From the NCBI GenBank assembly GCA_030951025.1, contig JAUZQK010000076.1, positions 1-33,308 on the forward strand: a stretch of 33,308 bases of DNA. The letters are read 5' to 3'. This document shows, piece by piece, positions 1-33,308 of this stretch. Position 1 is the first letter of the stretch. Each line of letters begins with the position of its first letter. A program made the position numbers and the translations under genes. The stretch comes from Mariprofundus sp. (lineage in GTDB: Bacteria; Pseudomonadota; Zetaproteobacteria; Mariprofundales; Mariprofundaceae). The notes beneath the pieces are model-generated. The model saw only the letters and a list, made by a program, of their open reading frames with translations. It did no database searches and was not told the DNA's origin.

Positions 1-2
1 AT

Positions 3-260
3 GCTACAGTAGAAAACTGGCGCAATGACGATCAATTCGACTATGCTCATATGACGACACTTTTCCACACTTGGCAACAGTTTGATCCGGCTTCGAAACG
101 CCTGTGCATGCAACGCATGCGCGTGCTACTCGATAGAGGATATAGCACTGATGCCAAGCGTGTTTATTATGACTGGGTGCAACAAATCAAGGACGAATAT
201 GGTCTCAAACCATCGGCGCAGGCCATTGCCCTGTCCAACAGGATCACCAGGATTTCCTGA
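3..260 (+). CDS. C-terminal end of a BTAD-type transcriptional regulator (partial)
   Basis: The reading frame is already open at the left edge of the window and ends at TGA 258-260, so only the last 85 codons are visible. The end of the product has alternating amphipathic helices (LLDRGYSTDAKRVYYDWVQQ, then IKDEYGLKPSAQAIALSNRI). The phrase YxxWxxxIKDEYGLKPS followed by a final Leu-rich helix resembles the bacterial transcriptional activation domain (BTAD), where the equivalent is roughly Y..l...L..elGl.Ps.....L...I. BTAD is a TPR-like region found in SARP and related regulators. Any DNA-binding domain would lie upstream, outside the window. The gene points towards the fimbrial locus and could be its regulator, but nothing here shows that. 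An internal ATG at 51 lies in the same frame and is unlikely to be the true start. Confidence 0.55.
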   Translation, partial: ATVENWRNDDQFDYAHMTTLFHTWQQFDPASKRLCMQRMRVLLDRGYSTDAKRVYYDWVQQIKDEYGLKPSAQAIALSNRITRIS

Positions 261-272
261 CTATAAACCGAC

Positions 273-608
273 TCAGAACTCGGTCGTTAGCCAAACCACC
301 TCATCGTGATCTTGTTCACGCTTTTGATGCGGGTCGTAAGAGCGCTGTGAATCACTGTGTGCGTAGCCATTATGTTCTTCATGTTTGCTGCGCCTGTGAT
401 AATAGATTCGATGCGGGGATTCGCCACTACAGCGGATATTATATTGCTCCTGGCGGTTACGCTCTTGCTTGTAATCCACCGCAACCGAGCAATCCGGAAT
501 GACATTCATAGAGACCTGCATGGTAGAGTTGATGCTACGCGCTTGTGCCGTCGAAAAGGCTATTCCAACAGCCAAAAAAGATAATATTAACATCCAGTAA
601 TACCGCAT
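273..608 (-). CDS. Small secreted SCPU-like protein with a His-rich charged tail
   Basis: This is a 111-residue product. The start at 608 is preceded by GAGG about 8 bases upstream and begins a clear signal peptide (MRYYWMLILSFLAVGIAFST, cleavage after AQA). An in-frame ATG at 632 has no better context. The first mature segment (STMQVSMNVIPDCSVAVDY) and the later YNIRCSG resemble the first strands of spore-coat-U domains, including the paired cysteines, but the protein is shorter than a full SCPU domain of about 140 residues. The rest is rich in His, Glu, Asp, Arg and Lys (for example HRRSKHEEHNGYAHSDSQ) and has no SCPU C-terminal strand. It may be a minor subunit, a metal-binding secreted peptide or a decayed subunit gene. 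Its position beside three SCPU genes and an usher supports export to the envelope. Confidence 0.6.
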   Translation of the reverse strand: MRYYWMLILSFLAVGIAFSTAQARSINSTMQVSMNVIPDCSVAVDYKQERNRQEQYNIRCSGESPHRIYYHRRSKHEEHNGYAHSDSQRSYDPHQKREQDHDEVVWLTTEF

Positions 609-772
609 ACTATAACCTCGCCCGCCACTCACACCGGCATGGTTATATTTATCGGCGATTGAATCAGACTCTTTAGTTTTTAGACGTAATTGGCCTTGAT
701 GAACCTCCGCGTTTCCTCTTCACAAGGATCTGCCCTTGGGTTATTGTCTGAATCCGGCTCAGGAGAATATCA

Positions 773-1216
773 ATGACTGAAAGTGAGAAGCGTTACCTTG
801 AAGTATTATTGGAGGAAATGAACGGCAAGTTCAGCCTTGTTTTGGATGGGCATGATGCAATCCGCAAAGAATTCAATGGGCAACTGAATGATATCAAAGA
901 ACAACAACAACTGTTTATGTCCTTGCTCAAAGGCTCTCACAATGAACTCAAAGAAGAGATTCAAGGCGTTCGTACGGATCTAAAAGAAGAGATTCAAGGC
1001 GTTCGTACGGAGCTCAAAGAAGAGATTCGAAGCATTCGTACGGAGCTCAAAGAAGAGATTCGGGGCGTTCGTACGGATCTGAAAGAAGATATTCAAGGCG
1101 TTCATGCTGAGCTGAAAGAGACGCGTGAGGAATTATCGGCCAAGATTGAGGCGGTTGGCGATAAGGTGGAAGGGTATGATGAGCGTATTTTAGCTCTTGA
1201 GAGGGGAGTAGCCTGA
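773..1216 (+). CDS. Coiled-coil protein with tandem 11-residue repeats
   Basis: This is a 147-residue product with no signal peptide or membrane segment, so it is probably cytoplasmic. AGGAG lies 8 bases before ATG 773. The N-terminal part (SEKRYLEVLLEEMNGKFSLV, then LDGHDAIRKEF) resembles a recurrent family of uncharacterised bacterial proteins that share a KFxLVLxGH segment. Residues 59-113 are five tandem 11-residue units of the type LKEEIQGVRTD/E, encoded by 33-bp DNA repeats. The tail continues as coiled coil (LKETREELSAKIEAVGDKVE). Eleven-residue (hendecad) spacing predicts a slightly right-handed or nearly straight coiled coil. No enzymatic motif is visible. The gene stands alone between two minus-strand genes and ends just before a strong bidirectional terminator. 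Function unknown. Confidence 0.8.
   Translation: MTESEKRYLEVLLEEMNGKFSLVLDGHDAIRKEFNGQLNDIKEQQQLFMSLLKGSHNELKEEIQGVRTDLKEEIQGVRTELKEEIRSIRTELKEEIRGVRTDLKEDIQGVHAELKETREELSAKIEAVGDKVEGYDERILALERGVA
947..1111 (+). repeat. Five tandem 33-bp coding repeats
   Basis: Five contiguous 33-bp units follow the pattern CTnAAAGAAGAGATTC, then a variable triplet pair, then CGTTCGTACGGAK. They start at 947, 980, 1013, 1046 and 1079. Units 1-4 are nearly identical and unit 5 has diverged (GAT for GAG, CATGCT for CGTACG). Each unit encodes one 11-residue coiled-coil turn. The array is in frame throughout, so copy-number change by slippage would preserve the protein and only alter its length. Confidence 0.92.
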
Positions 1217-1295
1217 TGTTACAGGCGAGCGCCATAAGCTTATCATCGGGGTAGAACGAAATTTTTGCTTTTGGTTTAAATCCAGCTTAAACATA

Positions 1296-1330
1296 AACGG
1301 GCGGGGGATATCCCCGCCCGTTCTTATTTC
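1296..1330. terminator. Strong bidirectional intrinsic terminator
   Basis: An 11-bp perfect stem (AACGGGCGGGG, 1296-1306, pairing with 1312-1322) has a 5-base loop. On the plus strand it is followed by TCTTATTTC, and on the minus strand by a weaker TATGTTT. It lies between the plus-strand coiled-coil gene and the minus-strand SCPU gene, whose ends converge here, so it can serve both. Confidence 0.8.
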
Positions 1331-1348
1331 ACCATGCAGAGCCTGCTC

Positions 1349-1867
1349 TTAATAGATTACGGTTACGGTTAATATATCGCTCATGGCTCCGATATTAGCA
1401 CCTCCAAAAGCTTTGGCATACACCGTCAGCACCTGGTTTGAACCAGAACCGGTGCCGGCAAGGCTTGCACCACCACCGGCATCGAAGGTGGCGGCACCAC
1501 AGGTAGCTAAAGTATCCGAGTCACCCCATGCCCTGGTGAAGCCTGCGTCAGTATATGTGCTGTAGCGGCGAGATGCTAGACCAGTAGCCATTGTCCGGCA
1601 CGCTCCACTTACCCCTGAATGCAGTCCGCCATCAATACTGATGCTATAAGGCATAGTGCTGGTAGCGTTGACCGTAATTGAGCCTGTTGCCGTTGGAGCT
1701 CCAGTGGTTGTCAGAACATCGCCGAAAGCAATCGCTGTCGTGTTGACCGTAGCTGAGCCGATATTGTTGAGCGACACCGTCATGTTTCCGGTGGTCGTAA
1801 ATGCAAACGCCTGACCGGCGAATAGCATGGCAGCACCGATAGCTGCCAGAATAAATTTACTTTTCAT
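1349..1867 (-). CDS. Secreted spore-coat-U (SCPU) domain protein, fimbrial subunit type
   Basis: This 172-residue product has a classic signal peptide (MKSKFILAAIGAAMLFAG, cleavage after AFA). GAGGTAATAATC precedes ATG 1867. The mature part fits the SCPU family: a first strand TGNMTVSLNN, a central PYSISIDGGLHSGVSGACR, the hallmark RRYSTYTDAGFTRAWGDSD stretch (family form: Y.LYtda..t..WGdg), and a closing strand DILTVTVIY. Two cysteines (GACRTM and ATCGAA) could form a disulfide. SCPU proteins are exported through chaperone-usher systems and assemble into surface fibres or coats. The usher at 4016-6817 is the likely partner. The gene lies 57 bp downstream of the receiver gene on the same strand, and a copy of the 19-bp element lies 68 bp before its start, so it may have its own promoter. 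Confidence 0.88.
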   Translation of the reverse strand: MKSKFILAAIGAAMLFAGQAFAFTTTGNMTVSLNNIGSATVNTTAIAFGDVLTTTGAPTATGSITVNATSTMPYSISIDGGLHSGVSGACRTMATGLASRRYSTYTDAGFTRAWGDSDTLATCGAATFDAGGGASLAGTGSGSNQVLTVYAKAFGGANIGAMSDILTVTVIY

Positions 1868-1924
1868 GATTATTACCTCTTTTTTAGTTTATGTGCACCC
1901 GTAACTGAAGTGAACATGCGCATG

Positions 1925-2305
1925 CTACGATGCCCCAACCGAGAACTGAGCGAGTCGCTTCTGGCATATATGATCTGATGTAACCCATGCAATTACCTGT
2001 TCCGGCTGGAATGGCTTTTGCAGAAAAGGCAGTTCGCCTACATCGGCCTGAGCATTGCGCCCGGAGATCACCATTGTGCGCACTTCAGGGGAACGTAATC
2101 TGATCAGTCGGTGCAATTCCACTCCATTGATTGAAGGCAGGTTGTAGTCGGTGATCAATAATCGCGGTGTCAATTTGTGCTGGTCTATATGTGAGAGGGC
2201 TTCGACTGGATGATTGAAAACATTCACTTGCAGACCAATGTCGGAGAGCAGGCAGGCCAGAAACTCGGTGATATCCTCATTATCATCAACAATGATTAGG
2301 CTCAT
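1925..2305 (-). CDS. Single-domain response regulator (CheY-like receiver)
   Basis: This 126-residue product is a receiver domain alone, with no output domain. The start at 2305 (MSLIIVDDNEDITEF) is chosen because GAGGGGGAAG lies just upstream. An in-frame extension to 2440 would cross a terminator hairpin. Visible receiver signatures are the acidic pair in IIVDDNED, the phosphoacceptor Asp in LLITDYNLPSINGVELH, the switch Ser in TMVISGRN and the invariant Lys in FLQKPFQ. Such proteins relay phosphate from a histidine kinase or bind partners directly. No kinase is in the window. Its place between two SCPU genes on the same strand suggests a role tied to the surface structure, for example in control of its production, but this is inference. 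Confidence 0.9.
   Translation of the reverse strand: MSLIIVDDNEDITEFLACLLSDIGLQVNVFNHPVEALSHIDQHKLTPRLLITDYNLPSINGVELHRLIRLRSPEVRTMVISGRNAQADVGELPFLQKPFQPEQVIAWVTSDHICQKRLAQFSVGAS
1936..1954 (-). promoter_or_regulatory. 19-bp repeated element, copy 1 (upstream of SCPU gene 1349-1867)
   Basis: The plus strand reads CAACCGAGAactgaGCGAG. It matches the other three copies at all 14 fixed positions. It lies inside the last codons of the receiver gene, 68 bp before the start of the downstream SCPU gene, with the CTCGC end leading in the direction of transcription. Confidence 0.6.
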
Positions 2306-2325
2306 ATTTTCTTCCCCCTCTGGCA

Positions 2326-2365
2326 ATAAAAAGCAGGAACAGACGGGATAAACCCGCCTGTTCCT
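2326..2365 (-). terminator. Intrinsic terminator or attenuator in the leader of the receiver gene
   Basis: On the minus strand the arms AGGAACAGGCGGG and CCCGTCTGTTCCT form a 13-bp stem with one A/C mismatch and a 5-base loop, followed by GC and then TTTTTAT. This is a textbook intrinsic terminator. It ends about 20 bases before the receiver gene start and within 10-15 bases of its ribosome site. It may end transcripts from the upstream SCPU gene, or act as an attenuator if the receiver promoter lies above it. Confidence 0.7.
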
Positions 2366-2409
2366 CATCCTGTTCCAAACAAGCAGGACAAGCTGAATCA
2401 TGCACACAG

Positions 2410-2428
2410 CAACCGAGATGCGGGCGAG
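2410..2428 (-). promoter_or_regulatory. 19-bp repeated element, copy 2 (upstream of the receiver gene)
   Basis: The plus strand reads CAACCGAGAtgcggGCGAG. It is oriented towards the receiver gene, 104 bp before its start, and lies between two hairpins. Confidence 0.6.
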
Positions 2429-2434
2429 AAGCAA

Positions 2435-2465
2435 GCCCATAAAACGTTAATAATGTTTTATGGGC
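2435..2465 (-). terminator. Hairpin after SCPU gene 2490-3026, probable terminator
   Basis: A perfect 11-bp stem (GCCCATAAAAC with GTTTTATGGGC) has a 9-base AT-rich loop and starts 25 bp beyond the stop of the upstream SCPU gene. The downstream T content is weak (TTGCTTCT), so termination may be partial. It could also protect the 3' end of the SCPU message. Confidence 0.5.
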
Positions 2466-2489
2466 GCGATAGTTCGAAACAAGATAGTA

Positions 2490-3026
2490 TTAATAATGAA
2501 TTGTAATGGTCACAATATCGGTATAATTCCCTAGCGGCTCGGCGGCACTCGCCTGCCCCTGCGAGGCTGCATAAACCGTAAAGGTTTGGGCGATGCCCGT
2601 GCCGGTAGCAGCCAGCGGCGAGCCAGATGAATATGAACCAGCGAAAGCGGCATCGCCCCATGTGCGGGCGAATGCCGCATCCTGATACAATTCGTAGGGG
2701 CGGAAGAAGCCTGTGCTGGCAGCCATGCGCCGCATCGTTACCGCGTGTAATCCGGCATCCAGGGTAATATGATAGGCGTAGCCGGCAGACACAGTAACCT
2801 GAAATGTTCCGCTGGCGGTGAGTGTAGTGGTCGGATTTGTGGATACACCGAAATTAATCTGGCCGCTGTTGACAATCACCTGCGGTGGCACCGAAACCGA
2901 GACCGAGAGATTCGTGTTATTGCTGGCGGCCTGCGCTGTGAACGTGCAAATGGCGGACAGCATGCAAGCGTAGATGGCAAGTCGATTAATCATCATTGCC
3001 TGCCTATGTTTGATGGCAAAGCCCAT
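2490..3026 (-). CDS. Secreted spore-coat-U (SCPU) domain protein
   Basis: The start at 3026 is preceded by GAGAGGGGG at good spacing and gives 178 residues. An alternative start at 2996 or 2993 (MMINRLAIYACMLSAI) also has a purine-rich site (AGGCAGGCA). Either way a signal peptide ends after TAQA. The mature part follows the SCPU plan: TNLSVSVSVPPQVIVNSG, INFG, a Y-x-I-x-L-DAGLH segment, FFRPYELYQDAAFARTWGDA (the family WGD hallmark) and the final strand IVTITIHY. It lacks the usual cysteines in the mature region, unlike the subunit at 6810. The closest relative in the window is the subunit at 1349-1867. It is divergent from the chaperone gene, with a large inverted repeat between them. Confidence 0.87.
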   Translation of the reverse strand: MGFAIKHRQAMMINRLAIYACMLSAICTFTAQAASNNTNLSVSVSVPPQVIVNSGQINFGVSTNPTTTLTASGTFQVTVSAGYAYHITLDAGLHAVTMRRMAASTGFFRPYELYQDAAFARTWGDAAFAGSYSSGSPLAATGTGIAQTFTVYAASQGQASAAEPLGNYTDIVTITIHY

Positions 3027-3093
3027 ATATCCCCCTCTCTCGCCTCATTTGCAGCTATCTGTTCACTATGAATCGACGCATTGAAACATCATA

Positions 3094-3112
3094 CAACCGA
3101 GAAGCAGGCGAG
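3094..3112 (-). promoter_or_regulatory. 19-bp repeated element, copy 3 (upstream of SCPU gene 2490-3026)
   Basis: The plus strand reads CAACCGAGAagcagGCGAG, 67 bp before the start of the SCPU gene at 3026. This spacing is almost the same as for copy 1. Read towards the gene, it is followed directly by TATGAT, a plausible -10 hexamer. Confidence 0.65.
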
Positions 3113-3133
3113 TTGAAACGCACTTGCGTCAGT

Positions 3134-3152
3134 CTCGCCTGTTTCTCGGTTG
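3134..3152 (+). promoter_or_regulatory. 19-bp repeated element, copy 4 (upstream of the chaperone gene)
   Basis: The plus strand reads CTCGCctgttTCTCGGTTG, the reverse complement of the other copies. It faces the chaperone gene, which starts 44 bp downstream, and is followed directly by TATGAT as copy 3 is. Confidence 0.65.
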
Positions 3153-3196
3153 TATGATTGCATGATGCGCAGCACCAAACAAGCAGGAGAGATAAG

Positions 3197-3976
3197 ATGA
3201 AATTAAATCATATTTTAACGGCCATGCTGTGTTGCATGGCAGTCAGCGGCATCGCATCAGCCGGTTCATTCAATGTTTACCCGACTCGATTAGAGCTGGA
3301 GGCGGGCACCAGCATTGGCAGTGTGACCGTAGTCAATGAGAGTGATGCGCTGGCTAATATGCAGGTGCGCGCCGTGCGCTGGAAGCAAGGTGAAAACGGT
3401 ACGGATGCCATGCAGCCGACTCAAGAGCTGACTTTTTTCCCCAAGATATTCCGGCTGCCGCCGCATGCAAAGAAGGTGATTCGGGTCGGTTATCAGGGCA
3501 AGGCGCTGCCGAAAGAGCGTGCCTTCCGATGATTTATCCGCGAACTGCCGGTGGATGAGTCGGGCAAGATGGGCATGAAAATGGTGGTGCAGATTAGTAT
3601 GCCTGTGTTTATCCGGCCTGCCGGTGCCAACAAGGTGCCATTGCCGAGTGTGAAAGGCATTAGCATTGTTGATGGCAAGCTGGCTGGTTGGCTGGAGAAT
3701 AGTGGTCTCCGCTATTTGATGGCCAGAAAACTGGATGTCAGCGGCAGCAAAGGGGGCAAGCAGACATATAGCGGAACGGCGCAGGGCTGGTATGTATTGG
3801 CAGGCGTGAACAAGGCATTCCCTTTGAAGCTGAGCCGTAAGGATTGTCTGAAGATGGATAGCATTCATATATCAGTGCCGTCAGATAACGGCAAAATTGA
3901 AGCCAGTTTCCCTATCTCTGCAGACTTGTGCCAAGGCATCCGCAAGCAGGTTAAAACCAAGGCAGATACGCACTAG
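3197..3976 (+). pseudogene. Periplasmic pilus-assembly chaperone, interrupted by an in-frame TGA
   Basis: ATG 3197 follows AGGAGAGATAAG and begins a signal peptide (MKLNHILTAMLCCMAVSG, cleavage after ASA). The product is a PapD-type chaperone: SFNVYPTRLELEAGTSIGSV, VTVVNESDALANMQVRAVRW, LTFFPKIFRLPPHAKKVIRV (the basic residue and alternating hydrophobics that cap subunits) and then FIRELP. The stop TGA at 3530-3532 falls inside the conserved YR-[LV]-F-[IV]-R-E-L-P strand (AFR-stop-FIRELPVDES). The same frame continues to TAG 3974-3976 with domain 2 intact. One base change from a Leu codon (TTA or TTG) would explain it. With the stop the product is 111 residues, lacking domain 2. If real, this disables the chaperone unless the stop is read through. 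A sequencing error is the main alternative. Confidence 0.82.
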
Positions 3977-4015
3977 GCCGTTGTAAAGCATGCCTGTAGA
4001 TCATGCGGATTGAGC

Positions 4016-6817
4016 GTGAAAAACTTCGATTTTTTGATGCCGGATATCCGGCCGTGCCTGCCTGTCCTGTTTTTTTGCGCTTTGTTGCTGCCGCATCAGG
4101 CATGGGCAGGCGCTAAATCAGTGATGCCAGAGTTGGCTGGCAAGGCTGAAGTATCGGCACGGCTCGATGCCAATAAGGAACAGCAGGCACAGCAGGAACA
4201 GCGCTGGCTCATCCATTTGATCGAATACAAAGAGCGAGCGCAAGCGGATGCTCTGGTGACGCGGTTGGGCTATAAAAATTTTAATGCTTCTGTCGCAGAT
4301 CTTGGTTCCGGTCGCTATCAGGTGCGTATTCTGAATCTGTCCGGTTATGATGATGCCGTTGTTTATCGTCAACGGCTGCTGCAGAAAACCAATATTTTTC
4401 CAGCTCATATTCAAATTGTTGCGCAGGCCATTGACCCCACCCCTGCAACTTCAACGCATCTTGCGCAGTCGCCGCCGGAGAGCCCACCAACGCCCGAAAC
4501 GGCTGCCGCTGCAGAAACTGGCGCGGCGCAGTTGAATTCCGCTATTTTCCACGTCATCGTCAATGGCGAGGATCAGGGCGAACATTTTTTTCAGCTTGAT
4601 GAGCAGGGTGAGATCTGGGCTACGGTGGCTACGCTCAAAGAGCTGGGTGTATCCGGCATTCCGGCGCTGGCGGCAAATCCGACGGATAAACCGCTGGCAT
4701 TTGCCAGTATCAAAAATGAAATGCGATATCAACTCGATACAGAGAATGGTGAATTAAGCCTGACGCTGCAGCCCAAGTGGTTGCAGGCTCGGCAGATACC
4801 CTTATCTGAAGAGCAGCGGCATGACACTGAGATGCTCAACGCCAACTCGGTATTTCTTAATTACAACGTCAATTATGCGTGGGCTCAATCTAGCGCAAGC
4901 CGAACAGTATCTGCACCGCTGGAGTTGGGTATGCGCATTGGCGATTTGTTTTTCTCGGCCAATGGCGATTACTCCAGCCTCAAAGTTGGCCGCAAGCACT
5001 GGACGCGAACACAGACTCAACTGCTATGGGATGATCCGGAACACCTGCTTCGGTTGACTGCCGGCGATGTGTTGTCTTCAACAGGAGCTGCGGGAATCGG
5101 GGCTGCGCTGGGCGGCATCACTGTGGCCAGGGAATTCGGGCTAAAGCCTTATCAGGTGAATACGCCCCAAACATCATTCAATCTGATGCTGCCTACGGCT
5201 TCGGATTTGGAAGTGTATGTCAACGGTAATCTGGTTAAACAGGAGCATGTATCGCCCGGGCCGCTGACGTTAAGTAATCCGCCGTTTTCTGAGGGGCGAA
5301 GCGACGTTGAAATTGTCATTCGGGATGCCTTTGGGCGTGAAACAAGGCGCAGCTTAGCTTATTATTATTCGTCGCAACTGCTTGTTCCGGGGCGATCTGA
5401 TTTTAGCTATAGTCTGGGCTCACCGCAACAGCGCAACGCCCTTGGCGAGTTAGCCTATACCGGTTCACCGGTGGCGCTGGGCTATCATCGATTGGGTTTG
5501 ACTCGCTGGCTGACGACTGGCGCGCACGCCGCCTACAAGGGAGGGCGGCTCAATGGCGGACTCTCAGCCGATCTGATCACCGGCACCGTGGGGACGATGA
5601 ACCTGCTAGTCTCTGGTAGCACAGGCGGTGGTGCGCACGGCATCACTGGATCGGCGAATTACAGCCTGACTGCTTGGGACGCGTTTTCACCCAGTCTGTT
5701 TCTGCGCGCCACCACGCCTGCTTATCGGACTGTATTTCAAAGCAAAACGTTAACACAAGCTGCCAGATGGGAAGCCGGCGGCAGCTTGGGATTTAGTCTG
5801 TTTAATCTCGGTAACCTGTCGGGCAATTACCGGCAGCGCTGGCTCCAAAGCGGTGTTCGTGAACGAGATATTTCCACTTTTTATTCGGCACAGCTCTTTG
5901 CCGGCATCGGTCTAACACTGAGTGGCAGGTGGCGCCATGATTCAGCAACGCAACATACGCAGGAGAGTTATTCGCTGGGCATGAATCACCATTTCAGCAA
6001 TGGTGTTTCACTAAGCCTGAGCGGTAATAGAAACAATGGCATACTAAGCGCCAGCATACAGATACAACTCTCCCCTCCGCTCGGTGAAGGCTTCGGTTAT
6101 GCCTTGCAAGCGAGCAAGAGTGAAGCTTCACAGCAATTCGATTCATCTGATCGAATCACATGGCGGAATAGATATAGCGACTTGAGCCTGAGCCGATCCG
6201 GTAATACTCAATCGGCCAACTACACGGCATCAGGAAGCGGGGCTCTGTCTTTTATTGATGGCAGCCTCTCTCCATCGAGGCCAATCAGCGGCGGCTTTGC
6301 CCTGGTGCGCACTGATGGCATGGCAAATATCCCCGTGAGCTACAACAATCAGTTGGTGGGCACGACCAATAGCAAGGGAGAATTGCTGGTGCCTGAGATA
6401 ATAGCCTATAATGACAATGCCCTGAGCATTGATATCGGCAGCATGCCAATGGGCTATCAGGTGGATGCCACCAGTCGTAATATCAGCGTGCCTTTTCATA
6501 GTGGAGCCGTAGTCAATTTCGGCGTGCATAAAATCCAATCGGTGGAAGGAGTGCTGTTTATTCATGATAGCAAGGGCGATAAGGCGGCAGTATATTATGG
6601 GCTGGAGCTTATTCAGGGCGAGCAAAAGCGTTCGAGCATTGTTGGTGACGGCGGCGAATTTTATATTGAGAATGTGCGTGCTGGAGAATACAAGGCACGC
6701 TTGTTTAACGAACAGAGGGAGTGTCAATTCATGATGCTTATTCCTGAAAGTGACGGAGCATTTATTAAGTTAGGTAAACTTACTTGTACAATGAAGAAGG
6801 AGAAAACACATGATTAA
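4016..6817 (+). CDS. Outer-membrane usher with an N-terminal SPOR-like domain
   Basis: The product has about 933 residues. The start is uncertain among TTG 4010, GTG 4016 (weak GGAT upstream) and ATG 4037. All give a signal peptide ending after HQAWA. Residues about 63-136 (QRWLIHLIEY, then ALVTRLGYKN, GRYQVRILNLSGYDDA) look like a SPOR-type fold, followed by a Pro/Ala-rich linker. The usher proper begins near residue 176 with FHVIVNGEDQGEHFFQLDEQ (PapC N-domain). The beta-barrel and plug region includes DLEVYVNGNLVKQEHVSPGP and DVEIVIRDAFGRETRRSLAYY, and C-terminal domains start near GGFALVRTDGMANIPVSYNN. Ushers pull subunits from the chaperone and secrete them. SPOR domains bind denuded peptidoglycan, so the extension may anchor the usher to the wall. 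It lies 39 bp after the chaperone and overlaps the next subunit gene by 8 bp. Confidence 0.9.
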   Translation: MKNFDFLMPDIRPCLPVLFFCALLLPHQAWAGAKSVMPELAGKAEVSARLDANKEQQAQQEQRWLIHLIEYKERAQADALVTRLGYKNFNASVADLGSGRYQVRILNLSGYDDAVVYRQRLLQKTNIFPAHIQIVAQAIDPTPATSTHLAQSPPESPPTPETAAAAETGAAQLNSAIFHVIVNGEDQGEHFFQLDEQGEIWATVATLKELGVSGIPALAANPTDKPLAFASIKNEMRYQLDTENGELSLTLQPKWLQARQIPLSEEQRHDTEMLNANSVFLNYNVNYAWAQSSASRTVSAPLELGMRIGDLFFSANGDYSSLKVGRKHWTRTQTQLLWDDPEHLLRLTAGDVLSSTGAAGIGAALGGITVAREFGLKPYQVNTPQTSFNLMLPTASDLEVYVNGNLVKQEHVSPGPLTLSNPPFSEGRSDVEIVIRDAFGRETRRSLAYYYSSQLLVPGRSDFSYSLGSPQQRNALGELAYTGSPVALGYHRLGLTRWLTTGAHAAYKGGRLNGGLSADLITGTVGTMNLLVSGSTGGGAHGITGSANYSLTAWDAFSPSLFLRATTPAYRTVFQSKTLTQAARWEAGGSLGFSLFNLGNLSGNYRQRWLQSGVRERDISTFYSAQLFAGIGLTLSGRWRHDSATQHTQESYSLGMNHHFSNGVSLSLSGNRNNGILSASIQIQLSPPLGEGFGYALQASKSEASQQFDSSDRITWRNRYSDLSLSRSGNTQSANYTASGSGALSFIDGSLSPSRPISGGFALVRTDGMANIPVSYNNQLVGTTNSKGELLVPEIIAYNDNALSIDIGSMPMGYQVDATSRNISVPFHSGAVVNFGVHKIQSVEGVLFIHDSKGDKAAVYYGLELIQGEQKRSSIVGDGGEFYIENVRAGEYKARLFNEQRECQFMMLIPESDGAFIKLGKLTCTMKKEKTHD

Positions 6818-7250
6818 AACCGGATTCAATATATTGATGATGTTGGGCTTCATCTTTCTGGCTGCTACTATTTCCAAGGCTGGCTGCATTGTGTCAACGA
6901 CACCGGTGGTATTCGGCACTTATCTGGGTTCAGCAGCGCTTGGTAGCACCGGCAGCATTACAACCAGCTGCACCGGCTTGCCTATTGTTACGGCGGTGCA
7001 GGTCTATATGGATGCAGGCCAACAATTGCCAGCCAGCTTTGCAGCAAGAAAAATGAAATCGCAATCCGGCCAGTCTCTGAGCTATAATCTCTACACCGAT
7101 GCGGCTCATACCCAAATATGGGGCGATGGTACACCAGGCACATTCAGCCCACAGGGGTTTGATCTGACTATTTTTGGGCAGATGCCAGCAGGCCAGCCAA
7201 CAGCACCTGGAAATTATAGTGATTCGGTATTGGTGACTGTAATTTGGTAG
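6810..7250 (+). CDS. Secreted SCPU-domain subunit coupled to the usher
   Basis: This is a 146-residue product. It begins 8 bp inside the end of the usher gene, with GAAGGAG upstream, so translation is coupled. A signal peptide (MIKTGFNILMMLGFIFLAAT, cleavage near SKA) is followed by GCIVSTTPVVFGTYLG, an SCPU start with a cysteine pairing to SITTSC. The rest matches the family: YNLYTDAAHTQIWGDGTPGT and the last strand SVLVTVIW. Of the subunits here it is nearest to a canonical SCPU protein. The Cys next to the cleavage site could suggest a lipobox, but the preceding residues (ISKAG) fit poorly, and a disulfide is more likely. It is last in the chaperone-usher operon, directly before a terminator. 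Confidence 0.88.
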   Translation: MIKTGFNILMMLGFIFLAATISKAGCIVSTTPVVFGTYLGSAALGSTGSITTSCTGLPIVTAVQVYMDAGQQLPASFAARKMKSQSGQSLSYNLYTDAAHTQIWGDGTPGTFSPQGFDLTIFGQMPAGQPTAPGNYSDSVLVTVIW

Positions 7251-7319
7251 CTGCGGTTGCCGAATCCTTTCGGCACCTCATGCTGGTTCACTTGCATCCA
7301 TCTCCTTGATACATACCTG

Positions 7320-7346
7320 GCGAGGTCATTGCCTCGCATTTTTGTT
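7320..7346 (+). terminator. Intrinsic terminator of the usher operon
   Basis: The stem GCGAGG (7320-7325) pairs with CCTCGC (7332-7337), has a 6-base loop and is followed by ATTTTTGTT. It overlaps the last bases of the convergent gltD gene. On the other strand the stem follows AACAAAAAT and has no T-run after it, so it mainly serves the plus strand. A weaker stem (GCCGAA with TTCGGC) lies just upstream, near 7258-7273. Confidence 0.65.
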
Positions 7347-8784
7347 AGCGCGGCAGGCTGGTAGATCCCATGAGGAATTGATCAACCGCACGGGCACATT
7401 GGCGGCCTTCGCGAATAGCCCACACCACCAGCGATTGACCACGGCGCATATCACCAGCGGCAAATACTTTATCGATGCTGGTGGCATAATCGCTATCGTT
7501 GGCTGCGACATTGCCACGGCCATCTTTGTCCACGCCCAGCTCTTCTAGCATGCCTTCATGGATGGGGTGAACAAAACCCATTGCCAACGTAATCAGCTGA
7601 GCCGGCAGTTCGAATTCGGAACCTGCAATTTCATTCAGTTTCCATTGTCCGCCGTCGTCCTGCTTCCATTCCACACGCACACATTCGATAGCCTGCACAT
7701 TGCCTTCAGGATCACCAATAAAACGTTTGGTGGAGACTTCCCAATCACGTTCACAGCCTTCTTCCTGTGATGTGGAGGTGCGCATTTTCATCGGCCAGTT
7801 TGGCCAGGTGGTGAGTTTATCGGGATGATCGGTTGGCCTCGGCATGATTTCCAATTGCGTCACTGATAATGCGCCATGACGGTTGGAGGTGCCGATGCAG
7901 TCCGAGCCTGTATCACCGCCACCGATCACCACCACATGTTTACCCTTGGCCGATACGAATTCTTCTTCGGGAATATCATCACCCAAGACACGGCGGGTGT
8001 TTTTAGTTAAGAACTCCATAGCGAAATGTACACCATTCAATTCACGCCCCGGTACGGGCAGATCACGTGAATCTTCCGAACCTCCGGTGAGTAGCACGGC
8101 ATCGAAATCATTTAACAGCTCTTGCGTGGAAATATCCTTGCCAATATGAGCATTGACGCGGAACTCCACACCTTCGGCCTGCATCTGGGCCATGCGGCGA
8201 TCAATGACGGACTTATCGAACTTGAAATTCGGGATACCGTAGCGCATCAATCCACCGATGCGGTTGTTCTTTTCAAACAACACCACATCGTGACCCACAC
8301 GTGCCAGCTGTTGTGCAGCCGCCATACCGGCAGGGCCTGAGCCCACGATGGCGATACGTTTGCCCGTTTTATGCTCGGCGATTTGTGGTTTAATCAAACC
8401 ATCCGCCCAGCCTTTTTCGACAATGGCCAGCTCGATGTTTTTTATGGCAACCGCATCACCAATCAGGTTGACCGTACACGCTTCTTCACACGGGGCAGGG
8501 CAGATACGCCCGGTAAATTCCGGAAAGTTGTTGGTCGAGTGCAATACTTCCAATGCTTCGGCCCATTGGCCTTTGTACACCAGATCATTCCAGTCCGGGA
8601 TGATGTTGTTGATCGGGCAACCATTATGACAAAACGGAATGCCGCAATCCATGCAGCGCGCACCCTGGGTGGCCATATCGTCCGGTAATTTGGAGAACTC
8701 TTTGAAATGCACCAGACGTTCAGCCACCGGTGCATAGGATAAATTCTCACGTTCGAATTCTTTGAACCCTGTTGGCTTACCCAT
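7345..8784 (-). CDS. gltD: Glutamate synthase (NADPH) small subunit
   Basis: This 479-residue product is of the usual length for the family. It supplies electrons from NAD(P)H to the large subunit for reductive transfer of the glutamine amide to 2-oxoglutarate in the cytoplasm. The N-terminal cysteine clusters for two [4Fe-4S] centres are visible ([14 protein letters not shown] and CPAPCEEAC). The FAD-binding [20 protein letters not shown] lies near residue 149, with a second dinucleotide fold at [17 protein letters not shown], and the C-terminal [20 protein letters not shown] is the FAD-contact segment typical of GltD. The gene overlaps the end of gltB by 8 bp, so the two are translationally coupled in the order gltB-gltD. 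Confidence 0.97.
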
Positions 8785-11700
8785 GGGTAGACTCCTGACT
8801 TTCTTCTACTTTAGTGATCAGTTCTGCTTCGCGCTCCGCAAGGGCACGTTTATAATCCACCGGCATGACTTTCACGAACTTGGCCAATGAAGCTTGCCAG
8901 TTATCGAGAATAAAGCGGCCGCGCACTGAATTGGTATAATGCACATGGCGTACAATCATATCATGCAGGATGCGCTGATCGTTCTGATTTAAACTGTGTT
9001 TGATATCGACACGGCCATGTGTTTCCAGATCACCACCTTGATGATCGAGTTTTTCCAGCGCCATATCTTCAGACAATACAGGTTCGAGTGCGACTTGCGC
9101 CATATTGCACCGGCTTTCAAAGCTGCCGGATTCATCCATCACATAAGCCACGCCACCGGACATGCCAGCTGCAAAGTTGCGCCCTGTTTCACCCAGGATC
9201 GCGATGGTGCCACCGGTCATGTATTCACAACCGTGATCACCTACACCTTCAACTACAGCGACTGCGCCAGAGTTGCGCACGGCAAAACGTTCACCGGCAA
9301 TGCCATTGAAATAGGCTTCACCATCGACAGCCCCGAATAAAACGGTGTTGCCGACGATGCTGTTCTCTTCCGCCTTGATTGGTGTGATCGCTGGTGGACG
9401 AATGCTGATGCGACCACCGGATAAACCTTTGCCGACATAATCGTTACCGATACCAACCAGATCAATGCTGATGCCGCGTGCCAACCATGCGCCGAGCGAT
9501 TGACCGGCTGTACCCTTGGCTTTGATGGCAATGCAATCTTCCGGCAGCCCTGCATGACCGTATTTTTTGGCCACCTTGCCGGAGAGCATGGTGCCGAAAC
9601 TACGATCGACATTGCAGATGTCTGTTTCAATCACGACAGGCGTTTTATTGGATAATGCCGCTTCAGCCTGTGCGATTAATTTATTATCAATCAAGGCATC
9701 CAAGCCGTGATCCTGAGTCGATGTGTGATTCAATGTTGTGCCTATAGGCTCGACTTGATGGAACACAGGTGAGAGATCAATGCCCTGAGATTTCCAATGA
9801 CGCACGGCATCATTGGTATCGAGCATATCCACATGACCGACCATCTCAGCGAAGCTTCTGAAACCCAATTCTGCCATGATTTCACGGGCTTCCTGCGCTA
9901 CGTACAAGAAGTAGTTGACCACATCTTCCGGTTTGCCAACGAACTTCTTGCGCAGTTCAGGGTCTTGTGTGGCCACACCGACCGGGCAGGTATTGAGATG
10001 GCATTTGCGCATCATAATACAACCTTCGGCAATCAGTGCGATGGTGCCAAAGGCCACTTCGTCTGCTCCGAGAAGGGCTGCAATCACCACATCGCGTCCT
10101 GTGCGCATTTGGCCATCGGCCTGCAAACGGGTGCGGCTGCGCAAGCGGTTGAGCAATAAGGTCTGCTGTGTTTCAGCCAATCCCACTTCCCAGCAGCTGC
10201 CTGCATAACGGATGGAGGTTAATGGTGATGCACCGGTGCCGCCATCGTGGCCGGCAATCACCACATGATCGGCATGGGCTTTAACCACACCTGCTGCGAC
10301 CGTACCAACGCCGATTTCAGATACCAGTTTAACCGAAATATCAGCATCGGTATTGGTGTTTTTAAGATCAAAAATAAGCTGTGCCAGATCTTCGATAGAA
10401 TAAATAACATGATGTGTAGGTGGGGAAATCAGACCCACACCCGGTGTGCAGTGGCGCACTTTACCAATGCGCTGATCGACTTTATGACCCGGCAACTGGC
10501 CGCCTTCACCGGGTTTTGCACCCTGCGCCATCTTGATCTGAATCTGATCGGCATTGGCCAGATATTCAGCTGTGACACCGAAGCGGCCGGATGCGACCTG
10601 CTTGATGGCCGAGCGCATGGAATCACCATTCTTCATTGGCGTGAATCGGGCAACCTCTTCACCACCTTCACCCGTATTGGATTTTCCACCCAAACGGTTC
10701 ATGGCAATGGCCAGTGTGCTGTGTGCTTCGTGTGAGATGGAGCCGAAGGACATCGCTCCGGTGGCAAAGCGTTTGACGATATTTTCGACCGGCTCCACTT
10801 CGTCGATGGAGATTGGCGTGCCCGGTTTGAATTTGAACAGGCTGCGTAAGGTCACCAAACGGCCGGCTTGATCGTTGATATGATCGGCGAACTCTTTGTA
10901 CAGCTTATAATTTCCAGTGCGCACAGCATGTTGCAATTTGGCAATCGTGTCAGGTCCGAGCAAATGCTCTTCACCACGTACACGCCAGGCATATTCACCA
11001 CCGGCATCCAGGGCATTTTTATGGATTTGAGAATTGCCATACGCCAGCGCATGACGCATGGCTGCTTCTTCAGATATTTCATCCATGCCAGCACCTTCAA
11101 TCTGGGTGACTGTACCGGTGAAATATTTGTCGATGAAATCGGATGATAGGCCAAAGGCTTCAAAAATTTGGGCTCCGCAATACGACTGGTAAGTAGAAAT
11201 CCCCATCTTCGACATGACTTTATACAGACCCTTGCCAACGGCTTTAATAAAGCGTGGTTCGATATCGTTCACATCGAGATCATCGGGCAATTGACCGCTG
11301 GCATGCATATCCATCAAGGTTTCAAATGCCAAATATGGGTTGATCGCTTCCGCACCAAAACCGGCCAGCGTGGCAAAATGATGAATTTCACGCGCAGAAC
11401 CGGTTTCAACCACCAAGCCTGTTTCAACACGCAGGCCGACACGAATCAGATGCTGATGCACAGCCGACGTGGCCAGCAGGGCAGGGATAGGGATTTGTTT
11501 CTGGCTGACATCACGATCCGACAAGATAACAATATTATAATGCTCGTTGACGGCTGCTTCTGCTTCCTGACACATGCGATCAATCGCAGTTTGCATGCCT
11601 TTGGCACCCTGATCGGCGGCATAACACATGGATAAGGTTCTGGTGCGGAAATTGTCATCGGTGATTTTGTGGATGAAACGCAGTTTTTCCAAATCAGTAT

Positions 11701-13441
11701 TGGTGAGAATAGGCTGATGTACTTCCAGGCGGGTCTTGGGCTCTTCATCATCGAGCCCCAACAGATTCGGGTTCGGGCCAATCAAGGAGGTTAAACTCAT
11801 GACCATTTCTTCACGGATCGGATCAATCGGTGGATTGGTGACCTGCGCAAAGAGCTGACGGAAATAGTTATATAGCGGTTTGGCACGATTGGATAAGACC
11901 GCATGCGGTGAATCATTACCCATGGAACCGGTCGCTTCCTGACCTGTGATGGCCATTGGAGCCATGAGGAATTTGAGGTTTTCCTGGGTGTAACCGAATA
12001 CCTGCTGTTTGTTTAACAGGGTAGCATGATCAGGCTGATGGGTTTCGACATCGACATCGAGATCTTCGATTTGAATTTGAGTTTCAGCCAGAATCTTGGC
12101 GTAATCACGTTCATTGGCCAGCTCATCCTTGATGTTTTCATCATCAATGATTTTACCCTGTTCCAGATCAATCAAAAACATTTTACCGGGCTGTAAACGC
12201 CATTTCTTGATGATTTTTTCTTCAGGGATATCGAGTACACCCATTTCAGAAGCCATCACCACCAGGTCATCATCGGTGATCAAATAACGGGCTGGACGCA
12301 ATCCATTCCTATCCAGCGTAGCGCCGATCTGACGACCATCGGTGAAGGCAACCGCAGCAGGGCCATCCCATGGTTCCATCAGGGCAGCATGATGTTCATA
12401 AAAGGCTTTGCGCTTGTCATCCATCAGATTGTTGCCAGCCCATGCTTCAGGAATCAACAGCATGGCGGCGTGGGTTAATGAATAACCACCCATGAGCAGT
12501 AATTCGAGGGCATTATCAAAACAGGCGGTATCGGATTGGTTTTCTGCAATCACTGGCCAGAGTTTATCGAGATCATCACCGAGCACGCTCGATTTCATCG
12601 AATGACGACGCGCGTTCATCCAGTTGATGTTGCCACGCACCGTGTTGATTTCACCATTATGCGCCACCATGCGGAAGGGATGCGCCAATTCCCATGCTGG
12701 AAAAGTGTTGGTTGAGAAACGCTGATGCACCAGAGCCAGAGCAGAAGTCATACGGGCATCGGTGAGATCGGTAAAATAAGCGCCGACCTGATGCGATAAA
12801 AACATACCTTTATACACGATGGTGCGGCTCGACATGGAGGCGAAGTAGAAATTGGCCGGATCATCGAACTGCAAGGCATTGATATGGTTGCGTGCAACTT
12901 TGCGAATAACGAATAATTTACGTTCCAATTCATTCTGATCGGCGCAAGTTTCACCCTGAGCAATGAATACCTGACGAATCACTGGCGCGCAGCTACTCAC
13001 ACTCTCAGGCAGATCGGCCTGTTTGAGATCAACCGGCACATCACGCCAGCCTAAAAAGCGCTGGCCTTCGGCATTGATGGTTTGTTCAATGATTGATTCG
13101 CATTGGGCACGGTGCGCATCATCCTGTGGCAAAAAGACCATGCCAACACCATATTGACCAGCCTCAGGCAGAGAGAAGTTTAAATCGGCACCAATAGCTT
13201 GAAAAAACTCATCTGGTAATTGAATCAGAATACCTGCGCCATCACCTTCACGCGGATCAGCACCGGCCGCACCACGGTGGGTCAACCGCAGTAAAATCTC
13301 CAGGCCTTTTTCAACGATCGTATGGCTCTTCTGATTTTTAATGTGGGCAATAAAACCAACGCCGCAAGCATCATGTTCGTGGCGTGGATCATACAAACCC
13401 TGTTTGCCTGGTTTGCGGCGTACATCTGATAAATGATTCAT
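8777..13441 (-). CDS. gltB: Glutamate synthase large subunit
   Basis: This 1554-residue product is close to the proteobacterial norm. With GltD it makes two glutamates from glutamine and 2-oxoglutarate, the main ammonia-assimilation route together with glutamine synthetase. The N-terminal glutaminase domain carries the catalytic Cys at position 26 ([11 protein letters not shown]) after a propeptide that is removed in this family. The FMN-binding synthase domain includes [13 protein letters not shown] and the [13 protein letters not shown] loop. The [3Fe-4S] ligands are C-x5-C-x4-C in [17 protein letters not shown]. The C-terminal beta-helix repeat domain ends the protein ([11 protein letters not shown] onwards). 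ATG 13441 follows GAGGTTAG. No other gene lies upstream on this strand until the accessory island. Confidence 0.98.
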
Positions 13442-13663
13442 TTAATCTAACCTCATAAGCTTCACACACCGAGAAAAAAACGGAGACCAAGTGTTTGAAC
13501 GTTGTGCCGGATGGCATTAACTATTGATTCACTCTCCCCAGAGCGAAAAGGGGCGCGCAGACTAGCGAAATTGGAGACAATTCTCCATAGATGATTGTGC
13601 AGTGATTCATGCATAGCGCCTTACCCTGCTGCACGGCTCCCAATTTGAGAATAACATTCATTT

Positions 13664-13684
13664 ACCACAGAGTTCGCAGAGTAA
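13664..13684 (+). repeat. Dispersed ACCACAGAG-type repeat, short copy
   Basis: ACCACAGAG, two variable bases, then CGCAGAGTAA. It matches 27661-27681 at 19 of 21 positions. Repeats of this wording are scattered through many bacterial genomes in non-coding DNA. Confidence 0.6.
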
Positions 13685-13708
13685 ATCAAGATCAAAATAC
13701 GCATCATC

Positions 13709-13735
13709 AGAAGCTGGCTGCTTCTAAAATTTTTT
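13709..13735 (+). terminator. Terminator-like hairpin without an obvious gene
   Basis: The stem AGAAGC pairs with GCTTCT, has a 5-base loop, and is followed by AAAA and six T. No intact plus-strand gene precedes it, so it may be a relic or belong to an unseen small transcript. Confidence 0.4.
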
Positions 13736-13861
13736 GTGCCATTATACATTATGCTGAACCTCACTCCGCTTTAAGCCTTCGATCAACATGAAACAAGCAA
13801 CGCGGTTGCGTACTGTTACGTACAACGGCCATCTTTAATCAGCGCCTCCCCAGCCACCTAT

Positions 13862-14071
13862 TCACTCCAACCAAAAAGCCTCAATCAATTCGCCGCTTTC
13901 ATCCAGCAACCACCATTCTATCCCCTGATCCGTTAAAGTTCGGTACAGAAGATCACCCGGATGCCATATCGCGAGCACTGCCTGCCGGACACCCTCAGTC
14001 AGGTCCGGATGCTACAAAGGGACGGGCGTATCTTCGAGCCATTCTTGTAGCGGGCAGGAAAAACCAGTCAT
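13862..14071 (-). pseudogene. Broken small ORF of the accessory island
   Basis: A minus-strand frame from ATG 14071 to TGA 13862-13864 encodes MTGFSCPLQEWLEDTPVPL, then an in-frame TAG, then 49 residues including TEGVRQAVLAIWHPGDLLYR and IEWWLLDESGELIEAFWLE. The second half has balanced, protein-like composition and two amphipathic helices, so the TAG probably interrupts a former gene of about 69 residues. Just upstream (about 14086-14120) another short frame ends in ILLELRQLEQA-stop and looks like the tail of a further lost gene. I do not recognise the family. Confidence 0.4.
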
Positions 14072-14142
14072 TCCCCTGCCTTTGCTGTCGTATTTTTACG
14101 CCTGCTCAAGCTGGCGCAGCTCCAAAAGAATCAATCTTAATC

Positions 14143-14182
14143 AACCTCGGAAAATGCGCGAAGCAAGACTTGGCACCGTCAT
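14143..14182. repeat. AACCTCG/TGCGCGAAGC repeat, copy B
   Basis: AACCTCG, five bases, TGCGCGAAGC, then AAGACTTGGCA. It shares both core blocks with 14745-14788. It lies directly at the 3' end of the BRO-N gene and runs into its stop codon. Confidence 0.55.
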
Positions 14183-14703
14183 CTTAAAATAGCATATTCC
14201 AAGCCTTGCTGAACGCCGCGATCCTGCCATTCATCGGTTAGCTCTTTCCTGACCTCAATGCTTTTCAGCCGCTGATTCACCCATTCCCGTGTATAGCCTT
14301 TTTTCAGATAGGTTTGCATGGCTCGATCAAAGGCCAGTTCCGGGTCTTCGGTTTCTTCGATGCGTTCATAACCGACTTTTGCCAACCAGAGTTTGAAGGG
14401 TTCAGCTTTGGGGGATGGAATAGATTGAATTGCACGCAGTAAACCTTCAGTGTTAAAACAGTCGGTAAGATATTTTTTTCTATCGGGAGCAATCATCTTC
14501 AGATGTACGATATTATCGTACACCTCGCTACCTTCTTGTTTTAACTTGATTTTTAAGTCGGACCAATAGCGTTTTGGATTCGAGCTATCCGTTAAAATTT
14601 CTACCACGTCTATAATGGAAAAATACCAAAGTTCCTGTTCTTCATCCCAATGCCGTCGCACCTTTTTTTGATGAAACAGAATGATGGAGTTTTCTTTTTT
14701 CAT
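14179..14703 (-). CDS. BRO-N domain protein, C-terminally truncated
   Basis: This is a 174-residue product. GGAGGTAAAGCT precedes ATG 14703. The BRO N-terminal domain is clear: IILFHQKKVRRHWDEEQELW, WYFSIIDVVEILTDSSNPKR with YWSDLKIKLKQEG, then LLRAIQSIPSPKAEPFKLWL. BRO-N domains bind DNA and occur in phage antirepressors and baculovirus Bro proteins. In the bacterial relatives I know, the sequence after RGVQxGLEYAIL continues for roughly another 100 residues. Here it stops after EYAILR, exactly where the AACCTCG/TGCGCGAAGC repeat begins. That suggests loss of the C-terminal part. The DNA-binding half could still be active. Its cargo-like position beside a zinc-ribbon gene and a restriction-type gene fits a mobile or defence island. 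Confidence 0.82.
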   Translation of the reverse strand: MKKENSIILFHQKKVRRHWDEEQELWYFSIIDVVEILTDSSNPKRYWSDLKIKLKQEGSEVYDNIVHLKMIAPDRKKYLTDCFNTEGLLRAIQSIPSPKAEPFKLWLAKVGYERIEETEDPELAFDRAMQTYLKKGYTREWVNQRLKSIEVRKELTDEWQDRGVQQGLEYAILR

Positions 14704-14744
14704 AGCTTTACCTCCAAAGCATCAACCGCCTACTTGTCACCACA

Positions 14745-14788
14745 AACCTCGATAATATGCGCGAAGCGCAACCAAGCACTCGGCATCA
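14745..14788. repeat. AACCTCG/TGCGCGAAGC repeat, copy A
   Basis: AACCTCG, six bases, TGCGCGAAGCGCA, then ACCAAGCACTCGGCATC. It includes a small hairpin, TGCGC-GAA-GCGCA. It lies 3 bp beyond the stop of the zinc-ribbon gene, as copy B does for the BRO-N gene. Confidence 0.6.
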
Positions 14789-14791
14789 CTT

Positions 14792-15184
14792 CTAATCCCA
14801 CATCACTTCACCATTCTGAATAAGGGAATGTCGCCCACAAGACTTACAAGCATACGTCTCAACATGAAGCTCATCGGCTATAATCAGTAACGTTCGGCAT
14901 CGGCCGCAGCGGAATGCCTGCTCGTAAACTTTCTCATTATCATATTCAAGGTGCACATAAAACCGGCCATGAAGAGTATTGCAGTCAGGACATGCATACA
15001 GGCGATGCTCGAACTGGCAATCATGAACTTCTTGGTTCTCCATGATATCCAGAACTTTCTTGGAGACCCTGCCATTTACATCGGACATCACGTTGATGAG
15101 GGAGTGATACTGCATGCCGACACCAAGCAGAAACTGCTCTTCGAAAGCACAATTGGTGCAAAGAGTGGTGAAGCCGCTACCCAC
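14792..15184 (-). CDS. Zinc-ribbon protein of unknown function
   Basis: This 130-residue product begins at GTG 15184, which overlaps the end of the methylase-like gene by 8 bp. AGGAAAGG lies upstream. Four CxxC pairs are visible: CTNC near the N-terminus, CPDC near residue 65, CGRC near residue 93 and CKSC near residue 113. This is enough for two zinc ribbons. Between the first two pairs lies a helical segment (LLGVGMQYHSLINVMSDV). No catalytic motif or membrane segment is visible. Similar Cys-paired proteins of this layout occur as hypothetical proteins in several phyla. The overlap suggests co-expression with the restriction-type gene, so it may be an accessory factor, but that is inference. 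Confidence 0.75.
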   Translation of the reverse strand: MGSGFTTLCTNCAFEEQFLLGVGMQYHSLINVMSDVNGRVSKKVLDIMENQEVHDCQFEHRLYACPDCNTLHGRFYVHLEYDNEKVYEQAFRCGRCRTLLIIADELHVETYACKSCGRHSLIQNGEVMWD

Positions 15185-17615
15185 GGTACCTTTCCTGATT
15201 CAGCTTAAACAGTCGCGCGAGGATTTCTTCATCGGGCATGGCGGGAGTGTAATCATCCCAGCCGTAGGCGGTGGCGACTGCGGCATCGAGTTCTTTGTGG
15301 ATATTGTCCAGCCATGCGGGGCGGGCGTTGTAGAGGTTGGTCAGGGTGCGCTTTTTCAGATCGGCTTCGTGGCTGGGCTTGGCGATGATGCGATCAGGGA
15401 AACCCTCCACGACTTCGGGGATGCGCTCCACCCATTCCGGCGGATTGAGCCAGTTGTTGCGGAGTTCATCCAGTCGCTTGGCGGTTACTGAAATAAGATC
15501 AAAGACTTCACCACAAAGGCACGAAGACACAAAGGAAAAACCGGGAGGGAATGGAAAGGTTTCGAAACAGGACTTGGCATTGTAGGTCGGATCGTTGCCA
15601 ACGCCATGCATCGAACAAGTTGCCAAACTCCATACTTCGTGGATGCGCGAGTGTAAGATGCCAAAAACAGAATCATCCTCAAACGCGAATGCATACAACC
15701 GACTATCAGGAAGCACTGTTTTATCCAACCAGACAAACAGACGATACTTAGCAACACGAGGGGTAACAATATATCGGGTTAAAGGAGATAACCGAACCCT
15801 CAAAGCTGGTACAGTTTCTCCATGTCGCCACCAATATTTTTTTCGGATTTCTCTACGCCCTTTTTCTCGAAATGGCTTTACAAATTCCATAACATATTCA
15901 AAAGGCTGTTCATATAACGAGGCTGCGGCTACGTCCATATCTATACCAAAATCAATAATCCACATATCGCGATGTCTGCGAGTTATATCCAGACCATTCG
16001 ACCACGGGCGCACAACATCACTATTTGGTCTTCCATTTGGATTGCTTGGCAATACTAAATAGCTCCGAGCCTGTTTACCCGAAATATCAAAAGCTCCAAC
16101 CTTAACTGGGCCTTGAAAGGCACATCCTTGATTGCTTCCAAGAACAACAGATTTGGTTAAATCTATACTACTGGCAGACAGATCCGCGTGAATTTCATTG
16201 GATGGTTTCCCATCCAAAACAAATTCGTTTTTATTTTCACCAAAGCAAACAAGTGACACTCGAACATCCGCACCATCCACAACCCAAGGCTCATCACTCC
16301 AAGCCTCAAAGATTGGAACGGTATCAAGAATACGCTCCAACACTTTACGGTTTGCTCCTGCACGCATGGATTGCGTTGCCACAAAGCCAACTCGCTCTGT
16401 CTTATTCGCTTGCACATGTTCGCCTGCTCTGGCGAACCAATAGGCTACGAAATCTGCGGCCCCAGGCACTCGGCCTTTATATAGATTGCGAATGGCAAAG
16501 GCATATTCTTCGCCCAACTCTGCAATCATTTTCTTGTCTCCAAGAAATGGTGGATTGCCAACAATAAACTCAGCCTCCGGCCATTCGGCTTCTTTTATTC
16601 GTGTTAATTCGTGTGTATTCGTGGCTCGATTTTGATCTTCCTCTGTGGGTTCCCGATTAAAGCCTTCGGGAATGACGATGAGTGCATCACGGTTTTCAAT
16701 CGTATGCAACGAGTTTAATATCGGTTTTCGATTCGCTGAAAAACCATGACCAATCATCCAGCCGAAGATCGACGGTTCAATCGAACTCCAATCCATTCTG
16801 GCGGCAATTAGCGTTTGTTTTACGCCATCGGCATCCAGCGGCAGGGCTTCGCCATCGTTGAACAGCCCACCGTTAAACCAGGCGATTTCATCCGCGCCGA
16901 AATAGCCGCCCGTGTTCATTTTGGCGAACAATTCCGAAGCCATCGGCGCAAAGCGCTGTGGTGCATGTTCGCAAGTCTCCAGCATGCGCGTGAACAAACG
17001 ATCCGGCAGTAATTCAATATCTTCAGCAAACATGCAGAACAGCAAACGATTTACAAAGTGAGCTGTCTTGTGCGGATCGTGGCCATGATCACGCAGGCGC
17101 TGGGCAATACAGGCAAAGGCTTTGGCGACTTTTTCGGTGACAGCATCACGCGTCTGCCCCGGCCTTAAACGTTCCGGATCAGTAAATAGCCAGTGTAACT
17201 TTTGCAGATTTTCCGGCTGACCAATCTGTTCAAGGGGGATCGTATGCGTTTCATACACCGCATTGGTGAAATTGCTGTGGATGATAATGTCGCGACAATC
17301 GGAAACGACCAGCAGCGGCGGACTCTCCAGTGCCACGGCATAACGTTGCAATTGCTGATAGGCTTTATTCAGATCCTTGCAGGGGCCTTTGTATTCCCAA
17401 TCGAAATGGCCACGTTTCCAGACATCAGCCCAACCATCACCGCCACCGGTCTTTTTTGCGCCCTTTTCAAAACAGAACCATTCACCGGCCTGATCGGCAT
17501 CGGTCGGGTTCTGTTCCCCCAGCAAAGCGCACAGGTCATTAAAATGCGATTGGGATGCCGAGCGTTCTTTTAAGGCAGATTGTTGCCATTTGGCGATAAA
17601 TGCTTGCGGTGTCAT
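15177..17615 (-). CDS. MmeI-like restriction/methyltransferase protein, apparently lacking motif I
   Basis: The start at ATG 17615 follows GAGGGG; an in-frame TTG at 17636 is less likely. The product has 812 residues. The N-terminal part has a nuclease-like FDWEYKGP (E-x-K of a PD-ExK site) and a helical linker. The methyltransferase part has motif IV in EFIVGNPPFLGDKKM. The C-terminal region (RYIVTPRVAKYRLFVWLD, NNWLNPPEWVERIPE, AAVATAYGW) matches the target-recognition end of this family. Family members carry DPACGSGNFL (motif I, AdoMet binding) and an INPYA segment between IFG and the HGF...PIL region. Here EPSIFG runs straight into WMIGHGFSANRKPIL, so roughly 150 residues seem deleted in frame. 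Two dispersed repeats are inserted in frame (15506-15535 and 16595-16624). Methylation is therefore unlikely. Confidence 0.85.
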   Translation of the reverse strand: MTPQAFIAKWQQSALKERSASQSHFNDLCALLGEQNPTDADQAGEWFCFEKGAKKTGGGDGWADVWKRGHFDWEYKGPCKDLNKAYQQLQRYAVALESPPLLVVSDCRDIIIHSNFTNAVYETHTIPLEQIGQPENLQKLHWLFTDPERLRPGQTRDAVTEKVAKAFACIAQRLRDHGHDPHKTAHFVNRLLFCMFAEDIELLPDRLFTRMLETCEHAPQRFAPMASELFAKMNTGGYFGADEIAWFNGGLFNDGEALPLDADGVKQTLIAARMDWSSIEPSIFGWMIGHGFSANRKPILNSLHTIENRDALIVIPEGFNREPTEEDQNRATNTHELTRIKEAEWPEAEFIVGNPPFLGDKKMIAELGEEYAFAIRNLYKGRVPGAADFVAYWFARAGEHVQANKTERVGFVATQSMRAGANRKVLERILDTVPIFEAWSDEPWVVDGADVRVSLVCFGENKNEFVLDGKPSNEIHADLSASSIDLTKSVVLGSNQGCAFQGPVKVGAFDISGKQARSYLVLPSNPNGRPNSDVVRPWSNGLDITRRHRDMWIIDFGIDMDVAAASLYEQPFEYVMEFVKPFREKGRREIRKKYWWRHGETVPALRVRLSPLTRYIVTPRVAKYRLFVWLDKTVLPDSRLYAFAFEDDSVFGILHSRIHEVWSLATCSMHGVGNDPTYNAKSCFETFPFPPGFSFVSSCLCGEVFDLISVTAKRLDELRNNWLNPPEWVERIPEVVEGFPDRIIAKPSHEADLKKRTLTNLYNARPAWLDNIHKELDAAVATAYGWDDYTPAMPDEEILARLFKLNQERYRG
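15506..15535 (-). repeat. Dispersed repeat inserted in frame in the methylase-like gene
   Basis: The minus strand reads CCTTTGTGTC, then TTCGTGCCTTTGTGGTGAAG. It translates within FSFVSSCLCGEVF, a phrase out of place between ETFPFPPG and the conserved LDELRNNWLNPPEW. The wording CTTTGTG-TCTTCGTG-CCTTTGTGG is a repeat known from non-coding DNA of many bacteria. Confidence 0.7.
16595..16624 (+). repeat. Dispersed ATTCGTG-type repeat inserted in frame
   Basis: Three ATTCGTG units at about 10-base spacing (ATTCGTGTTAATTCGTGTG, then TATTCGTGG). On the coding strand it gives RATNTHELTRIK just before motif IV of the methylase-like protein, where relatives pass straight to an EAEWPEAD-like segment. 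Confidence 0.7.
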
Positions 17616-17681
17616 TGTCCCCTCATTGATAGCCAACTGTAAACGATGAAATGATCAGAAGCACTAAACCTTGGCGTTGCG

Positions 17682-18446
17682 TTAAGAACGCATTTGTTTG
17701 GCCATAATGCGCAGGCCAATGCATCTCGGAATCACCTTTTGCATGGCATAGAGTAGCTTGTGTCGCCAGCCCGGAATGCAATAACCACCACCGTTGTGCA
17801 GGGTGTTCAAGCAGGCATCAATGATGACTGGGATAGGCGTGCGAAAAAAGCTTCCCTTGCTGTTTGGCATGCCGGAGATGATACGAAAGCCGGTTGGTGA
17901 TGGGCCTGGCGCAAGGGTGACGATGCGGACTTTGCCATCAAGCTCGGTGCGCAGTGCTTCACTCCAATAGGTTAAACCTGCCTTGGCCGCCGCATAGGTG
18001 CTCATATAAGGCAGTGGATATTCACCGGCCAGTGATGATACATTGATTATGAAACCGTTATTTTTGATGAGCTCAGGGAGTAGGGCGTGAGCCAATGCAA
18101 TGGGCGCTTTTAAATCGGTTTTAATCACATCGATCTGTGGCACGATGCCGGTTTGTTCAAAACCACCCCAAATACCAAAACCGGCATTGTTGATCAGGCC
18201 GGTTAGTTTCTCCTCCTTAATGGCATCGAGCAAGGATATTAAACCATGCTTGGCATTGAGGTCGGCTTGTATGATGCAATGCCTTTCGGGGTGTTTGAGG
18301 GCGCCCATGGTCATTTGTAAACGCGCCATATCGCGACCATGCAGGATGAGTGAATAACCCAGTAATTCGAGTTTTTTAGCGAATTCTAGCCCGAAACCAC
18401 CTGAAGCGCCGGTAATGAGTACGGTTTTTAAATCATGCTCAGGCAT
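17682..18446 (-). CDS. Short-chain dehydrogenase/reductase (SDR)
   Basis: This 254-residue product is of standard SDR length. It is an NAD(P)-dependent oxidoreductase of unknown substrate. The cofactor motif TGASGGFG is at residues 12-19. NNAGFG is present, the catalytic Ser lies in INVSSLAGEYP, and the Tyr/Lys pair is in YAAAKAG (Y-x3-K). The basic residues RDMARLQ after the second strand would favour NADPH. The C-terminal part (PRCIGLRIMAKQMRS) is basic and may touch the membrane. It overlaps the end of hisK by 8 bp, so the two are co-translated, though a shared pathway is not evident. Members of this subgroup often act on lipid or ketone substrates. Confidence 0.9.
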   Translation of the reverse strand: MPEHDLKTVLITGASGGFGLEFAKKLELLGYSLILHGRDMARLQMTMGALKHPERHCIIQADLNAKHGLISLLDAIKEEKLTGLINNAGFGIWGGFEQTGIVPQIDVIKTDLKAPIALAHALLPELIKNNGFIINVSSLAGEYPLPYMSTYAAAKAGLTYWSEALRTELDGKVRIVTLAPGPSPTGFRIISGMPNSKGSFFRTPIPVIIDACLNTLHNGGGYCIPGWRHKLLYAMQKVIPRCIGLRIMAKQMRS

Positions 18447-19263
18447 GAGATAAAGCTCGCATCGTCATGCTGCGCTGCTCAAAGCTGGCGATTTCAGTGA
18501 TGCCAAACGATTGCAGTGTCGCCAGACAAGCATCCATATCACGACCTACCTCTGCCGGTGAATGGGCATCAGAGCCGAAGGAGAATGGAATGTGTAGCTC
18601 GGCGGCACGCTGAACAATGCGATTGTGTGGATATATTTCTTTGACCGGCTTGCGTAAACCGGCCGAACTGATTTCCAATGCCGCGCCGGATTGCAATACC
18701 GCTTGCAACATGGCTTCTTCGGCCGCTTTTACCAATGCATTGTCCGGGTCAGCGCGGTGGCCGAACTTTTTGATCAAATCAGGGTGTCCGATAATATCAA
18801 ATAGACCACTGCGCGCAGATTGCCCGACCAGCTCAAAGTAGGCGCAATAGGCCTTGTTGATATCCCTGTCTTTCCATTCGTCCATGCAATCGGGATTATC
18901 AAAGCCCCAATCTCCAATATAATGCACCGAACCGATAACATAATCCCACGGGTAAGATGCGATCATGTTTGACACATAATCCTCTGTACCTGGGTGAAAA
19001 TCAGCTTCGAGTCCGACACGTACAACAAGTTGTTCGGCCAGAGCATCACGCGTTTGTTCGATCTCGGACAAATACGATGCCATTTCGGATTGATGCATGC
19101 GCCAATCTTTATCAAAACCGCCCGGCATGGGTGAATGATCGGATATGCCGATCTCGTTGAGGTCTAGCTTGATGGCTGCATCGGCATAGTCGCGTACACT
19201 GCCTTTGGCATGGTTGCAGCGCGGCGTGTGCATATGATAATCGGGAACAGGTAAATAGTGCAT
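18439..19263 (-). CDS. hisK: Histidinol-phosphatase, PHP family
   Basis: This 274-residue product hydrolyses histidinol phosphate to histidinol in histidine synthesis. It belongs to the metal-dependent PHP class (HisK/HisJ type), not the HAD type fused to HisB. The metal-binding motifs are in order: DYHMHTPRCNHAKG (HxH and a later His), ISDHSPMPGG, GLEADFHPG (Glu ligand), IGSVHYIGDWGFD, IGHPDLIKKFG and GSDAHSPAEVG (Asp-x-His). The length and motif spacing fit the HisK family. No other his gene is in the window, as is common for hisK. No strong ribosome site is visible before ATG 19263. The phosphatase could also act on other small phosphate esters. Confidence 0.88.
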   Translation of the reverse strand: MHYLPVPDYHMHTPRCNHAKGSVRDYADAAIKLDLNEIGISDHSPMPGGFDKDWRMHQSEMASYLSEIEQTRDALAEQLVVRVGLEADFHPGTEDYVSNMIASYPWDYVIGSVHYIGDWGFDNPDCMDEWKDRDINKAYCAYFELVGQSARSGLFDIIGHPDLIKKFGHRADPDNALVKAAEEAMLQAVLQSGAALEISSAGLRKPVKEIYPHNRIVQRAAELHIPFSFGSDAHSPAEVGRDMDACLATLQSFGITEIASFEQRSMTMRALSHA

Positions 19264-19369
19264 GGCTCAAGTCTAGGGCAGGGGGCGCTGGCTGCAACGT
19301 CTTACAGCGATGTTATGGTGATATGACTGTGATATTCTGCCGGGTAAAAAATAAAAGTCACAAAAGTGT

Positions 19370-19400
19370 TTGACACTACGGCTGAAATTGTGACACTTCG
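19370..19400 (+). promoter_or_regulatory. Possible tRNA-Lys promoter
   Basis: TTGACA at 19370-19375 is a perfect -35. The matching -10 is weak (GACACT at 19392-19397, 16-base spacer). It is followed by GC-rich CGCGCCGC, as expected of a stable-RNA promoter. The -35 lies in a palindrome, AGTGT-TTG-ACACT. Confidence 0.4.
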
Positions 19401-19432
19401 CGCCGCTAATGGAGATTTATCTTCTGGCAAAT

Positions 19433-19508
19433 GCGCCTATAGCTCAGTTGGTAGAGTAGCGGACTTTTAATCCGTGGGCCCCTGGTTCGAGTCCAGGTGG
19501 GCGCACCA
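19433..19508 (+). tRNA. tRNA-Lys (anticodon TTT)
   Basis: 76 bases fold as a full cloverleaf. The acceptor GCGCCTA pairs with TGGGCGC (one G-T pair). The D-arm contains AGCTCAGTTGGTAGAG. The anticodon stem GCGGA/TCCGT holds the loop CTTTTAA with anticodon TTT. The T-arm is CCTGG-TTCGAGT-CCAGG. CCA is encoded. Confidence 0.97.
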
Positions 19509-19511
19509 TTC

Positions 19512-19547
19512 AAAAAAAGCACTTACGGCAACGTAAGTGCTTTTTTT
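19512..19547 (+). terminator. Strong intrinsic terminator of tRNA-Lys
   Basis: The stem GCACTTACG/CGTAAGTGC is extended by seven A-T pairs, has a GCAA tetraloop and ends in a run of seven T. It begins 3 bases after the tRNA CCA end. Confidence 0.93.
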
Positions 19548-19646
19548 ATGTCTGTTTTATAGCTTTTTTTTGTGCTGTTACGCTTCAATGTGCTACTGTT
19601 CGGGCGCATTTTGGCGTGTTTTGTGCAAGTAATCAGTCGCGTTGTT

Positions 19647-19664
19647 ATGATCAAAATGATCAAA
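19647..19664. repeat. Tandem ATGATCAAA pair upstream of suhB
   Basis: Two perfect 9-base direct repeats, each holding the palindrome TGATCA, end 17 bp before the suhB start and just ahead of its AGGAG. They could be an operator. No regulator is indicated. Confidence 0.35.
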
Positions 19665-19681
19665 GAATTAGGAGTCATTCC

Positions 19682-20458
19682 ATGTTATATGTTGCTGTTC
19701 GCGCTGCCAGACGCGCCGGAGATTTAATTGCCCGGGCTTATGATGAGCGCGATGATTTAAAAATCAGTCAGAAAAGTGATCGTGATTATGTGACTGATGT
19801 GGACCAACGTGCTGAAGATATTATTGTGCGGGAAATTTCACATCATTATCCGGAACACGGCATCGTGGCTGAAGAGATGGGCAAGCGATTGCGTCCGGAT
19901 GCCGATATTCAGTGGTATATTGACCCCTTGGATGGCACGACAAATTTTATTCATGGTTATCCTCATTTTGCAGTGTCGATTGCGGCATGGAAAAATGGTA
20001 AGCCATTATTGGCTGTGGTTCATGATCCGATTCGTGATGAAACCTTTGAAGCGCGCAATGGTGGTGGTGCATTCTTGAATCGCCGTAGATTGCGTGTGAG
20101 TCCGCAAAAGAACCTCGATCATGCCATGTTTGCTTCCGGCATGCCTGCCTATCAGCGCGATTCGATCGATGTGTTTCAGCAGCGCATGGATGTCTGTATG
20201 CGTAATATGGATGCTTATCGGCGTGGTGGTTCAGCAGCGCTCGATCTGGCCTATGTCGCGGCTGGGCGTTTGGATGTGTATTGGGAGGCAGGGTTGCGTT
20301 CCTGGGATATTGCAGCGGGTTATTTGTTGGTGCAGGAAGCAGGCGGGCTGGCAACAGCTTTGAATGGTTCCACGATTGATCTTGAGCAGGGTGATATCCT
20401 GGCTGCGAATCCATCGTTGCATCCAAGTATGATTCGCTTATTGGATGTTACTAAATAA
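19682..20458 (+). CDS. suhB: Inositol-1-monophosphatase family protein (SuhB-like)
   Basis: This is a 258-residue product. The start at ATG 19682 follows TTAGGAG at proper spacing; a longer in-frame start at 19616 lacks support. The Mg2+-binding motifs are EEMG (residues 66-69), DPLDGTTNFIHGYPHFAVSI and the C-terminal WDIAAGYLLVQEAGG. Members hydrolyse inositol monophosphate or related sugar phosphates in the cytoplasm. In E. coli SuhB also joins the rRNA antitermination complex with Nus factors. The length fits SuhB (about 267 residues). It is alone on this strand, downstream of tRNA-Lys and its terminator, and its stop codon touches the stop of the convergent lptG gene. Confidence 0.92.
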   Translation: MLYVAVRAARRAGDLIARAYDERDDLKISQKSDRDYVTDVDQRAEDIIVREISHHYPEHGIVAEEMGKRLRPDADIQWYIDPLDGTTNFIHGYPHFAVSIAAWKNGKPLLAVVHDPIRDETFEARNGGGAFLNRRRLRVSPQKNLDHAMFASGMPAYQRDSIDVFQQRMDVCMRNMDAYRRGGSAALDLAYVAAGRLDVYWEAGLRSWDIAAGYLLVQEAGGLATALNGSTIDLEQGDILAANPSLHPSMIRLLDVTK

Positions 20459-21517
20459 TTAATGGCCTTCTTTTTTAAGCAATAGAAATATGGCCAAACC
20501 GCCGAAGATCAGACTGGGTAACCAGGCTGCAAAAGAAGCGGGTAGGTGTTCACTATTGGCCAGTAGATAGCTGGCGTTGCCCAAAATATAATAACACAGG
20601 CCGAGTGCAATGGTGAGAATCAAGCCCCATGATGCACCACCGCTGCGATCACCTGAATGCAGGCATAAAGCGGCAGCTAAAATGACCATCAGCAGACAAG
20701 AGAATGGGGCGGCAAACTTTTTATGCAGGGCATAGTTATAAGCGCTATTGCTTAAGCCGGCATGCTCGAGGTTACGGATATAATGGTAGAGCTGAAGCAC
20801 ATGCATATAGCGTGCTTTGGGTAATGCGGTGGTTTCAGGGCCGGCACTTGAGGTGATGCTGAAACTATCCTGTTGTTGCATCTGCATGCCTTGATCTTTG
20901 GATGGGGTGCTGATGTGAACATCGCTTAGATGCCAAACCCCCTTTGTATAATGCGCTTTGGTGCTGTCAATGCGTTTGATCCAGTTGCCTTTGGCATCGG
21001 TTTCCAGCATGGTTAAGGCAAACTGTTGCGCGGTTAACGGCGTTAAACGAAAAAACCGATGGCCATCTTTTAACCACTGCACACCTTGTTTGTCGGCTTG
21101 TTTGTGCTGAATGTAGACACGTTCGATATTATCGAGTCGTTTGTTGGTGGTCGGTGTCACCCATTCACCAATAATGAAACTGAGCATGGCGGCAAGGGTT
21201 GCGACCATCAACAATGGCGTGAGCACTTTATTGATGCCTAAGCCAGCAGCGCGCACCGCAACCACTTCATGATGCCGCGATAACTCAATGAGATAAACAC
21301 TGGCACCTACGAGCACGATAATCGGCATGAATTCAGAAATCATGAAAGGGATCTTCAATAATATATATTCAATCATCAGATTACTGCTCAGCCCGTGGCC
21401 GAGGTGACGGGCTTTGTCGAACGATTCGATGATGATATAAATGGATAACAATATGGCCATGGTAAACAAGGAGCGGTTCAAACAACCGGAAAAGATCCAT
21501 CTAAAGATTACAGGCAT
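20459..21517 (-). CDS. lptG: LPS export permease LptG (YjgQ family)
   Basis: This 352-residue inner-membrane product is one half of the LptBFG transporter that extracts lipopolysaccharide. It has the family layout: membrane segments near residues 16-30, 52-75 and 97-115, a periplasmic beta-jellyroll of about 140 residues, and three C-terminal membrane segments ending in FGGLAIFLLLKKEGH. The cytoplasmic coupling region HHEVVAVRAAGLGINKVLTP and the GEWVTP segment favour LptG over LptF. lptF is not adjacent, although the two are often paired. The gene is last on the strand after gspC and gspN, 42 bp downstream of gspN. Confidence 0.88.
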   Translation of the reverse strand: MPVIFRWIFSGCLNRSLFTMAILLSIYIIIESFDKARHLGHGLSSNLMIEYILLKIPFMISEFMPIIVLVGASVYLIELSRHHEVVAVRAAGLGINKVLTPLLMVATLAAMLSFIIGEWVTPTTNKRLDNIERVYIQHKQADKQGVQWLKDGHRFFRLTPLTAQQFALTMLETDAKGNWIKRIDSTKAHYTKGVWHLSDVHISTPSKDQGMQMQQQDSFSITSSAGPETTALPKARYMHVLQLYHYIRNLEHAGLSNSAYNYALHKKFAAPFSCLLMVILAAALCLHSGDRSGGASWGLILTIALGLCYYILGNASYLLANSEHLPASFAAWLPSLIFGGLAIFLLLKKEGH

Positions 21518-21559
21518 GGCGTGAGCCTAAGTATCATGTCCAGGAAAGAAAGCGCTTAC

Positions 21560-22414
21560 TTATAAAGGCCGTAACTGCGGCTGGCTGATGTTGCCTGATA
21601 AACTGAACTTTTTACTTTTGCTGCCCAATATACTGCTAAGCATGGTGGCTTTTTTAGCCGCTTTGATTTGAATTTCCCCGGTCATCAGCCATGTTTGAGG
21701 GTTTTGAGCTGATGCATCGATCTGGCCTTTGCCACTTAAAATCAAGGCGCTGCCACCACCAATCACCCATTGCCAAGGGATATTGGGCTGATTGTTTTGT
21801 ATGGCCAGTTTGTAATCGCCCAGATCGATGCGATGTGAAGATAGGTCGAGTGCTGCTGCACGCCATGATAGCTCGATGTTTCCTTGCAGCGGATGTGCAT
21901 TTGTTTGCAGCTCAAGGGAGCCTGAGAGGTGTAACTGCCCAAATATGTTGACAGCCAAAGGTAGATGTTGGTTTAATATTGGTTGCAGGCTGGTGGCTTC
22001 GATATCGGCTGAAATATCTTGCAGCAGGATATGTTCGCCCTGTTGTGAAAGCACTGCGGCGGCTGATTGACCATGCCATTGTGTATGGATTTGAACGGCG
22101 GGGTTGCCGCTGAGTAAAGCTGACCATGCAGGAGAGAGTGTTATACTATCGATTATGATGGGGTTTGGTTGCTGCGTGTTTTGGATGGATATATTCGTGA
22201 TGGAGATATTCTTGATGTGCATGGTGAATGCATGCAGTTGTAATCGATCATAGGAAAGTGTGATGCCTTGTTGCTTGGCCAACTTGTTGATTTGAGTCCC
22301 CAGCCATATTTCCGGTTGCCAGCGTAGACCAAGAAACAACAATAATGCAATGATAAATACGGCAAACAATTGCCACCATGATGCAGGCGCATGAGAAGAG
22401 CGGGATAAGGTCAT
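21560..22414 (-). CDS. gspN: Type II secretion protein GspN
   Basis: This 284-residue product has one N-terminal membrane segment (WWQLFAVFIIALLLFLGLRW) and a long periplasmic part of beta-strands with regular amphipathic repeats (TMHIKNISITNISIQN, LQLHAFT, LSGSLELQTNAHPLQGNIEL). This is typical of GspN and the AsmA-like fold. It ends in KKFSLSGNISQPQLRPL, the usual GspN close. GspN is an accessory component present in only some type II systems, and its exact role is unsettled. It lies 24 bp after gspC, which supports the assignment. The rest of the system is not in the window. The ribosome site is weak, so translation may depend on gspC. Confidence 0.78.
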   Translation of the reverse strand: MTLSRSSHAPASWWQLFAVFIIALLLFLGLRWQPEIWLGTQINKLAKQQGITLSYDRLQLHAFTMHIKNISITNISIQNTQQPNPIIIDSITLSPAWSALLSGNPAVQIHTQWHGQSAAAVLSQQGEHILLQDISADIEATSLQPILNQHLPLAVNIFGQLHLSGSLELQTNAHPLQGNIELSWRAAALDLSSHRIDLGDYKLAIQNNQPNIPWQWVIGGGSALILSGKGQIDASAQNPQTWLMTGEIQIKAAKKATMLSSILGSKSKKFSLSGNISQPQLRPL

Positions 22415-22438
22415 TTCAATGCTTTAGTGGCGTTTGAT

Positions 22439-23296
22439 TTAGCGAATATCAAAATGAATATTCTGTATGCCAGAGCCGCGCTGTAATTGGAGATCGAGTG
22501 CGGGGGCGCTCTTTAATTTAGCATAAATAGCCATGGCTTGAGCGGCATTGGTAATTTTCGCACCATTAATGGCCATAATAATATCACCATTTTGTAGGCC
22601 TGCTTGTTGATAAAGCGAGCCGGGCACGATGTTGCTGATGATGAAGCCGTTTATTTTACCGTTGGAAAAATTGGGTCTGGCGAGTGCTTGTGATAACAAT
22701 GCAGGCAGGTTTTGCAATTGCTGTTGCAGATGTTGTCGATTCATGCGTTTGTTAAGGCGTTGGGGTGGTGCTCGGGGTGCTGCGGTGGTTTGTCTATCCA
22801 GACGAGGCATGCTGGTGGAAACAATTGGCTTACCCTGCTCGAGAGAGATGCGCTCCAGGCTGCCATTGTGATCAATAATAATAGCATTGGCCTCTACTGT
22901 TTTGAGCACCACACCAGTCTGAATGTTATCGCCAATAAAAAAAACACTTTGTTTACCGCTCGGAGTAAGGGCAATAATGGCGGCAGAATGAGCGCCTGCT
23001 ACGACTGTGCCCAATAATTTAAGTGTTAACGGGGTCAGTGCAACGGTTTTTCTCTGTTGCACGACAGGAGCTACAGGCTGAATCTTTTTAGCTGCCTGAC
23101 CAAATAGTGTTGTCGCAACCATGCTGTTTAAGTCGGGTAATGTCTGTGCTGCTGTTTCGATGCTGTTGATGTTATTTGAAACAGCTGCTTCTTGTTCAGG
23201 CAATAACCAGCCAGCGACCAACCAGGCCAACAACACGACCAGAATAAACTCGCTTAACAAAGGCAATCGTTTTAATGCAGGTAATGCGAGTGTCAT
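22439..23296 (-). CDS. gspC: Type II secretion inner-membrane protein GspC
   Basis: This is a 285-residue product. GGAAAG precedes ATG 23296. There is one membrane segment (LLSEFILVVLLAWLVAGWLL), then a linker with ATTLFG, the homology-region domain (LTLKLLGTVVAG, SAAIIAL, QSVFFIGDNI, VLKTVEANAIIIDHNGSLER) that binds the GspD secretin, and a C-terminal PDZ-like domain (NGFIISNIVPGSLYQQAGLQ, NGDIIMAINGAKI). The middle linker is Gln/Arg/Pro-rich. GspC connects the inner-membrane platform to the outer-membrane secretin and takes part in substrate choice. It is the first gene of a minus-strand block gspC-gspN-lptG, divergent from the chemoreceptor. Confidence 0.9.
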   Translation of the reverse strand: MTLALPALKRLPLLSEFILVVLLAWLVAGWLLPEQEAAVSNNINSIETAAQTLPDLNSMVATTLFGQAAKKIQPVAPVVQQRKTVALTPLTLKLLGTVVAGAHSAAIIALTPSGKQSVFFIGDNIQTGVVLKTVEANAIIIDHNGSLERISLEQGKPIVSTSMPRLDRQTTAAPRAPPQRLNKRMNRQHLQQQLQNLPALLSQALARPNFSNGKINGFIISNIVPGSLYQQAGLQNGDIIMAINGAKITNAAQAMAIYAKLKSAPALDLQLQRGSGIQNIHFDIR

Positions 23297-23475
23297 TTAC
23301 TTTCCTTATGAATGTGTTGGCTTGTCAGTGATGCTTTGATCAGCGCTTCCTTCATGGCCGATGATCAATCTTTCGCATGGCTTCGGCAAGTGCTGCATCG
23401 ATCTGTGTCATTGGCATGTCATATAGTTGTGCATGATTTCTATTTGTTGTTTGATGAGACAGGTAAGGAGCTCAA

Positions 23476-25707
23476 ATGAAACCGGCTGCGTTTTTCAAGG
23501 TTCAAAGCCTACAGGCTAAAGCGATCATGGTGAGCATCTTCATGTTGGCTGCTTTGTTGTTTCTGGGTAAAACATCGATGGATGTGTCGGATGTATTTCA
23601 GGCCAGTAAACACATCGATCAATTGAACAGCAGCTTGCGCAAGCAGTTAATCCTTAATCGAATCGCCAGCCATTTGGGTTATGGCGGAGCCATTCATCAA
23701 TTCAAGGATTATGAGATTCGTCGTCGGGATAGTTATCATGCACGCGCTTTGGGTGAGCTGGCCGCAGTTAAAACACTGCTTCATGCTTATCAAAATATAG
23801 GTGCGATCAGTAGCCAGGAGAATGAGCAGTTACAGTTATTGAGGCAATTGGATGAGCTGATGACATCCAGTTTGCGGCCGATGAAACAGATGATTAAGGA
23901 GCGTATCAGTAGCGGAGAAATCGATACGCAGTTGGCAATCGATGTTCAACCATATCGACAGGCTTTGGATACGCTGTTTGGCTTGCTCAAACAGCAGCAG
24001 ATGGAATATTTGCAGACCTTGACTCAGGTCATGCCACAATTGGCCGGTCGTTTTTCTGTGATTGAAGCAGATATACGCAGCATGGGAGAAATATACCTTG
24101 GCATGGGTTTTGGTGGCATTATCCATGTGTTTAAAAACTACCTGCTGCATCCGCAAGCCAGTATCGATATGGGTGCTTACAGGCAGGAGATCAATCAATT
24201 GACTGAGTCACTTGCCCGTTTGGCACATTCAGGTCATGAGCCGGTGAATACTCAGCACACAGTTCGATTTGATGAAGTTCGGCCTGAAACAACCGAGATA
24301 GAAAGCACAGAAATGCAGGCTCATGAGCAGCAGCAACAGATTGTACAAGAGCTAGCCAGTTTGCCGGCTGCCTATCAGCAGGCCATGCAGCAGGCTCAAG
24401 GTCTATATCGGGCAGGTAAACCGCTGTCTGTTACGGCGCGTAAAAGTAGAGTGAAAGCAGATAAACAATATATGCACAATCTGGATGCACTCAATCAGAT
24501 TTTGGTACAGCAGTATTTGTTTCAGCAACAGCAGAGTCATACGTATCTGGAGGCCATTGTGTGGCACAGTCAGCAGCAATTGCTGATCAGTATTGTGGTC
24601 TTGTTGAGCTGTATTTTATTGGCTATTTTCCTGTTCGCTATCCAGATGCCACGCTTGATGTCGAAAAGCATCGCTGCGGTGGCAATGGTGACAGGGCATC
24701 ATGGAACTCAATTGCATTCTCTGGCAAGCAGGCGCGATGAGTTTGGTTTGTTGGCGCGTGCAATTGAGCAGTCTGGAGCGGTGTTGGTGGAACAAGAGCA
24801 AGAGCGTCAGCAACAGCTTGAGGTAGAGCGATTGGCCATTGAAAATAGGCAAAGACAGGAGCGTGTGAGTCAGCGCAATCAAATGGCTGATGATTTTGAA
24901 GCAACGCTGGGTCAAATTATTGCAGGTATTGCCCAGCAGGTGGAATTCGCGCGCCAGTGTGCTGTTGAGGTGGCCAGTAAGTCGGAACAACTGATGCAGC
25001 AATCATCGGATGTGCGTGAAGATAGCCGGCAGGGTATTGTATTGGTTGAATCAACAGAACATGCATCCACCAATCTGCATGGTGCGATTATGGATATGGG
25101 GGGTAAAACTGCCCATGCCAGTGATATCGCCAATCAGGCCATGAACGATACCAAAGAGATTAATGCGATGGTCAAACGCCTGGATGATGTATCACGGCGT
25201 GTTGAGTCGGTGATCAAAGGAATCAGTAATGTGGCCGTGAATACCCGTGTGTTGGCCATGAATGCCACCATTGAAGCGGCATCTGCTGGTGAGGCTGGAA
25301 AGGGGTTTGCGGTGGTGGCACAGGAAGTTAAAGAGCTGGCTGTCGAATCATCGCAGGCAGTAAAAAATATTGCTGAGGAAATGGCATATATGCAGCAGGA
25401 AATTGTTGCGACCGCTGATATCTTGCAAAACACCGCTGATAAAATCAATCATATCCATGAAAGTACGCAGACTGTGGCAGCATCGGTGCGTACGCAGGTG
25501 CAATCCATTGAGCTGATGAGCAAGGATGCCCACGCTGCGAGTAGCAGCATGCAAGGGGTAATCGAAATCATGCGGATATTGTCCGTCTCGGCCAGTGAAT
25601 CTGAATTGGCTTCAAATAAATTGCGTGGTGCGATTGAGCATGTGCATGAAAAAACCGATGATGCCAATGTACAGTTGCATCAGTTTCTGGATAATATACG
25701 TGCTTAA
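23476..25707 (+). CDS. Methyl-accepting chemotaxis protein with a duplicated GxGGxIHxFK motif
   Basis: This is a 743-residue product. AAGGAG precedes ATG 23476. Membrane segments are at residues 16-31 and about 368-390, enclosing a periplasmic sensor of about 335 residues, which is larger than a simple four-helix bundle. The sensor holds GYGGAIHQFKDY (68-79) and GFGGIIHVFKNY (211-222), two copies of the same motif 143 residues apart, so the domain is probably duplicated. After the second membrane segment a HAMP-like stretch and a coiled coil lead to the signalling tip (NTRVLAMNATIEAASAGEAG then KGFAVVAQEVKELAVES), which contacts CheA and CheW. The signal sensed is unknown. No che genes are nearby, so it should work with a chemotaxis pathway encoded elsewhere. 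Confidence 0.93.
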   Translation: MKPAAFFKVQSLQAKAIMVSIFMLAALLFLGKTSMDVSDVFQASKHIDQLNSSLRKQLILNRIASHLGYGGAIHQFKDYEIRRRDSYHARALGELAAVKTLLHAYQNIGAISSQENEQLQLLRQLDELMTSSLRPMKQMIKERISSGEIDTQLAIDVQPYRQALDTLFGLLKQQQMEYLQTLTQVMPQLAGRFSVIEADIRSMGEIYLGMGFGGIIHVFKNYLLHPQASIDMGAYRQEINQLTESLARLAHSGHEPVNTQHTVRFDEVRPETTEIESTEMQAHEQQQQIVQELASLPAAYQQAMQQAQGLYRAGKPLSVTARKSRVKADKQYMHNLDALNQILVQQYLFQQQQSHTYLEAIVWHSQQQLLISIVVLLSCILLAIFLFAIQMPRLMSKSIAAVAMVTGHHGTQLHSLASRRDEFGLLARAIEQSGAVLVEQEQERQQQLEVERLAIENRQRQERVSQRNQMADDFEATLGQIIAGIAQQVEFARQCAVEVASKSEQLMQQSSDVREDSRQGIVLVESTEHASTNLHGAIMDMGGKTAHASDIANQAMNDTKEINAMVKRLDDVSRRVESVIKGISNVAVNTRVLAMNATIEAASAGEAGKGFAVVAQEVKELAVESSQAVKNIAEEMAYMQQEIVATADILQNTADKINHIHESTQTVAASVRTQVQSIELMSKDAHAASSSMQGVIEIMRILSVSASESELASNKLRGAIEHVHEKTDDANVQLHQFLDNIRA

Positions 25708-25824
25708 GAAAGCTCTTGTTTAAAAACGCCCTCATGCTGAATTCGCAGGAAACGGAATCGTAATTGTCATTTTTTATATTGCTTTATGGCGCTGTTCGTG
25801 AGGCATCGCTACACTGCCGACCCA

Positions 25825-27642
25825 ATGACTAAGATAAAACAATCCCATATACGTAACTTTTCTATTATTGCCCATATTGATCATGGCAAATCTACCCTCG
25901 CTGATCGCTTGATTGAGGTGACGGGTACATTGAGCGAACGCGAGATGAAAACCAATCAGGTGCTCGATTCGATGGAGCTGGAGCAGGAGCGCGGCATTAC
26001 CATCAAGTCGCAGACGGCTACCCTGAATTATACAGCTAGCGATGGTGAGACCTATCAATTGAATCTCATCGACACACCCGGTCATGTGGATTTTACTTAT
26101 GAAGTATCACGCTCATTGCAGGCTTGTGAGGGCGCATTGCTGATTGTCGATGCGGCGCAAGGGGTAGAAGCGCAGACCTTGGCCAATGTGTATCTGGCCA
26201 TGGATAATGATCTCGAAATTATTCCGGTGATCAATAAAATTGACCTGCCGAGCGCTGATATCGAAGAGGCCAAACGCCAGATTGAAGATGTGATTGGGAT
26301 CGATGCATCGTATGCCATTCCGGTATCGGCCAAGACCGGTGTGGGCATCAATGATGTGCTTGAAGCGATTGTAAAACATGTGCCGCCACCGGAGAATCGG
26401 GATGATCAACCACTCAGGGCGCTGGTGGTGGATTCATGGTTCGATGCCTATGTCGGTGCAATGGCCTTGGTGCGTGTGGTCGATGGTGTGCTTAAAAAAG
26501 GCGATAGAATTCGTTTGATGTCGATGCCGACAGCGGCGAGTTATGAAGTACAGGATGTGGGTTACTTTGTACCCACACCATTTTCAACACCGCAACTGGC
26601 ATCAGGTTCGGTGGGCTTCTTAACCGGCGGCATCAAGAAACTGGCCGATTTGAAGGTCGGCGATACAGTGACAACGTTGAAAAACGCTTCGGTTGATCCC
26701 TTACCCGGCTACCGTGAGCCCAAAGCGATGGTGTTCTCAGGCCTCTATCCGGTCGATTCAGCCGATTACAATGATCTGCGTGATTCGTTGGAAAAACTGA
26801 ATATGAATGATCCGGCCTTCACCTTTGAAGCGGAAAATTCAACAGCGCTGGGTTTGGGTTTTCGTTGCGGCTTCCTGGGCATGCTGCACATGGAAATTGT
26901 GCAGGAGCGATTGGAGCGTGAATACAATCTCGATTTGATCACGACTGCGCCGAGCGTTATTTATCGCATCCATAAGTCCGATGGCGAAACAATAGAAATT
27001 TCCAATCCGAGTGAGTTTCCTGACCCGCAGGAGATTGATCGCATTGAAGAGCCTACCGTATTGGCCAATATTTTTATGCCGGAAGAGTTTGTCGGCGCAT
27101 TGATGAAGCTGTGTCAGGAACGGCGTGGCATGCAGCAGGATATGAAATTTATTGGTGAGGGCAGGGTGATGCTGACCTACCGTTTGCCGTTGGCTGAGAT
27201 GGTGATTGATTTTTATGATCGTTTGAAATCGGTGTCACGCGGCTATGCTTCGATGGATTATGAGTTGTCCGATTTTTCGGAAGATGATGTGGTCAAGCTC
27301 GATGTGTTGGTGCATGCGGAACCGGTCGATGCGCTGTCGTTGATTGTACACCGCTCGATTGCTGAAACTCGCGGCCGTGATCTGGTGAAAAAACTGCGTC
27401 AGTTGATTCCTCGCCATCAGTTTGATGTGCCATTGCAGGCGGCCATTGGTGGTCGTATTTTGGCGCGTGAAACGATCAAGGGCGTGCGTAAAAATGTCAC
27501 TGCCAAATGTTACGGTGGTGATATAAGCCGCAAGCGTAAACTACTGGAAAAACAGAAGAAAGGTAAAAAGCGTATGAAGTCAATTGGTAATGTGGAAGTG
27601 CCGCAAGAAGCGTTTTTGGCTGTGCTGAAATTGAACGAATAG
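25825..27642 (+). CDS. lepA: Elongation factor 4 (LepA), back-translocating GTPase
   Basis: This is a 605-residue product if it begins at ATG 25825 ([20 protein letters not shown]), which matches the family start. An in-frame ATG at 25786 adds 13 residues without a better ribosome site. The GTPase motifs are AHIDHGKST, the RGITIKSQT switch I, DTPGHVDF and NKIDLPSAD. The LepA-specific C-terminal domain ([20 protein letters not shown] onwards) ends in [20 protein letters not shown] with the normal tail [16 protein letters not shown]. LepA acts on ribosomes during initiation or stalled elongation. It is the first gene of the conserved lepA-lepB-rnc-era series, although 245 bp with repeats separates it from lepB. 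Confidence 0.98.
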
Positions 27643-27660
27643 GGAGACCTAAAAGCTTTA

Positions 27661-27845
27661 ACCACAGAGCACGCAGAGTAAGGCAGGAAAGTTTTTAGAT
27701 AAGAAATTGCATATTGGAGCGAAGAAGGTTCTCTAATCGGACATTCTTATTATATCTGGTTTTAGCTTTTACTCTGCGTAACCTTGCGCCAAGGTGAATC
27801 GAGCTTGCGAGAGAGTGGGAGCGCTGGGGTAACTCTGCGGTAAAT
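27661..27845. repeat. Inverted ACCACAGAG-type repeats between lepA and lepB
   Basis: ACCACAGAG...CGCAGAGTAA at 27661-27681 faces an inverted partner at 27769-27843 (TTACTCTGCGTAAC, then TAACTCTGCGGT). The inverted copy is split by about 51 bp (27783-27833), and GTAAC occurs on both sides of the split (27778-27782 and 27829-27833). No ORF of note lies in the 245-bp gap, and the lepB ribosome site (AGGAAGG) follows near 27876-27882. Confidence 0.6.
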
Positions 27846-27887
27846 ATTTTGGTTGATTGTAATGAACGTTAAACACAGGAAGGTAAA

Positions 27888-28559
27888 ATGAGTGAAAATA
27901 AAAAACCAGTCTGGCGCGAATGGATTGAAAGTCTGATCATTATTGCCTTGTTGGCGATTGTGATTCGTAGTTTTATCGTCGCGCCGTTTAAAATCCCATC
28001 ATCCAGCATGGTGCCTACCCTGGAGATCGGTGATTATTTGTTTGTGCTGCGTTATCCCTATGGTTTTAAAATTCCGTTGACCGATATTCAACTGATGCCA
28101 AAAGAAGTGACACGCGGTGATGTGGCGGTGTTTGTCTATCCAGAAGATAAGAGCAAAGATTATATCAAGCGCATTGTGGGTATTCCGGGTGATCGCATCG
28201 TTTACCGTGATAATAAGCTGAGTGTGAATGGTACGCTGATGCCTTTGGAATCCAAGGGTAACCGCACTTATTTCATGCAGGGTGGCAATGTGGATGTGTC
28301 CGGCCTGTTTGTGGAAGATTTTGATGGCATCAAACACTTCGTGCTGCGTAAGGATTATTCGATTAAAGATGGTGAATGGACTGTGCCTGAGGGCATGTAT
28401 TTCGCCATGGGTGATAACCGTAACAATTCACGCGACTCACGTTTCTGGGGCTTTGTGCCGCAGGCTTATATGGTCGGTCGCGCAGCGATTGTCTGGTGGT
28501 CATGGGATCATTCGACCAGTTCGGTGCGTTGGGATCGTATCGGACACGTGATTGAATAA
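27888..28559 (+). CDS. lepB: Signal peptidase I
   Basis: This 223-residue inner-membrane protease removes signal peptides from Sec and Tat substrates, which would include the SCPU subunits here. AGGAAGG precedes ATG 27888. There is one N-terminal membrane segment (residues 13-31), then the catalytic serine S40 in PSSSMVPTL, the general-base lysine K94 in DYIKRIVGIPGD, and box E in GDNRNNSRDSRFWGFVP. It is shorter than the E. coli enzyme (324 residues), which has two membrane segments, and is like the common one- to two-segment form of other bacteria. The next gene follows within 5 bp. Confidence 0.97.
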   Translation: MSENKKPVWREWIESLIIIALLAIVIRSFIVAPFKIPSSSMVPTLEIGDYLFVLRYPYGFKIPLTDIQLMPKEVTRGDVAVFVYPEDKSKDYIKRIVGIPGDRIVYRDNKLSVNGTLMPLESKGNRTYFMQGGNVDVSGLFVEDFDGIKHFVLRKDYSIKDGEWTVPEGMYFAMGDNRNNSRDSRFWGFVPQAYMVGRAAIVWWSWDHSTSSVRWDRIGHVIE

Positions 28560-28563
28560 AACG

Positions 28564-29070
28564 ATGTTGGCTGCAAGGGCTGAATTTGATCAGACTGTGT
28601 CTAATCAAATTATATCCAATCAGATCGAAACAGGCTTTTCAGTTGTAAAAATGCTGTTTTGGTTGGCTGTGATTGGTTTCGTGTTTGTTAATGGTTCCGC
28701 TGTTGGGCTGGCTTATTATAATAATACAAAAGTGCAGGATAGTTTTGATCATTTAAGTCGCAAAATGCCTGCAGCGGCTGAGCCTGAAATCAGGTTGAAA
28801 CTGCAAGAAGTGTTTCATGTGCAATACATCGATAAAAAAGATTTACCGGATGAATTTTATGATGCATTGCAAATTAAAACGACAGGTCAGGGTTTTGAAA
28901 TTTCATCGGCATACATGGTGACAGTCTGGCCGTTTGGCAGGGTGGAAGAAAGGGATGAGTTTGGTGAATATGATCCCGAAAACTTAACGGGACTGGAGAG
29001 TTTAAGAGATAAAACACGTATTGATTTGTTTTTTAAGCCGTATGCGATTTCACCCGTGGAAAATCAATAA
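28564..29070 (+). CDS. DUF4845-like membrane protein
   Basis: This 168-residue product begins at ATG 28564; an in-frame TTG at 28552 would overlap lepB. One membrane segment lies near residues 31-51 (MLFWLAVIGFVFVNGSAVGL), followed by a periplasmic part (AYYNNTKVQDSFDHLSRKM, then EIRLKLQEVFHVQYIDKKDL, and GFEISSAYMVTVWPFGRVEE). The position between lepB and rnc, the single N-terminal segment followed by YYN, and a strand pair near the end all fit the DUF4845 family, which occupies this same slot in many proteobacteria. The role is unknown. The stop codon overlaps the rnc start (TAATG), so translation is coupled. Confidence 0.75.
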   Translation: MLAARAEFDQTVSNQIISNQIETGFSVVKMLFWLAVIGFVFVNGSAVGLAYYNNTKVQDSFDHLSRKMPAAAEPEIRLKLQEVFHVQYIDKKDLPDEFYDALQIKTTGQGFEISSAYMVTVWPFGRVEERDEFGEYDPENLTGLESLRDKTRIDLFFKPYAISPVENQ

Positions 29071-29765
29071 TGCCCGATGACTTGAAGCATTTGCAAACAT
29101 CTATTGATTATGTGTTTGCGGATGTGCAATTGTTACAACGCGCTTTAACGCATCGCTCAGCCAATCAAACAAAACATCATGATCATATGGAGCGTTTGGA
29201 GTTTCTCGGTGATGCTGTACTGGGCTTGGTGATCTCGGCTTATTTGCATGAGCATTTTCCGGCTAAACCTGAAGGGGATTTATCACGTATGCGGGCAGCC
29301 TTGGTGCGTAAGGAAAGTCTGTTGCGTATTGCGGTCAGATGGAATCTGGTTGTGTATTTGAATGTGGGTGAAAGTGAGCGACAGGAGCGGGGTGGGTCTA
29401 ATTCCTCATGCATCAAATCACCATCGATATCGGCCAATGCTGTTGAGGCGGTAATTGGTGCTGTATTTGAAGATGGCGGTTGGGCTGCGGCGCACAAGTT
29501 GGTGATGCAGGCCTGGCAGGATATGTTCAAGGGTATTGGTGATGTCGATACACGCGATGCCAAAAGCCGTTTGCAGGAGTTAACCCAGGCCAAAGGCTGG
29601 GGTTTACCTGAATATAGCTTGCTCGATGCAGGGGTAGGGCAATCGCCGCGTTTTGAGGCTCAGTGCAGGGTTAATGGAGAATTGTTTGCACGCGGACGTG
29701 GAGAGCGAAAGAAATTGGCCGAAATTGAAGCGGCGGAGAAAGCATGGCGACAACTGAAGACATAA
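29070..29765 (+). CDS. rnc: Ribonuclease III
   Basis: This 231-residue product is close to the E. coli length (226). It cuts double-stranded RNA, including rRNA precursors and structured mRNAs. The signature ERLEFLGDAVLGLVIS carries the catalytic Glu and Asp. The second acidic site is in NAVEAVIGAVFEDGGW. The C-terminal double-stranded-RNA binding domain begins at DAKSRLQELTQAKGWGLPEY and ends in GRGERKKLAEIEAAEKAWRQ. It overlaps the preceding stop codon by 1 base and the era start by 22 bases, so the operon is tightly coupled. Confidence 0.98.
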   Translation: MPDDLKHLQTSIDYVFADVQLLQRALTHRSANQTKHHDHMERLEFLGDAVLGLVISAYLHEHFPAKPEGDLSRMRAALVRKESLLRIAVRWNLVVYLNVGESERQERGGSNSSCIKSPSISANAVEAVIGAVFEDGGWAAAHKLVMQAWQDMFKGIGDVDTRDAKSRLQELTQAKGWGLPEYSLLDAGVGQSPRFEAQCRVNGELFARGRGERKKLAEIEAAEKAWRQLKT

Positions 29766-30721
29766 ATAAAAGCCAACAACCGAACAAGGCATCGGAGCTC
29801 GGTAAAGACAACAAGGAAACCCCTTATCATTGCGGCACAGTCGCCTTGCTTGGTGTGCCCAATGTCGGTAAATCTACACTGATGAATCGTATTATTGGTG
29901 CCAAGGTGGCGATAGTAACACCCAAGCCGCAAACCACTCGGCACCGTATTTTGGGTATCCATACCGATGAGCAGCGTCAGATTATTTTTGTCGATACACC
30001 GGGGATTCATAAAGGTGCGCAACAGCTCAATCGTAATATGGTACGGGTAGCCTATGCTGCCGCTGAAGAGGCCGATGTATTGGCGATTATGCAGGATGCG
30101 AGTAAACCCTTGGACATGCCGACCAAAAAGCTGATCGAACGCTTTGCTGACGGACGTTTGAAACAGCCGCGTATTCATGTACTCAATAAAGTGGATCGGG
30201 CGGATAAGTCGCGCTTGTTGCCACGTTTAAAACAGCTTCAACAATTGGATCCGGGTGCAAAAGCCTATATTCCAGTTTCAGCCCGTAAGGGCACACAGAC
30301 CGATAGTTTGCTCAAAGAATTGACCAAATACCTGCCTGAGCAGCCGGCAATCCATGATCCCGACTGGTTTACTGATCAGAGCCAGCGCCAGTTGGCTGGC
30401 GAATATGTGCGTGAGCAGGTGTTTTTGTCCATGCATCAGGAAATCCCCTTTCAAACAGCGGTAGATATTGAACGTTTTGAAGATCTGGGTGATATCATTG
30501 AAATCGAAGCGGTGATTCTGGTCGGTAGTGAACGGCATAAGCCGATGTTGATCGGTAAAGGCGGTGGCGGCATGAAAGCTGTTGGCACCAAAGCGCGTTT
30601 GGGTTTGGAAGAAATATTGGGCTGCCGTGTGCGCCTCAATATCTGGGTCAAGGTGGATGAAGACTGGTTTGATCATCCGGGTAAGTTGATTGAGCTTGGT
30701 CTGGGTGCAGGGAATGAATAA
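29744..30721 (+). CDS. era: GTPase Era
   Basis: This is a 325-residue product. The GTPase motifs are G37-VPNVGKST (P-loop), the PQTTRH switch, DTPGIHKG and NKVD. The C-terminal KH domain contains the VGSERHKPMLIGKGGGGMKA loop that binds 16S rRNA near its 3' end. Era assists 30S ribosome maturation. The first 30 residues are a polar extension beyond the usual Era start. The reading frame and the ATG at 29744, inside the rnc end, support it, but a shorter start cannot be excluded. It is followed 18 bp later by lolD. Confidence 0.97.
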   Translation: MATTEDINKSQQPNKASELGKDNKETPYHCGTVALLGVPNVGKSTLMNRIIGAKVAIVTPKPQTTRHRILGIHTDEQRQIIFVDTPGIHKGAQQLNRNMVRVAYAAAEEADVLAIMQDASKPLDMPTKKLIERFADGRLKQPRIHVLNKVDRADKSRLLPRLKQLQQLDPGAKAYIPVSARKGTQTDSLLKELTKYLPEQPAIHDPDWFTDQSQRQLAGEYVREQVFLSMHQEIPFQTAVDIERFEDLGDIIEIEAVILVGSERHKPMLIGKGGGGMKAVGTKARLGLEEILGCRVRLNIWVKVDEDWFDHPGKLIELGLGAGNE

Positions 30722-30739
30722 CATCTTCGGAGTGCAGTC

Positions 30740-31426
30740 ATGACTGAGCCCTTATTAAAAGTCACGAATCTGCACAGGTATTTTTCTGCTGCAGCGGGTA
30801 AGTTGCATATTCTTCAGGGTGTGGAATTTGAAGTGCAAGAGGGTGAGTTTTTAGCCATTGTCGGTGAGTCCGGCTCGGGTAAATCCACCATGTTGCAGCT
30901 GTTGGGCACACTCGAGCAGCCCGATGAAGGTGAAGTACGTATTGATGGTGAGCTCATCCATGGGCTGGGCTCAAATCGAGAGGCCAAACTGCGCAATGAA
31001 AAAATCGGCTTTGTTTATCAGGCGCATCATTTGATTCCGGAATTAACCGCTCTGGAAAATGTAACCCTGCCATTGTTGGTGCAGGGCATGGATGCAGCGC
31101 AGGCAGCGCAGCGCGGGTTGGATTTGCTGACGCGTTTGAAGATGGCGGACAGGGCACAGCATGTGCCTGGAAAGCTCTCCGGCGGTGAAGCGCAGCGGGT
31201 GGCTGTTGCCAGATCATTATCAACCCGGCCACGCTTGTTGTTGGCAGATGAGCCGACCGGTAATCTGGATGAACGCACAGCTCAGGAGGTGTTTGAATTG
31301 TTGCGCTTGCTGTGTCAGGAAGAGCGTGCTGCAGTGGTCATGGTGACCCACAGTAAATCCTTGGCAAAAGCCTGTGATCGGGTATTACGCCTGCATGATG
31401 GGCGACTTGTAAGACTGGATTCCTAA
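30740..31426 (+). CDS. lolD: Lipoprotein-releasing ABC transporter ATPase
   Basis: This 228-residue product is an ATPase with Walker [11 protein letters not shown]-loop [17 protein letters not shown], signature [15 protein letters not shown], Walker [14 protein letters not shown] and H-loop MVTHS. The [14 protein letters not shown] stretch is characteristic of LolD and MacB-type proteins. LolD powers release of outer-membrane lipoproteins from the inner membrane with LolC/E. No permease gene is adjacent, so lolC/E must be elsewhere. The general MacB/FtsE-like group cannot be fully excluded from the sequence. It lies 18 bp after era on the same strand. Confidence 0.85.
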
Positions 31427-31501
31427 GTCAGCAGAGCTCGCGAAGTTGTTTTTGAGGTCATTAAAAAACAGCCAATCATTATTTTATGATCATGAAAAGC
31501 T

Positions 31502-31529
31502 TTGACAGATTAAAGAGTTCTGATAATCT
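31502..31529 (+). promoter_or_regulatory. Possible ihfA promoter
   Basis: TTGACA at 31502-31507 is a perfect -35. The best -10 candidates, GATAAT (31522-31527, 14-base spacer) or TAATCT (31524-31529, 16-base spacer), are imperfect in spacing or sequence. It lies in the 170-bp gap before ihfA. Confidence 0.35.
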
Positions 31530-31596
31530 TCACATGTTGTTTCTAACGGGCATGGGTAATAGCCTGAATTAATTTATGTTTTGTGGGTGAGGGAAA

Positions 31597-31881
31597 GTGA
31601 CCAAAGCTGAGATTGCCAAGATTGTTCATGAACGTGTGGGGCTAACTAAAAAAGAGTCGGCTCAAATCGTTGAATCCGTATTGGATGTGATGCGGCAATC
31701 ACTCGAGCAGGGTGACAATGTCAAACTCTCGGGCTTTGGTCATTTTATTGTGCGCCAAAAGCATGCTCGGCGCGGCCGCAACCCCAAGACAGGCGAAGAT
31801 ATTACCATCGCTCCACGTTCCGTAGTGACCTTTCGTGCCAGTCCATTGCTCAAGAAAAAACTACTTGGAGCCGATGAGTGA
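31597..31881 (+). CDS. ihfA: Integration host factor subunit alpha
   Basis: This 94-residue product begins at GTG 31597 with GTGAGGGA upstream. It bends DNA in recombination, replication and gene control as a heterodimer with IhfB. The HU/IHF fold is plain: MTKAEIAKIVHERVGLTKKE, NVKLSGFGHFIVRQKHARRG (the FG[HN]F strand and basic arm) and RNPKTGEDITIAPRSVVTFR. The RNPKTGE arm tip with Pro is the minor-groove intercalation site. The length and ALPHA-type TKAEIA start favour IhfA over HU. It overlaps the MerR-family gene start by 4 bases (GTGA), an arrangement known for ihfA and a MerR-type gene in many proteobacteria. Confidence 0.92.
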   Translation: MTKAEIAKIVHERVGLTKKESAQIVESVLDVMRQSLEQGDNVKLSGFGHFIVRQKHARRGRNPKTGEDITIAPRSVVTFRASPLLKKKLLGADE

Positions 31882-32249
31882 ACGCCAAACAGGCGTTGGC
31901 TAAAGCAGGTATTTCAGTGCCTGAATTGTCGGATAAATTATTTTTCTCTATTCGTGAAGTGAGTGATGTATGTAGCGTTGAGCCGCATGTATTGCGTTAT
32001 TGGGAAACCGAGTTCAAGCATATCAAACCGGTCAAAAAAAGTGGGAACCGTCGTTTTTATCGTCATCGCGATGTGTATGCCGTACTGCAAATCAAACACT
32101 TACTATATGATCTGAATTTCACCATTCGTGGTGCCAAGAAACGTTTGCTCAGTGGTGATATTGAAGATATCGTTGAACAAAAAGACAGTCAGGCTATCTT
32201 GCGGCGCTTGAAACAGGAATTAAACGAGATTCATTCCTTACTGGATTAA
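31878..32249 (+). CDS. MerR-family transcriptional regulator
   Basis: This 123-residue product begins at GTG 31878, overlapping the ihfA stop. The MerR-type winged helix is clear: LFFSIREVSDVCSVEPHVLR then YWETEFKHIKPVKKSGNRRF and YRHRDVYAVLQIKHLLYDLN, FTIRGAKKRLL. The C-terminal part is a short coiled coil without metal-binding cysteines, so it is not a metal or redox sensor of the classic type. Such small regulators next to ihfA are a common, uncharacterised proteobacterial pair. The target is unknown. Confidence 0.9.
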   Translation: MNAKQALAKAGISVPELSDKLFFSIREVSDVCSVEPHVLRYWETEFKHIKPVKKSGNRRFYRHRDVYAVLQIKHLLYDLNFTIRGAKKRLLSGDIEDIVEQKDSQAILRRLKQELNEIHSLLD

Positions 32250-32290
32250 TTGCTCTGAGCTTTCCTCTGTTGCTTAATTAGTTATCACAT

Positions 32291-32367
32291 CGGGGCGTAG
32301 CGCAGCCTGGTAGCGCACTACACTGGGGGTGTAGTGGTCGGAGGTTCAAATCCTCTCGTCCCGACCA
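32291..32367 (+). tRNA. tRNA-Pro (anticodon GGG)
   Basis: 77 bases fold as a cloverleaf. The acceptor CGGGGCG pairs with CGTCCCG. The D-arm contains AGCGCAGCCTGGTAGCGC. The anticodon stem CTACA/TGTAG has loop CTGGGGG and anticodon GGG. The T-arm is GGAGG-TTCAAAT-CCTCT. CCA is encoded and is followed by a run of T. Confidence 0.97.
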
Positions 32368-32380
32368 TTTTTCAATTCAG

Positions 32381-32620
32381 TTAAATGATGCGCCTGAGCC
32401 ATCGTACAAACTGGGGCAGGGCAAGAAGCAAAATACTTGCTGAAGCGATAAGTATATTTTGCGTGACGACCGCAACATCCAAATGATGCAAGGCTAAAGC
32501 CAGAACTGCGAGAGGGGCGATTAACAGAGCCAGTAGTGATGCATCCATAAAGCCATCCATGATGTTCTTTGCATGCATCACATCGTTGTTTGATTCTTCC
32601 ATCTTTAAATAGGCTGGCAT
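32381..32620 (-). CDS. Small two-segment membrane protein, unknown function
   Basis: This is a 79-residue product starting at ATG 32620 (MPAYLKMEESNNDVMHAKNI). CAGGAGCG lies upstream at better spacing than for the in-frame ATGs at 32626 and 32662. A soluble N-terminal part is followed by two hydrophobic segments, SLLALLIAPLAVLALALHH and ILIASASILLLALPQFV, and a basic end (RWLRRII). No family is recognised. It sits downstream of, and convergent with, tRNA-Pro. Confidence 0.6.
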   Translation of the reverse strand: MPAYLKMEESNNDVMHAKNIMDGFMDASLLALLIAPLAVLALALHHLDVAVVTQNILIASASILLLALPQFVRWLRRII

Positions 32621-32783
32621 AAGCATCGCTCCTGTTTGGCTTGCTGTTTTGTGCATTAGCATACCGTAGGATTCAATAAAGCAAATTTTATGCCACTTAT
32701 GCTTGGCGCGTTCTATTTGTGATGTTTTATCAGGCTGACTTTCAACTTGCGTGAATCATTTGGGCTGGCGTAGCGCCTACTGC

Positions 32784-33137
32784 TTATGCATCCGTCTTGG
32801 CCATCTCATCAGCTGCATCTTCAATCAGGCAACGGATTTCTTCGATGGCACCGGTATTGCCGGATTCGATCAGACCAATGATGAAGCTCTCGATGGTGCG
32901 CGGTAGCAGTGTAGGTTCCTCCACAGGGCCACGCGAAAAAACAATGAAACCATTTAAGAATGCTTCAAACGACGCATCGGATATTTGTTCATAATTTTTG
33001 TTTTTTGAGCCGGCCATAAATGCTTTGACCTGACTGCTGCTAAAGTTGCTTCCGCCCAGCTCGAATATCTCTTTAAGCTCAAAATGTTTGAGATTGTTGG
33101 CGATAATAATTTTTTTGAGGATAGCGTTATTTGTCAT
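32784..33137 (-). CDS. DUF1456 family protein (YehS-like)
   Basis: This 117-residue cytoplasmic product resembles the YehS/DUF1456 family, which has two copies of a short helical unit: NNAILKKIIIANNLKHFELK with EIFELGG, and SDASFEAFLNGFIVFSRGP. The family is small, widespread and of unknown function. The C-terminal half is helical and acidic (IEEIRCLIEDAADEMAKTDA) and may differ from typical members. A polar linker (GSNFSSSQVKAFMAGSKNKN) separates the units. No operon partner is visible. Confidence 0.7.
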   Translation of the reverse strand: MTNNAILKKIIIANNLKHFELKEIFELGGSNFSSSQVKAFMAGSKNKNYEQISDASFEAFLNGFIVFSRGPVEEPTLLPRTIESFIIGLIESGNTGAIEEIRCLIEDAADEMAKTDA

Positions 33138-33164
33138 GCCGCAAGCATAACCAATCGCAACGAA

Positions 33165-33308
33165 ACAACCTAGGAGTCTGTCGGACTTATGAGAAATCTA
33201 CTGCGCGGCAGGGTAAGTGGCCTAAAATATCCTGATTTATCGTCACATAGTTGCCACTATGATTCTCAAAATCATGCTGTTTTTGACTCACTTCCCCACC
33301 TGCTCGCT
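33165..33308. mobile_element. Possible end of an insertion sequence, cut by the window edge
   Basis: From about 33165 (CTAGGAGTCTGTCGGACTTA) the sequence changes style: no ORF, a GC-rich start, and internal inverted pieces (CATAGT-TGCC-ACTATG, GATTCTCAAAATC). The phrase GAGTCTGTCGGACT resembles terminal repeats that I associate with IS1182-like elements. No transposase lies within the window. Confidence 0.35.

Follow-up and report, generated by a model that had tools for sequence, protein, structure and literature searches.

A tandem-repeat element as the probable operator of a SARP-type activator at a chaperone-usher pilus locus of Mariprofundus, with a candidate antisense RNA

A 19-bp element recurs four times in the SCPU chaperone-usher pilus locus of Mariprofundus sp., in a window of 33,308 nucleotides (the whole stretch of DNA that was analysed, contig JAUZQK010000076.1). 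It is quite likely the operator of a SARP-type activator encoded at the same place, through which the pilus genes would be coordinated; we infer binding and activation from the sequence. The locus comprises, on the minus strand, the genes of SCPU pilin A (1349-1867), a protein with a single receiver domain (1925-2305) and SCPU pilin B (2490-3026), and on the plus strand a periplasmic chaperone frame (3197-3976), the outer-membrane usher (4010-6817) and SCPU protein C (6810-7250); pilins A and B, the receiver protein, the usher and protein C were assigned by Pfam matches.

The preliminary description of this DNA had claimed four copies of the element with identical fixed bases. A pattern scan located the exact element at 1936-1954 (+), 2410-2428 (+), 3094-3112 (+) and 3134-3152 (-), and confirmed all 14 of 14 fixed bases in each copy (copies 1 to 4). 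With up to three mismatches allowed, 9 matches were obtained against 2.24 expected, and at least 9 were reached in 0 of 100 shuffles. The genome-wide scan proposed in that description found the exact element only at those four sites of the 2.2 Mb assembly, together with 2 more matches at one mismatch and 7 at two. Since the loose matches were about as frequent as those of the reversed control (13 versus 14), only the exact copies stand out in the assembly. Outside the window genome the exact 14-base pattern occurred four times, twice at SCPU loci, once in genome G021 away from such a locus, and once in G068; with one mismatch it was present in 48 of 100 relatives, scattered and unspecific. The plain 14-base pattern, which at one to two mismatches did not exceed its reversed control in the window genome, was consequently rejected as a genome-wide marker, and a composite pattern including the -10 hexamer was used instead.

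Read in gene direction, which is the minus strand for copies 1 to 3 and the plus strand for copy 4, the element has the form CTCGC-N5-TCTCGGTTG in the window and, more generally, CTCGS-N6-CTCGGTTG, a direct repeat with an 11-bp period. Because CTCG recurs 11 bp apart, the element is a tandem repeat and not a dyad; the two half-sites suggested earlier are such repeats. The distances of 68, 104, 67 and 44 bp are correct for gene starts at 1867, 2305, 3026 and 3197, and copy 1 does lie in the coding end of the receiver gene, overlapping its last codons (stop at 1925-1927). That each copy precedes a different gene holds for copies 1, 3 and 4, and fails in this simple form for copy 2, where a terminator comes before the receiver ATG.

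Ten SCPU stretches (125,888 bases) contained 26 CTCG-N7-CTCG sites, whereas 50 first-order shuffles gave 1.3 on average and never more than 4. Three of these stretches (L057, L069 and L070) have no site, two of the 26 sites overlap in a triple repeat of L047, and L044 to L047 were found through the motif itself; L059 and L060, taken for their SCPU genes, carry 3 and 4 of them. In 171,722 bases of background sequence, chosen in part for its motif matches, there were 6 sites. A TAnnnT hexamer lies exactly 8 bp past the 19-mer at 18 of the 26 sites, which are partly related and hence dependent, with all four genera contributing; the other 24 offsets together account for 12 cases, and none of the 6 background sites has the hexamer at this place. 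In the window, one of the four sites has it at +8 (copy 1, TAGCAT at 1927-1922). CATGAT is found at +8 after copy 4 (3161-3166) and at +7 after copy 2 (2402-2397), and copy 3, directed towards pilin B, is followed at +8 by the weak hexamer TTCAAT. The TATGAT directly abutting copies 3 and 4, noted in the preliminary description, is present there but is not a conserved arrangement, and it was rejected as the -10 hexamer because TAnnnT occupies offset 0 at 3 of the 26 sites as opposed to 18 for +8.

A 17-bp spacer would place the -35 hexamer on positions 5-10, within the variable N5, and therefore no conserved -35 box exists here. With a transcription start 7 bp beyond the hexamer, the 22-bp box would span about -39 to -18; for the afs box the excerpted text of PMC10936776 gives -40 to -19. 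The same excerpt states the rule for SARP promoters, direct repeats 11 or 22 bp apart with the 3' repeat 8 bp from the -10, and heptamers separated by 4-bp spacers are described in the excerpt of PMC5930380. Direct repeats with an 11-bp period are likewise found here, with the 3' repeat 8 bp from the -10-like hexamer at the 18 sites, the window contributing one of its four. The rigid spacing, and a conserved part that ends 8 bp before the hexamer, could also suit the recognition sequence of an alternative sigma factor working without any activator. This reading appears very improbable, since the -35 hexamer of a 17-bp spacer would land on variable bases and a tandem repeat reaching to about -39 suggests two protein subunits. 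In L047, three consecutive CTCG repeats follow each other at 11-bp steps (4688-4716), comparable to triple SARP operators.

Copies 3 and 4 form the two arms of an inverted pair of 25 bp (3088-3112 and 3134-3158) and point outward, each towards one of the divergent genes, pilin B and chaperone, that flank them. We considered and rejected a reading of 3088-3158 as a terminator or a hairpin in RNA: the gap between the facing copies is 8, 0, 8, 9 and 8 bases in five relatives and 21 in the window. With these gaps, and with each arm directed to its own gene, back-to-back promoters fit better than a hairpin. Rfam microRNA matches at 3088-3158 were far below the gathering score. A separate near-perfect inverted repeat of 15 bp with a 1-base loop lies just upstream of copy 2 (2435-2465).

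SCPU genes were detected in 7 of the 74 genomes of the family (G000, which is the window genome, G007, G017, G033, G044, G048 and G101). The element is present in the SCPU loci of six of them, the window genome and five related Mariprofundaceae, upstream of SCPU pilin and chaperone genes, and all six have the facing pair between pilin B and the chaperone. The seventh, G017, has no element across its 8.3 kb SCPU contig, where the pilin and chaperone genes are on one strand. The composite pattern CTCGS-N6-CTCGGT-N10-TANNNT gave 13 matches in 78 genomes of the class, every one on an SCPU contig (of G000, G007, G044, G048 and G101), and its reversed control gave 6 matches in 5 genomes; the sites of G033 depart from the strict composite form. 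The earlier proposal of a dedicated operator coordinating the locus is thus well supported, since other genera also keep the element at their SCPU and chaperone promoters, with a fixed spacing to a -10-like hexamer. The pilin B leaders between element and gene are about 300 bases long in L059 (4728-5029) and L060 (14248-14559) and contain internally repeated segments. The SCPU chaperone-usher locus of L057 (G017:C153), from the same genus, is of a different kind, without the element or a SARP of this type and with a NarL-type regulator.

Two possible controllers had been named, the receiver protein and the BTAD-type protein at the left edge. The latter is favoured by the 11-bp repeat, the 8-bp spacing to the -10 and its SARP-like relatives; the receiver protein is unlikely to bind DNA, the receiver domain being its sole Pfam match. 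The window contig begins at base 1 inside the BTAD gene, leaving a C-terminal part (3-260, plus strand) with a BTAD match above the Pfam cut-off and without the winged-helix part. Full-length SARP-like genes stand in the SCPU loci of G048, G101 and G033, and the window fragment aligns to the C-terminus of their products, so that four of the six element-bearing genomes have such a gene in the element locus, the cut window copy included. A SARP of this type was not found in G007 or G044, element-bearing genomes whose assemblies are both fragmented, nor in G017; a weak match in G007 is a different, longer protein at a contig end. G017 lacks the element in its SCPU locus and also lacks this SARP, which counts for a SARP operator.

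The three full-length relatives have BTAD above the cut-off at the C-terminus, Trans_reg_C below the cut-off and no receiver domain. The predicted fold of the SARP-like protein (pLDDT 76, pTM 0.60) best matched the PDB structures of AfsR and then EmbR, which together with the Trans_reg_C match points to an N-terminal OmpR-like winged helix; a profile search of the PDB sequences matched AfsR alone. BTAD matches as such occur in 24 of the 74 family genomes, mostly in larger proteins; the one of G017 lies in a 1070-aa frame on another contig, to which the SARP profile gave no match. This profile matched 5 of the 78 class genomes, the longer protein of G007 included. A contig scan for relatives of the regulator returned 3, all in Zetaproteobacteria metagenome assemblies of the window's family. 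In a wider search, 14 of 398 phylum genomes matched at 1e-6, 5 of them in the family; tblastn found no SCPU gene in the 2.4-3.7 kb around the 12 SARP matches outside the family, stretches that are too short for coupling to be dismissed. In both G048 and G101, the SARP gene lies 3' of pilin B on the same strand, and it may therefore share the pilin B operator.

The main rival to the SARP is a response regulator of the NarL/LuxR type, whose gene accompanies those of 7TM histidine kinases near several loci and which would bind the element while the SARP acted elsewhere or downstream. Such regulators have matches on the SCPU contigs of G101, G048, G044 and G033, and G044 is a genome where no SARP was found; kinases adjoin the response regulator in L060 and L047. 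However, a NarL-type regulator is also encoded on the SCPU contig of G017, which has no element, the best match in the window genome is 30% identical and on another contig, and no match was obtained in G007 at 1e-20. Furthermore, the 11-bp tandem and the 8-bp spacing are the geometry reported for SARPs in the excerpt of PMC10936776. We hold this alternative to be unlikely. The genes beside the pilus loci of these relatives, at 4399-6889 of L060 and 44-3180 of L047, are a NarL-type regulator with 7TM sensor kinases, or paired kinase-like genes.

On the favoured SARP reading, two protomers would sit next to each other, one on each 11-bp repeat, over the place of the absent -35 box, and the bound SARP would bring RNA polymerase to a weak -10 hexamer that lies 8 bp downstream. 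The back-to-back sites would serve the divergent pilin B and chaperone-usher genes, and copy 2 would drive a short RNA. OmpR/PhoB-type response regulators place a winged-helix domain on tandem repeats of about 11 bp; the protein here would share these traits but has a BTAD domain and no receiver domain. Antibiotic clusters of actinomycetes are the targets for which SARP activators are best known (PMC10936776). In the excerpted texts, the SARPs of the AfsR/afs box and PimR heptamer systems combine, as here, a winged helix with BTAD and use tandem repeats of 11-bp period, in which the 3' repeat stands 8 bp before the -10 and the box occupies the -35 place (PMC10936776, PMC5930380). Unlike these SARPs, the one described here would act on another repeat sequence, in a zetaproteobacterial host, on pilus rather than antibiotic genes, and has no additional C-terminal domain.

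Downstream of copy 2, and entirely upstream of the receiver ATG, follow CATGAT, TGTCCTGCTTGTTTGGAAC and a strong intrinsic terminator (2335-2365, minus strand). We propose that they belong to a small RNA (2335-2390, minus strand, with a tail that may reach about 2326) made of a 5' hairpin with an antisense seed and then the terminator hairpin. The 14-nt seed (2375-2388) is the exact complement of 3175-3188 on the plus strand, in the chaperone leader with its Shine-Dalgarno region, which is the target predicted from complementarity. In the whole genome there are exactly two occurrences of the complement CCAAACAAGCAGGA, one in the RNA and one in the chaperone leader over the Shine-Dalgarno sequence. 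Positions 2326-2390 fold into two hairpins (z -6.69, much of the score coming from the terminator). No match to the curated Rfam covariance models, up to E 1 in window positions 1-7500, overlaps 2335-2390.

Similar arrangements were found in two relatives. In G033 the same 18-mer and a like fold (z -3.90) come after an element at 4504 of L047, and the chaperone leader is complementary over 11 bases. Among 78 genomes this 18-mer is exact in G000 and G033 only; with up to two mismatches it occurs in 8, the six non-exact cases being at the control level (6 hits). In G007 the RNA lies between a divergent element and pilin B; it has CUUGCUUGG in place of the CUUGUUUGG of the others, and its chaperone leader has CCAAGCAAG in place of CCAAACAAG, one A-U pair being swapped for G-C. 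The contiguous complement between each RNA and its own chaperone leader is 14, 11 and 10 bases in the three genomes, and it was equalled by 0 of 13252, 0 of 6962 and 0 of 9080 other 40-base windows, respectively; the G007 RNA was noticed via a search for such complements, which biases its own score, whereas its element position and hairpins were unselected. Covariation among the three sequences (4 pairs changed on both sides versus 2.0 in shuffles, a value reached by 44 of 500) is suggestive only. The other three chaperone leaders are without CCAARCAAG, and the model R1 finds no RNA in those stretches; across 22 sequence sources it recovered the three founding copies and weak others.

Duplex energy was rejected as a target test, being not discriminating. 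The RNA-leader duplexes had modest z values against shuffles (-2.08, -1.67 and -3.34), with stronger values at some other sites because the tested stretch there contains the leader itself. By rank, the leader in the window fell below three self-complement windows and one other place, and in G033 and G007 it was outside the best 14. In cross pairing, the RNAs of G000 and G007 paired best with their own target and that of G033 better with the other two. The seed bases are partly paired in the RNA fold, and mostly so in G007.

These modest energies and poor ranks, and the preference of the G033 RNA for other targets, leave room for a different interpretation, namely that the RNA serves the receiver gene as an attenuator leader, or is simply the place where pilin B terminates, and that the match to the chaperone leader is shared or due to chance. 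The terminator does sit between pilin B and the receiver gene, and although the element and a -10-like hexamer are upstream of the RNA in all three genomes, the T tract is good in the window and short in G033 and G007. Several observations weigh the other way. A different gene comes after the RNA in each of the three genomes (the receiver gene, a pilin gene and pilin B), which speaks for an independent RNA rather than an attenuator. Each RNA has its longest uninterrupted complement in the chaperone leader, CCAAACAAGCAGGA has no third occurrence in the genome, and in the three genomes with leaders devoid of CCAARCAAG the stretches examined contain no such RNA either. An attenuator or pilin B terminator is a serious possibility, slightly less likely than not. 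What copy 2 drives is probably a non-coding RNA, either in place of the receiver gene or ahead of it.

With the independent RNA, we tentatively propose that this zetaproteobacterial SARP may run an incoherent feed-forward loop on the chaperone-usher pilus, one operator type serving to activate the pilins, the chaperone-usher genes and an RNA of about 60 nt that acts as a damper; we infer binding, transcription and repression beyond the facts of the sequence. The SARP on its tandem repeats would activate all three together. Near the 5' end of the chaperone-usher mRNA, the 5' stretch of the RNA would mask the Shine-Dalgarno region and hinder ribosome loading, so that usher and chaperone would be produced in a pulse or be capped relative to pilin. 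The receiver protein could still be made from transcripts that pass the terminator. Between genomes the RNA gene would have moved within the locus, operator and target match being kept.

Csu-type (archaic) chaperone-usher pili consist of SCPU pilins, a PapD-like chaperone and an usher, as does the locus described here. Among the matches listed for the regulation of Csu-type pili, two-component and other regulators were found and no SARP was seen. Titles and abstract beginnings of the matches listed for BTAD or SARP with pili or fimbriae held nothing evident on a SARP controlling such pili, and a term search in the main text of two reviews of fimbrial regulation retrieved neither SARP nor BTAD. 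Among the papers searched, none combined Zetaproteobacteria and chaperone-usher, and the sole match for Mariprofundus and sRNA concerns, by its title, saliva integrons. A SARP regulon dedicated to a pilus in an uncultured zetaproteobacterial lineage would extend both the SARP family and the known regulation of SCPU-type pili. As far as the excerpted sources go, fimbrial functions are lowered by trans-acting RNAs, PapR acting on papI, RseX and MicA on fimB and RybB on fimA, in the manner proposed here; unlike in these cases, the predicted target would be the chaperone-usher leader, and RNA and target would share one operator type. If real, the RNA would complete a compact circuit, activator and damper under one operator, with a target readable from the sequence.

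Further features were observed in and beside the pilus locus. The chaperone frame has an in-frame stop at 3530-3532, after which it continues to 3976, and the corresponding frames of L045, L046, L059 and L060 are uninterrupted; the stop may be an assembly error, mark a pseudogene or be real. A small secreted-looking protein is encoded at 273-632, with no CTCG-N7-CTCG element upstream of its gene in the window; a 71-residue stretch of it is 39% identical to a sequence near 6842-7042 of L047. Adjoining the pilus locus, positions 773-1216 encode a coiled-coil protein with repeated KEEIQGVRTDL-like units.
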